A stretch of 64,000 nucleotides of DNA from Methanosarcina thermophila TM-1 (lineage in GTDB: Archaea; Halobacteriota; Methanosarcinia; Methanosarcinales; Methanosarcinaceae), in the NCBI RefSeq assembly GCF_000969885.1, contig NZ_CP009501.1:2742908-2806907 (forward strand), in the 5' to 3' direction. Within the stretch, counting starts at the first letter, position 1, and each line of letters opens with the position of its first letter. The translations under genes were made by a program, and so were the position numbers. Shown one piece after another: positions 1-64,000 of the stretch. The notes beneath the pieces were generated by a model. It ran no database searches. It was given only the letters and a program-made list of their open reading frames with translations, and was not told where the DNA came from.

Positions 1-233
1 TCGTATGCTTCTATGGTATCGTGGTCCGTAAACGTGATATAATCCATTCCGAGCTTGAGTGCTTTCTCATAAAGGTTTTCCGGATGCATGTCTTTAACAG
101 GAAGTACGTCGAAAGAACAAGTGGTATGAATGTGCAGATCTGCTCGCTTCCACCCCTCTTCTATAAGCTCGGCTGCCTTTTCCGGAGCTATCAGTCTCTC
201 CTCGTAGTTCCTTTGCCTTCTTCCCATAGGCAT
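1..233 (-). CDS. PHP-domain metal-dependent phosphoesterase (N-terminal part, cut by window edge)
   Basis: Amino-terminal part of a PHP (polymerase and histidinol phosphatase) domain protein; the remainder lies beyond the left edge. The visible ~77 residues read on the minus strand contain DLHIHTTCSFD, with the HxH metal ligands, and about 30 residues later TDHDT, the two hallmark motifs of this fold. Two in-frame ATGs are possible, at 233 and 227, two codons apart. Neither has a strong ribosome binding site. Family members hydrolyse phosphate esters or nucleotides using bound divalent metals; the exact substrate cannot be told from this fragment. The family call is secure, the start is not. 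Confidence 0.8.
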   Translation of the reverse strand, partial: MPMGRRQRNYEERLIAPEKAAELIEEGWKRADLHIHTTCSFDVLPVKDMHPENLYEKALKLGMDYITFTDHDTIEAY

Positions 234-707
234 AAAACCCGACAATTCAATTTAATCTTGATTATTTTTATTAAGTATTAAATTTCTCCCCAATATATTA
301 TATCTTTTTTTAAGATTAAGGTTTTCCGAATGGATTTATCGGGATTCAGGTTTGTCTGATTTGCAAATAAAACATTATTAAATGTCTTTTTGATATTTTA
401 GCATCCCTCCACACTTCTGTTCTATCCTTGTCATCATATTTATAAATATACTGAAATATTTCTATATTTTCTCAAAATATCGGTGATTAACTGTGGATTT
501 GTTTAGAATTTCCCGCCTTTTTTGAAAAACTTGAAAGGAATTCAAAAAATAAATTTTTTTGGAAAAACGGAATTCTTAAATAACTTTAGGAATTAGCCTT
601 TTAATCGGTTTTGGAAGCAGCCTTTAATTGGTTTTATATCTGCAGCTGTATCAGCCACTTTCTTTGTTTTGGCATGAAAATTTTCTACAAGGCAGAAAGC
701 AATTTCA
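234..707. other. Intergenic, no gene seen
   Basis: AT-rich spacer between two minus-strand genes. It holds a short imperfect direct repeat (AGCCTTTTAATCGGTTTT and AGCCTTTAATTGGTTTT, near 595-640) and TATA-like stretches. I see no convincing reading frame or RNA gene. Confidence 0.5.
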
Positions 708-1811
708 TCAGGAAAATTTTATCTCATCAAATAGAACGGCTAACATTCTCGAATCTGCCGATTCTCCAATAGAGAGGGGAGATATTGGAGATTCATGAAT
801 AAAATCTATAACTAAATACCCGTTTTCCATATTAATGTCTTTTAAATCAAATTCATGAGAATAGCCGCCTTTTGTAAAATCCATGCTTCCTACACATTTT
901 CCATTTACATACACTAAGCTGCTATTATTTTTATATGAACTACATTTTACGGTCATTTTTTTAGGTTTTGTATTTACTTTTAACCCTATTCTTGTTTTAT
1001 TTCCTATTGACCACCTGCCATGAGGTTCAGGGTGGGATAAACCCAGATAAACAAACCTGTTATTATCATCATGTTTACCATGGGAACTTTTAAAATTAAG
1101 GCGATTATTCTTTAAAGGAAGCACTTCGGAAAGATAAATCGTTTTATGCGAGAAATTAATGGAAAAGTGGCTGAGGATATTCTTCCAGTGCAAATCCGAT
1201 CCTGGCCAGTTGCTCTCGTCATGGTATACTCTTGCAAGGTAGATATTATCATCTATTTTATTTATCTCGGAAATTTTTTCGGAGCAAAGATAAACTACCA
1301 GGATATCGAAGTCCAGTTGTGGGAAACCAGAACTTATTGTTTCTTTTATTCTGTATACGTCTTGGAGATCCTCTTCAGATCCCACAAATATAACAAACAG
1401 GGCATTTTCGGATCTTCTGCACCATTCATAAAACCTATTGATCCGCCGATTATATTTCTCCATTACCTTGCTGTACTCACTTCTGGAGATCTTACTTCCA
1501 GTCTCCTTAAAATCATGGACCGATAGAAGCCAGTTCAACCTGTCCCTTACTAAAAATTTCCCATCTCTTCTTCCCTCGATTTCCAGGTTCTCATACCGAA
1601 AAAAATCTTCAAAATTATTTTTTATTAAATAGTTTACTCTTTCGGGAGATCCTACTATCCAGTCAAAAGGTCCTGCAAAAAGTCTCAGGCTATTCTGTTC
1701 CATTTTACTGGCAACTATGCAGGCTGCTCCAAGACTTACCGCAAAATCATATGATCGACCGTTCCTGAGATCCTGACCTAAAGAACCGACAATCTCATCG
1801 CTAGAATTCAT
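708..1811 (-). CDS. DUF1796 family putative cysteine peptidase-like protein
   Basis: A 367-residue protein. The first 100 residues carry the DUF1796 (putative papain-like cysteine peptidase) signature: SLGAAC with Cys31, then PFDW at 48-51, and a conserved His in LLSVHDF near residue 99. About residues 130-200 look like an alpha/beta continuation. From ~255 a separate beta-rich C-terminal domain begins with HPEPHGRWS, a motif I associate with carbohydrate-related accessory domains in surface-polysaccharide proteins. No signal peptide or membrane segment is visible, so it is probably cytoplasmic. No operon partner; both neighbours are over 200 bp away. Family members are often encoded near cell-surface glycan genes, but the biochemical role is unproven. 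The start ATG has only a weak ribosome binding site. Confidence 0.7.
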   Translation of the reverse strand: MNSSDEIVGSLGQDLRNGRSYDFAVSLGAACIVASKMEQNSLRLFAGPFDWIVGSPERVNYLIKNNFEDFFRYENLEIEGRRDGKFLVRDRLNWLLSVHDFKETGSKISRSEYSKVMEKYNRRINRFYEWCRRSENALFVIFVGSEEDLQDVYRIKETISSGFPQLDFDILVVYLCSEKISEINKIDDNIYLARVYHDESNWPGSDLHWKNILSHFSINFSHKTIYLSEVLPLKNNRLNFKSSHGKHDDNNRFVYLGLSHPEPHGRWSIGNKTRIGLKVNTKPKKMTVKCSSYKNNSSLVYVNGKCVGSMDFTKGGYSHEFDLKDINMENGYLVIDFIHESPISPLSIGESADSRMLAVLFDEIKFS

Positions 1812-2042
1812 GAGTGGTTATCTTTGAGACTATGGAATAAATCTTTTGTTTGAAGTGAAGGATATCCTGTCCTTGTGGGCTCTGAGCATAGTTCTTCTCT
1901 ATCTTTATCGGCAGCTTTCTTTCCTCCAAAAAACAGTTTTAATGTTGAACCCAAGATTTTTCTTCCTCTTCAGATTCTATTTCTCCTTAAATTATAATAC
2001 TGGGAATCTTAATACTAATAATGACTCTTTTTCGGGGGGAGT

Positions 2043-3407
2043 ATGAAGATTAAGTCAATTAATCCTTATACTGAAGAGGTAAACTGGACATATGACTCGT
2101 TTTCTTTCGCAGAGTGCGAGGCCAAAATTGAAAACTCCAGGGCTGCTTTTTCAGTTTGGAGTTTACTGCCTGTGGAGGAAAGGGCAAAGCATTTCACACG
2201 GGTCTCCAGTGTCCTTCGGCAAAATACTGAGATCTATGCCGAAATTATTACCAAGGAAATGGGAAAACCTATCAGGCAATCAAGGCACGAGATTGAAAAA
2301 TGCGCCTGGCTTTGCGATTATTACGCAGAAAATGCAGCAGAATTTCTGAAAGACGAGATTGTGGATACGGGAGCTGAGAAAAGTTATGTAGCTTTTGAGC
2401 CACTCGGGGTAATTTTTGGGATAATGCCCTGGAATTTTCCTTTCTGGCAGGTCTTCAGGTTTGCAGTGCCCACAATGTGTGCAGGAAATGTATGCGTTAT
2501 CAAACATGCATCAAATGTGCCAAGGTCGGCACTAGAGATTGAGAAAGTTTTTATTGAAGCCGGGTTTCTAGAAAACGTTTTTACTTCCCTTTTAATTGAC
2601 GCGAAGACTGCAAGGGAAATTATTGAAAAAGAAATGGTAGATGGAGTTTCGCTTACCGGCAGCGTAGGTGCAGGCTCGGAGATAGGGGAACTTGCCGGAA
2701 AACTGATCAAGCCTGTTGTGCTGGAACTGGGAGGTTCAGATCCTTTTATAGTACTTGAGGATGCTGACATTGAGAAAGCTGCGCAGGCGGCTGTAAAGTC
2801 CCGATTCCTGAATGCCGGGCAGAGCTGTATTGCTGCCAAGCGGCTCATTGTTGTAGAGGACATTGCTGTGGATTTCTTCAAGGCATTTGAACGCCGCGTG
2901 CAGGAACTGAAAATCGGGGATCCTATGGATGAGGAAACCGATATAGGACCGATTGCAAAGAATGAATTTCTCAATAGTCTTGAGAGGGTTTTGAGAGATG
3001 CGAAAAAGAACGGTGCAAAACCCCATATTTACGGAGAAAAGCCTGAAAGAGGTTTTTTCTTCAATCCAGTTATTATCCCCGCAGCCAGTATAAATATGGA
3101 AGTATGCAATGTCGAGGTTTTCGGACCAATTGCCCCAATAATCACTGTAAAAGATGAGAATGAGGCTGTAGAAATTGCAAATTCTACCATATACGGGCTC
3201 GCGGCCAAAATCTGGTCTCAAGACCTGGAAAGGGCTGAAAGGCTCGCAAAAAGAATAAAGTGTGGGTCTATATCTATCAATGGAATGATTAAATCCGATC
3301 CCAGGCTGCCTTTTGGTGGAGTAAAAAAATCCGGAGTAGGGCGAGAACTTTCCCAGTATGGGCTCAGGGGATTTGTAAATATAAAGACAGTCGTTGTCAA
3401 TAAATAA
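2043..3407 (+). CDS. Aldehyde dehydrogenase family protein (succinate-semialdehyde dehydrogenase type)
   Basis: A 454-residue NAD(P)-dependent aldehyde dehydrogenase that oxidises an aldehyde to its acid. Recognisable elements in order are the PWNFP motif with Asn131, the cofactor-binding SLTGSVGAG loop (203-211), the general-base Glu228 in LELGGSDP, and the catalytic Cys262 in NAGQSCIAAKR. Length and motifs fit the short succinate-semialdehyde dehydrogenase-like branch common in archaea and bacteria. The ATG at 2043 follows a purine-rich GGGGGAGT. It stands alone; the next gene is about 95 bp downstream and its stop codon lies inside a 39-bp direct repeat. The substrate (succinate semialdehyde, lactaldehyde or another) cannot be fixed from sequence. 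Confidence 0.9.
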   Translation: MKIKSINPYTEEVNWTYDSFSFAECEAKIENSRAAFSVWSLLPVEERAKHFTRVSSVLRQNTEIYAEIITKEMGKPIRQSRHEIEKCAWLCDYYAENAAEFLKDEIVDTGAEKSYVAFEPLGVIFGIMPWNFPFWQVFRFAVPTMCAGNVCVIKHASNVPRSALEIEKVFIEAGFLENVFTSLLIDAKTAREIIEKEMVDGVSLTGSVGAGSEIGELAGKLIKPVVLELGGSDPFIVLEDADIEKAAQAAVKSRFLNAGQSCIAAKRLIVVEDIAVDFFKAFERRVQELKIGDPMDEETDIGPIAKNEFLNSLERVLRDAKKNGAKPHIYGEKPERGFFFNPVIIPAASINMEVCNVEVFGPIAPIITVKDENEAVEIANSTIYGLAAKIWSQDLERAERLAKRIKCGSISINGMIKSDPRLPFGGVKKSGVGRELSQYGLRGFVNIKTVVVNK

Positions 3408-3472
3408 AGAGTAATTTTTAGATAAATAGTGTTATTGTCAATAAATAAGGAGGAATTTTTAAATAAATAGTG
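3393..3472. repeat. Two 39-bp direct repeats at the end of the aldehyde dehydrogenase gene
   Basis: Copies at 3393-3431 and 3434-3472 differ at only a few positions and are 2 bp apart. The first copy includes the last codons and stop of the aldehyde dehydrogenase gene, so the second looks like a local duplication of the gene end into the spacer. Confidence 0.85.
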
Positions 3473-3502
3473 CCTTTGACATCCAATAGTTAGGGGGGAA
3501 AT

Positions 3503-3883
3503 GTGTTGTCTGAATCAACTAAACAGGATATAATGTCCAGATTAACCAGATTAGAACAGAAAATTAACGATCTGGATAGAAGTTCAGATGCTCTTATAGA
3601 TGAATTAGAGAGTTTGCAAGCTGTAGCCAGAGAATTAAATATGACAGACTTTGTTGATAAATTCGATGAATACCTCGAAGAGGTAGGACAGATTAAAGAA
3701 GATCTAAGCTGCAAATTATCTGATGAAATCGAAGATGAACAGATGAGGGAACTGGTAGAATCAAGGATGAAAACCATTCCGGCGGAAATTGAAACTCTAA
3801 GGAACGAATACAATGATGCTCGCAGTAAACTCGCAGAGATCAGGGAAGAATTAAGAAGAATAAGAGTGAATAAGCAGGACTAA
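3503..3883 (+). CDS. Small coiled-coil protein, unknown function
   Basis: A 126-residue, highly charged, Glu/Lys-rich protein that I do not recognise. Nearly its whole length is predicted helix with heptad-like leucine and isoleucine spacing (about residues 8-50 and 85-122), pointing to a coiled-coil or helical hairpin. There are no Cys pairs, signal peptide or membrane segments. A GTG start at 3503 is chosen because it follows GGGGGGAA closely; an ATG at 3501 is in another frame. It follows the aldehyde dehydrogenase by 95 bp in the same direction and may be co-transcribed with it. Confidence 0.65.
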   Translation: MLSESTKQDIMSRLTRLEQKINDLDRSSDALIDELESLQAVARELNMTDFVDKFDEYLEEVGQIKEDLSCKLSDEIEDEQMRELVESRMKTIPAEIETLRNEYNDARSKLAEIREELRRIRVNKQD

Positions 3884-4359
3884 ATGTTACACGGTTTAAT
3901 ACTGAGCCTTTTTACATAGAATATGGCAACCATGATCTTTGTATAGAATACATAGAATATTAAAATCGGTAAGCCTGCGTTTAAGCCTATTAACACTCAA
4001 AATGGAGCCTGCACTACTCCTACCAACTGATGCGGGTTTCAATATATTTTAAAGATAGTTATTAAGAAATTTATTTAACTTTTTTAGCCGGATAACATTT
4101 CACCGGGTTCGAGCACATTCCTTAAAAAATTTAATGTTACAGGAGGTCATGCATTTTTCAATAGGTTTTCAATTGACTTTATTAGGCTGAAAAATATAGA
4201 AATAAATATATGACGTAGTTCGTTTCAATAATTTAGAGCTTTTTATTCTGAAAATTTCTACAGAGCTCAAAAAAATTCTTCAGTATAGTATCCAACCTAA
4301 GTAAGCGACATGTTCTGCAAAAAAGCCGCTATTAACAAATCAGGCAGAATGAGGTAGAT
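3884..4359. other. Intergenic, no gene seen
   Basis: AT-rich spacer of 476 bp with a TATA-like AATAAATATATGA near 4201-4213, perhaps serving the gene that starts at 4360. No reading frame or RNA gene can be supported. Confidence 0.5.
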
Positions 4360-5421
4360 ATGATGTGGAAAGATCATGGAGAGCTATTTAAGAGGAACAT
4401 TAAAAACCCTATACTTACCGTCGATGATTGGCCGTATCGAGCTCACTCCGTATTTAACCCTGCAGCAGCTATAGTTAATGGGACAACTTTATTAATGGTG
4501 CGTGTCGAGGATCATCGAGGCTTTTCTCACTTTACAGTAGCCAGGAGTGAAAACGGGATTGATGGCTGGGAAATTGACCCTGAGCCAACCTTTATGCCAG
4601 ACCCTGAAAATTACCCTGAAGAAATATACGGCATTGAAGACCCGCGTATAACTTATATAGACGAGATGGGAAAATGGGCTGTAGCATATACGGCTTTTTC
4701 TGATTCCGGTCCATTAACAGCTCTTGCATTTACCAAGGATTTCCGTAATTTTGAACGGGTAGGAGCTACCCTGCCGCCCGAAAATAAAGATGCTGCCGTT
4801 TTTCCTGTAAGATTTAAAGGCAAATGGGCAATGTTACACAGGCCTGTATCTGGTATGGCGGGCGCAAAGGCAAATATCTGGATCTCCTTTTCTCCAGATA
4901 TGAAATACTGGGGAGAACACGAAGTTCTTCTTTATGCTCGAGAAGGCGGATGGTGGGACGCCCGAAAAATCGGATTATCCCCGCAGCCATTACGTACACC
5001 TGATGGGTGGCTAATCATGTATCATGGAGTACGCCAGACAACGGCTAAAGCAAGTTATAGGCTTGGGCTAGCTCTTCTTGATCTTGAGGATCCCAGAAAA
5101 GTGCTCCACAGGTCGGAAGGCTGGGTTTTCGGACCGCGTGAAATGTATGAACGCAGTGGGGATGTTAATGATGTTGTTTTCCCTTGCGGATGGGTTGTTG
5201 TAGATGATGAACTCCGTATTTATTACGGAAGCGCGGATACTTCTGTGTCATTAGCTACTGCAAAAATGAGTGATGTCCTGGAGTACATACATCAATGCCC
5301 GGAAACTCAATGCCCCGAGGAGCACTGCAGATGGTTTGAAGAAAGCAGGAGACCTTCAAATGAAGCTAAAGATGGCGTTAAAATAATAGTCAAAAGTAAA
5401 ACTCCATCAGTACATAGTTGA
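4360..5421 (+). CDS. Glycoside hydrolase family 130 protein (beta-mannoside phosphorylase-like)
   Basis: A 353-residue five-bladed beta-propeller enzyme of family GH130, whose members phosphorolyse or hydrolyse beta-mannosides such as mannosyl-glucose or beta-1,2-mannobiose. Diagnostic motifs are FNPAA (32-36), VRVEDHRGFS (48-57) and IEDPR (92-96), which carries the catalytic Asp, followed by the late MYHGVR and YGSADTS motifs. Start at the first of two adjacent ATGs (4360), preceded by GAGGTAGAT. The last ~40 residues, with several Cys (CPETQCPEEHC), are a tail beyond the propeller. It has no signal peptide and is likely cytoplasmic. A debranching-type glucosidase lies 2.4 kb downstream on the other strand, suggesting a carbohydrate locus. 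Methanosarcina is not known for sugar catabolism, so transfer from bacteria or a role in storage or compatible-solute glycans are possibilities. Confidence 0.85.
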   Translation: MMWKDHGELFKRNIKNPILTVDDWPYRAHSVFNPAAAIVNGTTLLMVRVEDHRGFSHFTVARSENGIDGWEIDPEPTFMPDPENYPEEIYGIEDPRITYIDEMGKWAVAYTAFSDSGPLTALAFTKDFRNFERVGATLPPENKDAAVFPVRFKGKWAMLHRPVSGMAGAKANIWISFSPDMKYWGEHEVLLYAREGGWWDARKIGLSPQPLRTPDGWLIMYHGVRQTTAKASYRLGLALLDLEDPRKVLHRSEGWVFGPREMYERSGDVNDVVFPCGWVVVDDELRIYYGSADTSVSLATAKMSDVLEYIHQCPETQCPEEHCRWFEESRRPSNEAKDGVKIIVKSKTPSVHS

Positions 5422-5978
5422 TGTTTTCACCTACTGGTTTCCAGTATTAAGTATAAAGTATAATTGAATATGATTGCATTTTCACAGACCGAACCAGATT
5501 CGTCCGCACCAGGGTAGGGAACGAAATCTGGTCCAGAGCTTATCATCGACAGATTTGAGATGAGGCTCATCGAAGAAGTCAAATCTGGTCTTGAACTTTT
5601 CACGAAGCTCGCGAAAGAGAATCTATAAAAACTGGAAGACGGGCGAGGGGCGTAAGAACTTTGGCGTAAACAGGGCGTTAAGAGATTCTTATGCCCAGGC
5701 TCTTATTTTTTATCAAAATTGCTTGAGTAATTTGCGAATTCGCTCCAAAACCTATAGTCAAAGTATGAATGATAGAAAACAGCATAGTTCCCAATTTTAG
5801 AAAATTGCAGCAATTATGATTCTTCTCTTGAATTAGAAAGGAAGCATTTGAAGCTGGTTGTCTTTCACGGAAACATAAGGAATGTGAAATAATTTTGGAA
5901 CAAATAATAACCATAAGTATATAACTGCATATCTCACAAGTCTATACGGGGAGGAATAAATTCGGCGGGTGAAAGACA
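5422..5978. other. Intergenic with inverted repeat and possible gene relic
   Basis: 557 bp. Near its start an imperfect inverted repeat (ACCAGATTCG at 5493-5502 and CGAAATCTGGT at 5522-5532) could form a hairpin after the GH130 gene. A short open stretch between about 5515 and 5627 reads as amphipathic helix (it contains RFEMRLIEEVKSGLELF) but has no start codon and is stopped on both sides, so it may be a gene relic. I cannot name its source. Confidence 0.35.
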
Positions 5979-6290
5979 ATGGGGGTTAAAGAAATAATAT
6001 ATGCAGTTGAGATCTGGTCTGTGAAGCAGGGAAAAGAGGAAGAGTTTCTGAAAATCTGGACAGATCTGGCTAACTGGACTAAGGATAATGAGATGTGTAA
6101 CACTGGAGCTGTCCTGTTGCAAGATCTAGAACAAAAGAACCGGTTTATATCATTTGGTTCGTGGAAAACTCCAGCTTGCGTGCAGGCATGGCGAGAGCAA
6201 CCGGAATTTAAAGCAGCTTTTGTGAAACTGAAAGAATTGTGTGATGAGATAAAACTGAGCACAATGAAAAACGTATTTAGTATTTCATAA
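5979..6290 (+). CDS. Antibiotic biosynthesis monooxygenase (ABM) domain protein
   Basis: A 103-residue single-domain protein of the dimeric alpha-beta barrel type. It opens with the strand EIIYAVEIW, continues with the helix KQGKEEEFLKIWTDLANWT, and has a later strand RFISFGSWKT and helix ACVQAWREQPEF, the order expected for ABM/YgiN-like domains. Members include small cofactor-free monooxygenases and many of unknown substrate. The ATG at 5979 follows a purine-rich GGCGGGTGAAAG. It is separated from an old yellow enzyme gene by 220 bp on the opposite strand; both are redox-type enzymes, but no link can be shown. Confidence 0.7.
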   Translation: MGVKEIIYAVEIWSVKQGKEEEFLKIWTDLANWTKDNEMCNTGAVLLQDLEQKNRFISFGSWKTPACVQAWREQPEFKAAFVKLKELCDEIKLSTMKNVFSIS

Positions 6291-6510
6291 GGCACTATGT
6301 GATGTAAAATTAGCAATGTAATTTGTTAAAAGAAAAATAAGAGAGTTCTCTATAGTCTGCGGGGTTGGGATAAATTTTCAGTAAGCTCTGAGACCAGTCC
6401 GAAGGTCAGCACCAGTTGTGCAAAATCTTCGAGATATGAGATTTTTTCAGCTAATGTATAACCTGTAAACTATCCATCCTCGCAGACTTACAGTAAAACC
6501 TTTTTAATCA

Positions 6511-7602
6511 TCATCTATCGGTCAGTGTCGGATAGTCCGTGTAGCCTTTCTCGCCGCCCACGTAGAATGTAGCCACGTCTGGCTCGTTTAGCGGCGCATT
6601 TTGCCTGAAACGCTTCGGCAGGTCAGGATTTGCGAGGAATGGTACCCCGAAAGAGATCAGGTCGGCTTCGCCGCTGGCAATAGCTTCGTTTCCACTCTGG
6701 AGATCATAGCCGCCGTTCAGTATTAGCGTCCTTTCAAAAATTTTGCGCAGGGTAGGCCCAAGCCGTGTTTTGGGTGGCACAAACCCCATCCTGCCTCCGA
6801 TAGGCTCGATTAGATGAAGGTACCCCATGCCGATTTTGTTAAGCTCTCTGGCGAGATAGGAAAATGTTTCCCTTGGATTAGCATCCGACATAGAATGACC
6901 GGTATTGTGAGGAGAGATGCGATAGCCAACACGGTTGCCACCCCATACCTCAATTACAGCTTTTGCGACTTCAAGAGGCAGACGGGCACGGTTCTCAAGG
7001 CTACCGCCGTACTCATCAGTTCGCGTGTTAGATCCGCTCCGCAGGAACTGGTCAAGGAGGTAGCCGTTAGCGCCATGAATTTCTACGCCATCGAAACCCG
7101 CCGTTTTGGCGTTTTCTGCTGCCTGCCGGAACTGTCTGACGATGTCCGGTATTTCGTTGGTTTCAAGAGCCCTGGGTACTGGTATTGGCTTTTTTCCACT
7201 TGGCGTGTGGACAGTACCTTCGACTGGTAGCGCGGATGGTGCAACGGGCAGAGCGCCCCCCAGGAGGTCGGGGTGAGAGATTCGCCCTACGTGCCAGAGC
7301 TGGATGAAAATCCTGCCGCCAGCCTGGTGGACGGCGTCCGTCACCTTTTTCCAGCCAGCGACCTGTGCTGCAGAGTAAATACCTGGTGTATGAATGTAGC
7401 CCACTCCTTGTGGGCTAACCTGCGAACCCTCGGTGATAATCATGCCGGCAGAGGCTCGCTGCACATAATAAGTAGCCATCAAAGGAACCGGAACATCGCC
7501 ATCCCCTGCGCGGTTGCGAGTCATTGGCGCCATTACTATACGGTTTGGCAGTATGAGATCGCCCATCTTATACTGTGAAAAAAGGTTTATGTCTCTTTCC
7601 AT
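6511..7602 (-). CDS. Old yellow enzyme family alkene reductase (NemA-like)
   Basis: A 363-residue FMN-dependent NAD(P)H oxidoreductase of the old yellow enzyme family, which reduces activated C=C bonds in enones, maleimides or nitroesters. Visible features are the N-terminal LPNRIVMAPMTR, IQLWHVGR, the substrate-binding FDGVEIHGANGYLLDQF, SNTRTDEYGGS, and a C-terminal FMN phosphate region (NGGY, SFGVPFLANPD). Length matches bacterial NemA-type enzymes. A strong AGGGGG ribosome binding site precedes the ATG. Its codon use is richer in G and C than the surrounding genes and the protein looks bacterial, so I infer horizontal acquisition. It is likely cytoplasmic and acts in stress or detoxification; the natural substrate is unknown. 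Confidence 0.93.
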   Translation of the reverse strand: MERDINLFSQYKMGDLILPNRIVMAPMTRNRAGDGDVPVPLMATYYVQRASAGMIITEGSQVSPQGVGYIHTPGIYSAAQVAGWKKVTDAVHQAGGRIFIQLWHVGRISHPDLLGGALPVAPSALPVEGTVHTPSGKKPIPVPRALETNEIPDIVRQFRQAAENAKTAGFDGVEIHGANGYLLDQFLRSGSNTRTDEYGGSLENRARLPLEVAKAVIEVWGGNRVGYRISPHNTGHSMSDANPRETFSYLARELNKIGMGYLHLIEPIGGRMGFVPPKTRLGPTLRKIFERTLILNGGYDLQSGNEAIASGEADLISFGVPFLANPDLPKRFRQNAPLNEPDVATFYVGGEKGYTDYPTLTDR

Positions 7603-7849
7603 GATAACCCCCTCTTTAAGCCTGACTGGTTGCCAGTTCGAGTTTCTCAGATTTTCTTATTTTCTCGCTCTCGGTGGAGAGATCATAATCCATAAACTTA
7701 AATGACATGCTTTTGGATCAGAAAAATTCCTTTATTTTTCCGGTATGAGGCAGACGCTTATGGTTACATTGATGTTTTTGCCATATGCCCCCCCCCTGAT
7801 TTTATTGTTAATTCTGTTTTCTTCAATTTCTTTCCGTTCAGTTCCGGCG

Positions 7850-10033
7850 TTAATACTTTATGAGCACATTAATATCCCCACTCCTCTTGGATACGTTAAC
7901 CAGTGTCTCTTCTTCAACGCGCCTGAAATTCAGATCCGTCAAAGTGTTGCCAACCTTCACGTTGTTGAACTGCACGTTATCCAGCCATGAAGGCAGATGA
8001 GGTCTATTGATAATTAGCCGGTTATTCAGAGCATCAGGAGTTATGCCCAGGCAGGCGGTTAACATATATGGTATGGCACCGGATGCCCACGCCTGCGGGC
8101 TACAGGCTACCGGGTATTTAACAGGGATACCATACTCTGAGCGCGTCAGCCCACCAAAGCATTCCGGCAGACGGAAGTCGTCGAACTCTCTTGCCGCCTC
8201 ATACATGCCTGTAAATAATAAGGACATCTCTTTGATGAACCCGTACTTTCTCAAGCCCATAGTAATTATCGCATTGTCATGAGGCCAGACCGTGCCGTTG
8301 TGATAGCCTAGAGGGTTGTATCGCTTCTCCTTCGAGGACAGCGTGCGAATCCCCCATTCGGTGAACATATCGTCTCTGAAGATCCTGTTGACCAGACATT
8401 TTGCGTATCTTTGATCAATGATTTCTGTCCACAAACACTGCGCTGGATTAGATGATATCACGTCGCACACGCCGTCAGCATCCAGTGCCTGGGCGAAAAA
8501 TTGCTTGTCTTCCATCCAGAACTCACGGTTAAACCTTTCTTTCAGTTCCTCTGCTTCCCTCTCCAGTCTGGCAGCGTCGCTTTTTCGACCTATCCGTCTG
8601 AAAAGCGGTGCGAGTCCTTTTTTTGCCATATACACATATCCCTGTGCTTCGGCAACGGCAATAGGTTGTTTTGCCAGAGTTCCATCTGAACGGCTGATAG
8701 AGTCTGGAGAGTCTTTCCAACCATGATTGTAAATACCTAATGGGGATTTCACCGCATAGTAGATAAAGCCATTTCCTTCCATGTTGGCGTGAACATCGAT
8801 CCATTCAAGCGCCCGATCCACATTGTTTTCCAGCAGCTTGACCAGTTCGATATCCCCTGTCCAATTCACATATTCGGTCAGGAGGATAAGGAACAGGGGC
8901 GTGGCGTCCACAGTGCCATAGTACGGGGTCTGAGGAATCAGTTTCAGGTTCGCCAGTTCTCCACGCCTCAATTCGTGAGCTATTTTACCGGGCTCCTGAT
9001 CCCTCCAATCATCTGAGCTGTTGCTCTGGAATTTTGCGTTCACCAGCAATGTGCCTTTTGCCAGCTCTGCATCAAAAGGTAATATCTGGAGTGCCGAGAT
9101 AATGCTATCTCTCCCGAATAATGTGTCGTACCAGGGTATCCCAGCGGCATGAAATACATCTCCATTAAGGTTCATACGCATCATGTTCAGGTCAGCCAGC
9201 GAGCGAGCCATGATGCTGTTGAAAATGTTGTTGCTGGTCGGTATATTGTTGCAGTATTCAAGAGCAGCGGTGTGGGATCCTATAATCTGGTTTATTCGCT
9301 CATCAGGAGTTTTTACTGGTCGTTCAGGTTCCTGACCAGGTTTAATTTCCTCGACAGAGATTTCTAAATTAATGGTCTGTAACCCGTGTGAGGTTATATT
9401 CAGCTCGAAGGTGCATATTTTCCCTTCTACCTTCGTAGGCAATGGGTCAAATGCGATTATCGTGTTGCGGCGAAGCCTGTCCTCTCCCTCGTAGGATAAA
9501 TAAAGTTTTTTACCATCGAATCTGGCTGGTAACACTTTTCCAGCTGTAGGAGGGACAATACCCCTGATGGTGAACATATCTGCAAAATCTGCATCGAACT
9601 CAAAATTCAGTTCCAATGTTACGGGGAAGGTGTTAAAGTTCCGGATAGTATGGCTTTGCTGGATGCAGCCAGGTATAGTCGTGGTCATAATGCCGAGGAG
9701 CGTTTCTTTAGCGATGACGGTGCCTGTGCAATCTTTCATTTCCGGGTTGGTGACTATAAGCGTCGATATAAAACCTCTCTCATCACTGGATAGAACCTGT
9801 GTCGGAGGCACATCCATGAGTCTTATGTGAAAACCGCTCAGGTATCTGCAGTCATGATAGTAGAGGCCATACCCATAGTTTTCTATGATAGGGATCTCGC
9901 CATCCTCTTGCGTTATGAATGCCAGCTCATTATCCCGTATGACCATCTTGTCGATAATGCTGCTGGACAAGGTATGCTTCTTGTGTATATCCCACGCTTC
10001 GCGAATTCCCTCTCGTTCAGAAGGTCTTAGCAT
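7850..10033 (-). CDS. Amylo-alpha-1,6-glucosidase / glycogen-debranching-type glycosidase
   Basis: A 727-residue protein with an N-terminal beta-sandwich (about 30-250, the glycogen debranching N-terminal domain type) and a C-terminal (alpha/alpha)6 barrel (about 275-690). Barrel motifs include GIPWYDTLFGRDSIISA, with the Arg-Asp that sits near the active site, and GYHNGTVWPHDNAII. The family cleaves alpha-1,6 or other alpha-glucosidic linkages in glycogen-like or small oligosaccharides. No signal peptide. The start at 10033 has a modest GGAAT upstream; the frame runs through without breaks. Together with the GH130 gene it suggests handling of an internal glycan or glycoside. It resembles bacterial proteins often annotated as amylo-alpha-1,6-glucosidase; the exact linkage is not determinable. 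Confidence 0.88.
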   Translation of the reverse strand: MLRPSEREGIREAWDIHKKHTLSSSIIDKMVIRDNELAFITQEDGEIPIIENYGYGLYYHDCRYLSGFHIRLMDVPPTQVLSSDERGFISTLIVTNPEMKDCTGTVIAKETLLGIMTTTIPGCIQQSHTIRNFNTFPVTLELNFEFDADFADMFTIRGIVPPTAGKVLPARFDGKKLYLSYEGEDRLRRNTIIAFDPLPTKVEGKICTFELNITSHGLQTINLEISVEEIKPGQEPERPVKTPDERINQIIGSHTAALEYCNNIPTSNNIFNSIMARSLADLNMMRMNLNGDVFHAAGIPWYDTLFGRDSIISALQILPFDAELAKGTLLVNAKFQSNSSDDWRDQEPGKIAHELRRGELANLKLIPQTPYYGTVDATPLFLILLTEYVNWTGDIELVKLLENNVDRALEWIDVHANMEGNGFIYYAVKSPLGIYNHGWKDSPDSISRSDGTLAKQPIAVAEAQGYVYMAKKGLAPLFRRIGRKSDAARLEREAEELKERFNREFWMEDKQFFAQALDADGVCDVISSNPAQCLWTEIIDQRYAKCLVNRIFRDDMFTEWGIRTLSSKEKRYNPLGYHNGTVWPHDNAIITMGLRKYGFIKEMSLLFTGMYEAAREFDDFRLPECFGGLTRSEYGIPVKYPVACSPQAWASGAIPYMLTACLGITPDALNNRLIINRPHLPSWLDNVQFNNVKVGNTLTDLNFRRVEEETLVNVSKRSGDINVLIKY

Positions 10034-10440
10034 GTAAATTCCTCATAATCCAGTATTTGTTTTATATAGTGGCTGCAACCCTTGGATGGCTCCTTTCACG
10101 CTTGATAGGAGAACATCCCATCTATACCCTCGACAAACTCTTACTGACCCTGTTGCAGAATGAAGGTAAAGCTGATTAAGTCTGGTCTACATTGAACTAC
10201 GAAACCTTTTCTGTATACTTTCACTATTATCCTGCCACTACTTTGAGAATTATCTTAGCCATCTGGGGGTAAAAACTAATATAATTATAGTGGAAATTTA
10301 TTTAAATATTCGCAGTTTGTCCGATAATTTCGGTAGTCAAATTACAATAACTTATTCTGAAAAATCAAAATGAATGTGTTATAATAATTACAAAATTTAA
10401 AATACCGTATCTGGTCTGGCGCTTTATTCTCAGTTTTTAA

Positions 10441-10542
10441 AGAATCTCCCAGAATATCGAAAACCTTGATAGTCCTGGCATGCAGCTTTTAACTTCCCTT
10501 GTAGATCAGCTTAATGACTTGCGAAACTGGGTAAATGAATAG
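10441..10542 (+). pseudogene. Histidine kinase C-terminal relic, fragment A
   Basis: This stretch reads ENLDSPGMQLLTSLVDQL and then a short divergent end and stop. It matches the end of the ATP-binding (HATPase_c) domain of Methanosarcina sensor histidine kinases, where a 'D-N-P-x-x-L-G-x-Q-L-V' segment precedes 'LVDQLDG'. Just upstream a one-base shift is needed to recover the expected LPENIE motif, so it is frameshifted and has no start or upstream domains. It is a decayed fragment, not a gene. Confidence 0.75.
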
Positions 10543-10581
10543 TTAGCTTGGCATGCAGCTTTTAACTTCCCTTGTAGATCA
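10476..10581. repeat. 33-bp perfect direct repeat within the kinase relics
   Basis: Identical 33-bp copies at 10476-10508 and 10549-10581, 73 bp apart start to start. Both encode the same piece of a histidine kinase (GMQLLTSLVD). Confidence 0.9.
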
Positions 10582-10699
10582 TCTGGATGGGGAGTCTGAA
10601 TTGAGAAGTAATGACGGCACAGAGTTCACTATGAGATTTACAGTAATAGAAAAAGATAATCTGGCTCAAAACGACTTAAATAGCAAGAAAACGAATTAG
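10553..10699 (+). pseudogene. Histidine kinase C-terminal relic, fragment B
   Basis: Reads MQLLTSLVDHLDGESELR, then NDGTEFTMRFTVIEKDN and a natural-looking end at a TAG. This is the terminal ~48 residues of a Methanosarcina sensor histidine kinase (the end of the HATPase_c domain and the tail). An in-frame TAG sits three codons before the ATG, so the upstream kinase is gone. It repeats the first 33 bp of the LLTSLVD segment of fragment A, so the two are either a duplicated relic or the trace of two paralogues merged by recombination. Confidence 0.78.
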
Positions 10700-10894
10700 A
10701 ATCTGGTAATAAACAGGTTATAAAAGCGAAATTGGTTATAATAATTTAGATTATAAGTAAGCGAAGTCGGTTATATAATTTGATTACGAATAAGCTAATT
10801 AGGTTATAAATAAGCTGGATATGTAATATTATTACATACCCTATATTTCGCATTCATTTTTCTGTAACTCATGATGCAAGCTTGCAGAATAAGA

Positions 10895-12169
10895 TCATTC
10901 TTTTTTGAAGGTTTGTGCCCTGCCCGGACCTACGGAGATATAATTAATGGGCACTTTCATGAGTTCCTCAAGCCTTGTAACATAGTTTTTGGCGTTTTCC
11001 GGAAGTTCTTTGTAGGATTTTACCTTGGTGAGGTCAGTTTCCCAGCCTGGAAGATCCTCGTAAACAGGCGTGCACTCGGCAAGATCCTCGGTAAGTTCGG
11101 GAGGATAGTCGATATTTTCTCCTCTGAGGGTGTAGCTTGTGCAGATCCGAATTGGATCAAGTCCTGTAAGTACGTCCAGTTTGGTAAGTGAAATCTCGGT
11201 GTAGCCATTTAGGGCAATAGCTTTCTTCAGCAGAGGCAGATCGAACCATCCACATCTTCTGCTCCTGCCTGTAGTTGTCCCAAATTCTCCTCCAGCTTTC
11301 TGTATTCTTTCTCCAAGTTCGCCTGTGAGCTCTGTGGGAAGTGGGCCTTCGCCTACCCTTGTGATGTATGCTTTTACTATAGCAATCACATTATCCACTC
11401 TTGTGGGACCGACTCCGAGGTTGGCACAGGCAGAACCTGCAATTGTAGAAGAAGATGTCACGAATTTCTGGGTCCCATGTATGACGTCGAGATGAGTTCC
11501 CTGGGCAGCTTCAGCCATTACGTGTTTTCCTTCATCAAGAGCCTTGTTGATTTCTCTGGAAACATCGGTTACATAAGTGGCAAACTGCCTGCCAAGTTCA
11601 AGGTATCTCTCTATTAGCGCAGGATCTCGGACGATTTTAGGATCTCCTCCCATTGCTGCAATTTCCTTCTCTTTCTGGGGAGCAAGTTCTTCAAGCTTTG
11701 CAAGAAAACGTTCGCGGTCTATAAGTTCAGCCATGCGGATTTCGTCTCTTGCTACTTTATCGATGTAAGCATATCCTATTCCGCGTTTTGTAGTTCCAAT
11801 TTTTTTTTCCCTGGAAGCTTCCCTTAGCCCGTCAAGCTCTATATGATAGGGCATGATTATGCTGGTCTTCGCATCGACTCCCAGTTTTCTGGAGTCTACT
11901 TTTATGCCGTGTTTCTCAAGCATTGCGATTTCTTCGGCAAGAACCTCAGGATTAAGGACAACCCCAGGCCCGATTAGAACTCTGGAATCAAGCAGAATAC
12001 CTGAAGGGATCAGGTGCAATTTGTAAACTTCATCTCCTACTCTTACCGTATGGCCCGCATTGTTCCCTCCTTGGAAGCGGGCAACAATGTCGTAATCTTT
12101 TGCAAGAAGGTCAACAATTTTGCCTTTTCCCTCATCACCAAACTGCGCGCCTGTGATTATCGTAAACAT
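10895..12169 (-). CDS. purA: Adenylosuccinate synthetase
   Basis: A 424-residue adenylosuccinate synthase, which joins aspartate to IMP with GTP in the first committed step of AMP synthesis. The N-terminal GAQFGDEGKGKIVD is the P-loop with the catalytic Asp, followed by GGNNAGHTV with the catalytic His. Later AAQGTHLDVIHGTQKFVTSS, GEGPLPTE, TTGRSRRCGWFD and a C-terminal guanine-binding VGPGRAQT are all in the expected order. Length is that of full bacterial and archaeal PurA rather than the shortened thermophile form. It stands alone; the spacer downstream has no partner gene, and a hairpin element sits just upstream of its start. Confidence 0.97.
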   Translation of the reverse strand: MFTIITGAQFGDEGKGKIVDLLAKDYDIVARFQGGNNAGHTVRVGDEVYKLHLIPSGILLDSRVLIGPGVVLNPEVLAEEIAMLEKHGIKVDSRKLGVDAKTSIIMPYHIELDGLREASREKKIGTTKRGIGYAYIDKVARDEIRMAELIDRERFLAKLEELAPQKEKEIAAMGGDPKIVRDPALIERYLELGRQFATYVTDVSREINKALDEGKHVMAEAAQGTHLDVIHGTQKFVTSSSTIAGSACANLGVGPTRVDNVIAIVKAYITRVGEGPLPTELTGELGERIQKAGGEFGTTTGRSRRCGWFDLPLLKKAIALNGYTEISLTKLDVLTGLDPIRICTSYTLRGENIDYPPELTEDLAECTPVYEDLPGWETDLTKVKSYKELPENAKNYVTRLEELMKVPINYISVGPGRAQTFKKE

Positions 12170-12211
12170 AAAGCCCTGATTCGGGTTTAACCATTAATAA
12201 CTTTTTTGTTC

Positions 12212-12234
12212 CAAGCCTTTTCAAAAAAGGCTTG
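12212..12234. repeat. 23-nt hairpin element (copy 1)
   Basis: Perfect inverted repeat with arms CAAGCCTTTT and AAAAGGCTTG and a 3-nt loop. The same arms recur at 19894-19916 with the loop complemented. It lies between purA and the DUF131 genes, where it could end the DUF131 region or sit in the purA leader. Confidence 0.7.
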
Positions 12235-12254
12235 TGGGACAGAAATAGCAGGGT

Positions 12255-12605
12255 TTAGAAGAAAGAGATTCTGAAGATTAGCAGGCTAAGGAGCATTAGT
12301 ATTATTGCCAGAATTGCGGCGGTTTTGGCACCTTCTTTATCGCTTCCGAAGATAATGGGAATCGGACCGATCATAATTACCCCGCCAGTTTTGATTTCGG
12401 TTCTACTCTCTTTTGCGGGGGAGTATTCATTAAATTGAGTCTCAGAATCCGAAGTGCTTTCAAAACGGGGTTCTCTTCCGAACGCGTCTGTCCTGTTTGA
12501 GTATGACTGCGTTGATCTGGATTCCTGATGCAGGCTAAGAGCTATACCGATAAGAATTAGCAGAAATCCTACAAATATTACGAGAATTCCAATTGAAAAA
12601 AGCAT
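12255..12605 (-). CDS. DUF131 (TIGR00304) family small membrane protein
   Basis: A 116-residue protein with two predicted membrane helices: LFSIGILVIFVGFLLILIGIA at the N-terminus and AAILAIILMLLSLLIFRISF at the C-terminus. Between them a hydrophilic stretch leads to the family signature GGVIMIGPIPIIFGSD. This archaeal family has no known function. I start it at the ATG at 12605, preceded by GAAGGAAAT; a start ten codons upstream (12635) would overlap the preceding gene and lacks a ribosome binding site. It sits 11 bp downstream of a paralogue in the same direction, so the two are almost certainly one operon and may form a hetero-oligomer. Confidence 0.8.
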   Translation of the reverse strand: MLFSIGILVIFVGFLLILIGIALSLHQESRSTQSYSNRTDAFGREPRFESTSDSETQFNEYSPAKESRTEIKTGGVIMIGPIPIIFGSDKEGAKTAAILAIILMLLSLLIFRISFF

Positions 12606-12616
12606 ATTTCCTTCAA

Positions 12617-12862
12617 TCAATGTTTCATTTTCCATAGGAATAAATAGAGAATTGTAAATATTAATCCAAGCCCCAGCATATTTGTTGTTATTTCAGGCGA
12701 GGAGCCAAAAGCAATTGGGATTGGACCTATCATTATCACTCCTCCCATCTGGCTGCTTGCAGAATGCTGGGAGATGGTTAGAACTATACCTAATAGTAAT
12801 ATAATGAAGCCAATGAATGTGACTGCTGCGCCTGCTTTTAGAAAATCTTGCGATGTACGCAT
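12617..12862 (-). CDS. DUF131 (TIGR00304) family small membrane protein
   Basis: An 81-residue paralogue of the next gene. Membrane helices are AAVTFIGFIILLLGIVLTI and NMLGLGLIFTILYLFLW, separated by GGVIMIGPIPIAFGSS, the family signature. It lacks the ~35-residue hydrophilic insert of its partner and is the more typical length for the family. First gene of a two-gene operon on the minus strand; the ATG at 12862 has no clear ribosome binding site, consistent with a short-leader transcript. Function unknown; likely integral to the cytoplasmic membrane. Confidence 0.8.
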   Translation of the reverse strand: MRTSQDFLKAGAAVTFIGFIILLLGIVLTISQHSASSQMGGVIMIGPIPIAFGSSPEITTNMLGLGLIFTILYLFLWKMKH

Positions 12863-13484
12863 GTGGAATGATATAGTGCTCTCATTCTTAAATCTTTCTT
12901 CTATACTTTTTACATATGTAGCTTACTTCATCCGCTTTTCAATTCAATCCGATTAATATTATATAATATTCCGATATTTATCTCCAGAGGAAAGAAAACT
13001 GTTGAGTGCGTTTTGATGGTTTACAAAAGGGTAGCTCTTGGCAATACCTTCCTCTCCCATTCGGGAAAAGTTATATCTTCTGTCCTTTCCTGAAATTTAC
13101 TGATACCTGGAAAATGCGGCAGTAGATCTAATATAGAAAAAAATAGAATATAAAAACTGAGGGGAATACAAAAATCGACAGATCTCAGAAAGCGTCCGAA
13201 AGCAACTTAATGGAAAAATTGATAGATCCTCATCAAGAATATAAAATAGGCTACAGATGTCGCAGGAACTTATATATACCCTTTTTATATTTATATATGT
13301 GTATAAATTCCCGGCATTAATATATACTGTGAAAATCAAGAGTACCTTTTAAATGCCATTTTAAACTTTGATATGTGTGTAAATCTTACTATAACGGGGG
13401 ATTTTTTTATGAAATGGATTCTTCCCTGTTTTCCCGTTTCTCAGGCTTACTTCTTGTAGAAGCCGAGAGAGAATGTAATAACCC

Positions 13485-13528
13485 TGAGATCTAATTGAGA
13501 TCTAACTAAGATCTAACTGAGATCTCTA
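13485..13528. repeat. 11-bp tandem repeat, four copies
   Basis: Four head-to-tail units, TGAGATCTAAT, TGAGATCTAAC, TAAGATCTAAC and TGAGATCTCTA, each centred on AGATCT. They lie about 210 bp upstream of the PAN start codon. Confidence 0.9.
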
Positions 13529-13686
13529 ATATAATACAGGTGGGCAGCCTTTCCGAGAAATAACGCTTAAACTTTACTGGTTAACTGGCTATGGCTTATT
13601 AACTGATTACGAAGTTTAATAGCAAATCCGTAGGCAGCTGTCATCAAATCAGTATTCACAAATCAATAATTCCGAGTAAACTAATC

Positions 13687-13694
13687 TTTATAAA
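13687..13694 (+). promoter_or_regulatory. Probable TATA box of the PAN gene
   Basis: TTTATAAA about 45 bp before the start codon, placed so that transcription would begin around 13715 with a short leader. Inferred by position and sequence only. Confidence 0.5.
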
Positions 13695-13738
13695 CCATAT
13701 CTAAACTCAATCTCATGCGATAAAAAAGGTGTTTCCAA

Positions 13739-14980
13739 ATGTCAGAAGACAGTGTAATAAGATCTTCTCTGGAAGATATCAAAACAAGGGTAGAGTTCCA
13801 GCTTGAGTGCGGGAAGATCAATATTGAAGATGTGAAGTCCCTTTTGACCGAGATAGAGATCATGAGGGTCCAGAATGAAAACATGAAGGCCCGGCTTCTT
13901 GAGGCAAGTGTGGCAACAGGGAGGCACCTTCAGGAGATCAATAAATTGAAAGCTCATCTGGAGCAACTTACTGAACCCCCTCTCTTTATTGCAACTATTC
14001 TTGAGGTAAACGGGGAAATTGCACTTATAAGGCAGCATGGGAACAACCAGGAAGTTCTCACCCGGATTCCTGAAGAATATATAGGAAAGATCGAGCCCGG
14101 TATGAGGGTTGCAGTAAATGGTGCATACTCAATTATCTCCATAGTCAGCAGGGCTGCCGATGTTCGGGCTCAGGTTATGGAGCTCATTCACTCGCCTGGT
14201 GTGGACTACAGTATGATTGGTGGGCTTGACGAGGTACTCCAGGAAGTCAGGGAAAGCGTTGAACTTCCGCTTACTCATCCCGAGCTTTTCGAGGAACTTG
14301 GGATCGAGCCCCCTTCAGGTGTTCTGCTCCACGGCGCGCCGGGAACAGGCAAGACTCTTATCGCAAAAGCCATAGCCTCTCAGGCAAAAGCAACCTTCAT
14401 CAGGATGTCGGGTTCTGATCTGGTTCAGAAATTCGTAGGTGAGGGCTCAAGGCTTGTCAAAGATATTTTCCAGCTTGCCCGGGATAAATCCCCGAGTATT
14501 CTCTTCATAGATGAGATCGATGCTGTCGGCAGCATGAGAACTTACGACGGAACCAGCGGCTCGGCTGAGGTCAACAGGACAATGCTTCAACTCCTTGCGG
14601 AGATGGATGGCTTTGATCCTAAAGGCAATGTAAAAGTGGTTGCTGCAACCAACAGAATTGATCTGCTTGATCCTGCTCTTCTCAGGCCCGGCAGGTTTGA
14701 CAGGTCTATCGAGGTTCCTCTCCCTGATGAGAAAGGAAGGGTCGAAATCCTTAAGATTCACACACGGAAAATGAATCTTGCAGATGACGTGGACTTTGAG
14801 AGACTTGCAAAAATCATGAAAGGCATGAGCGGGGCAGATATCAGCGTTATTGTCAAGGAAGCCGGAATTTTTGTGCTGCGCAGGCGCGGTAAACAGATTA
14901 CAATGGCTGACTTCCTGAAAGCGTATGAGAAAGTTGTAAACACCACGGAACCCACAATCCCCCAGGCTATGTTCGTATAA
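13739..14980 (+). CDS. pan: Proteasome-activating nucleotidase (PAN)
   Basis: A 413-residue AAA ATPase that unfolds substrates and feeds them to the 20S proteasome. It has an N-terminal coiled-coil (about 30-78), an OB-type domain (about 80-150), Walker A GAPGTGKT at 199-206, Walker B LFIDEID at 255-261, and the second-region [18 protein letters not shown] segment. The extreme C-terminus is AMFV: a hydrophobic residue, an aromatic and one more, matching the HbYX docking rule only if Phe replaces Tyr. Length is as expected. The gene stands alone with its own TATA box; an uncharacterised 11-bp tandem repeat lies upstream. Confidence 0.95.
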
Positions 14981-15132
14981 TCAGCCCCTGAGAACTTGAT
15001 CTTAGAGAATCGAATAGAAACAAAACTACCCTTCGAGTTTAAAGAAAGCTTCTAGAAAAGTTCTTCTCAAGCACGCCGGTGGGGTGAAATCCTGCCGGCA
15101 ATTCCTTATTCTTTATAAAGTCAAACGAAAGG

Positions 15133-15150
15133 TTTATATTTTATAAATTA
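15133..15150 (+). promoter_or_regulatory. Probable promoter of tRNA-Glu
   Basis: TTTATATTTTATAAATTA is a strong archaeal TATA-like element, 50-68 bp before the tRNA; transcription would start some 25 bp later and yield a precursor with a short leader. Confidence 0.5.
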
Positions 15151-15200
15151 CTTGAAGATATGCTGCCTGTGAGGCAAAGCATAATAACAGATAACAGAAT

Positions 15201-15275
15201 GCTCCAATAGTGTAGCTCGGCCAATCATTCAGGACTCTCACTCCTGCGACTGGGGTTCAAATCCCCATTGGAGCA
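15201..15275 (+). tRNA. tRNA-Glu (CTC)
   Basis: Acceptor arms GCTCCAA and TTGGAGC pair fully. The anticodon stem CAGGA/TCCTG encloses CTCTCAC, giving anticodon CTC. The T-arm has GGTTCAAATCC. A T-rich tract (TCTTTTTTATA) follows directly as a likely terminator. No intron. Confidence 0.96.
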
Positions 15276-15559
15276 TCTTTTTTATACCCTCTTTGCACGA
15301 ATTTTTTCTTTATGCTAATTTCTTTTCATGTAAATTTCTAATTCTTCAAATCAGATTTTACTATATACTTTTAAATTTTTGACCTTATTTTTACTACTTT
15401 TCCTTTTACAGTTCGATCTGTCAGCTAAATCTCTAAACTTTACTCTATCCATTTTTCCACTCTTTTTTCTATGATTGCCTGATTTACCTCAATACGATGT
15501 TTTTTCTTTGATACCTGTTAATAATTATAAGCTGGAACTTGAGGAAGCGGATTAAAATC

Positions 15560-16528
15560 ATGAGAACAGAAAAATTGCCAGATGTGTCAGATATTGAAAA
15601 AAAGCTGCGTGGCTATCTCTTCGGCACAGCCTGTGCTGACGCTCTCGGCCGCCCTGTAGAGCATCTAACTCTTGAACAAATCAAAAGTATGTATGGAGAG
15701 AAAGGAATTCTTGAACTCCCACCTGATTCTCCCTGGACCGATGATACTCAGTTGATGTTTGTACTTGCCAAAGGGCTGCTTCGGGGAGCAGAGCTTGAAA
15801 TTCCCGGGCTTATGGACAGGATAGCAGAGGAGTTTGTGTTCTGGCTTGATGAGCCTGATCTGGGAGCAGGGGTGACTACCAGAGGCGCAGCCCTGAGACT
15901 TAAGGCTGGGATTCCCTGGAGCGAATCCGGTCTCAGATCCAAAACCTGTGGGAGTCTTATGCGGGCTGGGATTCTTGGTTTTATTTTCCAAAATGATCCT
16001 CAAAAGCTGGTTAAAGTCGCCCTGATTTCGGGCAAAATAACCCACTCCCATCCGGTCGCAGAAGCCGCTTCCCTTGCAGGAGCATATGCAGTTAAACTTG
16101 CTCTTGATGGGGTGGAACCCGGGGATATGTTTGAACCTCTTTTTGAGGTAACTCATGGAATTTCTCAGGAGTTTACTCATGCGCTGGAAAATTCATATAA
16201 GTTGGCTTACAGTGGCATCGGAGACGAAGAAGGCTTGAAGAAACTCGGGCAGGGCTGGTACGCAGATGAAACTTTTGCCATGGCATACTTCTGCATACTG
16301 CGTTACCCTGACGACTACAAAAAAGCAGTACAGACCGCAGTGAATATTACAGGGGATTCGGACTCGGTTGGGAGCGTTGCGGGGGGCATTCTTGGAGCCA
16401 GGCTGGGGATTGATGCCATACCCGTTTCCTGGATTGAAGCGCTTAAGTGGAAAGACGCACTGGAAAAAGCAGTAGAGCCTCTGCTTGGAAAATATTTTCA
16501 GGTCTCAGGAGATAAATTGAAGCCTTGA
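15560..16528 (+). CDS. ADP-ribosylglycohydrolase family protein
   Basis: A 322-residue protein of the ADP-ribosylglycohydrolase (DraG/ARH-like) family, all-helical enzymes that remove ADP-ribose from proteins or small molecules using two metal ions. Key motifs are GTACADALGRPVE near the N-terminus, SPWTDDTQL (the first metal-binding Asp pair), and GDSDSVGSVAGGILGARLG at the C-terminal metal site. I start at ATG 15560; an upstream in-frame TTG at 15539 is possible but lacks a close ribosome binding site, whereas GAGG at 15541 precedes the ATG at a longish distance. A DUF123 gene follows 40 bp downstream, probably in one transcript. The target of de-ADP-ribosylation is unknown. Confidence 0.88.
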   Translation: MRTEKLPDVSDIEKKLRGYLFGTACADALGRPVEHLTLEQIKSMYGEKGILELPPDSPWTDDTQLMFVLAKGLLRGAELEIPGLMDRIAEEFVFWLDEPDLGAGVTTRGAALRLKAGIPWSESGLRSKTCGSLMRAGILGFIFQNDPQKLVKVALISGKITHSHPVAEAASLAGAYAVKLALDGVEPGDMFEPLFEVTHGISQEFTHALENSYKLAYSGIGDEEGLKKLGQGWYADETFAMAYFCILRYPDDYKKAVQTAVNITGDSDSVGSVAGGILGARLGIDAIPVSWIEALKWKDALEKAVEPLLGKYFQVSGDKLKP

Positions 16529-16568
16529 GATTTGATTCAGGTTTTGAGATAAAAATAGGAGCTTTGAG

Positions 16569-17096
16569 ATGTCCTTTTCCGAAGAAAACGTTTATTCCAA
16601 GAAAATTGATTATTCCGAGAGAACTGCTCACTTAGAGGAAAATAATTACTCTGAGAAGGATATTTTTTCCGGGAAAGGCGTCTACTGTTTGATATTTGAG
16701 AATCAGGCATGCAAATTTGAGGTAGGTAAAAAGGGAGAATTCTTTTTCCGTTCAGGATTTCATATCTATGTGGGTTCGGCTCTGGGATCAGGAGGGCTTA
16801 AAAGGTTAAAGAGACACATTAACCTTTCCAGGAACAAGGACCGAAACCCAAAATGGCATGTAGATTATCTTCACCTGAGTCCTGCTTTCAGGCTGGTTTC
16901 TGCAGTTTACGCCTTTACTTCTGCGCGGCTTGAGTGCGCGCTTGCCAGCAGGATTGGAGGAGATTTTGTTTCAGGTTTCGGGTGTACTGATTGTAAGTGT
17001 AGTTCTCATCTTTTTTATAGAAAAGAGAACCCTCTTTTAGATATTATTGAAGCTTTTGAGGCTCTGGGGCTTTCTGCCCTTGTACTTGAAGTTTAA
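16569..17096 (+). CDS. DUF123 family (GIY-YIG-like) protein with N-terminal tail
   Basis: A 175-residue protein. Residues ~38-170 form a DUF123 domain: GVYCLIF, FHIYVGSALGSGGLKRLKRH, PKWHVDYL and a Cys-rich GCTDCKCSSHLFY. DUF123 resembles endonuclease III-associated and GIY-YIG-like domains, so nucleic-acid processing is plausible but unproven. The first ~38 residues are unusual: a low-complexity tail repeating Y/F-S-E/K units (VYSKK, DYSER, NYSEK, IFSGK). The upstream spacer also repeats GATTTGAGA-like words. It follows the ADP-ribosylglycohydrolase by 40 bp. A shorter start inside the tail is not obvious because no further Met occurs before the domain. Confidence 0.8.
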   Translation: MSFSEENVYSKKIDYSERTAHLEENNYSEKDIFSGKGVYCLIFENQACKFEVGKKGEFFFRSGFHIYVGSALGSGGLKRLKRHINLSRNKDRNPKWHVDYLHLSPAFRLVSAVYAFTSARLECALASRIGGDFVSGFGCTDCKCSSHLFYRKENPLLDIIEAFEALGLSALVLEV

Positions 17097-17263
17097 GTTC
17101 TAGTTTTAAATTGTAGTTTAAGCTTCTTTAAATCTCGCTTTTAATCCTCAATCTCAACTCGATTTCAACTCCAATTTTTCTCTGCTGCTAACAGGAAAGC
17201 TTAATGTAAAAAAGATTTTATCTAAATTATGAGAAATTAGAATATGTAATCAGGGGATGTCCA

Positions 17264-18817
17264 ATGGAACAGTTCTCTTTTATTGCCCGGATGCCTGACA
17301 GACCGGGGGCACTGCACAGGGCAGCCGAAATCATCACTCGGTACGAAGGAAATATTAACAGGATTCAGTACGACCGCAGGATAGATATGCACACTGTTTT
17401 TTTTGAGGTGACTGCTGCTCCGCAGGCTTATGAAAAAATCCGTGAGGAGCTGGAAAAAATAGGCTATCTTCAGACTTCCCTTCAACCTATAGCCTTCCTC
17501 AAATTCCATATCTATCTTCCTAACTGTCCTGGGGCTTTATTTGATCTTCTGAATTATATCACTTCAGCGGAAGCCAACATTACTTATCTTGATTTTGACG
17601 ATCGAGGACAGCATCCTGAAAGACTTGTCGTGGGTCTTCACATTGAAAATCCAGATATGATCGATGCTCTCATGAACCAGCTCAAATCCAGATACAGGCT
17701 CGAAATTTTAGAGTACGATACAACTGGGGAGAAACTTGATGATACGGTATTTTATCTTCGGCTTGCCCAGAAGCTCAGGTCGTTTATAGGGAGTGCAGAA
17801 GACGATTTTTTGATGAGGTTCCTGCATGATATTAATCACATTGCTCAGGAACTTTCAAACCTTCAGAAAGATCCTATTGAGGTTTTTGAGAATATCCTGA
17901 AAGTTGGGGATTGCCTTAACAGGACTTCAGGAGATAACTTTTATGCAGATGTACAGAGGATCAAGATCAAAGACGATATTGAGCTTTTCTGTTTTCAACC
18001 TCCTTGCGGAGGAAATATCTATCTCTTCAATACTCCCTCTGAAAGGGTCATGATTGATACTGGATATGGAATTTATTTCCAGGATGTTGTGAATATGCTC
18101 CAGTATTACGGGCTTGGGGATCTGAGCCTGCTAAAAAGAATTTACATAACACATGCCGATGCCGACCATTGCGGGGCTGCTGGACTTTTTCCTGCGCCGT
18201 CCTATCTTAACCATAAGACTTTTCTGATCACTCGGGAGACCAGCAGAGCCTACGGCTCCAGCAATCAGGATTGTATTCTGGAAGAGGTTTATACGAAGAT
18301 AATAAACCTGTTTTCCAAGTTTACTCCTCCTGAAAACATAATTCTCTTTCCTGAAATTTCCTCGTCCACCGAGTCAATTGAAAAGCGGGGTCCATTCCCT
18401 ATCATTGCTCGATTCAGGATAGGCGACCTGGAGTTTGAAGCTCTTGAAGGTATAGGCGGGCACATGCATGGAGAGATATTTTACCTTTGCCCGGAAGAGG
18501 GGCTTCTTTTTCCTCAAGATGCAATGATCAATTTCAGTAGCCTGAGCCCTGAAAGAACGGAATATAACATTCTGGCTGATTACCTTATGACGTCGGTGAA
18601 CGTTGACAGCAAGCTTGCACGAGAGGAACGAAAAGCTCTTCTTTCTCTTATTTCCGAAATTGATGAAAAACTTGCTGGAAAAGGCAAGAAATGTCTTATT
18701 TGTTGCGGGCACGGCTCAATATCGGTGATGGAAGATGGAAAACTTGTTGCATATACAGGTTCAGAGAGGTATACAGCAGGACAAAAACCTGTCTCCATTT
18801 CTCAAGATAATTTTTGA
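17264..18817 (+). CDS. ACT-ACT-metallo-beta-lactamase fusion protein
   Basis: A 517-residue fusion. Two ACT-like ligand-binding domains come first: residues ~3-75 (SFIARMPDRPGALHRAAEI) and ~80-152 (FHIYLPNCPGALFDLLNYI), each with the typical D/N-x-P-G-A-L turn. A helical linker follows (~160-235), then a metallo-beta-lactamase fold with GGNIYLF, VMIDTGYG, the metal-binding THADADHCG at 296-304, GGHMHGE near 394 and a closing CCGHGS near 482. MBL proteins of this kind are hydrolases or oxidoreductases; the ACT pair implies control by an amino acid or similar small molecule. No signal peptide. It stands alone with a GGGGATGTCC leader. I do not know a characterised member. Confidence 0.82.
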   Translation: MEQFSFIARMPDRPGALHRAAEIITRYEGNINRIQYDRRIDMHTVFFEVTAAPQAYEKIREELEKIGYLQTSLQPIAFLKFHIYLPNCPGALFDLLNYITSAEANITYLDFDDRGQHPERLVVGLHIENPDMIDALMNQLKSRYRLEILEYDTTGEKLDDTVFYLRLAQKLRSFIGSAEDDFLMRFLHDINHIAQELSNLQKDPIEVFENILKVGDCLNRTSGDNFYADVQRIKIKDDIELFCFQPPCGGNIYLFNTPSERVMIDTGYGIYFQDVVNMLQYYGLGDLSLLKRIYITHADADHCGAAGLFPAPSYLNHKTFLITRETSRAYGSSNQDCILEEVYTKIINLFSKFTPPENIILFPEISSSTESIEKRGPFPIIARFRIGDLEFEALEGIGGHMHGEIFYLCPEEGLLFPQDAMINFSSLSPERTEYNILADYLMTSVNVDSKLAREERKALLSLISEIDEKLAGKGKKCLICCGHGSISVMEDGKLVAYTGSERYTAGQKPVSISQDNF

Positions 18818-19026
18818 GACCTTCCATAGAAAAACGTTGAGAAAAACGTCGAGAGAAAATTCCGATAGAATACTATTGAGGTAATTAAGGGACAAGAGTT
18901 ACTATTGAGAATCGTTTATATTTGTGCAATTATTACCGATCGGGGGTAAATCCGATCTTTTTTTACGATTCATATTTCATGTAAAGTACCTGAAATTATA
19001 GAATTGACCATCTGCAATTGTTAGAC

Positions 19027-19344
19027 TTATGCTCCTCCTCTTCCTCCAAAACTCTGGCTGCTTCCTCCTTCTGACGGACCACCTCCGCCTGTCCCACCAG
19101 TGCCGGATCCACCGAATGACTGACTCTTCCCTCCTCCTCCACCGCCGACCTGCTGGCTGGCTGCTTCTATTGCTCTAATTAAGGAATCAGCTGACTCGTA
19201 TTCTCTGTCAGGAATCATTTGTAAATCTTCCACTATATCACTGGAGACGTTCTTACTTCTTGCCTGCTCTAGAATTTGATCTTTTGTCATTGGAAACTTC
19301 ATATCTCTAAAAATTTCCTGCATACTGCTAGCACTTACCCTCAT
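19027..19344 (-). CDS. DUF2795 protein with glycine-rich C-terminal tail
   Basis: A 105-residue protein. Residues ~8-65 fit a DUF2795-type helical domain: MKFPMTKDQILEQA, a 'LQMIPDREYES' segment and a closing helix. From residue ~68 it changes to a low-complexity tail of Gly with Ser, Gln and Phe (VGGGGGG, SFGGSG, GGTGGGG, SQSFGGRGG). Such tails are flexible and sometimes bind RNA or promote self-association. No membrane segment. The gene stands alone upstream of two tRNAs on the same strand. Function unknown. Confidence 0.72.
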   Translation of the reverse strand: MRVSASSMQEIFRDMKFPMTKDQILEQARSKNVSSDIVEDLQMIPDREYESADSLIRAIEAASQQVGGGGGGKSQSFGGSGTGGTGGGGPSEGGSSQSFGGRGGA

Positions 19345-19544
19345 GCCTTTTCACCTTCCCCATGTTTTATGGATTTACCCCCAATTTAAGCAATTATATA
19401 TTAATCATATAAATAAATACTTAATTATATATTTTAAAATCAGGTCTCCCGTTGCCGAGAAGCTCTCGAGTGATATTCCCCTGTCCAATAAATCTTGCAA
19501 AAAATCCAGTATGAATGGCTGATAATAGCCTTCTGTAAAAAGGA

Positions 19545-19629
19545 TGCGAGGGGTGCGATTCGAACGCACGAATTCCTACGAAAATGGGTCCTAAACCCAT
19601 CGCCTTTGACCTGGCTGGGCAACCCTCGC
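19545..19629 (-). tRNA. tRNA-Leu (TAG)
   Basis: Minus strand. Acceptor arms GCGAGGG and CCCTCGC pair perfectly; the anticodon stem ATGGG/CCCAT encloses TTTAGGA, giving TAG. A long variable arm between the anticodon stem and T-arm makes the gene 85 nt, as expected for leucine tRNAs. T-loop GTTCGAATC is present. Confidence 0.95.
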
Positions 19630-19717
19630 ACTAACGTCCGATTGATTTAGTATGTTTAGTTCAATATGAAAATGAGAAAAAGAGTGATTTAGTTTTCTTT
19701 TCTTTAGAAAAGTTAAA

Positions 19718-19789
19718 TGCGTCGACCGGGATTCGAACCCGGGTTTTGGGCTTGGAAGGCCCAAGTCATAGCCGCTAGACCATCAACGC
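19718..19789 (-). tRNA. tRNA-Gly (TCC)
   Basis: Minus strand. Acceptor arms GCGTTGA and TCGACGC pair with one T-G wobble; the anticodon stem TTGGGC/GCCCAA encloses CTTCCAA, giving TCC. The T-loop GGTTCGAATCC is present. It lies 88 bp upstream of tRNA-Leu on the same strand and may share its transcript. Confidence 0.95.
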
Positions 19790-20910
19790 AAACTGCAACA
19801 CATCTAGAGGTAATTCTCATATATATTCTTTTCGCTTCCCATGTTGCATTTCAGGATTACGGATCCACTCTGGTTACTTCATTTGCTTAACCACAAGCCT
19901 TTTTTGAAAAGGCTTGAGCGAAAACCGGCATTGCATAGTAACTGGATTAAGTGGGTGCAGGCTTTTGTTAGAGCTTACTTGACAAGGCATTTGTGGTAGA
20001 CCTTTTTTTCAGTTTGCTGGTAAGAGCTACGTAAAAGCCTTAATTTATATGCCCATTATTATATATTTTAATTTTATATACAGAGTTTTATCTTATTGTC
20101 AACCTTTTTTCACATATAATGGATTTTTTTCAACACATATATTGCGGAGTATATTCTCTTAAATATACTCTGGATAATATTATTTTATTACTCTGTTAAA
20201 CTCAAGATTTCTGCTGATTTCTCTATTTTTTTATTAATTTTTAAATAAAAATATTTTCTTTTCGCATCTTTCTTACAAAAGGAATGTAGATTGATACTCA
20301 AACAAATCTAACATTTGAAGTGTAGCAATAATTTTGTCCCGCCTACAGGGATACAAATGATGTTTCTTTACACGGTTTTGGGTATATAAAGTTTCTTTGT
20401 ATGGTTTTGAAATATATTCTCTTTTTAATAGCTGATAAAATATTGGAATCTAACAAAAAAGTTAATGTAATGATCATGTTATACGAGTTTTAAATGAATA
20501 AGGAACAAAACACTGCTTGCATTTTTCTATCGCCGGCGTGTTGTTTATAAAATGAGAGGTTTTTGGTCTCTGGATAGTCATTTTGTAATAGCTAAAGTTC
20601 TATCTTGCCCCCCAACTCTACATAGGGCATAGCCCCCCAACTCTAAGGGTAAAGGTAAAACTCAAGGAAACAAAATAAATTGCAGATAACTGCTGAACAT
20701 GCGACCTCGAGATAGCTCCCAAACTGACAGCTTTCAAACAAGGGACGAAAACAATGAGAACTTTAAAGTTTATCTAGAATATACACGTAACTTTCCTCCA
20801 ACCTTGCTGAAGGAAAACACGTAAGTATTAGCTGAACTATGGTTCTGAGCCTAAGTTTGAAGCAATGAAATTACTAATGAGCGCCCGCCCAAGTACACGG
20901 AGTAATATTG
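19790..20910. other. Long intergenic region, no gene seen
   Basis: About 1.1 kb with a 23-nt hairpin element at 19894-19916, a 14-bp direct repeat (GCCCCCCAACTCTA at 20607-20620 and 20632-20645), and between about 20788 and 20828 a hairpin-like segment with repeated ACACGTAA flanking TTTCCT...AGGAAA. The last 300 bp are less AT-rich than a normal spacer and could be a long leader or an RNA gene, but I cannot name one. Confidence 0.45.
19894..19916. repeat. 23-nt hairpin element (copy 2)
   Basis: Perfect 10-bp inverted repeat, arms CAAGCCTTTT and AAAAGGCTTG, loop TTG. It is the exact reverse complement of the element at 12212-12234. Confidence 0.8.
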
Positions 20911-21768
20911 ATGAATATCGAAGAGTGGGAAGAATACAGATATGTTGAATCCGGAATAAGTGCCTTCATTAATCAAATGGAGGAATCTAGCTTAAAAAAA
21001 ATGGTAGAACATGTCTGTAATACCGGAGGAAAACGAATCCGGCCAATTATCCTCCTCCTATCCTGTGAGATCTGTTCAGGCACGTATTATCAAAGCCTTA
21101 ATGCAGCTCTTGCTGTAGAAATGATGCATTCGGCTTCTCTCATCCATGATGACCTCCTGGATCAGGGGATTATTAGAAGAAATCTGCCTACTGCTCCTGA
21201 AAAATTTGGTCCTTCTAAAGCGCTCCTTTGTGGTGATTATTTAATTGCAAAATCCATCGAGTTAATTTCTCCTTATGGCAAGAAAGTCATCAGGGACTTT
21301 GGAAGAGCTGGGATGAATATGGCTGAAGGAGAAGTTCTTGATTTGAGACTTGATGAGGATGATTTCGGGGAGAGCAGCTATTTTGAGTGCATCTACAAGA
21401 AAACGGCTTCTCTATTTGCAATCAGCGCTTCCATAGGGGCATATACTGGAGGGGCTGACGAAGCTCTAGCAGGGCGTTTTAATTTCTTTGGAAACTCTCT
21501 GGGGATGGCATATCAAATTGTTGATGATATCCTTGAGTTTATGGAAGTAGTTGAAGGCAAGAAATCAAAATTCACATCTCAAACCTTGCCGCACGTGTAT
21601 ACTATGAACATGTCAAAAGAAGAAGCAATACAAAAGTCCATAGACGCCGTAAAGATGCACGTTAACGCGGCAAAAGATACACTTATGACATTTAGAGCAT
21701 GCTCGGCAAGGGATAAGCTTTTCCAGATTACCGATTACATAACTTTAGATATGCTTGAGAACATTTAA
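20911..21768 (+). CDS. Polyprenyl synthetase family protein (trans-isoprenyl diphosphate synthase)
   Basis: A 285-residue trans-prenyltransferase that would add isopentenyl units to an allylic diphosphate. Motifs: GGKRIRP (diphosphate binding), the first aspartate-rich motif as HDDLLD, and the second as VDDILE, where the usual final Asp is Glu. It is shorter than typical members (about 300-350), and its C-terminal third is divergent, so it could be one half of a hetero-oligomeric synthase. The ATG at 20911 is preceded by GGAG at 20899; the alternative TTG one codon upstream is less likely. A radical SAM gene follows 131 bp downstream. Products might be quinone-like methanophenazine side chains or lipids; this is not shown by sequence. 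Confidence 0.85.
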   Translation: MNIEEWEEYRYVESGISAFINQMEESSLKKMVEHVCNTGGKRIRPIILLLSCEICSGTYYQSLNAALAVEMMHSASLIHDDLLDQGIIRRNLPTAPEKFGPSKALLCGDYLIAKSIELISPYGKKVIRDFGRAGMNMAEGEVLDLRLDEDDFGESSYFECIYKKTASLFAISASIGAYTGGADEALAGRFNFFGNSLGMAYQIVDDILEFMEVVEGKKSKFTSQTLPHVYTMNMSKEEAIQKSIDAVKMHVNAAKDTLMTFRACSARDKLFQITDYITLDMLENI

Positions 21769-21899
21769 TCGCTCAGCTCTTCCTGAAAAATAAATTGTAC
21801 TCTGCCGAATTTTCTGATGTAAAATGGGAAATGGTATTTAATATTTATCAAATCTAATAAGTCTTCCAACTTTTGCTACTAACTTTACCAGGTGTGTCC

Positions 21900-23078
21900 A
21901 TGCGAGTATATGATAGTCCGGTGCTTAAGGTAAACGCCAGTACAGAAAACGAAAAAATGGTGCTTGATGCAGAAGGTCCTCTTTCCCAGCTTGCAAAACC
22001 CTTCCTAAAGCGCATAAACAAAATCTTTGAGGAAGAAAAACCCATCTCAGTAAATGAGAACGAGATTATTTTTTCTACATGGATCCCACCTATTCCGGGA
22101 CCTGTTTTCAGTCGTGTGATAAGTGCTGAGATCGCATCCATCAGAAAAAAAAGAGTTCCTGATCAACTCTCAATAGGAATTACTGCCCGCTGTCCCAATC
22201 GCTGTATTCACTGTGGAGCAGCCGATATTAAACCCGAAAGGGAATTGACCCTGGATGAGATTTCCAGGGCGGTGGATCAGGGTCTGGATCTGGGGTCTTA
22301 TCTTATCTCTTTCGATGGAGGGGAGACCATGCTCCGAAATGACCTTGTTGAGATGGTAGCTAGAGTGGATAAATCAAGGGCAATTGCTACCTGTTTTACC
22401 TCAGGTTTCAGGCTTTCCGAAGAGAGGGCAAGGGAGCTCAAAGCAGCAGGTCTTTATGCTTCAAGAATCAGCCTAGACAGTCCCTTTGAGGCTGAACACG
22501 ATCGCATTCGGGGACGAGAGGGGGCATACAGGGATGCGATTGCCGGAATAAAGAATGCAGAAACTGCTGGAATCCTTACTGATATGTTTGTGGTCGTTTC
22601 TCCTCACAATATTGATTACCTTGAGGAATTTTATAACCTTGCAGCTGATCTTGAGATGCATGAGCTCTCCATCTATGAGATAGTTGCAGTCGGACGCTGG
22701 CTTGATCATGAGGATGAGGTCATAACTGAGAAAGATGTATCACGTCTTGAGAGATTCCATAAATCAATGAATTCCAGACCTGAAGGTCCCAGAGTTACCG
22801 CACTCCCTTATTTTATGGGTCCCAGCTTATTCGGATGTTTTGCGGGTAAACGCTGGATACACATTGCTTCGGACGGGGAAGTTATGCCATGCGCCTACAC
22901 TCCTCTCTCTTTTGGAAATATCTGTGAAGACTCCCTGGAAACTATCTGGAAGCGCATGGGTAAGCATGATGCCTACAGAAAGGATGCTGCTTATTGTATG
23001 ATGCGCAACCCTGATTTCCGAAAAGAATATATCCATACGATCCCTCAGGGTGCGCGGATCCCTTACAGGCTTAAATAA
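21900..23078 (+). CDS. Radical SAM protein with SPASM-like C-terminus
   Basis: A 392-residue radical S-adenosylmethionine enzyme. The cluster-binding motif is CPNRCIHC (CxxxCxxC), followed by the SAM-binding FDGGETMLR and SRISLDSP. The C-terminus has GEVMPCAYTPLSFGNI, similar to the start of SPASM/twitch domains that bind an auxiliary cluster, then two further Cys regions. About 85 residues precede the barrel (including FSTWIPPIPGP), a possible substrate domain. I place the start at ATG 21900, preceded by AGGTG; upstream TTG and GTG codons are less likely. It follows a prenyl synthase, suggesting a joint role in a prenylated cofactor or lipid pathway. The reaction is unknown. Confidence 0.87.
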   Translation: MRVYDSPVLKVNASTENEKMVLDAEGPLSQLAKPFLKRINKIFEEEKPISVNENEIIFSTWIPPIPGPVFSRVISAEIASIRKKRVPDQLSIGITARCPNRCIHCGAADIKPERELTLDEISRAVDQGLDLGSYLISFDGGETMLRNDLVEMVARVDKSRAIATCFTSGFRLSEERARELKAAGLYASRISLDSPFEAEHDRIRGREGAYRDAIAGIKNAETAGILTDMFVVVSPHNIDYLEEFYNLAADLEMHELSIYEIVAVGRWLDHEDEVITEKDVSRLERFHKSMNSRPEGPRVTALPYFMGPSLFGCFAGKRWIHIASDGEVMPCAYTPLSFGNICEDSLETIWKRMGKHDAYRKDAAYCMMRNPDFRKEYIHTIPQGARIPYRLK

Positions 23079-23098
23079 CATTTTTTATGTTATTTTTT
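23074..23098 (+). terminator. Hairpin terminator after the radical SAM gene
   Basis: Perfect 8-bp stem AATAACAT / ATGTTATT with a 5-T loop, overlapping the stop codon region and followed by a T run. It ends the prenyl synthase and radical SAM unit. Confidence 0.75.
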
Positions 23099-23836
23099 AA
23101 TTCTATTTTTTAATTGGCTGACTTATGAATAAACGTTTTCAGGGCTTTTCTCCTGAAATGCTTCTTTTTTAGCTGAGAATAAACTGGATTTTCAAAATTG
23201 AAAACTGAATACCGAATTGTGCATACTGAATTAACATACAGTTGGAGACCGGATAGGAGCTTATTTTAGTAAGTCGGCTTTTTAAAGGTTTAATTTACCC
23301 TGAGTTTAGGTTCAACTAAATGAAAATTTTTACAATTTTTGCTAGACAAAATAACTTCTGTGTCTTAGTTTAAAAAGCCTCTAAAAACTTTTATTTGCCT
23401 GAAAAAAGAGCTAAAACGTCTTTTACGAAATAATCAATTTATAATTTTTTAATTAAGATTAATACAGTTAGGAGTATATTTTCTGAATTTTATCTCAATA
23501 ATCATGGTTGCGCTTTACATTTTATGTTCAGATAATTAACTTGATAAATTTTCATTACTTAATTATATTTCACTGTCAGGTTCCAATTATTTTTTACTGT
23601 TATATTTAATCTTTTTCATTTAATTCGTATATTTTGCTATTTATATTTTTTATTTTCTTAAAAATTTCTTATACATTAAATATATCACGATTTTCTATTA
23701 TATTAACTCTCCTCTTCTTTGATAAAACCGAAGCTGTTATATAGTTCTTTCGCGAAGGATTTGTTAACTACCTCCATTGGAGTAGGGATTTTTAATTATT
23801 AATTTATATATTAAATTTTGAGAGACGGAGATTCAC
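23099..23836. other. Intergenic, leader region of the ATP synthase operon
   Basis: Very AT-rich spacer of about 740 bp. Several TATA-like runs (for example TTAAATATATCA near 23678) could serve the ATP synthase operon, and a long untranslated leader is possible. No gene seen. Confidence 0.5.
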
Positions 23837-24166
23837 ATGGCTAAAAATGAAATCTTATCTGAAATAAAAAAAGCAGAGGAAAGCGCCAGGTTAATGATTG
23901 AAGAGGCCATTGACGCTAAAAACAAGCGCATTTCCGATGCTCGGGCTGAAGCCAGGGAAATCCTGAAACAGGCCGAAATTGATGCACATAAAGCTTCACA
24001 AGACTCTTTTAAAGAGGGTGAAAAAAAGATCCTGGAGGAAAGAGATAAGATCATCAACGATGGTGAGAAAAACGCATTAGCCATGTCCCAAAAAGCTCAA
24101 GCTAACATCGACAAATCCGTCAATTACCTTGTACAGGAGTTTGAGAGGGCGGTCCTTAATGAGTAG
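23837..24166 (+). CDS. ahaH: A1Ao ATP synthase subunit H
   Basis: A 109-residue peripheral-stalk subunit, the first gene of the ATP synthase operon. It is one long charged helix (Lys, Glu, Ala-rich, few aromatics) expected to form a coiled-coil with subunit E and to tie the A1 head to membrane subunit I. The start ATG follows GGAG by a normal distance. Its last codons overlap the ahaI start by 8 bp, so the two are translationally coupled. Length and order match the ahaHIKECFABDG operon of Methanosarcina. Confidence 0.92.
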
Positions 24167-26108
24167 ACCTAAAGAGATGACAAGGGCCGTTATTGTCGGG
24201 CACAAAAGCATTCTAAAAGAAACCATCGATGCATTGCATGATATAAATCTTTTTCACATCGAAGACTTTGTCGAAGATGAGTCTGGTTTTAAGATCAGCA
24301 AGCCATTTAAAAACGCAGAGGAAGTCTCTAAAAAGCTTGTGAAGATCCGTTCTATCGCCAATTATTTGGGGATCGAAAGCAAAGAACCGGTAGTTCAGAA
24401 ATCTGACGCTGTCCTGCGTGAGCTTGATTCGAAGTTGAATGAACTGGACAGGGCAATTTCAGCTAAAACACAATCAATTTCCCAGCTTGAAAATGAATTA
24501 AAGGATCTGGATTCTCAGAAAAAGGAAATCCTCCCTTATCTGTCCATAGATCTCGACTTCGAATATTACCGTGGCTATGAAAACCTGAAGGTTTTTGCAG
24601 GTACGGTAAAAAGCAACCTGGATGAAAGTCAGATTTCGAGTATCACACAAGCTTACGAACTGTACTACGACCCTCAATCAAAAGCAGTTGTACTGTTTGT
24701 AGCTAAAAATGATGCTGACAAAGTCTACGAAGTACTTCAGGGTCTTGGATTCAAAGAACTTAGAATTCCAGACAGAGGTGGTGTCCCAAGCGAACTGTTA
24801 AGATTCATTGAACAGAGAGAAGCTGAAGTCACTAGAAGGATCGAATCCTTAAAAGGTGAAATCGAGTCCTTGAAATCCAAGTACGCCGATTTCCTCCTTG
24901 CAAGCGACGAGGTCCTGAGTATCGAGAGTCAGAAGGCAGAACTGCCTCTTAGGATAGCTACATCTGCAAACGCGTTCATAATCGATGGTTGGACTCCAAC
25001 CGAAGATTACGACAAAGTTGTCAGTGTGGTTAATAGTGCCACTAATGGCAGGGCATACGTCACCAGCCTCGAAGTTAGTGAAGAGGAAGAGGAGAATGCT
25101 CCTGTCGAGTACAATAACTCAAAAGTTGTGGCACCGATGCAGGAGATTATGGATCTGTATTCCAGACCCAAATATACTGAAATTGATCCATCATCAGCGA
25201 TTTTCATAACCTTCCCACTGATGTATGGAATGATTCTCGGGGACATCGGATATGCACTGATCCTGGGAACGCTTGCGGTGGCTATCAAAAAACTGGTAAA
25301 GTCAGACGCAGTTAAGCCTCTCATGAATATTTTAATCTATTGTCAGATATCGGCATTTATATTTGGAATTCTTTATGGTGAGTTCCTGGGATTCCCTCTG
25401 GCAAGTACACATGGAGAACACGGTGTGGTGCCAGGTTTGCTTCCATTCTGGGAAACAATAACCCTGTTCCCTTCAATTGGAGGTGAGGAATTTACATTCC
25501 CGATCCACAGGTCTCACATGGTAATGACAATGATTGCAATAAGTGTCTTTGTAGGACTGCTTCATTTAAACCTTGGTTTCCTATTCGGATTTTCAAACAT
25601 TGCCAGACACCATGGTATGAAACATGCGGTCCTTGAAAAAGGCAGTTGGATCATTATCGAGCTTGGTGTGCTCGTTGCAGTTCTCGGCTATTTTGGCGTT
25701 GTTCCAGTGCTTACTTATCCAGGCGCTCTTATTCTCGTTATCGGCATTGTTATGCTCACCATGGGTGAGGGTATTAAAGGTCCGATCGAGTTGCCATCTC
25801 TAATGGGTAATGCACTTTCATACGCTCGTATTATAGCAGTAGGACTGTCTTCGATCTACATAGCAGGCACGGTAAATGATATTGCATTCAAGATGGTTTG
25901 GCCTGATCATTCTCAGATCGGCTTTACAGCAATAGCTGCAATACTTGTGTTCATACTCGGACATGGCCTTAACACTGTTCTGAGTATTATCGCTCCCGGA
26001 CTGCATGCACTCAGGTTGCAGTATGTAGAATTCTTTGGAAAATTCTATGAAGGCGGGGGCAGAAAATTCAACCCATTCGGATATATAAGAAAATACACGG
26101 AGGAATAA
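24159..26108 (+). CDS. ahaI: A1Ao ATP synthase subunit I (a subunit)
   Basis: A 649-residue membrane subunit carrying the ion half-channels next to the c-ring. The first ~320 residues are cytoplasmic, alpha/beta with a long coiled-coil (about 75-125 and 210-265). The C-terminal half has about eight membrane helices, including [30 protein letters not shown] and [16 protein letters not shown], whose Arg is the conserved residue that faces the c-ring carboxylate. I start at ATG 24159, which overlaps the ahaH stop, rather than 30 bp upstream. Four bases separate its stop from ahaK. Confidence 0.95.
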
Positions 26109-26112
26109 AAAA

Positions 26113-26358
26113 ATGACAGACGGAGCAACAGCAGGTCTCTTTTTGGACGCAGAAGGAATGAAAGCACTTGGTGCATCAATCGCAATCGCAGTAACTGGTC
26201 TTGCATCTGCAATAGCTGAAAAAGATATCGGTACAGCAGCAATCGGCGCAATGGCAGAAAACGAAGGATTATTCGGTAAAGGTCTAATCCTTACTGTCAT
26301 TCCAGAAACCATTGTTATCTTCGGTCTTGTCGTTGCATTGCTTATCAATTCTGCTTAA
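26113..26358 (+). CDS. ahaK: A1Ao ATP synthase subunit K (c-ring proteolipid)
   Basis: An 81-residue hairpin of two membrane helices that assembles into the rotor ring. Helix 1 is Gly/Ala-rich (ALGASIAIAVTGLASAIA), the polar loop contains EKDIGTAAIGAMAENE, and helix 2 has Glu65 in IPETIVIFGLV, the ion-carrying carboxylate. Single-hairpin form, one carboxylate per two helices, as in other Methanosarcina. It is needed in several copies per enzyme, and a cluster of strong hairpins directly follows the gene, consistent with differential expression from the rest of the operon. Confidence 0.96.
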   Translation: MTDGATAGLFLDAEGMKALGASIAIAVTGLASAIAEKDIGTAAIGAMAENEGLFGKGLILTVIPETIVIFGLVVALLINSA

Positions 26359-26360
26359 AT

Positions 26361-26533
26361 TTAAGAGCTTTCGCTCTTAAATCCCTTAGAGCATTGTTCT
26401 AAGCTTATTCGGGCTTTTTTTCCTTACCGAGTAAGCTTAGAACAGCTATAGTGCTCTAAGTTCCCCCTAGGTATCGTTGCACTCTAAGCAGCTTAGAGTT
26501 TTGCTCTAGGCTTTAGAGCACTTTTTTGCTCTA
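26361..26533 (+). promoter_or_regulatory. Hairpin cluster between ahaK and ahaE
   Basis: Five potential RNA hairpins in 173 bp. (1) 26361-26380, 8-bp stem TTAAGAGC/GCTCTTAA. (2) 26385-26460, a long stem: 9 bp CTTAGAGCA/TGCTCTAAG, a small internal loop, 13 bp TGTTCTAAGCTTA/TAAGCTTAGAACA and 5 more, 27 pairs in all, with a T-rich apical loop. (3) 26481-26499, ACTCTAAGC/GCTTAGAGT. (4) 26502-26520, TGCTCTA/TAGAGCA. (5) 26514-26533, TAGAGCA/TGCTCTA, which excludes (4). The last ends 9 nt before the ahaE ribosome binding site GGAGGTG. Likely roles are partial termination, RNA processing or mRNA stabilisation giving excess c subunit. Confidence 0.8.
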
Positions 26534-26554
26534 AATTTATTTGGAGGTGTAAGC

Positions 26555-27106
26555 ATGGGACTAGAGATCGTTGTAAAGGACATCCAAGAGGGTGCAAGAG
26601 CTGAGGTTTCCCGTATAAAAGCCGAAGGCGATGCAAAAGCCTCCGAGATCATAAATGAAGCTAAAGAAATACAAAAGAAAATGCTCGGAGACAGCCTTGC
26701 CAAAGCGGAAGAAGACCTCCGAAATCTGCACCAGCAGGTCATATCAAGTGCAAACCTGGAAGTAAAAAGAATTACGCTTAATAAGCGTAAGGAACTTCTG
26801 GATAAAGTTTATAACCAGACAGTTGAAAAAATCAAGTCAATGCCAGCATCCAAAAAAGAAGAGCTGTTGAAGCACATTCTCAACAAGTACGAAGCAAGTG
26901 GTGCTAGAGTTTACTCTTCTAAGGATTCAGAAGAAATTGTCAAAAAGTTAACCTCTCTGACTTACGCTGGCAATATTGACTGCATCGGCGGAGTTATTCT
27001 GGAAAACGAAGATGGATCAATCAGGTTAGATTTTACATACGATTCAATCCTGAAAGACGTATATGAACGTTCATTGAAGCAGATATCTGATATATTATAC
27101 GGGTGA
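26555..27106 (+). CDS. ahaE: A1Ao ATP synthase subunit E
   Basis: A 183-residue peripheral-stalk subunit. The N-terminal ~95 residues are a charged helix that pairs with subunit H (EGARAEVSRIKAEGDAKASEI), and the C-terminal ~85 residues form a compact alpha/beta domain that caps the catalytic head (CIGGVILENEDGSIRLDFTYDS). A strong GGAGGTG ribosome binding site precedes ATG 26555. It is the first gene after the intercistronic hairpin cluster and may be translated from a different mRNA pool from ahaHIK. Confidence 0.94.
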   Translation: MGLEIVVKDIQEGARAEVSRIKAEGDAKASEIINEAKEIQKKMLGDSLAKAEEDLRNLHQQVISSANLEVKRITLNKRKELLDKVYNQTVEKIKSMPASKKEELLKHILNKYEASGARVYSSKDSEEIVKKLTSLTYAGNIDCIGGVILENEDGSIRLDFTYDSILKDVYERSLKQISDILYG

Positions 27107-27112
27107 TGTTTA

Positions 27113-28195
27113 ATGCCGCTTTTGGAGAAGCTCTGGGGGAGAAAACCCTCACGAAAATCCGATAAAAAGAAAAAAGGCAGTTCTAACTATCCTTATGCCG
27201 TAACCCGTGTCCGCGCGATGAAAAGTAAGCTGCTTCCTAAAGAAACGTACCCTCGACTTCTTAATATGGGGATTGACGAGATTACCCGCTTTATCCAAGA
27301 GTCTGAATATAAAAACGACGTTGACGAACTGGCAATGAAATATAGTGGTGGCGATCTGGCAGAACATGCATTGAACAGGAATCTCGCGCTAACCTATGAT
27401 AAGTTGGTAAGAATAACTGCAGGAGAACTGAACTACCTCATTGTTGCATATCTAAAAAGATATGACATCTGGAATATTAAGACACTTCTCCGTGGTAAAC
27501 TTTACAACGCATCTGTCGAAGATATCCTGGAATCTCTGATTGCTGCCGGGGAGTTTACTTACACTTCTATGTCAGAACTTGCAGCAAAGGCTACATACCA
27601 AGAAATCATTGATGCCCTGAAATATACCGAGTACTATCCCTTGCTGCAGAAGTTTGACGGAACTAACCTAGCATACATAGAAAACGAACTTGACAAGATG
27701 TATTATGCAGGCTTGTTTGAAGCAATCGGAAAGCCAAGAACCAAGGACCGCAAGCTCTTTACCAAAGTTGTCAGACTGGAAGTAGATGTTAAGAATCTTA
27801 TAAACCTTTTCAGGCTGAAAAAGGCAGGAGTTACTCAGCTTGATGACATCATGCCCAACATGATTGAAGGTGGTCTCGAGTTAAATATCCAGAAACTGGC
27901 GTCTCTACCATATGACGAGTTTGTTAATGAGCTTCAAAGAACTCAGTACTGGGATGCAATCTCAGGCGTCGTAGGTTCAGAAATGACTTCTCTGACTGCT
28001 CTTGAGAGCAAGCTCACAAGATACTATCTTGAATCTTCAACCATTCTTTCGCATGTAGCTCCGATCACAGTTGTACCTATTCTGGACTATATCATTCATA
28101 AAAATAATGAGGCTAACAATCTCCGGATCATTTTCAGGGGTAAAGAGAGTGGCCTCAGTGATGAGTTAATCAAAGACCAGTTGGTGATTATTTAA
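27113..28195 (+). CDS. ahaC: A1Ao ATP synthase subunit C
   Basis: A 360-residue subunit linking the central rotor stalk to the c-ring (d-subunit type in V-ATPases). All-helical with repeated three-helix units; motifs include [14 protein letters not shown] at the start of the domain, and [16 protein letters not shown]. The N-terminal ~25 residues are a basic tail ([14 protein letters not shown]), longer than in many homologues. The ATG at 27113 follows GGTGATG; its stop TAA overlaps the ahaF ATG as TAATG. Confidence 0.94.
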
Positions 28196-28497
28196 TGGAA
28201 TTAGCAGTGATTGGAAAAAGCGAATTTGTTACAGGATTCAGGCTGGCTGGTATCAGTAAAGTTTACGAGACTGCTGATATCCAGGCTACTGAGTCCGTTG
28301 TAAGATCTGTGCTTGAAGATAAAAATGTTGGGATTCTTGTAATGCATAATGATGACATTAATAATCTGCCGGAAATTCTAAGGAAAACCTTAAATGAGTC
28401 TGTCCAGCCCACAGTAGTGGCACTAGGAGGCAGCGAAACAGGCTCAAGTTTAAGAGATAAAATAAGACAAGCGGTAGGTGTTGATTTGTGGAAGTAA
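28195..28497 (+). CDS. ahaF: A1Ao ATP synthase subunit F
   Basis: A 100-residue central-stalk subunit with a Rossmann-like fold and C-terminal helix that reaches into the catalytic head. Begins [18 protein letters not shown], the typical N-terminal strand-loop-helix. Overlaps ahaC by 1 bp at the start and ahaA by 10 bp at the end, so it is translationally coupled on both sides. Confidence 0.94.
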
Positions 28498-30224
28498 AAG
28501 GCGAAATTTATCGTGTGGCTGGGCCTGTAGTTACCGCCATCGGCTTGGATGCAAAGATGTACGACCTTTGTAAAGTCGGTAATGAAGGGCTGATGGGTGA
28601 AGTTATCCAGATAGTAGGAAACAAGACCATCATCCAGGTTTACGAAGAGACAGCAGGCATAAAACCAGGAGAACCCTGTATAACTACAGGTATGTCTCTG
28701 TCAGTAGAGCTCGGTCCAGGTCTTCTTTCCAGTATTTATGATGGGGTTCAGAGGCCACTGCATATCCTGCTTGAAAAGACTGGTGGTTTCATTGGCAGGG
28801 GGATTACTGCAGATGGACTTGACCACAAAAAAGTCTGGGAATTCAAGCCTGTTGTCAAAAAAGGCGACCATGTAAATGGTGGAGACGTAATTGGTGTTGT
28901 TCAGGAAACCGTGAACATTGAACACAAGATTATGGTACCTCCTTACATCTCTGGTACAGTTGCTGATATAAAGAGCGGAGACTTTACTGTTGTAGATACA
29001 GTATGTACCTTAACTGATGGAACAGAACTGCAAATGATGCAGAAATGGCCAGTCAGGACACCAAGGCCAGTGAAGAGAAAACTTACTCCTGAAAAACCTC
29101 TGGTAACTGGACAGAGAATCCTTGACGGACTTTTCCCTGTCGCAAAGGGAGGCACTGCTGCAATTCCAGGACCTTTCGGATCAGGAAAAACCGTTACCCA
29201 GCAGCAGCTTGCAAAGTGGAGTGATACCGAGATTGTGGTTTACATCGGCTGCGGTGAACGCGGAAACGAGATGGCAGATGTTCTGTGGGAGTTCCCGGAA
29301 CTTGAAGACCCGCAGACTGGAAGGCCACTTATGGAGCGTACCATTCTTGTCGCTAATACTTCAAACATGCCTGTGGCTGCAAGAGAAGCGTCTGTGTACA
29401 CAGGAATGACACTTGCGGAATATTTCCGTGATATGGGATATGACGTCTCCCTTATGGCAGATTCCACCTCAAGGTGGGCAGAAGCCATGAGAGAAATCTC
29501 CTCTCGTCTTGAAGAAATGCCTGGTGAAGAAGGTTACCCGGCATATCTGTCTGCAAGGCTGGCAGAATTCTACGAGCGTGCTGGGGTTGCTGAGACCCTC
29601 TGTGGTGAGAAAGGTTCAATTACTGCCATCGGTGCGGTATCCCCTCCAGGCGGTGACTTCTCCGAGCCTGTCACTCAGAACACTCTGCGTATTGTGAAAG
29701 TATTCTGGGCTCTAGATGCAAAGTTATCCCAGAGGCGTCACTTCCCAGCAATCAACTGGCTGAACAGCTATAGCCTGTACAAAGATGATCTTAATGAATG
29801 GTTTAATGCTAATGTGGCTCCCGACTATGTCCCCATGAGGGAAAGGGCAATGGATATGCTGCAGACCGAATCCGAACTGCAGGAAATCGTGCAGCTTGTT
29901 GGTTCCGATGCACTGCCGGAAGAACAGCAGCTTCTGCTTGAGATTACCCGTATGATAAGGGAAGTTTTCCTGCAGCAGAATGCATTCCACCCAATAGACA
30001 CTTACAGTCCGTTTGCAAAACAGTACAGGATCTTGCAGGCTATCATGAAATGGGGAGACGCTGCTATGGATACCCTGAAATCAGGTGTACCTATTTCAGA
30101 AATCCTCAAGATGGAATCAAAGGACGAGCTCCCCAAGGTCAAGTTCGAAGAGGATTTCGATGGTTCTATGAATGCGGTCCTTGCAAAGATGGATAAAGAA
30201 TTTGCAGCCCTGGGAGGTAAGTAA
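28488..30224 (+). CDS. ahaA: A1Ao ATP synthase catalytic subunit A
   Basis: A 578-residue catalytic subunit. N-terminal beta-barrel (~1-75), the non-homologous bulge region (~110-190), then the nucleotide-binding domain with P-loop GPFGSGKT at 228-235, the glutamate-bearing GCGERGNEM and [13 protein letters not shown], and a C-terminal helical domain. The GTG start overlaps the end of ahaF by 10 bp, as in related operons. Synthesises ATP on the cytoplasmic face as three AB pairs. Two bases separate the stop from ahaB. Confidence 0.97.
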
Positions 30225-30226
30225 GC

Positions 30227-31609
30227 ATGGCAAAAGAGTATAAGACAATCACTCAGATTGCAGGGCCTCTTATCTTTGTCGAGAAAACAGAGCCTGTAGG
30301 TTACAAGGAAATCGTTAATATTAAAATGCCCGATGGGACCGTTCGCAGAGGCGAGGTGCTGGACTCTTCCTCCGACATTGTGGTTGTCCAGGTTTTCGAG
30401 GGTACTAGTGGGCTTGACAAGGATTGCGGTGTAATCTTCACCGGAGAAACCCTGAAGCTTCCTGCATCCATTGACCTTCTCGGCAGGATCCTCTCCGGTT
30501 CAGGAGAACCAAGGGACGGTGGACCAAGGATTGTGCCCGACCAGCTTCTGGATATTAACGGAGCTGCAATGAACCCGTATGCAAGGTTGCCTCCTAAAGA
30601 CTTTATCCAGACAGGTATCTCCACAATCGATGGGACAAACACTCTGGTCCGTGGGCAGAAACTGCCTATTTTCTCAGCATCAGGTCTTCCGCACAATGAA
30701 ATTGCTCTGCAGATCGCAAGGCAAGCTACTGTGCCCGGTTCTGAAACTGCTTTCGCAGTAGTATTTGCAGCAATGGGTATTACTAATGAAGAAGCCCAGT
30801 ACTTCATGAGTGACTTCGAAAAGACAGGCGCTCTGGAAAGGGCAGTTGTGTTCCTGAACCTGGCAGATGACCCTGCTGTCGAACGTATAGTCACCCCACG
30901 TATGGCTCTCACAGCAGCCGAGTATCTGGCATACGAGCATGGCATGCACGTTCTCGTCATCTTGACTGACATTACCAACTATGCAGAGGCTCTCCGTCAG
31001 ATGGGTGCCGCCCGTAACGAAGTGCCTGGACGTCGTGGATACCCAGGTTATATGTACACTGACCTTGCGACCCTCTACGAGCGTGCAGGTATTGTCAAAG
31101 GTGCAAAGGGATCAGTTACTCAGATTCCAATTCTCTCAATGCCTGGTGACGATATTACCCACCCGATTCCTGACCTTTCAGGATATATTACTGAAGGCCA
31201 GATCGTGGTTGCCAGAGAACTGCACAGGAAGGGTATTTACCCACCAATTAATGTGCTGCCGTCCCTGTCAAGGCTGATGAACTCAGGTATCGGAGCCGGC
31301 AAGACAAGGGAAGACCACAAGGCGGTTTCTGACCAGCTGTATGCAGCTTATGCAGAAGGGCGTGACCTTAGAGGTCTCGTGGCAATCGTCGGTAAGGAAG
31401 CTCTGTCCGAAAGAGACACCAAGTTCCTCGAGTTTGCAGATCTCTTTGAGGACAAGTTTGTCCGTCAGGGAAGAAACGAAAACAGGTCAATCGAAGAGAC
31501 TCTGGAGATTGGATGGCAGATTCTCACTCACCTTCCTGAGAACCAGTTGGGTAGGATTGACAACAAATATATCCAGAAGTATCACCCAGCGCACAGAAAG
31601 AGTAAGTGA
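30227..31609 (+). CDS. ahaB: A1Ao ATP synthase regulatory subunit B
   Basis: A 460-residue non-catalytic partner of subunit A. Same three-domain plan, with the degenerate nucleotide site typical of B subunits: the P-loop position reads [12 protein letters not shown] with no GKT. Other signatures are [20 protein letters not shown] and [12 protein letters not shown], with the conserved [11 protein letters not shown] helix. ATG 30227 directly follows the ahaA stop (TAAGC ATG). Confidence 0.97.
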
Positions 31610-31614
31610 TTGCC

Positions 31615-32244
31615 ATGGCTCAGCAGGACGTAAAACCAACTCGGTCGGAGCTAATTAATCTCAAGAAAAAGATTAAGCTGTCTGAAAGCGGGCACAAGCT
31701 CCTGAAGATGAAAAGGGATGGTCTTATTCTTGAGTTCTTCAAGATCCTTAACGAAGCAAGGAACGTCAGAACCGAGCTGGATGCTGCCTATGCAAGAAGT
31801 ACGGAAAAAATCAATCTAGCCTCTGCTGTGAATGGAATGATTGCAGTCCGATCAACTGCCTTTACAGCAAAGGAGTCTCCTGAAATCCAGCTTTCAGGGC
31901 ACAACATTATGGGTGTTGTGGTGCCAAGGATCAGCTCTACTGGAGTTCGCAAATCCCTCTACGAGAGAGGCTACGGTATTATCGGGACAAACTCGTATAT
32001 CGACGAGACTGCTGATGCCTATGAGGACCTTGTAGAAAAGATCATTACCGCTGCAGAGCTGGAAACAACAATGAAAAGGCTCCTTGATGAAATCGAGAGG
32101 ACCAAGAGACGTGTAAACGCTCTCGAGTTCAAGGTCATTCCCGAGCTCATTGAAACCATGAAGTACATCCGTTTCGCCCTTGAAGAAATGGAAAGGGAAA
32201 ACACCTTCAGGCTGAAGAGAATCAAGGCAAGAATTAGAGAGTAA
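31615..32244 (+). CDS. ahaD: A1Ao ATP synthase subunit D
   Basis: A 209-residue central rotor shaft. Two long antiparallel helices at the ends (KPTRSELINLKKKIKLSESGHKLLKMKRDGL and the C-terminal ERTKRRVNALEFKVIPEL region) form a coiled-coil; the middle is a short globular part. I start at ATG 31615; an in-frame GTG at 31606 overlapping the ahaB stop is the alternative. Length fits Methanosarcina homologues. Confidence 0.94.
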   Translation: MAQQDVKPTRSELINLKKKIKLSESGHKLLKMKRDGLILEFFKILNEARNVRTELDAAYARSTEKINLASAVNGMIAVRSTAFTAKESPEIQLSGHNIMGVVVPRISSTGVRKSLYERGYGIIGTNSYIDETADAYEDLVEKIITAAELETTMKRLLDEIERTKRRVNALEFKVIPELIETMKYIRFALEEMERENTFRLKRIKARIRE

Positions 32245-32257
32245 TCCTGATTTGAGC

Positions 32258-32425
32258 ATGGCAGCGTGTAACGACCGACCGAATCTGGTTGAAAGAGCAA
32301 TATATAAATTAGGTGAACCCGAAAACCAGGCCCGCCTGTTACAGGTGGCCTGGAGAATTTCCCTTTTAATGATGATTATGGGGTTCATCATTATAATAAA
32401 AACAATTTATCCCGAGTTTATGTGA
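32258..32425 (+). CDS. ahaG: A1Ao ATP synthase subunit G (small membrane protein)
   Basis: A 55-residue reading frame 13 bp after ahaD. The first ~33 residues are hydrophilic (ERAIYKLGEPENQARLLQ), followed by one membrane helix ISLLMMIMGFIIIIKTIY. Methanosarcina operons end in ahaG, a roughly 6-kDa protein of uncertain function, and position, size and topology all fit. ATG 32258 is the likely start, with a TTG two codons upstream as alternative. Whether it is part of the final enzyme or an assembly factor is not settled. Hairpin-forming AT-rich DNA follows, without a clear terminator. Confidence 0.8.
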   Translation: MAACNDRPNLVERAIYKLGEPENQARLLQVAWRISLLMMIMGFIIIIKTIYPEFM

Positions 32426-32694
32426 CCTGAATTTCAGGATATGAATAGTCCTGAAACCAGTCACAAACTCTTGTTTTATATAAGATTATCTGAATCTAGC
32501 ATGTAATTTTTTATACCTCATGTAATTTTTACACTTGTTTTTGGTAAACACTATTTCCTGCTATCATTTAGTTTAATCTCGCATATGTTTAATTTTAAAA
32601 CATCAGTTCAAAATTTTAATCTACTAGTAATACTGCTGAACGCTTTTAATTACTTAGAAAGCTATTTTAACGACAAGCTCAATCTTTATTTTAT

Positions 32695-34998
32695 ATGAAA
32701 AACGAAGCAAGGCTTCTCCATATTACCGGTACTGTGCAAGGGGTAGGCTTTCGCCCTTTTATATATCAGATTGCAAAGGCTCACGGACTTTTCGGATATG
32801 TGAAAAATCTGGGAAACTATGTGGAAATTCTTTTGGAAGGGAACCTGGAAAGCCTTGATAATTTTCTTGCAGATCTTCTGGAAAAAAAGCCCCCTCTCGC
32901 TAAAATTACGGAAATCAAAACAAAAAATGTCCCTGTTTCCGGGTATTCTGAATTTATTATTTTGCCCAGTGAATCTGGAGTTTTTGAAAATTCCATAATT
33001 CCCCCCGATACGGCTATTTGCGAACAGTGCAAGTCTGAAATTTTTGATCCTTCTTCGAGGTACTATCATTATCCTTTTACAGTCTGCACAAACTGCGGTC
33101 CTCGATATACGACTGTTCGATCCCTCCCTTATGACCGAAAAAACACCTCAATGGCAGATTTTCCTCTCTGCCCAGAGTGTGAGAAAGAGTATACTGACCC
33201 TCTTAATCGAAGGTACCATGCCCAGCCTGTCTGCTGCCCAAAATGCGGGCCGGAGATCTGGCTTTCGGACTCCGAGGGGAATGTACTGGCAAAAGGCTAT
33301 AAAGCAATTGCATGTGCCTCGGATTTCCTCCAGCAAGGTTTTATCCTTGCTATAAAAGGTTTTGGAGGTTTTCATATTGCCTGTAACGCGCGAAAAGAGG
33401 AACCTGTAAAGGAACTCAGAAGACGGTTAAAGCGTCCGGAACAACCTTTTGCAGTTATGGCAAATAACGCTCGGGTTGTGGAAACTTTTGCAGAGGTTGA
33501 AGGTATAGGAGGGACGTATCTATCATCTTACCGCCGCCCTATTACTATACTTCCCAAGTCAAAGGAATTCAATTTGGCTGAATCAGTTTCTCCTGGTTTG
33601 CACAACATCGGTGTAATGCTCCCCTATACAGGCACGCAGACTCTGCTTTTTGACCGCATGCCTGATGCCGTATATGTCATGACCTCGGCAAATCTGCCAG
33701 GGAGGCCTATGGTCATAGAAAATAAAGAAGCGCTTGAAAAACTTAAGGGGATTGCCGATTATTTCCTGCTGCATAATAGAGTTGTTGCAAACCGGAACGA
33801 TGATACTGTTATCCGGATTGTAAATGGGCAAGCAGCCTTTATACGGCGTTCAAGAGGCTATGTACCCGAACCTGTAGAACTGCCTTTTGAGGTCGAGGCT
33901 TCCATTGGCGTAGGAGCTGAGATGAACTCCACGGTTACTGTAGCAAAAGGAAAATTTGCCTATATCTCTCAGTATATCGGCAATACCAGCCATGTGGAAA
34001 CCTTCAAATATCATTCCGAGGTTGTCAGGCACCTTATCCAGCTTACCGGAATCGAACCTCTTCGCTGGAGTTGTGACCTGCATCCCGCTTTTAACACAAC
34101 TCGTTATGCGCTGAAGATGGGAGGAGAGAATACACTTAAAATTCAGCATCATATTGCCCACATGCTCGCACTTATGGCTGACAACTCCCTGCCTCTGGAT
34201 TCAAAGATTCTTGGTATAGCCCTTGATGGCGTTGGATACGGCAGCGACGGCGCTATCTGGGGAGGAGAACTTTTTGAATCTTCTTATTTAGGACATGAAC
34301 GCATTGGGCATTTACTTCCCCAGCCAATGCCTGGGGGAGACCTCGCATCGAAAATACCATCAAGAATGGTTCTGGGCATTCTTTTCGGGAAACTGGGGAG
34401 AGAAGAGCTTGAAAAACTTCCCCTTACTTTTCCGAAAGGAACTATGGAGTTATCAACTGTAATGAAACAGCTTGAGACAGGGGTAAATGTCATTCAAAGC
34501 AGCAGTACAGGCAGAGTACTTGATGCAGCTGCTGCAATGCTTGGGATCTGCGGAATAAGAACCTATGACGGGGAACCGGCAATGAAACTGGAATCTGCCG
34601 CGAGAATGAGTACACATGCCGTAGACCTTCCTGTGATCATCAAGAAAGACAGGAATACAGGTGTTCATGTACTTGACACAACCGAACTTCTTCTGGGGGT
34701 ATATGAACTTTCCGGAAAGTATTCCTCATCTGATCTTGCTTTTGCGGTTGAGGAAAACCTTGCGAAAGGAATATCAGAAATTGCCATCTCTCTTGCGGCA
34801 AAAAAGGGACTTGAGAAGATAGGCCTCAGTGGTGGGGTTGCCTATAATGATCACATTACCTCGTGCATTGCAAGAAACGTTAAAGAAGCAGGTTTTGAAT
34901 TTCTGGCTCATCACCAGGTTCCCTGTGGAGACGGATGTATTTCCTTCGGGCAGGCTCTTGCGGCAGGGTTGAGCATAAAGCTTAAGAAAGAATTTTGA
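32695..34998 (+). CDS. hypF: Carbamoyltransferase HypF, [NiFe] hydrogenase maturation
   Basis: A 767-residue protein that makes the thiocarbamate precursor of the cyanide ligands of [NiFe] hydrogenases from carbamoyl phosphate. Domains in order are acylphosphatase-like (GTVQGVGFRPFIYQIA), two zinc-finger units with paired CxxC (CEQCKSE, CTNCGPRYT, CPECEKEY, CPKCGPE), a YrdC-like ATP-binding domain (~190-380, with KGFGGFHIACNA), and a Kae1-like carbamoyltransferase domain with HHIAHMLA and GLSGGVAYND. Full length, no breaks. No hyp partner is adjacent. In this window its obvious client is the Ech hydrogenase encoded 22 kb away. Confidence 0.97.
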   Translation: MKNEARLLHITGTVQGVGFRPFIYQIAKAHGLFGYVKNLGNYVEILLEGNLESLDNFLADLLEKKPPLAKITEIKTKNVPVSGYSEFIILPSESGVFENSIIPPDTAICEQCKSEIFDPSSRYYHYPFTVCTNCGPRYTTVRSLPYDRKNTSMADFPLCPECEKEYTDPLNRRYHAQPVCCPKCGPEIWLSDSEGNVLAKGYKAIACASDFLQQGFILAIKGFGGFHIACNARKEEPVKELRRRLKRPEQPFAVMANNARVVETFAEVEGIGGTYLSSYRRPITILPKSKEFNLAESVSPGLHNIGVMLPYTGTQTLLFDRMPDAVYVMTSANLPGRPMVIENKEALEKLKGIADYFLLHNRVVANRNDDTVIRIVNGQAAFIRRSRGYVPEPVELPFEVEASIGVGAEMNSTVTVAKGKFAYISQYIGNTSHVETFKYHSEVVRHLIQLTGIEPLRWSCDLHPAFNTTRYALKMGGENTLKIQHHIAHMLALMADNSLPLDSKILGIALDGVGYGSDGAIWGGELFESSYLGHERIGHLLPQPMPGGDLASKIPSRMVLGILFGKLGREELEKLPLTFPKGTMELSTVMKQLETGVNVIQSSSTGRVLDAAAAMLGICGIRTYDGEPAMKLESAARMSTHAVDLPVIIKKDRNTGVHVLDTTELLLGVYELSGKYSSSDLAFAVEENLAKGISEIAISLAAKKGLEKIGLSGGVAYNDHITSCIARNVKEAGFEFLAHHQVPCGDGCISFGQALAAGLSIKLKKEF

Positions 34999-35216
34999 GG
35001 AAAGTCCTGATTAACCGATATCCGATCTTCTGAGTGAATAAGTTTATATTTATTCTCAGGGGCTCAGATCTGGCACTCTTCCAGCATTCTTATTCATAAC
35101 TATTTCTTTTTTTAGTAAACTTTGATCAATTTTATCATCATGCTGAAATTTGATCAGAAAGACTGAAACACAAAATTAAATAAATGATCCATGCTTAGAT
35201 ATGAGTGGGAGCATAA

Positions 35217-35672
35217 ATGGGGCTAGGTAGTGTACGAATTAGAGTCGTGACAAATAGAGATGAAATTTCCAGCCTTAGAGCAGATGAGAAGGCAGTACAC
35301 CTTGCTTTTAGACCATCGGCTAAGGATCTTTTCAGTCTGGTCAAGGCATGTCCAGGCATAGAATTACTTCAACTTCCCGCATCTTCCTATGATGGACTCT
35401 CAAAGTTTATCAGAATGTACCTTGCTTCTTCAGGTATTCATCTTGTAAAAGGAGATGTCAGCGGGCACTGGCATGATCTTAATAATTATTTTGTAATACC
35501 CGCTTATGTACTTGAAAAAATTAAAGAATTAAAAGTTCAGGGAAAAACCGAGGAAGAGATTATCGGGGAGGTTATGAATCTAAGGAAAATTAGTCCTGAT
35601 ATGATTCTCCACCTGCTTCACAGTTCATTCCTTACACCGAGCTCAGAACAGCCACGAATGAATAAAGTTTAA
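35217..35672 (+). CDS. DUF1699 family protein
   Basis: A 151-residue member of DUF1699, a family I know mainly from Methanosarcinales. Motifs shared with the copy at 37633 are VxRDEI near the start, VHLAFRPS, KDLFSLV, a 'G-D-V-x-G-H-x-x-D-x-N' segment and a C-terminal helix. The N-terminal part alternates strands and helices; the last ~40 residues suggest a small helical, perhaps DNA-binding-like, end (EEEIIGEV..SPDMILHLL). ATG 35217 follows GTGGGAG. The ~16-residue tail after the family domain is specific to this copy. Function unknown; two paralogues flank an opposite-strand coiled-coil gene here. Confidence 0.8.
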   Translation: MGLGSVRIRVVTNRDEISSLRADEKAVHLAFRPSAKDLFSLVKACPGIELLQLPASSYDGLSKFIRMYLASSGIHLVKGDVSGHWHDLNNYFVIPAYVLEKIKELKVQGKTEEEIIGEVMNLRKISPDMILHLLHSSFLTPSSEQPRMNKV

Positions 35673-35702
35673 ATAGAAGCTCCTGTTTCCGCTTCCTGCG
35701 GC

Positions 35703-36956
35703 TTACAGGCGTTTCCACCATTTTCTTGAGGCTTTCTGTTCTTCTATCTGCTTTAGCCCTTCAGATGCAAGTTTCTGTTGCGTCCGATATCTTCGGTTCT
35801 CTTCACTAAGCTTTGAAAACGCTTCTTCTTTACTTGCAAGTGTCATTTTTAACTGCTTTATGAATTCTTCTTTTTCTTTAAGCTGGACTAACAGTTTTTC
35901 TTCTCCTTCATAGCCTGAAAGCTGTTTCTCAAGCTTATTTATTTTTTCTTCAGCCGTGACAAGCATAGCTTCCAATGTATTTATTTTCTGTTCTTTCCTG
36001 GTAAGTTTTTCTTCAATTTTTCTTATTTCCCCAGCCTTTGAGATGACATCTTCAGCCAGCGTCTTAAGATCTTTATCTTTTATGGAGATATTTTCTCTAA
36101 GATCTTCGATTTCTTTTTCATTTTCCAGAAGTTTCTCCTCAAGGATGTTTATTTTTTCTCCTTTCTCCTTGAGTTCCTCAATAAGTCTTTCTATCTTTTC
36201 TTCTTTTTCGATGAGCCTGGATTCAAGATTCATAGTTTCTTCATTTTTATCCGCCAATTGCTCCTGAAGGGATCGCAGTTCCGAATCTTTATCCAGAAGA
36301 AGCTTTTCGCGCGCTTCAAGCTCTTTTTTTAATCTTTCCAGATCTTCTTCTTTGCCTTTAACCTGTTCACTAAGTGCTTTTATTCTCTGGACTTTTTCCT
36401 CAAGTTCGACCTCCAGCTTTTTCCATTCAGGCTGCTTGTGATCAGGCTGGGAACCAAGGGAATTCGACCCTAAACTCTCTGTGTCCTCCTGAGCAGTAAA
36501 TGCCGGGGAGATTTCTTTTTCACCATAAGAAGCCTGTGGCTCTTTTTCATTAGAGAGAAGACTTATTTGCCCCCTGGCGTTTTCACAGATTCCAGCCCAG
36601 GCAAGAATAGAAGCTATCGGGGTTACTCTCTTAATTACAGTATCGCCTATACTGCAGCCATAGACTTTGCTCGCAATATGACCTTCAAGTGTGTCAAGGC
36701 CAAGGTTAGAGTCTCCCAATCTCGAATTTGTCGCGTTTCCTTTTTTTACCTTCCCACCATTTTCCCTTATAAAGTTAACAGCTTCGGAAAAGACTTCCCA
36801 GGGAAGAAATGGTTGGTTTTTCAGGTTGTCAACATAGACTCCATCCACTTCGGACCGAGCTTCAAAAAAACGTTTCCCGTTCATCAGCGGAATCTTTGCT
36901 GGATTTCCTTTCTTATCAAACTGGCTTTTTATTTTTGAGATAACAGGATCTTCCAT
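35703..36956 (-). CDS. Coiled-coil protein with unknown N-terminal domain
   Basis: A 417-residue protein I do not recognise. Residues ~1-135 form a compact N-terminal domain (KIKSQFDKKGNPAKIPL, FLPWEVFSEAVNFI, YGCSIGDTVIKRVTPIASILAWAG). A polar linker (~136-175) leads to a coiled-coil of about 220 residues, rich in Glu and Lys with repeated 'L-x-E-K-E-x-K-I' units. The end is basic and aromatic (SRKWWKRL), as if to contact DNA, membrane or a partner. No signal peptide or membrane helix. It is convergent with the upstream DUF1699 gene, whose stop is only 31 bp away. Confidence 0.7.
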   Translation of the reverse strand: MEDPVISKIKSQFDKKGNPAKIPLMNGKRFFEARSEVDGVYVDNLKNQPFLPWEVFSEAVNFIRENGGKVKKGNATNSRLGDSNLGLDTLEGHIASKVYGCSIGDTVIKRVTPIASILAWAGICENARGQISLLSNEKEPQASYGEKEISPAFTAQEDTESLGSNSLGSQPDHKQPEWKKLEVELEEKVQRIKALSEQVKGKEEDLERLKKELEAREKLLLDKDSELRSLQEQLADKNEETMNLESRLIEKEEKIERLIEELKEKGEKINILEEKLLENEKEIEDLRENISIKDKDLKTLAEDVISKAGEIRKIEEKLTRKEQKINTLEAMLVTAEEKINKLEKQLSGYEGEEKLLVQLKEKEEFIKQLKMTLASKEEAFSKLSEENRRYRTQQKLASEGLKQIEEQKASRKWWKRL

Positions 36957-37632
36957 GCGCGAGCCTCTTCAAAATAGTATATGGAGTATAATGAATACGA
37001 CATTTTATAAAAATTGTGCGATTTTCCAGGCATGAATTCCGGTGTTTTGATCCTGGTGCGATTTAAGTTATTTCCGATGGAGTGGGTCTTCCTCTTCCGT
37101 AAATTCTCATTTCAGATCGATTTTTTTATAATTGCTTTTTAGATAAGCCCTTTAAATATTAGTTGACTTTTTATTATCAGCTAATTTCAAAAATTTCAGT
37201 TAATTTCTAAAAATTCTATAATTCTATAATCTTAGTTAACTCTTGAATATTATGTAATTTTAAAATATCAATTAATTTTGAAATACTGACCAATTTTAAA
37301 ATATAGTTTCATCTTGAAATTTTAGCTAATTTTGAAAAATTTAAAACTGCCCTGACTTAAAGGAAAATAGATAATTTTCAGTAAAAAAATCGGATTTTTG
37401 TAAGTTTTGCTCTGCAGGTATCCTGTAAAATGTTCCCAAATATTTCGTTATGTCTTGTTAAAAACACTGTTCTACATATTGATTTTTGTTATTTAGATCT
37501 TAATTTTACAAAAATATCCGAAAAAACAAAAATAAAAATTGTTTTTAAATGATTCAAGCAAGATAGAAAAATATTTAATGAAGGATTTTTTACTATCATA
37601 CAAAAAAAATAGGTAAATCTGGAGGATTAACT
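36957..37632. other. Intergenic with degenerate AT-rich repeats
   Basis: 676 bp, strongly AT-rich. A run of about eight imperfect units built on 'AG(T/C)TAATTT(C/T)(A/G)AAA' occupies roughly 37178-37350. TATA-like stretches near 37560-37600 may serve the gene at 37633. No reading frame seen. Confidence 0.6.
37178..37350. repeat. Degenerate 18-25 bp tandem repeats
   Basis: About eight imperfect copies with core words such as CAGCTAATTTCAAAAAT, CAGTTAATTTCTAAAAAT, CAATTAATTTTGAAATAC and TTAGCTAATTTTGAAAAAT. Period varies between about 18 and 25 bp, so it is a decayed array. Confidence 0.65.
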
Positions 37633-38040
37633 TTGAAAATAAGGGTTGTGAGTTCAAGAGACGAGATCTTTACACTGAATCCAAATGAGAGGGTAGTGCA
37701 TCTGGCTTTCAGACCCTCAAATAAGGATATATTTTCGCTGGTTGAGAACTGTCCGAAGATTGAAGTTATACAGCTTCCTAAATCTTACAGGCGTACGGTT
37801 TCTAAATCTATAGAAATGTTCCTTGAAATGCAGCGTATCCAGCTCATCGAGGGTGATGTCTGGGGCCACAGGAAGGACATAAACGAGTATTACCGCATTC
37901 CTTCGTCAATCATTGAAGAAATAAGAGAACTCAAAACTGAAGGTAAATCTACTGAGGCTATTGAGGAAAAGATCTCAAGGGAAAGCAAACTTAACCCTGA
38001 GATGGTTGCTTACATTATTCGAAAGGATGTTACAGCCTGA
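37633..38040 (+). CDS. DUF1699 family protein
   Basis: A 135-residue DUF1699 protein, paralogous to the one at 35217 (shared RDEI, VHLAFRPS, KDIFSLV, EGDVWGH). It lacks the extra tail of that copy. It starts with TTG at 37633, set by GGAGG seven bases upstream; no ATG is suitably placed. An intact insertion sequence begins 141 bp downstream. Function unknown. Confidence 0.82.
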   Translation: MKIRVVSSRDEIFTLNPNERVVHLAFRPSNKDIFSLVENCPKIEVIQLPKSYRRTVSKSIEMFLEMQRIQLIEGDVWGHRKDINEYYRIPSSIIEEIRELKTEGKSTEAIEEKISRESKLNPEMVAYIIRKDVTA

Positions 38041-38173
38041 GGAGCTAAAACAGTGGCTTTAACTTCCCTTTAATTTATTTCTTTTAAGCTTTTCACCTGC
38101 TATATTACAATTCAGGCTTTTTTCGCCATTCCGATTCTTCATAATCCAATTTTCTCTATACTTATAAAATATT

Positions 38174-39197
38174 ATTATCTAGGCTCTGTAGAAATCCTTA
38201 ATTTAATCCATAATAATTGTATTACTTTTTTGTTTATATTATAGACTATTAGTTTAACTTTTACTTCTTTTACTTGATTTCTAACCTTTCTTGCTCTTAA
38301 TGTTTCTCCAAATTTTCTTTTTACAACAGATATTATTGTCTCTACTATATTCCTTCTATTGTATTTGATCTTATCAAAGTCTTTGTTTAATTGTTTTCTA
38401 TATTTTCCGTTTATTCTCTTTCTTTTTCTTTCTCTCAAAGGTACTATTGAATCTGCTTTTATCTCTTCTCTTATTAGAGTATGAATTTCTTCGGAATCAT
38501 ATCCTTTATCCATCACATAACATTGAGACTTTCTTGACTTGTTTGATTGTCTTATCAGAGTCTTTGCATGCTTGACATCATGATCTGTTTTTTGGCTAAT
38601 TTTCCATCCTAATATTACTTTTTTAATAGTGTCTACTGATATTGAAGTTTTAAGGAAGCTCCTTCGGAGCTTCCCTGTTCTCTTAGAATAATAATGACTT
38701 GCATAAGAACTCGTAAATCCTGTTGCATCAATTGCCGTAATGAGAACTTTTTCTCCATGTGAGTAAAATAGTTTTAGAGTTTTTGACAAAATTAGGTTAA
38801 ACAATGAAGAGGGAATTCTGGACACAAACTTTTGAAGAGTAGTGTAATGAGGAACCTTATCAAGGTCAAGTTTTTCCTTTATACTGTTCATGAGGTCAAC
38901 AAGTTCTACAAAGTCACGGTAGTCTGTACTTATATACTCCTTCAATAAAACAAGAACAAGAAGCTGATGTTGAGTATAAACACGTTTGGAATATTTGCAG
39001 GAGTAAAGGTTCAGTCTGGAAGACTGAACCGTTTTAAGACTGAGATCAATAAATTTAATATACTTATTTGATGACAATAGCAATTGCTCCTTTGTTTTTT
39101 GTGTGGACAAAAAAATTAAGGAGCATTTTTACAATTTTATTTTTATAATTTTTGGGTAAAAACAGAATTTAGAGGATTTCTACAGAGCCATTATCTA
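38174..39197. mobile_element. Intact IS5-like insertion sequence with 8-bp target duplication
   Basis: The element itself spans 38182-39189 (1008 bp). Its ends are perfect 17-bp inverted repeats, GGCTCTGTAGAAATCCT at 38182-38198 and AGGATTTCTACAGAGCC at 39173-39189. Both sides are flanked by the identical 8-bp ATTATCTA (38174-38181 and 39190-39197). One transposase gene fills it. Perfect ends, perfect duplication and an unbroken frame indicate a recent or active insertion. Confidence 0.95.
38175..39110 (-). CDS. IS5-family-like DDE transposase
   Basis: A 311-residue DDE transposase. The catalytic residues are recognisable as Asp in ITAIDATGF, Asp in [13 protein letters not shown], and Glu in [17 protein letters not shown], in the usual IS5-like spacing. 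The N-terminal ~90 residues are a helix-rich DNA-binding region. The protein is basic and Lys/Arg-rich. Notably the frame has no stop inside the element: it reads through the left terminal repeat (giving RISTEP) and stops at TAA 38177-38175, inside the duplicated target. Confidence 0.92.
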
Positions 39198-39590
39198 ATA
39201 TTATTCAATACTTTAAAATTTTAATTATTCTTTTATTTATTTAACTTTTTTATTTTCTATGATAATGCTTTCCAACATTTTGCAGACCTTTCTAGTATAA
39301 ACTAAATGGGAGTGAACAAACTTTTAGAGATAAAGGTTCCCTTGTTTGTACTTACAACTGAAAAATACCTAACAAAATCATATTTAAAGTGCTGGAAAAA
39401 AGGAAAACCAGGTTTTAAAACCCAGTTTAAAACTCTGGTAGAAAAAGTGATTTTCTCTCATTCATATGAGAGGAGAAGTAAGTAGTGAAATAATAAGCAG
39501 GTAATTAAACAATATCCATTCAGGCAATAAATGGGCAGAGATAAAGCAGTGAAATCTCAGCAATCATCTTTTCATTCATCTATTGCTTTT
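39198..39590. other. Intergenic with a possible 59-codon frame
   Basis: About 390 bp between the insertion sequence and a kinase relic. A frame of 59 codons runs 39306-39485 on the plus strand (begins MGVNKLLEIKVPLFVLT) without a ribosome binding site or known family, so I treat it as doubtful. A near-perfect inverted repeat, CTCATTCATATGAG, lies at about 39457. Confidence 0.4.
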
Positions 39591-39767
39591 TTATCCTCTA
39601 TTGTTAAACCATATTACCAATCTTGTTTTGCCATCCTTTGGAAGCTCAATACAGCCTTCGATCTGTTCTACAAGAATATTTACAAGTTCAAGTCCCAATG
39701 AATCCGGATTTTTGAGATCAATTTCTGGGGGAAAACCTTTCCCATTATCCTCGATTGATAGTGTTTT
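39591..39767 (-). pseudogene. Histidine kinase C-terminal relic
   Basis: On the minus strand this reads LSIEDNGKGFPPEIDLKN, then PDSLGLELVNILVEQIEG and a short end before TAA. These are the N and G boxes (EDNGKGFP; LGLELV) of the HATPase_c domain of a Methanosarcina sensor kinase. An in-frame stop (39770-39768) cuts it off on the upstream side and no other kinase domains are present, so only the last ~58 codons remain. Confidence 0.8.
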
Positions 39768-39813
39768 TTAGAGCACGTCAAGATAGCCAGTTATTTATGG
39801 AAAGGCGATTAAT

Positions 39814-40107
39814 ATGAATACGGGAGGGACACCAGTGACCGCGACAAAATATTCTGCTGAACTGACATCGGTAGTAATGAACAAACTTCAAACTGCACCT
39901 GATGATTATATTGATGTTAGAGTCTTTCTGGAGCCGGATTCAATCCTTGAAAAAGTAAGTGCTGAGCTTGAAGCAAAAGGGATGAAAATCCGAACTATTA
40001 TCGAGGGACCTGACGTTCAGGTCAGAGGTAGTATTGCAGTAAAGAATCTCAATGATATCAATGCAGTTGCCGAAGTGTATAGAATCGAGCACGATCATGT
40101 CCTTTGA
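39814..40107 (+). CDS. Small protein of unknown function
   Basis: A 97-residue protein. Beyond a disordered first ~12 residues it has alternating strands and helices: DDYIDVRVFLEP, SILEKVSAELEAKGMKIRTII, VQVRGSIAVKNLNDINAV, YRIEHDHVL. This beta-alpha-beta order with 'V-x-V-F-L-E-P' and 'A-x-V-Y-R-I-E' reminds me of the inhibitor I9-like propeptide domains of subtilases, but a protease is absent and the link is weak. The ATG at 39814 has GGCGATT upstream. No close neighbours in the same direction. Confidence 0.6.
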   Translation: MNTGGTPVTATKYSAELTSVVMNKLQTAPDDYIDVRVFLEPDSILEKVSAELEAKGMKIRTIIEGPDVQVRGSIAVKNLNDINAVAEVYRIEHDHVL

Positions 40108-40341
40108 AGGATGATCAAACATAAACCTGGATTGATCCTTTTGTTTAATCCTCTCTAATACTTTTTTACTTTATCAGGGTATTACTCACATGCATTTGGA
40201 ATAATTATTTTTAAAAAAGATGATGAAAAATAAGAAGTCCAGAATCTGGGTTTTCAGGATGTCTGGAACTCCTTTTGCCTTATGCCCAGAAAAACCTCGA
40301 ATTATGGTAAAATGTGATCTCTGCAACGCTGAGGTAATATT

Positions 40342-41229
40342 TCATGTGAAAAACAGGCGTGGAAAATCAATATTCTTCTTCTGGAATCCTGCAGCATTTT
40401 TGTGCCCTCCGCCGCCATATTGCTGGGCAATCTTGGCACAGTCAGGTGAATTCGGGTTCTCTGAATCAGACCTCAGGCTGAATACTACCATATCTTCTAC
40501 TGCCTGCCACATGACAGCAATATCATATTCAGGCTTCTTGTAGATGAATTCCCCTAGCTCGGAAATATTCCCTGTAGTGTTTACAAGCCTGGCTCTCCAA
40601 TTATGAAAAGTAAAATCAATCCCACGATCGAAGGCTTTCTGAAGTTTGTACTTTTGAGCCTCCAGGAGCAATTCACCAATGGAGATCATTTTATTTACGG
40701 TTTCTTCGTATTCCGAACCAAGAAGCACGTCCCACACAGGATCGTCAGGAGTCTTGACCATCAGGCTGAAACCTGCACTGAATGCCCTTGTATCCGGGTA
40801 TTCAAACGTCCACATATCCTTATCCCCTATATAGGCAACAGCCGGAGGGGGCGAAATATTCTCAGGATGAGTGTACTCCCATGTAAGCATGCAGGCTGCC
40901 TTTTCAAGAGACCGAATTCCCGGAATACTGCTTGAGCCCCACAGTTCGGGGAACTTTTCCATAGCAGTCCTGTGATGATCTATCCATATCAGCTTAGACC
41001 CGCAAATCTTTACGAATTCTTCCATTCTGTCACTTGAAAAATCAACAAGCCACACTTTTTCAGCTTCGTTTATTTCTTCCTCAGTCCATGACTCCTTTCC
41101 GTAGTTTATAGCAACAAACTTTATGGAAAATTCGTTTTTGTCGTAGTAATTCGCAGCGACAGCAGCTGCACAACTCCCATCGTTATCATCATGGTAATAA
41201 ATCAAAATAGTGCGTTTCTCATCAGTCAT
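40342..41229 (-). CDS. DHH family phosphoesterase (DHHA1 domain)
   Basis: A 295-residue phosphoesterase of the DHH superfamily, which hydrolyses phosphodiester bonds in short oligonucleotides or cyclic dinucleotides with manganese. N-terminal motif HDDNDGSCAAAVAA, the second LVDFSSD, the hallmark IDHHRTAM near residue 87, and IGDKDMW; the C-terminal DHHA1 motif is GGGGHKNAAGF. Length is on the short side, similar to NrnB-type nano-RNases. Standalone gene; a shadow frame on the other strand is ignored. Likely cytoplasmic. Confidence 0.88.
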   Translation of the reverse strand: MTDEKRTILIYYHDDNDGSCAAAVAANYYDKNEFSIKFVAINYGKESWTEEEINEAEKVWLVDFSSDRMEEFVKICGSKLIWIDHHRTAMEKFPELWGSSSIPGIRSLEKAACMLTWEYTHPENISPPPAVAYIGDKDMWTFEYPDTRAFSAGFSLMVKTPDDPVWDVLLGSEYEETVNKMISIGELLLEAQKYKLQKAFDRGIDFTFHNWRARLVNTTGNISELGEFIYKKPEYDIAVMWQAVEDMVVFSLRSDSENPNSPDCAKIAQQYGGGGHKNAAGFQKKNIDFPRLFFT

Positions 41230-42444
41230 TTCCTGTTCTCCTTACTTTAAAGGATCTCCTCTCAATTCTAGCTTGTTCTCACGTGTGCTTAGTTCCGGAA
41301 GTACCTGCTAGCCATACTTTTTCAAACTATTATACGCTGGAGTACAATTTATAGAACTTCTATCAATCACTAAAATGAAATATGTATTCATTTGTCTGTA
41401 ATAAAATAAAGGGTGTGGTTAGGAATCTTCTAAATATTTTATTTTTATAACTATAATAAATAAAAACAGAGTATTATAAACCGAACATTTAATTTTATTC
41501 TTTGACTATTTCCCTAAAAAAATTCAGATTTGGTAAATATAATCCTGCATTTTTAAATTGCTGATCCCGGTTTGGAATCCATGCAGGTTTTATGAGTACA
41601 GGAGATTCTGAAATTTAATCTCATAAAGCCTTGACTATGATAAAACATCAATTATAAGTCTCACACTTTGATGTAACCTGCATCAGACGGCTGGTTATAT
41701 TTTACCTTGAGCATATTCTGAGCACAGGTTCTAAACAGATTTTCTTTAGAAATTTTATACCATTATTCCGATATAATCAAGTATCCTATCATAGGCAAAT
41801 ATATAAAAAACAATCAGTAAGTTACAAGGAAAATAATGAGTTACCTGCCGAAGATAGGATGCATGTCGCAACTGTATATTTGTGTACACTCTCTACAATT
41901 AGAATTCAGATACGTCCATCTTAAACTTAAGATGGACTATCAAAATATTTTAGATCATAAATTTAGGGACGTTACATAATAAAACAGAGTAGAAAATAAT
42001 CATAACTGCCGTTCCGGTATATAGGACAAATCCTGTGGGTTTGTTTTCTTGAACAGGTAGTTGTCAAGAGTTAATAAATTCAAGCAATTTGCCACACCTT
42101 TTTTCACACCTTTTTTCACATTTTTTTAAAGATTGTTATTTTTAATTGTAAACACTGATTATTTTTAAAATTCATGGAAATGATGTTTATTATGGATGCA
42201 TGGATGCCAATAGGCTGCCTCTGGCGTTAAAGAATCCATTCATTTACCTATACTAATTTTTGGCAATTTAGTATGCCAGGAATTTCCAGCGTTCAAATTC
42301 TCCTCAAGAAATTCCCTTTTAATTCCCTGAACGGTGAGCTTTACGGTGAACTGTAGAAGCCTTTGTGAGGGGATTAAATCAAATAATAATTTAAATAATA
42401 ATATTTTTAAATATTTAATTTATATAATTATATTAGGGGCTGAA
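41230..42444. other. Long intergenic region with a palindrome and T-tract repeats
   Basis: 1.2 kb of AT-rich sequence without a supportable gene. It holds a near-continuous 24-bp palindrome (41914-41937), a short tandem of CACACCTTTTTT units at about 42093-42125, and a small direct repeat ACGGTGA near 42330-42350. A strong TATA-like stretch (ATTTAATTTATATAATTATA) precedes the next small frame. Confidence 0.5.
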
Positions 42445-42537
42445 ATGGGGAATAAAATTAGCTGCAAAAACGGGGAAGCACTAAAATCAACATTAAAACC
42501 CCTTGAGGCGGTACAGGATTTTGTGAGAAATTCCTAG
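42445..42537 (+). CDS. Possible 30-residue small protein or leader peptide
   Basis: A short frame starting MGNKISCKNGEALKST and ending at TAG 42537, 17 bp before the zinc-ribbon gene. It has an AGGGGC ribosome binding site and lies right after a TATA-like stretch, so it would be near the transcript start. Whether it is translated, or is a leader peptide for the next gene, cannot be told. Confidence 0.35.
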   Translation: MGNKISCKNGEALKSTLKPLEAVQDFVRNS

Positions 42538-42554
42538 AGAATAAAGGAGACATA

Positions 42555-42914
42555 ATGAAGGGATGCGCCAAAATGAAAAAATTTTGTAATATCTGCGGTC
42601 GGGAACTGCTGGAAAATGTGCCGGTCGTCGATACCAGCCAGGATATGATACCAATAAAGTTCGAGGAGGTTCGCGGGGATAATTCCGATTTGATATGCAT
42701 TGAGTGTGCAGTTGAATCGGTCGAGTATCCACCCTTCTTATGTTCCAGATGCGGACAGCCAGTCGAGTTCGGTGAGCACTTCTATGTATTAAGGGTAGGA
42801 ACCCTAAAACCCAGTGGTCCGAAGATAGACCTTAAAGAAGTATCCCCTGACGAAAAATGCATCTGTGTAACGTGCTATGAAGAGCTCATGATTCCTGAAG
42901 AGGAAGAAGGGTAA
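42555..42914 (+). CDS. Zinc-ribbon protein, unknown function
   Basis: A 119-residue protein with four CxxC-type pairs: CNICGRE (~11), CIEC (~49), CSRCGQPVEFG (~63) and CVTCYEEL (~103), which fit two zinc ribbons in tandem or interleaved. The rest is acidic, with a Glu-rich C-terminus. GGAG eight bases before ATG 42555 sets the start; a second ATG six codons in is possible. A strong terminator follows. Zinc ribbons of this kind mediate protein-protein or nucleic-acid contacts; I recognise no specific family. Confidence 0.7.
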   Translation: MKGCAKMKKFCNICGRELLENVPVVDTSQDMIPIKFEEVRGDNSDLICIECAVESVEYPPFLCSRCGQPVEFGEHFYVLRVGTLKPSGPKIDLKEVSPDEKCICVTCYEELMIPEEEEG

Positions 42915-43004
42915 CAAACGGATAGCTCTGTTCCCTGCTCCGCAGTTAGTTTTTAATCCCAGGCAGAATAAGGGTCAAGTTCTGGAGATATTACAGGTGG
43001 AAAA

Positions 43005-43050
43005 AACAGAACTGATTTTCAGTTCTGTTCATAGCTTTTTCTTTTTTTTT
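43005..43050 (+). terminator. Hairpin plus T-tract after the zinc-ribbon gene
   Basis: Perfect 11-bp stem AACAGAACTGA/TCAGTTCTGTT with a TTT loop (43005-43029), followed by a run of T from 43036. About 90 bp after the stop codon. Confidence 0.8.
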
Positions 43051-43250
43051 AGTTTTATCTAGGTTTCAATCCTGAATCTGGATTAAACTCTGAGGATTGT
43101 AGGATTCTTAAACTGCTACGGAACACTAAAATTCTATAGGTTCAAAAATAAGATTTCAGTATGAAATGCGTACAGTTATCCAGATATCTCAGCAAAGAGA
43201 TCGTTGAATCTGAAGAAGATGAAATTTAAAAAAGAAACAAAAATTAAAAG
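43051..43250. other. Spacer before tRNA-Thr, no gene seen
   Basis: The rest of the 336-bp gap between the zinc-ribbon gene and tRNA-Thr shows no frame or structure that I can support. Confidence 0.4.
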
Positions 43251-43322
43251 AGCCTCGGGCGGGATTTGAACCCGCGACCTCGTCCTTACCAAGGACGCGC
43301 TATACCCCTAAGCCACCAAGGC
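43251..43322 (-). tRNA. tRNA-Thr (GGT)
   Basis: Minus strand. Acceptor arms GCCTTGG and CCGAGGC pair with one T-G wobble; anticodon stem CGTCC/GGACG encloses TTGGTAA, giving anticodon GGT. T-loop GGTTCAAATCC is present. No intron. Confidence 0.95.
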
Positions 43323-43528
43323 ACTATTATTCTAAGAGCATCTCCAAAATATCACACCAGAGATATAAACCTTTCGACTGATATCACTAACATTTGAAAA
43401 ATCTCTTATGTCTACTGGAAATTTTGTGGACAAAATTAAAATAATTTGGGAAACGGGTTTCAAAAAAAGCCTGAATATTTCGATTTTATTACTTAGTCTG
43501 ATCTTTTCTTTATATCTTTTATTTTCCT

Positions 43529-44041
43529 TTATAAGCACCAGCGCTCATCGATCGGGAAGCGCTCGTTGATCCACATGAGAGTGCGGTTGTTGTGAACTAT
43601 TTTGTAGGAACGGGAAAGTACAGATATGCCGTCGAAGGTTGGTTCGCCTTCAAGGATTTCGAGTTCCTCCATGTCGCGCCGGGTTTCGAGATTGTGGCTG
43701 CGCAGGATACGACCGATAGGGATGTCTGCCCGCATGAGTTGTTCCCGCATGGTATCAGGCATTCGTTCCAGGGGAGAGAGGGATCTTGCATAGACAAAGA
43801 CTGTGCCGCCTGCAGAGAGCCATACTGCCCGGTCGTTTACTTCACTGCCTTCTTCCACATCGAGAAGATCAGCAATTGGTTTATCGGCTTTGATGATGTG
43901 CTGGGACTCAGTAGTCACGCTCACCGGCTGCCTGGTCATTATCTCCAGGAGGAATGTCACCGAACCGTCGGTTCCGCAGCAGACCCGCAGGCAGGTTGGA
44001 ATCTCAAAACTTTTTAGTTTTTCAAGAAAATCGGTGTTCAA
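43529..44041 (-). CDS. Chorismate lyase-like (DUF98/UbiC-related) protein
   Basis: A 170-residue protein of the archaeal DUF98 group, related in fold to chorismate-pyruvate lyase and UTRA ligand-binding domains. Diagnostic parts are TDGSVTFLLE, RQPVSV, AVWLSAGGTVFVYA, ERMPDTMREQL, DIPIGRILRSH, ETRR and the C-terminal LSRSYKI...LMWINERFPID. If active it would form 4-hydroxybenzoate and pyruvate from chorismate. The RxV, 'PIGRIL' and final E residues expected at the active site are visible. A DUF5611 gene lies 76 bp upstream in the same direction, so they may be co-transcribed. Which cofactor it would serve is unknown. Confidence 0.8.
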   Translation of the reverse strand: MNTDFLEKLKSFEIPTCLRVCCGTDGSVTFLLEIMTRQPVSVTTESQHIIKADKPIADLLDVEEGSEVNDRAVWLSAGGTVFVYARSLSPLERMPDTMREQLMRADIPIGRILRSHNLETRRDMEELEILEGEPTFDGISVLSRSYKIVHNNRTLMWINERFPIDERWCL

Positions 44042-44117
44042 AAAGATACCTCAAGCTAAGGATTGCAAAATAACAGAAATCTCAAAGTTTCAAAACAGTG
44101 TTAGGTCGTCAGGAGTT

Positions 44118-44432
44118 TTAATCTCCTCCGACATCTTTCTTTGCCATTTTTACGCGTTCTTTTGCTGTGTATCCAGTCGCTTTATACAGAAAATCCCTGA
44201 AGACCTTATTTGTCTGCAGGATAATCTCGTCATCAGTTACAGTTTTGTCGGAAACCGTATCCACAAATAGCCTTTTATTATCAATCCAGACTTTTATCTT
44301 TGACATAGCTCCATAGGAAGTCTCAAGGACACCTGCGTCTCTGGAGATCTCCCCGGGAAAGCACTCTTTCATTACCGAGTAAATCCTGTCAATATCAGGT
44401 TTAAAACCGCGTTTTAATTTATACTGTTGCAT
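44118..44432 (-). CDS. DUF5611 family protein
   Basis: A 104-residue protein matching my recollection of DUF5611, found in methanogens. It starts MQQYKLKRGFKPD and has a middle of strands GVLETSYGAMSKIKVWID and KRLFVDTVSD, ending in a charged helix. I place the start at ATG 44432, which has GAGGG six bases upstream, instead of an ATG nine codons earlier. Gene pair with the chorismate lyase-like gene. Function unknown. Confidence 0.68.
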   Translation of the reverse strand: MQQYKLKRGFKPDIDRIYSVMKECFPGEISRDAGVLETSYGAMSKIKVWIDNKRLFVDTVSDKTVTDDEIILQTNKVFRDFLYKATGYTAKERVKMAKKDVGGD

Positions 44433-44975
44433 TTCTACCCTCTTATAAAAGATTTTCATCTCAGATAAAGTTTGCTTAGAACAGGCTAGCTTAGAACCTT
44501 TTCCCTCGCATTAACTTATTATTACTTTATTTGTTGTTTTTATACTTCTTTTATATTTGTTGCTTTTTATACTTCTTTTATAGCAGTTCTTTTCTGTAGA
44601 TTTATTCCTGACTTGATTTATTCCTGACTTACTTTCAACAATTTATATCCAATTATGTCTGGAATTTTATTTAGTTTATTGATTTTTGGGGTATATTCAT
44701 AGTTCCAGAGCTATACTTCGAGAGCTGAATATTCGCTTCATGGCAGATAATGCCTTTGAGAATCAATCATAAATATGATTATGTCTTATCATAAATTGAT
44801 ATAAAAAGAAGTCTGCTTATATTTCTCTTACCCGATGTACGTTTGTGACATAATTGCCATTGCCTCAACAATAAAAAAACAAAAAGCCCTGCTTGCTATA
44901 GTTAAATCGGTTTTTTTGACTGAAACTGATAAAACTGGCAGAAGTTATAAGTAATAAAACAAAAAGGTGACTTAA
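44433..44975. other. Intergenic with two tandem duplications
   Basis: About 540 bp between divergent genes. It contains a 24/25-bp imperfect tandem pair (TTTGTTG...ACTTCTTTTA, 44530-44553 and 44556-44580) and a perfect 16-bp tandem pair GATTTATTCCTGACTT (44599-44630). TATA-like sequences occur near 44770-44820. No gene seen. Confidence 0.6.
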
Positions 44976-45284
44976 ATGCATAAAACATTGAATCTGGAAG
45001 AATTAATTGCTTCAAAGCAGCTTGAAAAAGAAAAAGCCGAAAAAAGCGATGATTTACCAACTGAAGAATTATACGACCTTATAATCCCTCCAGGCACGGT
45101 TGTATCTATTATTTATGATATTGTTGAAGAATTCGGTCTCGAACCTTTAACCAGGAAAGTTTTTGTCGACATAGCAAACAGCGAAGAAAGGGAACTCCTG
45201 GTTTTGCGCGGTCCACTGGAGAAGGTTCAGGCAGCCGAAAAGTTCCTCTACGAAGAAATGAAAGCCTGGGTAGAAAGTCAATAA
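44976..45284 (+). CDS. Small conserved-looking protein, unknown function
   Basis: A 102-residue acidic protein. The first ~30 residues are a charged helix (LEELIASKQLEKEKAEKS), followed by a beta-alpha-beta-beta-alpha like domain: GTVVSIIYDIVEEFG, RKVFVDIANSEERELLVLRG, KVQAAEKFLYEEMKAWV. That order resembles small ferredoxin-like or KH-like folds, without a match I can name. AAGGTGACT precedes the ATG at 44976. No operon partner. Confidence 0.65.
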   Translation: MHKTLNLEELIASKQLEKEKAEKSDDLPTEELYDLIIPPGTVVSIIYDIVEEFGLEPLTRKVFVDIANSEERELLVLRGPLEKVQAAEKFLYEEMKAWVESQ

Positions 45285-45430
45285 TCTCGCTAATCTTTCA
45301 GGTAATCCAGTTGAATTTTGCTTACCTCTTTAAATTTCTTCAGGCCCGTGGCCTGGGGAAAATAAATCTCGAATCGCAATACGGATAGGAATGCCTTATT
45401 GCTTTTTGATAAATTTTTTAAGAAAAAGTT

Positions 45431-46411
45431 TTATTCAGAACCAATACCTGTAATACTTTCTTTTGAGAAATCAAATACTGTTACTCTACCGCTTTTATCA
45501 TATATATCGAGTTTCGAGCCTGCCTCAATTTTTCCGATAACGGCAGCAGTAAGCCCAGCTTCTTCAAAAACCTTTATGCATTCCTCTGCTTTTTCTGCTT
45601 TTGCAGTAAATACATAACCTGTTCCGGGATGCATTTTAAGCCATTGCTCAAAATCCACGTTATCGGGCTTTGGGATGGCTTCGAGGTCTACGGTTGCGCC
45701 AACTTTGCTCGTTTCACAGAGCATCCCAAGCGTACCTATAGTTCCGGGATTGCTTATGTCTTTGCCTGCAGTGACAAGTTTTCGCGCTGCAATTTTCTGG
45801 GTGACGAGATAAGTTTCCCTTATTTTCATTGGCGTTTTAAAAGAGGTCGTATCCCAGCTGTAAGGGGAATTTGGTCCAATTCTTCCGTCCATATCGTAAG
45901 CCGCTATAACAAGCTCTCCGGGACGGGCGGTGTCGCTCCGAATCACACAATCTCTTTTGACTATGCCGATAATAGCAACTGAAATGGAATTATACTCCGT
46001 ATCAGGATGGACATGGCCGCCTACAACCGGAACCCCGAACTTCCTTACTCCTTCAGCCAGCCCTTCCATAAGTTCTCTGCAAGCAGTATCGGAACTTGAG
46101 GATGCTACGTCCACCATAGCAAGGGGCTTTCCACCCATTGCTGCAATATCGTTTACATTCACAACTACAGCTCCGTAGCCTGCCCACCAGGGACTGGCGT
46201 CCAGTATCCTTCCCCATATCCCATCTGCCGCAAAGAGGATAACATCGTCTCCTCCTATATCGATAACTGCTGCATCGTCTCCAAAATCAACAATTGCGTT
46301 CTTATATTCCGGGCGGACGGCCTCGAAAATTGAAACAATGTCCTCAATCTGTTTTTTTCGAGTAACCCCTTCAAAGGTTTTTATCCTTTCTGCGAGCTCT
46401 TCTAGGTTCAA
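45431..46411 (-). CDS. Methanogenesis marker protein 2 (AIR synthase-related)
   Basis: A 326-residue protein of the PurM/SelD/HypE-like fold, of the methanogen-specific subgroup called methanogenesis marker 2. ATP-binding features are DFGDDAAVIDIGGDD and FAADGIWGRILDASPWWAGYG, followed by NVNDIAAMGG, the VGGHVHPDTEYNS loop and SNPGTIGTLGML. It is present in nearly all methanogens and presumed to act in coenzyme or cofactor assembly for methanogenesis, perhaps by activating a carboxylate or amide with ATP. Standalone minus-strand gene with its end close to the spacer repeats. Function still unproven. Confidence 0.9.
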   Translation of the reverse strand: MNLEELAERIKTFEGVTRKKQIEDIVSIFEAVRPEYKNAIVDFGDDAAVIDIGGDDVILFAADGIWGRILDASPWWAGYGAVVVNVNDIAAMGGKPLAMVDVASSSSDTACRELMEGLAEGVRKFGVPVVGGHVHPDTEYNSISVAIIGIVKRDCVIRSDTARPGELVIAAYDMDGRIGPNSPYSWDTTSFKTPMKIRETYLVTQKIAARKLVTAGKDISNPGTIGTLGMLCETSKVGATVDLEAIPKPDNVDFEQWLKMHPGTGYVFTAKAEKAEECIKVFEEAGLTAAVIGKIEAGSKLDIYDKSGRVTVFDFSKESITGIGSE

Positions 46412-46852
46412 TGTCAGGCTTCCTTTTGTTTTTTAAATTGATACGGGTACATAGTAATACAGATGCAGGTAATCAGCATACAGGTAAAAACAATAATCAG
46501 TACTGGTACGAATAACCATTAGCAAATACTTATGGCTAATCAGTACTACCGGTATAATCTATTAGTAGCACAAACTCAGGTAAATAAGTGATTCATGTGT
46601 GAATATACGGGTACAAATAATAATGTTACTAAGCTATCAAGAGCTTCTATAGCTTACAAACCTTTCCCTGTGAAAGATACTCTGAGATGTTTCGGTGAGT
46701 ACCTATTCAGCTTATCCTTTATCTCTTTTTTTCTTTGTTTCAAAGGAGAAAAGCGATAGCTTTTTATTAAGTTCGTGTATCCTATTAGGCAACCTAATTT
46801 ATATTTTCAAATATATAAAGATCTCTTACTAAAAAGATCAGGAGTGAAAAAC
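46412..46852. other. Divergent intergenic region
   Basis: 441 bp between marker 2 and the ferredoxin gene. Loosely repeated words built on 'CAGGTAA' and 'ATCAGTACTGGTA' occur at about 46460-46560. The ferredoxin promoter elements are listed separately. No gene seen. Confidence 0.5.
46784..46818 (+). promoter_or_regulatory. Inverted repeat and TATA box before the ferredoxin gene
   Basis: ATTAGG-CAA-CCTAAT (46784-46798) is a perfect 6-bp inverted repeat directly before TTTATATTTTCAAATATATAAAG, whose ATATATAAAG lies about 40 bp before the start codon. The repeat overlaps the place where transcription factor B or an activator would sit. The TTAGG/CCTAA halves resemble half-sites of DtxR-type metal regulators, which is an inference. 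Confidence 0.5.
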
Positions 46853-47029
46853 ATGGTAGCAAAAGTTAATGTCGACCTCTGTACTGGCTGTGGAAGCTGT
46901 GTAGACGAATGCCCTGCCGCTGCAATTTCCCTCAACGATGATGGTATTGCAACAGTAGATGAAAGTGAATGCCTTGATTGCGGCTCATGCGAGGACGCCT
47001 GCCCCAACAATGCAATCACAATTGAGTAA
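46853..47029 (+). CDS. 2[4Fe-4S] ferredoxin
   Basis: A 58-residue clostridial-type ferredoxin with two cluster motifs, [12 protein letters not shown] and [12 protein letters not shown], in pseudo-twofold repeats. Very acidic, as expected for a low-potential soluble electron carrier. I start at ATG 46853 because GGAGTG precedes it; longer frames upstream cross the promoter. It could exchange electrons with Ech or other ferredoxin-dependent enzymes. It is an independent unit followed by a GC-rich hairpin at 47077-47096. Confidence 0.95.
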
Positions 47030-47076
47030 CGTTTTTTAAGTACGATTTAAGCGCGTCTTTAAAAAAGATCTGAGAA

Positions 47077-47096
47077 GCGGAGTGTTCCTGCTCCGC
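47077..47096. terminator. GC-rich hairpin between convergent ferredoxin and nifB genes
   Basis: Stem GCGGAG/CTCCGC with an 8-nt loop, with complementary GAGA...TCTC outside it. Placed between two convergent genes, so it could end either transcript. Confidence 0.45.
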
Positions 47097-47202
47097 CTCG
47101 AAGGTTTCTCATCCAGAATTCTGGTTTGAGACTCTTTTCCAATTCCAGTGCTAAAATGCCTGACGGTAATTGTGTGATATTGCAGTTATCGGGCTCCTAC
47201 CC

Positions 47203-48174
47203 TTAAGCTTTCTGTTTTCCGTCTTCCTTAAGGATTTTTCTTGCCCTTTCGGCATCTTCTTTTGTCTGGATTTTTATAAGCTTTCTGCGTTCTTCGCTCA
47301 TCTGTGACATGTCCTGAGAAAGAAGTCCGTAAGCGTCAGCTCTACACTGCCTGCAGTGACGCATTTGCAGGACGTAAGGTTCACATGCCTGCTGAGCAGC
47401 TTTTCGCTCTTCTGGAGTAGGAGGCTCAATATTTGCAAAGGCTCCCTGGCTGATAAGGGGCATGATGTTCATTATATAAACCCCGAGTTCGTTGAGTTTT
47501 CTGGCAATCTCAACCACGTGTTTGTCATTAATTCCCGGAATGAGTACAGTGTTAACCTTGACAACTATGCCTGCATCAACAGCCGCTTTGACGCCTTCAA
47601 GCTGGTTTTTTACCTGAATTTTTGCGCCTTCAATTCCCTTATAAATCTTTCCATGATAGACTATATGATCCACGATTTTTGCCTGGATCTCGGGATCGAT
47701 TGCATTTATCGTTACCGTTAATGTAGAAACTCCCACGCGCAGAATATCTTCCAGCTTTTCGGGAAGAAGTAGTCCGTTTGTACTCATACAGAGCGTGAGA
47801 TCAGGAAATTCCTTTTTTATCAATTCAAAGGTTTCAAAGGTCTCTTTATTAGCAAGAGGATCGCCAGGGCCTGCAATCCCGACAACCTTGATGAATGGAT
47901 AATCTTTAATGACCTGCCTCGTCTTCTCAAGGGCTTCCTGTGGAGTAAGAACTTTGCTAGTAACTCCCGGGCGACTCTCGTTTACACAATCAAAATCCCT
48001 GACGCAGAAGTTACACTGTATATTGCATGATGGAGCCACAGCCAGATGAATCCTCCCGTACTTGTGCTGGGCTTTTCTGTCGTAGCAGGGATGTTCGGCA
48101 ATCTTTCTCAGGAGCTCCTCTTCAAATTTAGGGCTGTCAATATCACAACATATAAGATTATTTTCTTCAGGCAA
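47203..48174 (-). CDS. nifB: NifB, nitrogenase cofactor precursor synthesis (radical SAM)
   Basis: A 323-residue radical SAM enzyme that fuses iron-sulfur clusters and inserts a carbide to make NifB-co for nitrogenase. Signature segments are HPCYDRKAQHKYGRIHLAVAP, the SAM cluster motif CNIQCNFC, ESRPGVTS, GIAGPGDPLAN and the C-terminal RHCRQCRADAYG with cluster-binding Cys. It is the short archaeal form with no NifX-like tail. No nif structural genes are close, as is normal in Methanosarcina. A 28-bp direct repeat lies in its leader. Queuosine-type genes follow upstream but are separate. Confidence 0.93.
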   Translation of the reverse strand: MPEENNLICCDIDSPKFEEELLRKIAEHPCYDRKAQHKYGRIHLAVAPSCNIQCNFCVRDFDCVNESRPGVTSKVLTPQEALEKTRQVIKDYPFIKVVGIAGPGDPLANKETFETFELIKKEFPDLTLCMSTNGLLLPEKLEDILRVGVSTLTVTINAIDPEIQAKIVDHIVYHGKIYKGIEGAKIQVKNQLEGVKAAVDAGIVVKVNTVLIPGINDKHVVEIARKLNELGVYIMNIMPLISQGAFANIEPPTPEERKAAQQACEPYVLQMRHCRQCRADAYGLLSQDMSQMSEERRKLIKIQTKEDAERARKILKEDGKQKA

Positions 48175-48196
48175 ATGCGTTTTCCTCCATTCGGAA

Positions 48197-48259
48197 TTTA
48201 AAAGTACAGCAGAACCTCAGTACAGGGGATCTTTAAAAGTACAGCAGAACCTCAGTACA
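48197..48259. repeat. 28-bp perfect direct repeat upstream of nifB
   Basis: Identical copies at 48197-48224 and 48232-48259, period 35 bp. They lie 22-85 bp before the nifB start codon, that is in its leader or promoter. Each contains the small inverted half-sites AGTACAGC and CTCAGTACA. Confidence 0.9.
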
Positions 48260-48459
48260 AGGAGGATCTCAGGATATCTAACCAAATTTATGATGCGCCC
48301 CTTGATATACATTTTGGAATTTCTCAGGAATCCGGGAGAATCTGGAAGTACTCTCCTGAGCTCCTGGCCATTTGAGCTTATAGAGTTTATATTATATATT
48401 AATATCAATCAAATTATATAATATTCACTTAATATCAAAGTAAGTACCAGGTTTGCTCA

Positions 48460-48810
48460 TTATGAAAAATTGTCCATTTCACACCATTTTCCTTCTCCTT
48501 CCCAGATTCTGACCAGGAGGGGGAATCCAAACTTTTCCGAGAGGCGGGAGTGAATATGCAGGCAAAGGTGTTCTGAACTGGGAAATTCAAGGATATCATT
48601 TAACAGCATATGATCATATTCTTGCAGGGTTTCCTTTATTCCCTTCTTCAGGTCATAAAAGTCTATTACCATCCCATTTTCTCTTACCTCTCCTTCTATT
48701 ATGACCTCGATTTTATATGTATGCCCATGTACTCTTCCGCATTTTCCATGCCCTGGAAGGTAATGGGCACTATCGATATAATCAATAACTCCCAGTCTCA
48801 TTTTTGCCAT
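48460..48810 (-). CDS. queD: 6-carboxytetrahydropterin synthase (QueD-like)
   Basis: A 116-residue enzyme of the pterin synthase fold that converts dihydroneopterin triphosphate to 6-carboxytetrahydropterin in preQ0 synthesis for archaeosine. The zinc His residues sit in SAHYLPGHGKCGRVHGHTY; the catalytic Cys is in GKCGRVHGH; the late ligand-binding Glu is in IWEGEG. Short but complete. It follows queE by 81 bp and ends the unit. The start ATG at 48810 is not preceded by an obvious ribosome binding site. Confidence 0.9.
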   Translation of the reverse strand: MAKMRLGVIDYIDSAHYLPGHGKCGRVHGHTYKIEVIIEGEVRENGMVIDFYDLKKGIKETLQEYDHMLLNDILEFPSSEHLCLHIHSRLSEKFGFPLLVRIWEGEGKWCEMDNFS

Positions 48811-48891
48811 TTATAATACGCCCCGTTTTAGTTAAGCATTTTACCATTCATTTTTCTAATTTTGATGCTCTTTTACTCTTCTCATTTAAAG

Positions 48892-49659
48892 TTATAAGCA
48901 ACCCCACATCCTGTGTGTCTGTGGAATAACTCGTGTGTCTATAATTTCAAGCAGGCTCTTCTGCAACTCCATAATACTTTTTACGGATGCTTGTATAGAA
49001 CCAGGCTTCATCAGGTCACGACCAATCGGAGTTTCAGGCTGGAGGATTACACAGGACACATAAGGAGCTATGGCTTCTACAGCCCGCTTTATGGCTTCCA
49101 GCTCCGTATCTCTGTTCACTACGATCTTGCAGAAACAATCCCTTGAATGGGTTTTTCTTAAAAGCCTGAAGCATTCTACTGTATTTTCCATGTGTTCTTT
49201 CCGGGCTTCACGTCCAATACCCCTGAGCGATTCAGGAAGTTTGAAATCTCCTGAAACATAAGCAACCTTTTCGCTCAGCTTCTTTGCCTGTTCAGGCAGG
49301 GTCATATTGGACTCAAGATAAAGCGGCGAGGCTATATTCAGCTTTTTTATAAAATCTGCGTACAGTAGAGGTTCTCCTCCGGTCAGGGAGACTGAATGGA
49401 GATGTTTAAAAGGCTGCAGCATAGCTTCCAGATGGGTAACACTTATAGGGTTCTTGATTTTTTCAAAGTAGCCGCTCCCTTCCACCTTCTCATAATTGCA
49501 GGTTCCAGGATTTGCAAAGTCCGTATCACAGTAGTTGCAATTGAGGTTGCAACCCGAAAAGCGGACAAAAGCCTGCCTTACGCCAAGATATGGACCCTCT
49601 CCCTGGACAGAGCAGAAAATTTCTCTTATAGGGGCAGAGATAATCTCTGAAGCTGACAT
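48892..49659 (-). CDS. queE: 7-carboxy-7-deazaguanine synthase (QueE)
   Basis: A 255-residue radical SAM enzyme that contracts 6-carboxytetrahydropterin into 7-carboxy-7-deazaguanine. Key features are [17 protein letters not shown], the cluster motif [12 protein letters not shown], and SLTGGEPLL. Its ATG overlaps the TAA stop of the upstream DUF366 gene (TAATG). Together with queD and queC it makes preQ0 for archaeosine at position 15 of tRNA. Confidence 0.95.
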
Positions 49660-50219
49660 TATACCACCCCCAGGGGTCTTGACTTTCTCAGGTCCTTTTC
49701 TATATCTTCAAACTCGCGGACGTAAGCCTCCCCTACTGCTTGCATGAAGCTTGCAATCTGTCTATCATCTATTATCCCGGCTTCTTTCAGATTCCCGTAT
49801 ACATCATGAGAAACGTTAATCCCAAAATGGATTTTCTGAGAAACTGCAGAGGTGCTGGCAATCGAGACTGTTAGCTTTTTCCCTTTCAGGAAAAGGTCAT
49901 CTCCTTCCCTCGTTGTCTGCACACCAATATCCGCAAGGTATTCTCTCACAAGGGCTGTAAAGAGCCGCTGCCGGGTATAGACCAGTTTCAGGTCAGTAGA
50001 ATCAAAATGTTCTATAATGAAACTTATCATATCTTCGGACAAGATTGATTCATTTGCTCGGCGGTCCTCAAGGTCAATCATATGCTCGATTTTCACGTCG
50101 CAGGCTCCCCTAAAAACTACAACTGAGTCTTCCTGAACTCCAAAATTGTTGTAAGCCCAGAGAGAGGAAATCTGGCTTCCGTCATAATCGAGTTTCTCAG
50201 GTAAGATAATGCACTTCAT
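49659..50219 (-). CDS. DUF366 family protein
   Basis: A 186-residue protein of DUF366, a family found beside preQ0 genes in archaea. Recognisable parts are [10 protein letters not shown] near the start, [35 protein letters not shown], and HFGINVS. I start at ATG 50219; a longer version starts 16 codons earlier. It sits between queC and queE and overlaps queE by one base, so it is probably linked to the same pathway. Its biochemical role is unknown. Confidence 0.8.
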
Positions 50220-50345
50220 AGAATTCTCTCTGTAAGTTTCTCTGATGGTATCCTGGAAGCTTTTCACAGGTTTTCTTAATCTTCTGCAGGTCTTCCTGTA
50301 ACTCTTTCTTAATCCACTTCTATGGCATCGACTGGCTCTTCTCGC

Positions 50346-51041
50346 TCAGATTCCAAGCCTTTTGAGAAGAGGATCTTTTACGCCTGCATTTTCAAATGCA
50401 CGTGCTCGGCGCACGCAGCTCTCACATTTTTCGCAGGGTTTTTCTCCTTCATGATAGCAGCTCCAACTGTATTCAAGAGGAGCTTTTGCCTCAAGAGCTC
50501 TTCTGACAATTTCGGTTTTTCCAAGTTCAACCAGAGGAGCCAGGATTTTTACGCCATTCTGGGTAGAATATGAAAAAGCCTTTTCCATTGCCTGCACATA
50601 TGCAAGAGAATTGTCAGGGAAGGTTCTGGCTTCTTCACCGTTAAAGCCAACTATAATGTAATCACATTTCCTGCTCTCAGCAAAACTAGCTGTGATATTG
50701 AGCATTACCCCGTTTCTGTTTGGAACCCAGACTGCCTTTGCAGAAGCATCTGTAATTTCTGCAGGTGCTCCTTCGTCAATATCCTCGAGTGATATGGATG
50801 GAACTTCAAGATCCCTGTTAACAAGGGATGTAGATGTTATTTCCGAAAGCCAGTCTAACTTTATAACCCTGTGCTCAATCCCGTAATATTCGCATACCTT
50901 GCGCGAGTACGCAATTTCCTTTTCTCTGGCTCTCTGCCCGTAATCAAAGGTAATAGCCATCTCAATGTCATGATCTTTCGCAGCTATTGCAAGCGCAGCG
51001 ACCGAGTCAAGCCCACCGCTCAGGAGAGTTATAGCCTTCAT
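50346..51041 (-). CDS. queC: 7-cyano-7-deazaguanine synthase (QueC)
   Basis: A 231-residue ATP-dependent enzyme that converts 7-carboxy-7-deazaguanine to preQ0. The PP-loop is [12 protein letters not shown] at the N-terminus; the zinc site near the C-terminus is [15 protein letters not shown]. Length is normal. It is the first gene of the preQ0 unit; a 126-bp gap separates it from the DUF366 gene. Confidence 0.95.
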
Positions 51042-51495
51042 TTTTACTCACTACTTAAACTTACCATCCTGATTCATTAATTAAACCGATTGGTTAAATT
51101 CTACATGGAATTCTACACGAAATTATACTGTTTATCTAGATTTAACAGAAGCTCTCCTGAGTTACTCTTTCAGGATTTCCCAGAATATGTTCTATTAAGA
51201 GTCTCTGGATATTCTCCCGGGATTATTCCAATAATACCAGCAACTCGTATTTAAAAGTAATTATTTCCGTGATGAGGATTTCTTCCAGTGTAACAATGAA
51301 AATATATCTCCGGTTTAAGTATGAAACCTGGATCTAAAACCTGATTATAAAAGCAATTTTTAAAATTTTACTAGTAAGTTTCACTTATAATCTCAATTCT
51401 TAAAGAAGACTCCAAAAAATCTGTTTTAGCAAATTCTTTTTAGTAGACCCAGCCATATATTAGATAGGGATATTTAATAGAAGAGGTGGGACCAT
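51042..51495. other. Divergent intergenic region, no gene seen
   Basis: 454 bp between queC and the phosphodiesterase gene, with AT-rich promoter-like stretches (for example TTTTAAAATTTTAC near 51358). No reading frame or RNA gene. Confidence 0.5.
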
Positions 51496-51996
51496 TTGAT
51501 AGGGATTCTTTCAGACTCGCATGATAACATGAATGCCCTCCGGAAAGCGGTGGAATTTTTTAATGAGAGGGGAGTAAAAGCGGTGCTGCATGCAGGTGAT
51601 ATTATTTCTCCTTTTACTGTAAGAGCCTTTGAGGAACTGAAGCCAAAACTCTATTTTGTGTTTGGAAATAATGATGGCGATAAACTAACACTTACAAAGC
51701 GGTTTGAAGAAATCGGAGCTGTTTCCTGCGGGGATTTCGGAGATCTGACGATTGACGGACTGCATATTGCCCTCCTGCATGGGACAAATGAAGCTATGGT
51801 AAAAGCACTTGCCAGATCAGGGGAATTTGATGTGGTAATCCGGGGCCATACCCATGAGCCGAATGTTAAAATTATCGAAGGGGTTACAGTGATAAATCCG
51901 GGAGAATCCTCGGGCGTGCTTTCTGGAAAATCAACAGTTGCTGTTCTTGAGATTGCAAACCTTAACGTTGAGATAACTCAGCTTGAGTTGGACTGA
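51496..51996 (+). CDS. YfcE/MJ0936-type metallophosphodiesterase
   Basis: A 166-residue calcineurin-like phosphoesterase. Metal ligands appear in order: LSDSHDN (residues 5-11), HAGDI, FGNNDGD, LLHGTNE, and IRGHTHEPN, followed by the INPGES turn. This subfamily hydrolyses phosphodiesters, possibly cyclic nucleotides, with Mn or Ni. The start is TTG at 51496, positioned after GAGGTGGG; no ATG fits. Neighbouring genes are unrelated. A pseudogene follows in the same frame beyond its TGA stop. Confidence 0.9.
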   Translation: MIGILSDSHDNMNALRKAVEFFNERGVKAVLHAGDIISPFTVRAFEELKPKLYFVFGNNDGDKLTLTKRFEEIGAVSCGDFGDLTIDGLHIALLHGTNEAMVKALARSGEFDVVIRGHTHEPNVKIIEGVTVINPGESSGVLSGKSTVAVLEIANLNVEITQLELD

Positions 51997-52050
51997 CTCA
52001 ACTCATTTCCCATTTTTAGAATTTCTAGAATTTCTCTTCTAATATTTTTC

Positions 52051-52281
52051 GGGGCGGCGGCTGCCCACAAAGGGGTTGATGCGGTTGAGAATGCAGCAGT
52101 ATCATATGGCTTCAAGACTTTTGCCCTGAATGGCTGTACGGATCGCTGTGACACTAAAAAGCTTGATGAAGACGGAATGAAAGCTGACGTATATCTAATG
52201 GTTACTGAACTCGGGATTGAAAAAGCAACTCCTTCGATAACTGCAGGGAAAACATTAATTATCTCTGTTTATGAAAACTAA
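52051..52281 (+). pseudogene. Truncated DGC-domain zinc-binding protein
   Basis: 76 codons without a start, reading VDAVENAAVSYGFKTFALNG, then CTDRCDTKKLDEDGMKADVY and VTELGIEKATPSI before a TAA. The 'NGC-x-x-x-C' and 'VTELGIEK' parts are those of DGC-domain putative zinc-binding proteins; the N-terminal half, including the first Cys-rich segment (GCSG), is missing. Codons are still well kept, so truncation may be fairly recent. It ends 41 bp before the methyltransferase gene. Confidence 0.72.
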
Positions 52282-52322
52282 AAGCAGTTCAGTCACTAAC
52301 GATTAAAAAGGATTCTGTCACC

Positions 52323-53024
52323 ATGTCTCCTGAAAAATCTGCAAAGAATTTCACTTCTCATCTCCCTGAGGATTTCGATGCACGAATTTTCAGCATCCTC
52401 CCTTACTACTCATGTTTTCATCAGGAAACCATTAATTTCATCAAATCTTTGCCATCCAGCCCGAGAATATGGCTGGATACAGGATGTGGAACCGGATCTC
52501 TTGTTAATAAAGCAGTCAGGCAATTTCCGGCTACAAAATTCCTTTTGTTTGATCCTTCGGAAGGTATGCTGAGCCAAGCAAGAAAAAAACTGTCATCCTG
52601 CCTTGCTGACAGGTTGGAATTTCTGGAAGCATCGACTACTCAGGAATTTTCTCAGGAATTGGAGGAGCAGCCGGACGTTATAACTGCAATACAGTGCCAT
52701 CACTACCTTTCCCGCGAGGATAGGGCTAAAGCTACAGCTGTATGTTATAATCTTCTGAAAGAAGGCGGGGTTTACATTACCTTTGAGAATATCAGGCCAC
52801 TTACCGAAGAAGGTATTATTCTAGGAAAACGATATTGGCATAATTTCCAGGTTGTTCACGGCAGAACTGAAGAAGAAATAGAGGAAAATCTGAAGCGTTT
52901 TGACACAGAGTATTTTCCCATAACTGTTGAAGAACATCTAAAGCTCCTGAGAGAAACAGGATTCCGCACTGTAGAGTTATTCTGGTACTCTTACATGCAG
53001 GCTGGATTTTACTGCATTAAATGA
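52323..53024 (+). CDS. Class I SAM-dependent methyltransferase
   Basis: A 233-residue methyltransferase of the Rossmann type. Motif I is WLDTGCGTGSLV (about 50-61), motif II FLLFDPSEGML, motif IV DVITAIQCHHYL, then LLKEGGVYITFE. The C-terminal part has the substrate region with HNFQVVHGR. The family methylates small molecules, but the substrate is not predictable. The ATG follows a plain TCACC; upstream a truncated DGC gene ends 41 bp away. Cytoplasmic. Confidence 0.85.
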   Translation: MSPEKSAKNFTSHLPEDFDARIFSILPYYSCFHQETINFIKSLPSSPRIWLDTGCGTGSLVNKAVRQFPATKFLLFDPSEGMLSQARKKLSSCLADRLEFLEASTTQEFSQELEEQPDVITAIQCHHYLSREDRAKATAVCYNLLKEGGVYITFENIRPLTEEGIILGKRYWHNFQVVHGRTEEEIEENLKRFDTEYFPITVEEHLKLLRETGFRTVELFWYSYMQAGFYCIK

Positions 53025-53105
53025 TTCAATTTCCTTTTGTGGAGATTTCATTTTGCAGATCTCATTTACTCATATGCTCTTTAGGGATATGTAAAGCATA
53101 AGATC

Positions 53106-53147
53106 AATCAGAGATTTAGATATTCAAATCAGAGATTTAGATATTCA
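53106..53147. repeat. 21-bp perfect tandem duplication
   Basis: Two adjoining identical 21-bp units (53106-53126 and 53127-53147), built on AATCAGAGATTTAGATATTC, in the spacer between the convergent methyltransferase and helicase genes. Confidence 0.9.
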
Positions 53148-53256
53148 AGATTTTAAGATCTATTTGGAATAAGAGTCTAACTAAAATGATTTATTCTAAA
53201 GTTTAATGGATTTCTCGAAACTTTATAGTCTCGGAAATCCTGAAAAAAGAAATGAA

Positions 53257-54972
53257 TTAGTATGAAGAATAACTTCTCCTCTCAGTTCTTGTTTCTCTTG
53301 CGTAATTTCCGCTGCTATTGCGGTAACTGCTGCGAGGAGTGTCGCTGCGCATGCTGCTGCGAGATTCACTGGTATCCCTTGAGTTTCTCCCCCTTGATCT
53401 CTGGGCAAGTTCTACAAGAGGTTTTCTACCTCTCTTTTTGTCTTTGAAGATCTCTAGCAGGGCTTCGGCTTGAGCAAAGGGCACTGTTACGAAGGAAAAG
53501 TGTGGGAATATTTCGGCATCTCTGATCATCAGATCCTTTTCTCCGGTTTCTTCCTGTATGAACTCGCACAGCTTTTCGGGAGTCATGCCGTCGGCTTTAC
53601 CCATGGCAATGAAAAGCCTGGTTTTGCCTTTCCGGTCGACGTATGAGCTTCTAGAAATTTCTGCGTACATGCTTTCATCGAACATCTCCTTGAAAGCGTA
53701 CTTCAACAAGGCAGCCAAAATTTTTTCGGCTGGGTATTCGTCAAGGAGCTTTTCGCTCATTTCAAGGCAGTCGCCATATTCCTCAGTTTTTATAATGTCT
53801 TCGAGTTCGGCTTTTACTCTTGCTCGTTTGGCTTTTATTACGTCCTTTATCTCGGGGATTCGACCTTTCTTCATTTCAGATTTTGACGTCTTTTTAATAT
53901 AAGTGAGCCGCCTGTATTCCGTGGATGTCACGAAAGTGATTGCAGTTCCTTGCTTTCCTGCTCTGCCCGTCCTTCCTATCCTGTGCACGTAGGATTCTGG
54001 GTCCTGAGGCAGGGAATAGTTGATAACGTGGGTCAGGTCCATTATATCGATACCGCGGGCTGCAACGTCGGTTGCTACAAGAATATTTATCTTCTGCTTC
54101 CTGAACCGGTTCAGGATCTTCTCCCTTTCATTCTGGGAAAGGTCGCCGTGCAGGGCATCGGCTGTGTATCCTCTGTCTCCAAGTTTCTGGGCAAGTTGAG
54201 CGGTATCGGTTTTTGTCCTGCAGAACACAAGCCCATAGAATTCGTCCTCAATATCGATAATTCTGCACAGGGCCTCGAATTTGTCATTCTCATGAACCTC
54301 AAAGTAGATCTGCTCGGTCAGGTTTGCAACAAGTTCTTCTTTCTCAATGGCAACATACTCATAATTCCGCATGTATTTTTTGGCGATGCCAAGGATGGGT
54401 TTCGGCATTGTAGCTGAAAAGAAAAGCATGCGCTTCTCAGGTCCGGTTGCCTTTAAGATCTCTTTAATTTCGTCAATAAAGCCCATATTGAGCATCTCGT
54501 CGGCTTCGTCCAGTACGAAATATTTAATGTGCTCAAGGTTCAGGCTCTTCCGCTCAAGGTGGTCTATTACCCTTCCAGGAGTTCCCACAACGATATCAAC
54601 CCCACTTTTTAGCATCCTGAGCTGCTGGGTCATGGACTGTCCTCCATATATCGGGAAGATATGCAGCTTTTTGTCTCCTTTCAGGGAGTTTAGTTCTTCT
54701 GAAACCTGGATTGCCAGTTCTCGGGTCGGAGTCAGGATTATTGCCTGTACATAACCTGATTTTTCGGGGATTTTTTCTATAATGGGGGCTCCAAAAGCCG
54801 TTGTTTTACCGGTTCCTGTCTGAGCCTGCCCTATAATATCACAATTTCCTTTCAAAAAAAGCGGGATAACTTTTTCCTGAATTGGGGTTGGTTCTTCAAA
54901 CCCTTTCTTTTTAAGGGCTTTTAACATGCTGTCAGAAAGTCCAAGTGCCTTAAATTTTGCTAATTTTTCCAT
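53257..54972 (-). CDS. DEAD-box RNA helicase with DbpA-like domain and Arg/Ser-rich tail
   Basis: A 571-residue ATP-dependent RNA helicase. Motifs: Q motif around FEEPTPIQEKV, AQTGTGKT (Walker A), PTRELAIQ, TPGRVIDH, DEAD, SAT, the RGIDIMD and HRIGRTGRAG of motifs V and VI. After the helicase core come a helical stretch (~380-440), a DbpA-type RNA-binding domain (~450-525, with RLFIAMGKADGM and the late FSFVTVPFAQAEALL), and a low-complexity tail of ~50 residues rich in Arg, Ser and Tyr. Such proteins remodel rRNA or mRNA, often in cold. A long upstream gap may contain an extended leader. Confidence 0.95.
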   Translation of the reverse strand: MEKLAKFKALGLSDSMLKALKKKGFEEPTPIQEKVIPLFLKGNCDIIGQAQTGTGKTTAFGAPIIEKIPEKSGYVQAIILTPTRELAIQVSEELNSLKGDKKLHIFPIYGGQSMTQQLRMLKSGVDIVVGTPGRVIDHLERKSLNLEHIKYFVLDEADEMLNMGFIDEIKEILKATGPEKRMLFFSATMPKPILGIAKKYMRNYEYVAIEKEELVANLTEQIYFEVHENDKFEALCRIIDIEDEFYGLVFCRTKTDTAQLAQKLGDRGYTADALHGDLSQNEREKILNRFRKQKINILVATDVAARGIDIMDLTHVINYSLPQDPESYVHRIGRTGRAGKQGTAITFVTSTEYRRLTYIKKTSKSEMKKGRIPEIKDVIKAKRARVKAELEDIIKTEEYGDCLEMSEKLLDEYPAEKILAALLKYAFKEMFDESMYAEISRSSYVDRKGKTRLFIAMGKADGMTPEKLCEFIQEETGEKDLMIRDAEIFPHFSFVTVPFAQAEALLEIFKDKKRGRKPLVELAQRSRGRNSRDTSESRSSMRSDTPRSSYRNSSGNYARETRTERRSYSSY

Positions 54973-55630
54973 GTACTCACTCTAATATTGAAATTTATTT
55001 TTTACAGATTGTGTAACTTGCAGACCTGCTGCTTATATAATCTACCGCATACCCATATTCTTTAAAGGAGAAGCCACTTATCAAACAGGTACATGATACC
55101 GTTAAGAACAGGTAAACACGCCGTATAAATGGTTAATATCCCCGGGATGCGAGAAGGTGCCTAAGGAACAGGGAAATCCACAACCCATATAAATAAACTT
55201 ATACAGCAAAAATTCGATTTCTTGGATAAGTTCCAGACGCTTTTTTGAGTTCTTCCCTGTGATACAGGCAGACTGAATTACTGGATTAAATAATATACAA
55301 ACTGAATTACTAGATTAAATAATTACAGACTAAATTACTGGATTAAATGATATTAATTAATAGCCTTTAGCTTGAATAGTAACCCTGTAACCCTTTTTTC
55401 CTGTATATATCCTTTTGCTACCCCTCTAATGAGGTTCTTAATTATAAAGCTTTCTATTGTCCGGAACTACCTTTGAGGCAGGTGTTTCTTGTTTTTAGGT
55501 AAATCTTTCAGGTATCGGTTGTGTTATGAGCAGCATTGCAGATACAGGTAATAATCACGTTAAAGGCAATGTTTAAAAATTAAAGAATATGCTTACAGAT
55601 AGGATGGTAGAAAGTTTTCAATATGCTTGC
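54973..55630. other. Intergenic upstream of the helicase, with three-copy repeat
   Basis: 658 bp. Nearest the helicase is a possible long leader. At 55272-55351 lie three imperfect copies of a 23-bp unit (see repeat). No gene seen. Confidence 0.5.
55272..55351. repeat. 23-bp repeat, three imperfect copies
   Basis: Copies at 55272-55294, 55301-55323 and 55329-55351, consensus ACTGAATTACTGGATTAAAT plus AAT, spaced 28-29 bp. They lie 300-380 bp upstream of the helicase start codon. Confidence 0.85.
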
Positions 55631-56074
55631 TCAGTAGTACCAGCCCTGGAGTCCAAGTTCATCAGTCAGCATTTCTTTAAGAATATTAAGCCTATTCATG
55701 GAATATCGGATCTGTTCAGGTTTATCGAGCACTTCTTCGCACCCGGTCTCTTCCTGTATTGTCGTGACCCTCACAAGCTCGGCAAAATTAGCGCACTCAT
55801 CCAGAAAACTGTTGAACAGCTTACGAGCCTTTATAAGATTTTCAGAAGTCTTGAAATCGGGCTGGATGGTTTTTTCATACTCTGCTCTCTGTTTCATTTC
55901 TGAGACCAGGAGGCGTGATTCTACATAATCCCTGGCGTTCAGAAGATCCCCAAGCTTCCTGATATCATTCCCTACGCGCTGGGTAAAGTAAGCAATTTCA
56001 AAAGCCCACTGCTTATCAAAATTAATTTCTGGGCCCGCATTGGTAAACGGAATTCTGCTTGTCAGTCCGTCCAT
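55631..56074 (-). CDS. Helical protein of unknown function
   Basis: A 147-residue, mostly helical, mildly acidic protein that I do not recognise. After a short N-terminal segment (TSRIPFTNAGPEIN) it runs as long helices: FDKQWAFEIAYFTQRVGN, ARDYVESRLLVSEMKQRAEY, ENLIKARKLFNSFLDECANF and the final KEMLTDELG. No Cys pairs, signal peptide or membrane helix. The ATG at 56074 follows GGAG. It is on the same strand as ech but 530 bp downstream, so it is likely independent. Confidence 0.65.
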   Translation of the reverse strand: MDGLTSRIPFTNAGPEINFDKQWAFEIAYFTQRVGNDIRKLGDLLNARDYVESRLLVSEMKQRAEYEKTIQPDFKTSENLIKARKLFNSFLDECANFAELVRVTTIQEETGCEEVLDKPEQIRYSMNRLNILKEMLTDELGLQGWYY

Positions 56075-56607
56075 CTCCTGTTGTTCATATTTGCTTTCTT
56101 TCTTATTAATATACTAGAGGAAAGAATAAAAGCTTAACTAAATTCACAGGCTCTTTAATGTGTTTTTTGGTGTCTTTCCGGAATGATCGCGGAATTCTAT
56201 ACGTAATTTCAGAAAATTCCACTTTAGGGCTAAAGGCAGGCTTGAAAAACGAATTTTTGGTACGACTGGTGGACTGAAAGCTGACATTCATGTGGCATGG
56301 ATTCGGCAGGAATAAGAACTGCAATCTTGAAAAAGTAAAAAGCTTAAAAACAGGAAATTAAAAGAAAAATAATGTTCCAAAGAAAAGTAATGTTCCGTAA
56401 AAAAGTGTGTTAAGTAGACGAGATATCATTATACCTGTAACCATTGCAAATGAAAGTATTTTTTGTTTGAATGGCTATTGAGGGAATCCTTTAGAAAGGA
56501 TCCCCTTAACTGCCATGCTTAGACCGGAGAATGTTCAGTATTGTTTTTCATGTTAATTACTTTCAAAGTTAAAAGCATTATCAAAAAGAAAAATTTAAAT
56601 TAAATTC
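56075..56607. other. Intergenic after the ech operon
   Basis: 533 bp with a possible hairpin at 56482-56504 (ATCCTTT/AAAGGAT plus GGG/CCC with a bulge) that may end the ech transcript. No frame of note. Confidence 0.45.
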
Positions 56608-56973
56608 TTATTTTGATGATGCTTTTGCTGCTTTTGGTTTGTCCACTATCGGAACTGACACTTTTAAAGTTTCTTTTGCACCAGTCTTTGTCCTTTGATT
56701 AGATACTGATAGACAGTCTTTCGGGCAGTTAGCAACACATTCAGTACACATTATGCATCTGAATAAGTTAATTTCCCACGTTTTATCAGCTTTGGTAACT
56801 GTAATCGCATCCGGAGGACATTTCTTTTGACACAGCCCACAGAGGATACAGTTCTCAGGATTAAAAACAATACTTCCTTTAAACTCTTTGAAAGGTTCCC
56901 TTATTTCGAAGGGGTAAAGTCTGGTAGCAGGTTTACGAGAAATATTTGTTAGAACAAGGTTCAACATACCCAT
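56608..56973 (-). CDS. echF: Ech hydrogenase subunit EchF (2[4Fe-4S] protein)
   Basis: A 121-residue NuoI-like electron-transfer subunit. Two ferredoxin motifs, CILCGLCQKKCPP and CIMCTECVANCPKD, bind two [4Fe-4S] clusters and pass electrons from soluble ferredoxin to EchC. The last ~25 residues are a Lys/Ala-rich tail. The start has GAAGGGTGAT upstream; the gene begins 15 bp after echE. Last gene of the operon. Confidence 0.94.
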   Translation of the reverse strand: MGMLNLVLTNISRKPATRLYPFEIREPFKEFKGSIVFNPENCILCGLCQKKCPPDAITVTKADKTWEINLFRCIMCTECVANCPKDCLSVSNQRTKTGAKETLKVSVPIVDKPKAAKASSK

Positions 56974-56988
56974 AATATCACCCTTCTT

Positions 56989-58065
56989 TTATCTTTCAGT
57001 GCAGCTAATGCAGGGATCTATAGTAAGTACAACTATAGGCACATCTGCGAGCTTCACGCCTGGGAGCGTCAGTAACAGCGAGGGTATATTTGCAAAGGTA
57101 GGAGTTCTTACTTTAAGCCTTTGCAGGTTTTTAGTACCATTACCTTTTACGTAATATACAACCTCACCTCTGGGCTGCTCAGTTCTCATAATAGCTTCAC
57201 CAGTAGGGAAGCCTTTTATGGGTGTTGCAATGTCCCCATTGGGCAGCTTGGAAAGCGCATTCCTTATCAGCTTAATTGACTCGTATAATTCAGTGATTCT
57301 TACTTTAGTTCTGGCGTAACAATCACCATCTTGCTCGACAGCTGTCTTGAAACCTAGATCCTTATAGATATCCCAGTCTGGTGTGTTTCTTACATCAATA
57401 GCGTTCCCGCTTCCTCTAAGTGTAGGACCGGCAGTTCCAGCTTCATATGCGAGCTGTTTTGACATTGTAGCTAATCCTACACATCTTTTCTTAACGGTGT
57501 AATTGTTTACGAACACTTTTTCGATATTTTTGACCTGTGCTTCCACTGTATCGAGCATTTTCTCAATCATGTCAATATGCTCATTAGTCAGGTCTTTGGT
57601 AACTCCTCCAACTTTCGATATTGAGTGTATAACTCTGTTTCCAGTGATTCTCTCCAGTACATCCAGTACTCCCTCTCTGTACTTCCAGCACTCGTAAAAG
57701 AGGCTTTCAAATCCGAAACCATCGGCGAACAGACCAAGCCAGAGCAGGTGACTGTGGATTCTGTTGAGTTCACCAACTATTACTCTTATATACTGCGCTC
57801 TCTCTGGGATTTCAACATCGAATAGTTTCTCGACTGCTCGTGTATAAGTGATACCATGGAGGGCACTGCAAATTCCGCATATTCTTTCGCAAATATATGT
57901 GGTTTGGTTATAGTCTTTCGTGTCTATGAATTTCTCAAGCCCTCTGTGAACATAACCCAGTGAGGGAAGTGCTCCAACAACGACATCGTTGTCAATCTCA
58001 AGTTTTAAAGACACTGGTTCAGGTAAAACGGGATGTTGAGGACCAAACGGTATTACGGTTGTCAT
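56989..58065 (-). CDS. echE: Ech hydrogenase large subunit EchE ([NiFe] catalytic)
   Basis: A 358-residue catalytic subunit, related to NuoD. The nickel ligands are the N-terminal RICGIC (Cys63, Cys66) and the C-terminal DPCISC (Cys352, Cys355). The protein stops three residues after the last Cys (TER), so there is no C-terminal extension for a maturation protease to remove. Other features are FGPQHPVLPEPVSLKLE and NRIHSHLLWLGL. Reduces protons with ferredoxin electrons, or the reverse, coupled to ion transport. HypF in this window would help make its Fe(CN)2CO centre. Confidence 0.96.
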   Translation of the reverse strand: MTTVIPFGPQHPVLPEPVSLKLEIDNDVVVGALPSLGYVHRGLEKFIDTKDYNQTTYICERICGICSALHGITYTRAVEKLFDVEIPERAQYIRVIVGELNRIHSHLLWLGLFADGFGFESLFYECWKYREGVLDVLERITGNRVIHSISKVGGVTKDLTNEHIDMIEKMLDTVEAQVKNIEKVFVNNYTVKKRCVGLATMSKQLAYEAGTAGPTLRGSGNAIDVRNTPDWDIYKDLGFKTAVEQDGDCYARTKVRITELYESIKLIRNALSKLPNGDIATPIKGFPTGEAIMRTEQPRGEVVYYVKGNGTKNLQRLKVRTPTFANIPSLLLTLPGVKLADVPIVVLTIDPCISCTER

Positions 58066-58087
58066 ATGATTCTCCTCTCAAATTGCT

Positions 58088-58438
58088 TTAAGCCAAGGGA
58101 GTTTTTGGACTGTTTGGCGTTAAGTAAAGGTGGCCTTTGTAGTCTATTGCTAAACCTTCGAAAGTCAATCCGAAGAGATCCTGGTACTCATTCTCGATCA
58201 AAAGTGCACATAAATAAATTCCTGATATACTCTTGGGTTTCTCACCTGGTTTCACAAAGTACCTTAGATTTTTTAATTTGTTGTCCTTCTCAAAGAGATA
58301 TAGAAGATCGTGACCTTCGTTAGCTTTCTGGCATATTATAGTAGAGAATCGGTAGCCATCATTTTTTAAGCCCTCAACCGTTTTTAGCAGCTCGTCGCTG
58401 CTTTTCATCTCTGTGGCGTCTATGGTGTTATCAAGCAT
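58088..58438 (-). CDS. echD: Ech hydrogenase subunit EchD
   Basis: A 116-residue NuoC-like subunit without cofactor motifs. It has a middle HDLLYLFEKD and the later ISGIYLCALLIENEYQDLFGLTFEG, in which 'E-N-E-x-Q-D-L-F-G' is the hallmark of this family. It overlaps echC by 8 bp. Structural bridge between the small and large subunits. Confidence 0.92.
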   Translation of the reverse strand: MLDNTIDATEMKSSDELLKTVEGLKNDGYRFSTIICQKANEGHDLLYLFEKDNKLKNLRYFVKPGEKPKSISGIYLCALLIENEYQDLFGLTFEGLAIDYKGHLYLTPNSPKTPLA

Positions 58439-58901
58439 TCGATGCCACCTCTTTTCCTTTCAATTTTACCTCTTGTCCTTTAATGTTCCCTTTCTTCTTC
58501 TCTTCAAGTATTGAAAGTGCTGCTACTACACCATCAAGTATGGCTTCAGGTCTTGGGGTGCATCCGGGAACATATGCATCTACAGGTATGATCTGGTCAA
58601 CTCCACCTATCACGTTGTAACAGTTATGGAATATTCCGCCAGTGGATGCACAAGCGCCAACTGCTAGAACTACTTTGGGATCAGGAATCTGGTTGTAGAT
58701 GTTTTTAAGCACGTTTACATTTTTGTAATTTACCGCGCCTGTAACCACCATTATATCTGCTTGTTTGGGAGTACCTATGTTTAAAACACCAAATCTTTCA
58801 GCATCATATAGAGGAGTAAGACAGGCTACTACTTCAATATCACAGCCATTACAGCTGTTACAATTCACATGTACAATCCATGGGGATTTTGCCAAACTCA
58901 T
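58431..58901 (-). CDS. echC: Ech hydrogenase small subunit EchC
   Basis: A 156-residue NuoB-like subunit that carries the [4Fe-4S] cluster next to the NiFe site. Cys residues appear in CNSCNGCDIEVVACL, VGACASTGG and VPGCTPRPE. The tail after residue ~135 is charged (KKKGNIKGQEVKLKGKEV). 13 bp separate it from echB, and its end overlaps echD. Confidence 0.95.
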   Translation of the reverse strand: MSLAKSPWIVHVNCNSCNGCDIEVVACLTPLYDAERFGVLNIGTPKQADIMVVTGAVNYKNVNVLKNIYNQIPDPKVVLAVGACASTGGIFHNCYNVIGGVDQIIPVDAYVPGCTPRPEAILDGVVAALSILEEKKKGNIKGQEVKLKGKEVASNA

Positions 58902-58914
58902 ATGTCTCCCTCTT

Positions 58915-59784
58915 TCACACTAATTTTACTTGGCTAAAGTACAGGTATGCTATGTTTACTATGGAAAGTATCAGTAAAACCGACCAGCTCAGCTTGAGCA
59001 TCCACTGCCAGTAAACTCTTGCAGTAATGTTGTCTATAAGAGTTACAGTAAAGAATGCAGCCGCAGACAAAAGTATACCTATCAGTGGGTTTACTGCCCA
59101 GAATACGAAGATAAGTCCTGTCAAGAACACGTATTCATAGAAGTGCCCAATCTCAATTCCGGCCAAGCCTGGTCCTGAATATTCGGTCGTCATACCTTTA
59201 ACCAGCTCCTGGTGAGCATGGTGAGAGGTTGAATAATCAAATGGTGATTTTTTCAATTTTATATTCAGAACAACAAACATTGCTATGAATATAAGAGGTG
59301 TATAAAACAGCAGAGGTTTATCTGCTTGTACTACTGCGGATAACTTAAAGGTGCCTGTAAGCAAGTATATTGCAAGAGCATACAGTATTAAAATTGGTTC
59401 ATAAGCCAGTACAGCCATGATTTCTCTTGAACTTCCTAGCCTGGCGTATGGAGAACCAGTACTCATTCCTCCTACAATAAGAGCTACTGAAGATACTGTG
59501 TACACAAATATTATCATCAGAATATCTGCTTGGAACACTAACATCAAGAGGCTTAGAATTAAGAAGGCTACATATATTACCACGTAGAAGTTCTGAGAGG
59601 GGTTTACAACCATATTGTCTTTGCTAAGAAGCTTCTTGACGTCGTAGTATGGCTGCAAAAGAGGAGGACCTACTCTACCCTGCAATCTTGCAGTAATTAT
59701 TCTGTCAATCCCTGCGTATAAGCAGCCGATGATAGGAGCTACAAATATAACAAGAGCAGCTATTAAAATATCGGTTGCATTCAT
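58915..59784 (-). CDS. echB: Ech hydrogenase membrane subunit EchB
   Basis: A 289-residue NuoH-like membrane protein with about eight helices. The cytoplasmic loop RLQGRVGPPLLQPYYDVKKLL is diagnostic, as is TSHHAHQELVKGMTTEYSG, which sits against the hydrogenase arm. Ion translocation residues include Glu in helices such as EIMAVLAYEPIL. Its ATG overlaps the end of echA by 4 bp. Confidence 0.95.
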   Translation of the reverse strand: MNATDILIAALVIFVAPIIGCLYAGIDRIITARLQGRVGPPLLQPYYDVKKLLSKDNMVVNPSQNFYVVIYVAFLILSLLMLVFQADILMIIFVYTVSSVALIVGGMSTGSPYARLGSSREIMAVLAYEPILILYALAIYLLTGTFKLSAVVQADKPLLFYTPLIFIAMFVVLNIKLKKSPFDYSTSHHAHQELVKGMTTEYSGPGLAGIEIGHFYEYVFLTGLIFVFWAVNPLIGILLSAAAFFTVTLIDNITARVYWQWMLKLSWSVLLILSIVNIAYLYFSQVKLV

Positions 59785-61703
59785 ATTAATACTCCTCCTG
59801 CCAAAAATGCAATCATAATCAGAAGTATGGAAATTGCATATCCGAATGTTGTAAGTTTACTTTCTCCAAAGATATCCTGGAGGTAAATATTAGAGACGTT
59901 GCTTTTATCGTAGGCGCAAAGTCCGTTCCTGAACATTAATTTGTCCGTTTCCAAGTTGTTTTCCCCACACATATAATAGTCAACTTTACGGGGAGTAAAC
60001 ATATTCCTGGTAGCGAAGTAGATCAAGATAGCCAGAACAAGCGCTGCAAATATTGCTGCGTAAGCAAATGCCCCTATCTCGGAAGCAAATTGTCCAGCCT
60101 CTCCTGAGATATCAGGAGCAGCTTTGAGCAGAATCTCTACCTGGGGTCTAACGAAGTAATCATACACTGTAAACACAAGTATGCTTGTTACTACTATGGC
60201 TAATCCAAGGAATGACAGCGGGAAATATGTTTCCGATTTTTTGTGATGAACTGCGCTTTTATCCATGGTGGTTGATAATATTGTTCCCATCCATTTAGCA
60301 TAATAAACCGTAGTAAGTGCACTCCCAAGTATAAGGAATATTATCACCACAGGGTTGCTTGCAGCAGCTTCCATTGATACCCATTTTGTAAGCAGCACAC
60401 CAAAGGGAGGTAACAGCATTGATACCATTCCCAAAGCTGCAAGCGTGGTGAGAAGGGGAGCTTTATTTATTAACCCTGACATGTCCTCGATATCTCTGCT
60501 TCCTATAGTGTGCTCAATTTCACCTGTGCACAGGAACAGGAGGGCTTTTGAGATTGCGTGGAACAGAATAAGCATAATTGCAGCAGCTACAGCCAGAGGT
60601 GTACCAATTCCGGCGCTTGCGATAATTAATCCCAGGTTTGCAATAGTTGAATAAGCGAGGACTCTCTTGGCATTTCTCTGGGATAAGGCTAAAGCCGAGC
60701 ACATAACGAAGGTAAAGCTACCATAAACCGCTATAGCTGTCCCAAGACTCGTGCCTGCAAAAGCTGGCACCAGTTTAACAACTAAAAACACACCAGCATT
60801 AACCATTGTGCTTGAGTGCAGTAAGGCAGAAACCGGGGTTGGAGCTACCATTGCGCCTAAGAGCCAGCTCTGGAAAGGCATCTGAGCAGATTTTGCAAAG
60901 GCTCCGATACAGAGTAAGACAACAGGAAGAGCTACAGTAGCCATTGCTGCTGCATTAGTTCCAGCATAAGTTCCAATTCCAGAAAGGGTACCTATATTAT
61001 AATTAGTAGCGAGAATAATTATGCCTACTGATAAAGCAATTCCACCAACCAAGTTTAAAGCCAGAGCTCTGAAACCGTTGTTAATTCCTTCTTCATCCAT
61101 GTTGTATGAGATCAGCACGAAAGAACACAGAGTTGTGAGTTCCCAGAAAAGGAACAGCCATCCAAGCGTGTCAACCATTACCAGACCATTCATGGCTGCA
61201 AGGAAAAAGCTCATTGTAAAGTAGAAAGTTTTTTGTCTGTTTAAATGCCTGTGTTCTTCATATTCGTCCATATAACCGGTTGCAAATAATATAATTGCAG
61301 TACCGACTATATTAACGATTAATATCATGACCTGAGAAAATTGATCAATATTAAAAGAAGCGCTTTCAACATGAGGAACATTGGTAAAAGTGTAAGCAAA
61401 TATAGCTGCCGAAATTATTCCTAGTACAAGTGTAGGCCAGTTTTTATATTTTGCTGACACGGCAAGAATAAATAATATCACCAGTACTTCGAATATAAGG
61501 ACAATGTTCTCATACATTGCTAAATTTGGTTCTGTAATTTCGACTACTCCAGTACCATCCAATACTAAATTAACTGATAAAGCTACTCCTATTATGAAAA
61601 AAGCCCAGGCCAAATACTTGTACATCGATTTGGGAAGGGCTACGAATAAAAGCGAAAACAGTATGGGTACTGCAATTAATAGCATAACAGTGTTTTCTAT
61701 CAT
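59781..61703 (-). CDS. echA: Ech hydrogenase membrane subunit EchA
   Basis: A 640-residue NuoL-like antiporter subunit with about 16 membrane helices. It includes the conserved LFLFWELTTLCSFVLI with Glu, the broken-helix segment AMVAPTPVSALLHSSTMVNAG with Lys and His nearby, and a C-terminal soluble loop with MCGENN before the last helices. First gene of the operon; GGAGG lies 11 bases before ATG 61703. Pumps ions powered by ferredoxin oxidation. A long intergenic region with three repeated elements lies upstream. Confidence 0.95.
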   Translation of the reverse strand: MIENTVMLLIAVPILFSLLFVALPKSMYKYLAWAFFIIGVALSVNLVLDGTGVVEITEPNLAMYENIVLIFEVLVILFILAVSAKYKNWPTLVLGIISAAIFAYTFTNVPHVESASFNIDQFSQVMILIVNIVGTAIILFATGYMDEYEEHRHLNRQKTFYFTMSFFLAAMNGLVMVDTLGWLFLFWELTTLCSFVLISYNMDEEGINNGFRALALNLVGGIALSVGIIILATNYNIGTLSGIGTYAGTNAAAMATVALPVVLLCIGAFAKSAQMPFQSWLLGAMVAPTPVSALLHSSTMVNAGVFLVVKLVPAFAGTSLGTAIAVYGSFTFVMCSALALSQRNAKRVLAYSTIANLGLIIASAGIGTPLAVAAAIMLILFHAISKALLFLCTGEIEHTIGSRDIEDMSGLINKAPLLTTLAALGMVSMLLPPFGVLLTKWVSMEAAASNPVVIIFLILGSALTTVYYAKWMGTILSTTMDKSAVHHKKSETYFPLSFLGLAIVVTSILVFTVYDYFVRPQVEILLKAAPDISGEAGQFASEIGAFAYAAIFAALVLAILIYFATRNMFTPRKVDYYMCGENNLETDKLMFRNGLCAYDKSNVSNIYLQDIFGESKLTTFGYAISILLIMIAFLAGGVLI

Positions 61704-61957
61704 ACAGCGTATCCTCCGATCTATTAATCCTCCGATCTGTCTTTCTCTGACTTATATGGTGGAATTTACACAATTGAAAAATAAATCAGATATATACAAC
61801 GTTTTTATAACCCATTTTTTATATTCCCGAAAGGTTTAATTACCGATTTCCCAGTTCAACTGCGCAATTCCTGAGCATATAAGAATATGGACTAATAATC
61901 CACAAATATTATAATATTCTTATATCAAAATCACAAGAAATAATAATTTGCGAATAA

Positions 61958-61976
61958 TGTCGATATAAATTCGACA
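61958..61976. promoter_or_regulatory. Inverted repeat around a TATA-like core upstream of ech
   Basis: TGTCGA-TATAAAT-TCGACA has perfect 6-bp arms and a TATA-like centre. It lies about 260 bp from the echA start. A role as operator is inference. Confidence 0.4.
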
Positions 61977-61995
61977 CGTTGCCAAATCTTTATTA

Positions 61996-62403
61996 TAGCA
62001 AAGCCATATTTAAAGATAGTGATTTTCTTTTTACTTTTATATTACTAACAAGAATAATGGACAATTTAGCCCCCGGTTATTGTTTTTCTTCTTGTTTTGT
62101 ATTTTATAGTCGGAATACTATGAAATACTAACAGATAATACCAAATAGTTTTAGTATACTATTAAAGTATTATAAATTAGCATGCACATAGCTCTATTTA
62201 AATGTAGTGATTTTAGTTTATTTTTATATTGTTCCTGATATTTATTTGTTGGACAGCCTCCGGATCTCGTAATTTTTTAGATTTAATATCAAAATAAATA
62301 TTAAACAATAATATCAATTTATACAATAATTAATATAACAAAGATATATTTAAAGAAAGTGATTTTATCTTTATTTTTATATAAATATTGTTATATACTG
62401 GAC
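61996..62403. repeat. Three imperfect copies of a ~67-bp element
   Basis: Copies at 61996-62062, 62189-62254 and 62337-62403. Shared order is (A)TATTTAAA, then AGTGATTTT, a T-rich tract ending TTTTATAT, and TGGAC. Copies 1 and 2 continue with similar AGCCCCCGG and AGCCTCCGG. Copies 1 and 3 also share CAAAG before the TATTTAAAG. Starts are about 150-190 bp apart, so they are dispersed rather than head to tail. Confidence 0.8.
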
Positions 62404-62585
62404 AGATAATGACTTCTAATATAAAAATGCTACTGGGAATCCGGCTAATGAATAACTTAGACAAAAGCAGTATAATAATAAAGAACATCCCTGTTATGAA
62501 AAAATTGATTGAAATTTTGAACGCGATTAAGTTGCTGAACGCTGCTAAAATTGTATTTTTGAGAACGCTGATTGAGGGTTAAAAC

Positions 62586-62744
62586 ATAGTTAAATGTTAT
62601 ATTTGTGGAAAGGACGAAAACTCTCTGCTTAGAGTAAAGCACAGGAGACTTGGGACAATAAAGCTCTGCTTTGAGTGCTGGGAAGTGGAAAGCGGCAACC
62701 ATAGTCTCCTTCCTTCATGTGGAGGGTGGGATTGTTGCAAGTGA
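62586..62744 (+). CDS. Small zinc-finger protein with non-standard (ATA) start or decayed start
   Basis: A 53-codon frame reading VKCYICGKDENSLLRV, then KLCFECWEVE and CGGWDCCK to a TGA. The Cys pairs C-Y-I-C, C-F-E-C and the C-terminal Cys cluster fit a small zinc ribbon. The preceding in-frame stop (62580-62582) leaves only ATA (62586) where a Met is expected, and no ATG, GTG or TTG occurs before or within the first Cys pair. GAGGG lies seven bases before that ATA, as a proper ribosome binding site would. Either an ATG was mutated to ATA and the gene is dying, or a rare start codon is used. Confidence 0.55.
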   Translation: MVKCYICGKDENSLLRVKHRRLGTIKLCFECWEVESGNHSLLPSCGGWDCCK

Positions 62745-62987
62745 GTATATCCTGAAATATCTTGTAATTAGCATTTTTCACTCTATTTTTTTCCATTCAG
62801 AGATTTGCAAGCTTCTTCATTCTTTTGATATTATCCAGGCTTGGGACTTTACCTGCTTTTTCTTGTATTTCTCTCTGCTTTTTTACCTGTATACTATCGT
62901 AGAATTCTAAACGTTTTGGCATTTCAATAATTAAGGAATAGCCTAAATCAGTGTATTTATATATATTTCTAGCAATATTGGAAGACC

Positions 62988-63365
62988 ATGCTTAAAATTG
63001 AATCCAGATGTATCTCCCAAAAAAGATGCTTTGCGTATACTATTCTCCTGTTTATCCTTGCCGGCATTTTTGAGATAGGAGGTGGATACCTTCTGTGGTT
63101 ATGGCTACGTGAGGGCAGGGAGCTTATCTTTGCATTTGCTGGGGCAATTATCCTTTTTTTATATGGAGTCGTGCCGACTTTCCAACCGTCCTACTTCCAC
63201 AGGATATATGCAACTTATGGAGGCATTTTTGTTGTTATGTCCCTCTTATGGGGCTGGATCTTCGATAAAATTCCTCCTGATTTTTATGATATCATCGGTG
63301 CCTTGATTATTCTTATTGGAGTGTCAATTATTTACTACTGGCCAAGAGAAAGTGATAACAATTGA
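62988..63365 (+). CDS. YnfA/UPF0060-type membrane protein (first of a pair)
   Basis: A 125-residue protein of the YnfA (UPF0060) group, similar to small multidrug resistance transporters. Four membrane helices: LLFILAGIFEIGGGYLLWLW, FAFAGAIILFLYGVV, YATYGGIFVVMSLLWGWIF, and IIGALIILIGVSIIYYW. Signatures are FEIGGGYLLWLWLREG, PTFQP and YGGIF. It is longer at the N-terminus than its partner (CISQKRCFAYT extension). The two genes overlap by 4 bp. GGAAGA precedes ATG 62988 and a TATA-like TATTTATATATATTTC is just upstream. Confidence 0.88.
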   Translation: MLKIESRCISQKRCFAYTILLFILAGIFEIGGGYLLWLWLREGRELIFAFAGAIILFLYGVVPTFQPSYFHRIYATYGGIFVVMSLLWGWIFDKIPPDFYDIIGALIILIGVSIIYYWPRESDNN

Positions 63366-63691
63366 TTGATCCTGCCATTTCTCTTGCACTGTTTTTCCTG
63401 GCTGCACTCTTTGAAATTGGAGGAGGTTACCTTGTCTGGTTGTGGTTAAGAGAGAACAAAGGGATAACACTCGGGCTGCTTGGAGGATTAACATTAACCA
63501 TTTACGGGATAATTCCAACCTTCCAGCCAGCACACTTCGGCAGGGTCTATGCTGCCTACGGTGGAATTTTTATTGTCTCTTCCCTAATCTGGGGAGTTCT
63601 TGTAGATAAAAAAAACCCGGATAAGTACGAGATAATAGGGGCATTGATCGCACTTGTAGGTGTGATGATAATGTTCTACGTGCCTCGTTAA
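63362..63691 (+). CDS. YnfA/UPF0060-type membrane protein (second of a pair)
   Basis: A 109-residue paralogue of the preceding gene and closer to bacterial YnfA in length. Four helices with FEIGGGYLVWLWLREN, PTFQPAHFGRVYAAYGG and IIGALIALVGVMIMFY. It starts with TTG at 63362, overlapping the TGA of the first gene, which implies translational coupling. Two co-translated, sequence-related SMR-like subunits suggest a heterodimer of opposite topology. Substrate unknown. Confidence 0.88.
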   Translation: MIDPAISLALFFLAALFEIGGGYLVWLWLRENKGITLGLLGGLTLTIYGIIPTFQPAHFGRVYAAYGGIFIVSSLIWGVLVDKKNPDKYEIIGALIALVGVMIMFYVPR

Positions 63692-64000
63692 GTAAGTATA
63701 CAGGAAGGAACAGGTTTTATCAGGAAGGATTAGGTTCTATTCTGACCCTTTTAAAGTAGAAGATACCAAATAAATGCGGGATAGGCTAGTTGAAGATAGA
63801 AAACGTGAATTTTATGGAAATCGTTTTTACTATCCATAAAAACTCAGCTTTCTGTAAAATCTGCGTTTTTTGTTTTCGTTTTTAGCCCTTAATCTCCTTC
63901 GTTTCCAAGGAAAAAACAGGACTTTTATGTAGCTGCTTTTACATGTGATTATGAAGTCAAGATTTGCAGTCCAGCCAACAGCCTAAGTTAACTGAGTTCA
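63692..64000. other. Intergenic to window end, no gene seen
   Basis: 309 bp after the YnfA pair. A direct near-repeat CAGGAAGGA(A/T)(C/T)AGGTT occurs at about 63700-63733. A possible inverted repeat (TTTATGG...CCATAAA) around 63811-63841 may act as terminator. No gene. Confidence 0.4.

Follow-up and report, generated by a model that had tools for sequence, protein, structure and literature searches.

The window, the 64,000-nucleotide stretch of the Methanosarcina thermophila TM-1 chromosome that was analyzed, contains an ATP synthase (aha) operon in the order ahaH (23837 to 24166), ahaI (ending at 26108), ahaK, ahaE, and then ahaC, ahaF, ahaA, ahaB, and ahaD, the last of which ends at 32244. 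As originally predicted, the operon has a sole large gap, the 196 nucleotides between ahaK and ahaE; at every other junction between ahaH and ahaD, the genes overlap or stand a few nucleotides apart. The original prediction placed a hairpin cluster at 26361 to 26533, which was correct in location but slightly short in extent, as the conserved feature fills the entire gap (Table 1).

Table 1. Features of the ahaK-ahaE junction, in window coordinates
Feature	Position	Strand	Description
ahaK (atpK)	26113..26358	+	c-ring proteolipid gene, 81 aa; upstream neighbor of the gap
Complete intercistronic hairpin array	26359..26554	+	ahaK-ahaE gap, 196 nt
Hairpin 1	26359..26382	+	ATTTAAGAGC-TTTC-GCTCTTAAAT; probably ancestral, family-wide, immediately 3' of the ahaK stop codon
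Hairpin 2, long composite stem	26385..26460	+	Outer CTTAGAGCA/TGCTCTAAG; inner 26395-26412 with 26427-26444
T7 run, hairpin 2 loop	26415..26421	+	T5 to T7 in 21 of 24 core species
Anti-SD segment	26471..26488	+	GTATCGTTGCACTCTAAG; nearly invariant; potential pairing partner of the start codon and ribosome-binding site of ahaE
Hairpin 3	26481..26499	+	ACTCTAAG/CTTAGAGT; incompatible with the anti-SD pairing
Alternative hairpin	26491..26511	+	GCTTAGAG/CTCTAGGC; would form one arm of the three-way junction
Alternative hairpin	26502..26520	+	TGCTCTA-GGCTT-TAGAGCA; originally predicted hairpin
Last hairpin	26512..26535	+	TTTAGAGCA/TGCTCTAAA; loop with conserved T run; shares an arm with 26502-26520
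ahaE ribosome-binding site	26543..26549	+	GGAGGTG
ahaE (atpE)	26555..27106	+	First A1-domain gene; downstream neighbor of the gap

Immediately 3' of ahaD lies a frame of 55 amino acids, MAACNDRPNLVERAIYKLGEPENQARLLQVAWRISLLMMIMGFIIIIKTIYPEFM (32258 to 32425, + strand), which has one likely membrane segment, falls under the usual ORF cutoff, and is presumably ahaG, the small last gene of the operon. A segment that overlaps part of this frame (32294 to 32489, + strand) has the second-strongest fold of the 628 segments compared below, with a z score of -6.0. Behind the frame and within the same segment are the inverted repeats CCTGAATTTCAGG and AGTCCTGAAACCAGTCAC, probably the end structure of the operon.

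Fold and locus specificity of the ahaK-ahaE gap

How unusual is the fold of this gap? Its predicted energy is -86.7 kcal/mol, compared with -54.4 ± 4.2 kcal/mol for shuffled versions (z = -7.7), and 0 of 200 shuffles folded as well. The gap also ranks first (z = -9.0, the next being -6.0) among 628 intergenic segments of 120 to 196 nt, which were chosen by a simple ORF rule from about 464 kb of this genome, roughly 15% of its length, and folded on the relevant strand or strands.

Much of the architecture is as first described. The 27-bp stem with a T-rich loop was found as 27 to 28 pairs joining 26385-26412 to 26427-26460, with a 6-nt one-sided bulge and a T-rich loop of 14 nt. Further stems had been attributed to the word CTCTAAG/CTTAGAG, and most arms do turn out to be versions of CTTAGAG(C) and (G)CTCTAAG. 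Hairpins that share an arm and cannot coexist are present too, at 26502-26520 and 26512-26535 (given earlier as 26514-26533). Since many arms are able to pair with many others, overlapping alternatives are to be expected, and this pair is one of several: 26481-26499 is exclusive both of 26491-26511 and of pairing with the ahaE ribosome-binding site. These two additional exclusive pairings matter at least as much as the one first proposed. A switch between 26502-26520 and 26512-26535 is without specific support, the arms varying so little in 24 species that covariation is uninformative either way. Because arms pair in more than one register, the number of hairpins counted per array depends on the finder used.

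Several standard scans were applied as well. Bacterial terminator models picked out three hairpins with T-rich tails against 0.8 expected, a result that is not decisive for an archaeal host, and a scan of the gap with bacterial promoter models, applied to the same archaeal host, found none. A short reading frame in the gap (TTG CAC TCT AAG...) was dropped, as it breaks between species at the T run that follows.

Does the unit occur elsewhere? No second copy of the gap was found in the genome, a single contig of 3,127,379 bases, and hairpins built from the CTTAGAG word are about as frequent elsewhere in it as those of a reversed control. In 14 Methanosarcinaceae genomes, units with a U-rich loop are almost confined to the ahaK-ahaE locus. 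A dispersed REP- or MITE-like repeat was rejected because the unit shows no excess elsewhere in the genomes searched. No known riboswitch or RNA family was recognized either: Rfam 15 gave no match to a curated covariance model and returned only sub-threshold microRNA chance matches.

Distribution and covariation among relatives

To place the array in its family, 112 Methanosarcinaceae genomes, one per species and many of them drafts, were searched with AhaE; 103 matched, of which 102 yielded the gap. In 101 of the 102 (14 genera), a single hairpin with an energy of -5 kcal/mol or lower, typically -10 to -14, stands behind ahaK, and in most genomes it starts 0 to 20 nt past the stop codon. In 11 genera, a gap of about 43 to 125 nt contains essentially a single hairpin, which lies past the ahaK stop and before the ahaE ribosome-binding site and usually has the letters TTTAAGAGC-loop-GCTCTTAAA. 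Three genera have different letters: the first has GGAGGCGG...CCGCCTTT and GGGGCCGG...CCGGCCTC, the second AAAGGGTA...TACCCTTT, and the third AAGAGCGGG...CCCGCCCTT. Gaps with about 5 to 8 related hairpins are found in Methanosarcina (29 genomes, 175 to 218 nt) and two sister genera (5 genomes, 215 to 267 nt). In one of the sister genera, Tandem Repeats Finder resolves the array into plain 25-nt tandem copies, 5 to 6 in each; run on the window itself, the program found no array, presumably owing to divergence of the copies. Elsewhere in the order, 36 genomes from four other families have gaps of mostly 2 to 34 nt, and no comparable hairpin was found in them. From this distribution, we infer that one hairpin is ancestral to the Methanosarcinaceae and was multiplied in the Methanosarcina group by unit duplication.

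The relatives also show local variations. In one sister genus (L056 and L057; genomes G005 and G004), extra copies precede hairpin 1, partly in tandem (ATCGATTTTAAGAGCGGTCCCGCT) or as a GTGGGGC...CCCCAC hairpin, so that expansion seems to have occurred more than once and to have affected both of the array's ends. The sister genus with tandem units (L053 to L055) has a CACTCCA...TTGGAGTG hairpin upstream of ahaE, at about positions 140 to 190 of the gap; it resembles the ribosome-binding site TTGGAGGTG and its complement and is a possible mimic. One genus in another family (L183 and L184; genomes G114 and G126) has an unrelated hairpin of 8 to 9 bp, TTCGTGTTC...GAACACGAA, spanning the ahaK stop codon, which is possibly an independent case.

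Covariation among relatives had been named beforehand as a check on the proposal, and it was positive for both major stems. (i) In hairpin 1, 90.8% of cells are paired in 34 chosen sequences from 14 genera, versus 28 to 57% when the arms are slid. (ii) In the long stem, the figures for 24 Methanosarcina species are 95.6% versus 31 to 53%. (iii) Double-sided changes, whose counts are inflated by related sequences, number 11 versus 3.0 in shuffles for hairpin 1 and 26 versus 8.1 for the long stem, with which the slid controls and independent letters in distant genera agree. Identity between species is 99.1% in the arms of hairpin 1, 95.5% in the ahaE-side half, and 82.1% at ahaE four-fold sites. 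In the inner long stem, identity falls to 69%, yet the pairs are kept, with compensatory changes, while the outer stem is nearly invariant. This pattern points to two modes of constraint, structure alone in the inner long stem and sequence as well in hairpin 1 and the ahaE-side half. On this comparative sequence evidence, the gap is a real RNA feature.

Could the array nonetheless have no RNA function and represent neutral repeat expansion or a dispersed repetitive element? The plain tandem duplication seen in one sister genus would fit, but conservation beyond that of four-fold sites largely refutes the idea by itself, and both the covariation and the absence of enrichment of the unit at other loci in the searched genomes add to the case against it. 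We consider it extremely improbable.

Possible roles in expression across the junction

What, then, might the element do? The reading to which we lean, tentatively and with somewhat less than even confidence, is that it uncouples ahaH, ahaI, and ahaK (the membrane part, with the many-copy c subunit last) from ahaE, ahaC, ahaF, ahaA, ahaB, and ahaD (the A1 part) by a combination of processing or partial ending, protection, and a structured leader. Cleavage, or partial ending, of the polycistronic mRNA would most likely take place within the gap's U-rich loops and linkers. Hairpin 1, backed by the rest of the array, would then protect the ahaK 3' end from 3'-to-5' decay, leaving more c-subunit mRNA than A1 mRNA to persist, while the structured half adjoining ahaE would limit initiation there. 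The probable outcome would be unequal amounts of the enzyme parts encoded on the two sides of the gap.

Published work on related operons bears on this proposal. In Methanosarcina acetivorans, arrays showed a 2-fold increase of ahaECFABD on acetate that the remaining aha genes did not share, a step that falls at the ahaK-ahaE junction (PMC2838876). RT-PCR in the same paper found aha transcripts 2-fold up on acetate for three representative genes, one of them ahaI, which lies upstream of the junction, and the step on the arrays may therefore be a technical effect (PMC2838876). The c-subunit gene of the Clostridium cellulolyticum ATP synthase is flanked by processing sites, followed by a 3' stem-loop, and represented by 3 to 5 times the transcript of its neighbors (PMC4423207). 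The Methanococcus maripaludis ATP-synthase operon has no internal terminator, and terminators inserted between atpK and atpE and between atpF and atpA lowered downstream genes and growth (PMC10450193). The claim that the region adjusts expression across the junction is therefore a reasonable one, given the covariation, the position at the edge of the c-subunit cistron throughout the family, the M. acetivorans step (PMC2838876), and the bacterial precedent (PMC4423207). A role in stoichiometry is plausible. However, the same multicopy ring is made in sister families whose gaps are short and lack a comparable hairpin, which means that stoichiometry in itself can be achieved without the element. 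A further counterpoint to uncoupling is that protecting the 3' end would increase ahaH and ahaI too, although few copies of these are needed.

The main rival to processing and protection is translational insulation, in which the hairpins behind the ahaK stop would do nothing but keep ribosomes that leave the heavily translated ahaK from reinitiating at ahaE, with RNA ends unaffected. In most genomes, the family-wide hairpin sits where the ribosome termination structure lies in bacteria, a structure enriched at gaps longer than 25 nt (PMC7518266), and insulation accounts for the sufficiency of a single hairpin in 11 genera. On the other hand, that structure was described for bacteria and is generally depleted inside operons (PMC7518266), and insulation alone does not explain 5 to 8 hairpins, a near-invariant ahaE-side half, or the reported transcript difference. 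We judge it rather unlikely as the only function, though the two activities can act together.

Do the T runs instead end transcription? Partial termination would have RNA polymerase and the archaeal factor aCPSF1 stop at the T runs of the gap, with only a fraction of transcripts reaching ahaE. In archaeal operons, internal terminators produce steps in expression, and aCPSF1 works on U-tracts (PMC8716108, PMC10450193). All 34 array-bearing genomes have runs of T5 to T7 in the gap and so contain the U-tract of at least 4 seen at aCPSF1-dependent internal terminators, but these tracts are single and lie inside hairpin loops, while efficient aCPSF1 binding needed two U4 tracts. Moreover, most archaeal terminators need no hairpin (PMC8716108), and a T5 run is present in only 26 of the 59 single-hairpin genomes with a gap. 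This explanation seems distinctly unlikely.

The half of the gap next to ahaE raises a separate question. In the consensus fold, the ribosome-binding site and start codon of ahaE are paired with the anti-SD segment, and two hairpins enclosed by this pairing complete a three-way junction. This half might be a regulated switch, alternating between the junction, which would cover the ribosome-binding site, and a hairpin 3 form that would free it, in response to a ligand, a protein, or temperature. In the isolated half, the covered form is predicted at -27.8 kcal/mol versus -18.1 kcal/mol for hairpin 3 plus the last hairpin, and the anti-SD pairing has a probability of at least 0.98 in 23 of 24 species. 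In addition, GTATCGTTGC is, like the anti-SD segment, nearly invariant, though unpaired in the simple hairpin reading. However, the opening cost of the ahaE site ranks only 14th of 103 genes of the same genome, selected by a simple start-and-SD rule, and exceptional covering of the site was rejected on that basis. With the ahaK end included in the fold, the cost is mostly 2 to 3 kcal/mol and other partners often win. Covariation is absent for want of any variation, the sister genera do not conserve the anti-SD segment, and Rfam offers no match. The switch is a possibility suggested by modeling, not a finding, and we think it very unlikely. Equally faint is the prospect of a locus-specific archaeal RNA regulator in which the number of units would set, and the ahaE-side junction would gate according to growth substrate or energy state, the amount of A1 part made per c-ring.

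Relation to known systems

The gap bears on how archaea make unequal subunit amounts from one ATP-synthase operon. As a defined, conserved element in a genus amenable to genetics, with natural variants of 1 to about 8 hairpins in related genera, it allows direct measurement of how hairpin number affects the AhaK:AhaE ratio.

How does it compare with elements already described? The REP/BIME sequences of enterobacteria are palindromic units located between cistrons and dispersed through the genome, some of them reported to stabilize upstream mRNA. The present unit is also palindromic and intercistronic, but it is confined to one locus. The ribosome termination structure is a stable hairpin immediately 3' of a stop codon where the intergenic distance exceeds 25 nt (PMC7518266), and a stable structure does lie right behind the ahaK stop in a gap longer than this. 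That structure, in contrast, is bacterial, single, and usually depleted within operons, whereas the present element is intra-operonic, expanded, and of locus-specific sequence. The sites of internal operon transcription termination (ioTTSs) used by aCPSF1 in M. maripaludis (PMC10450193) similarly involve U-runs and an expression step within an archaeal operon, but the ATP-synthase operon of that species lacks one, and archaeal termination is mostly hairpin independent.

The systems of selective RNA processing and stabilization (SRPS), known from the cip-cel and F-type ATPase operons of C. cellulolyticum, place intergenic stem-loops 3' of a subunit gene needed in excess (PMC4423207). The ahaK-ahaE gap shares this arrangement: within an operon, a stable stem-loop closes the 3' side of a cistron in high demand. 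In the bacterial ATPase operon, the cistron is again that of the c subunit, and the number of stem-loops again varies between related species (PMC4423207). The ahaK-ahaE element differs in that its host is archaeal, with other nucleases, and that one gap holds a row of related hairpins copied from a unit. If uncoupling by processing and 3'-end protection proves true, the gap would be an archaeal counterpart, independently evolved, of the stem-loop behind the c-subunit gene in the bacterial ATP-synthase operon.
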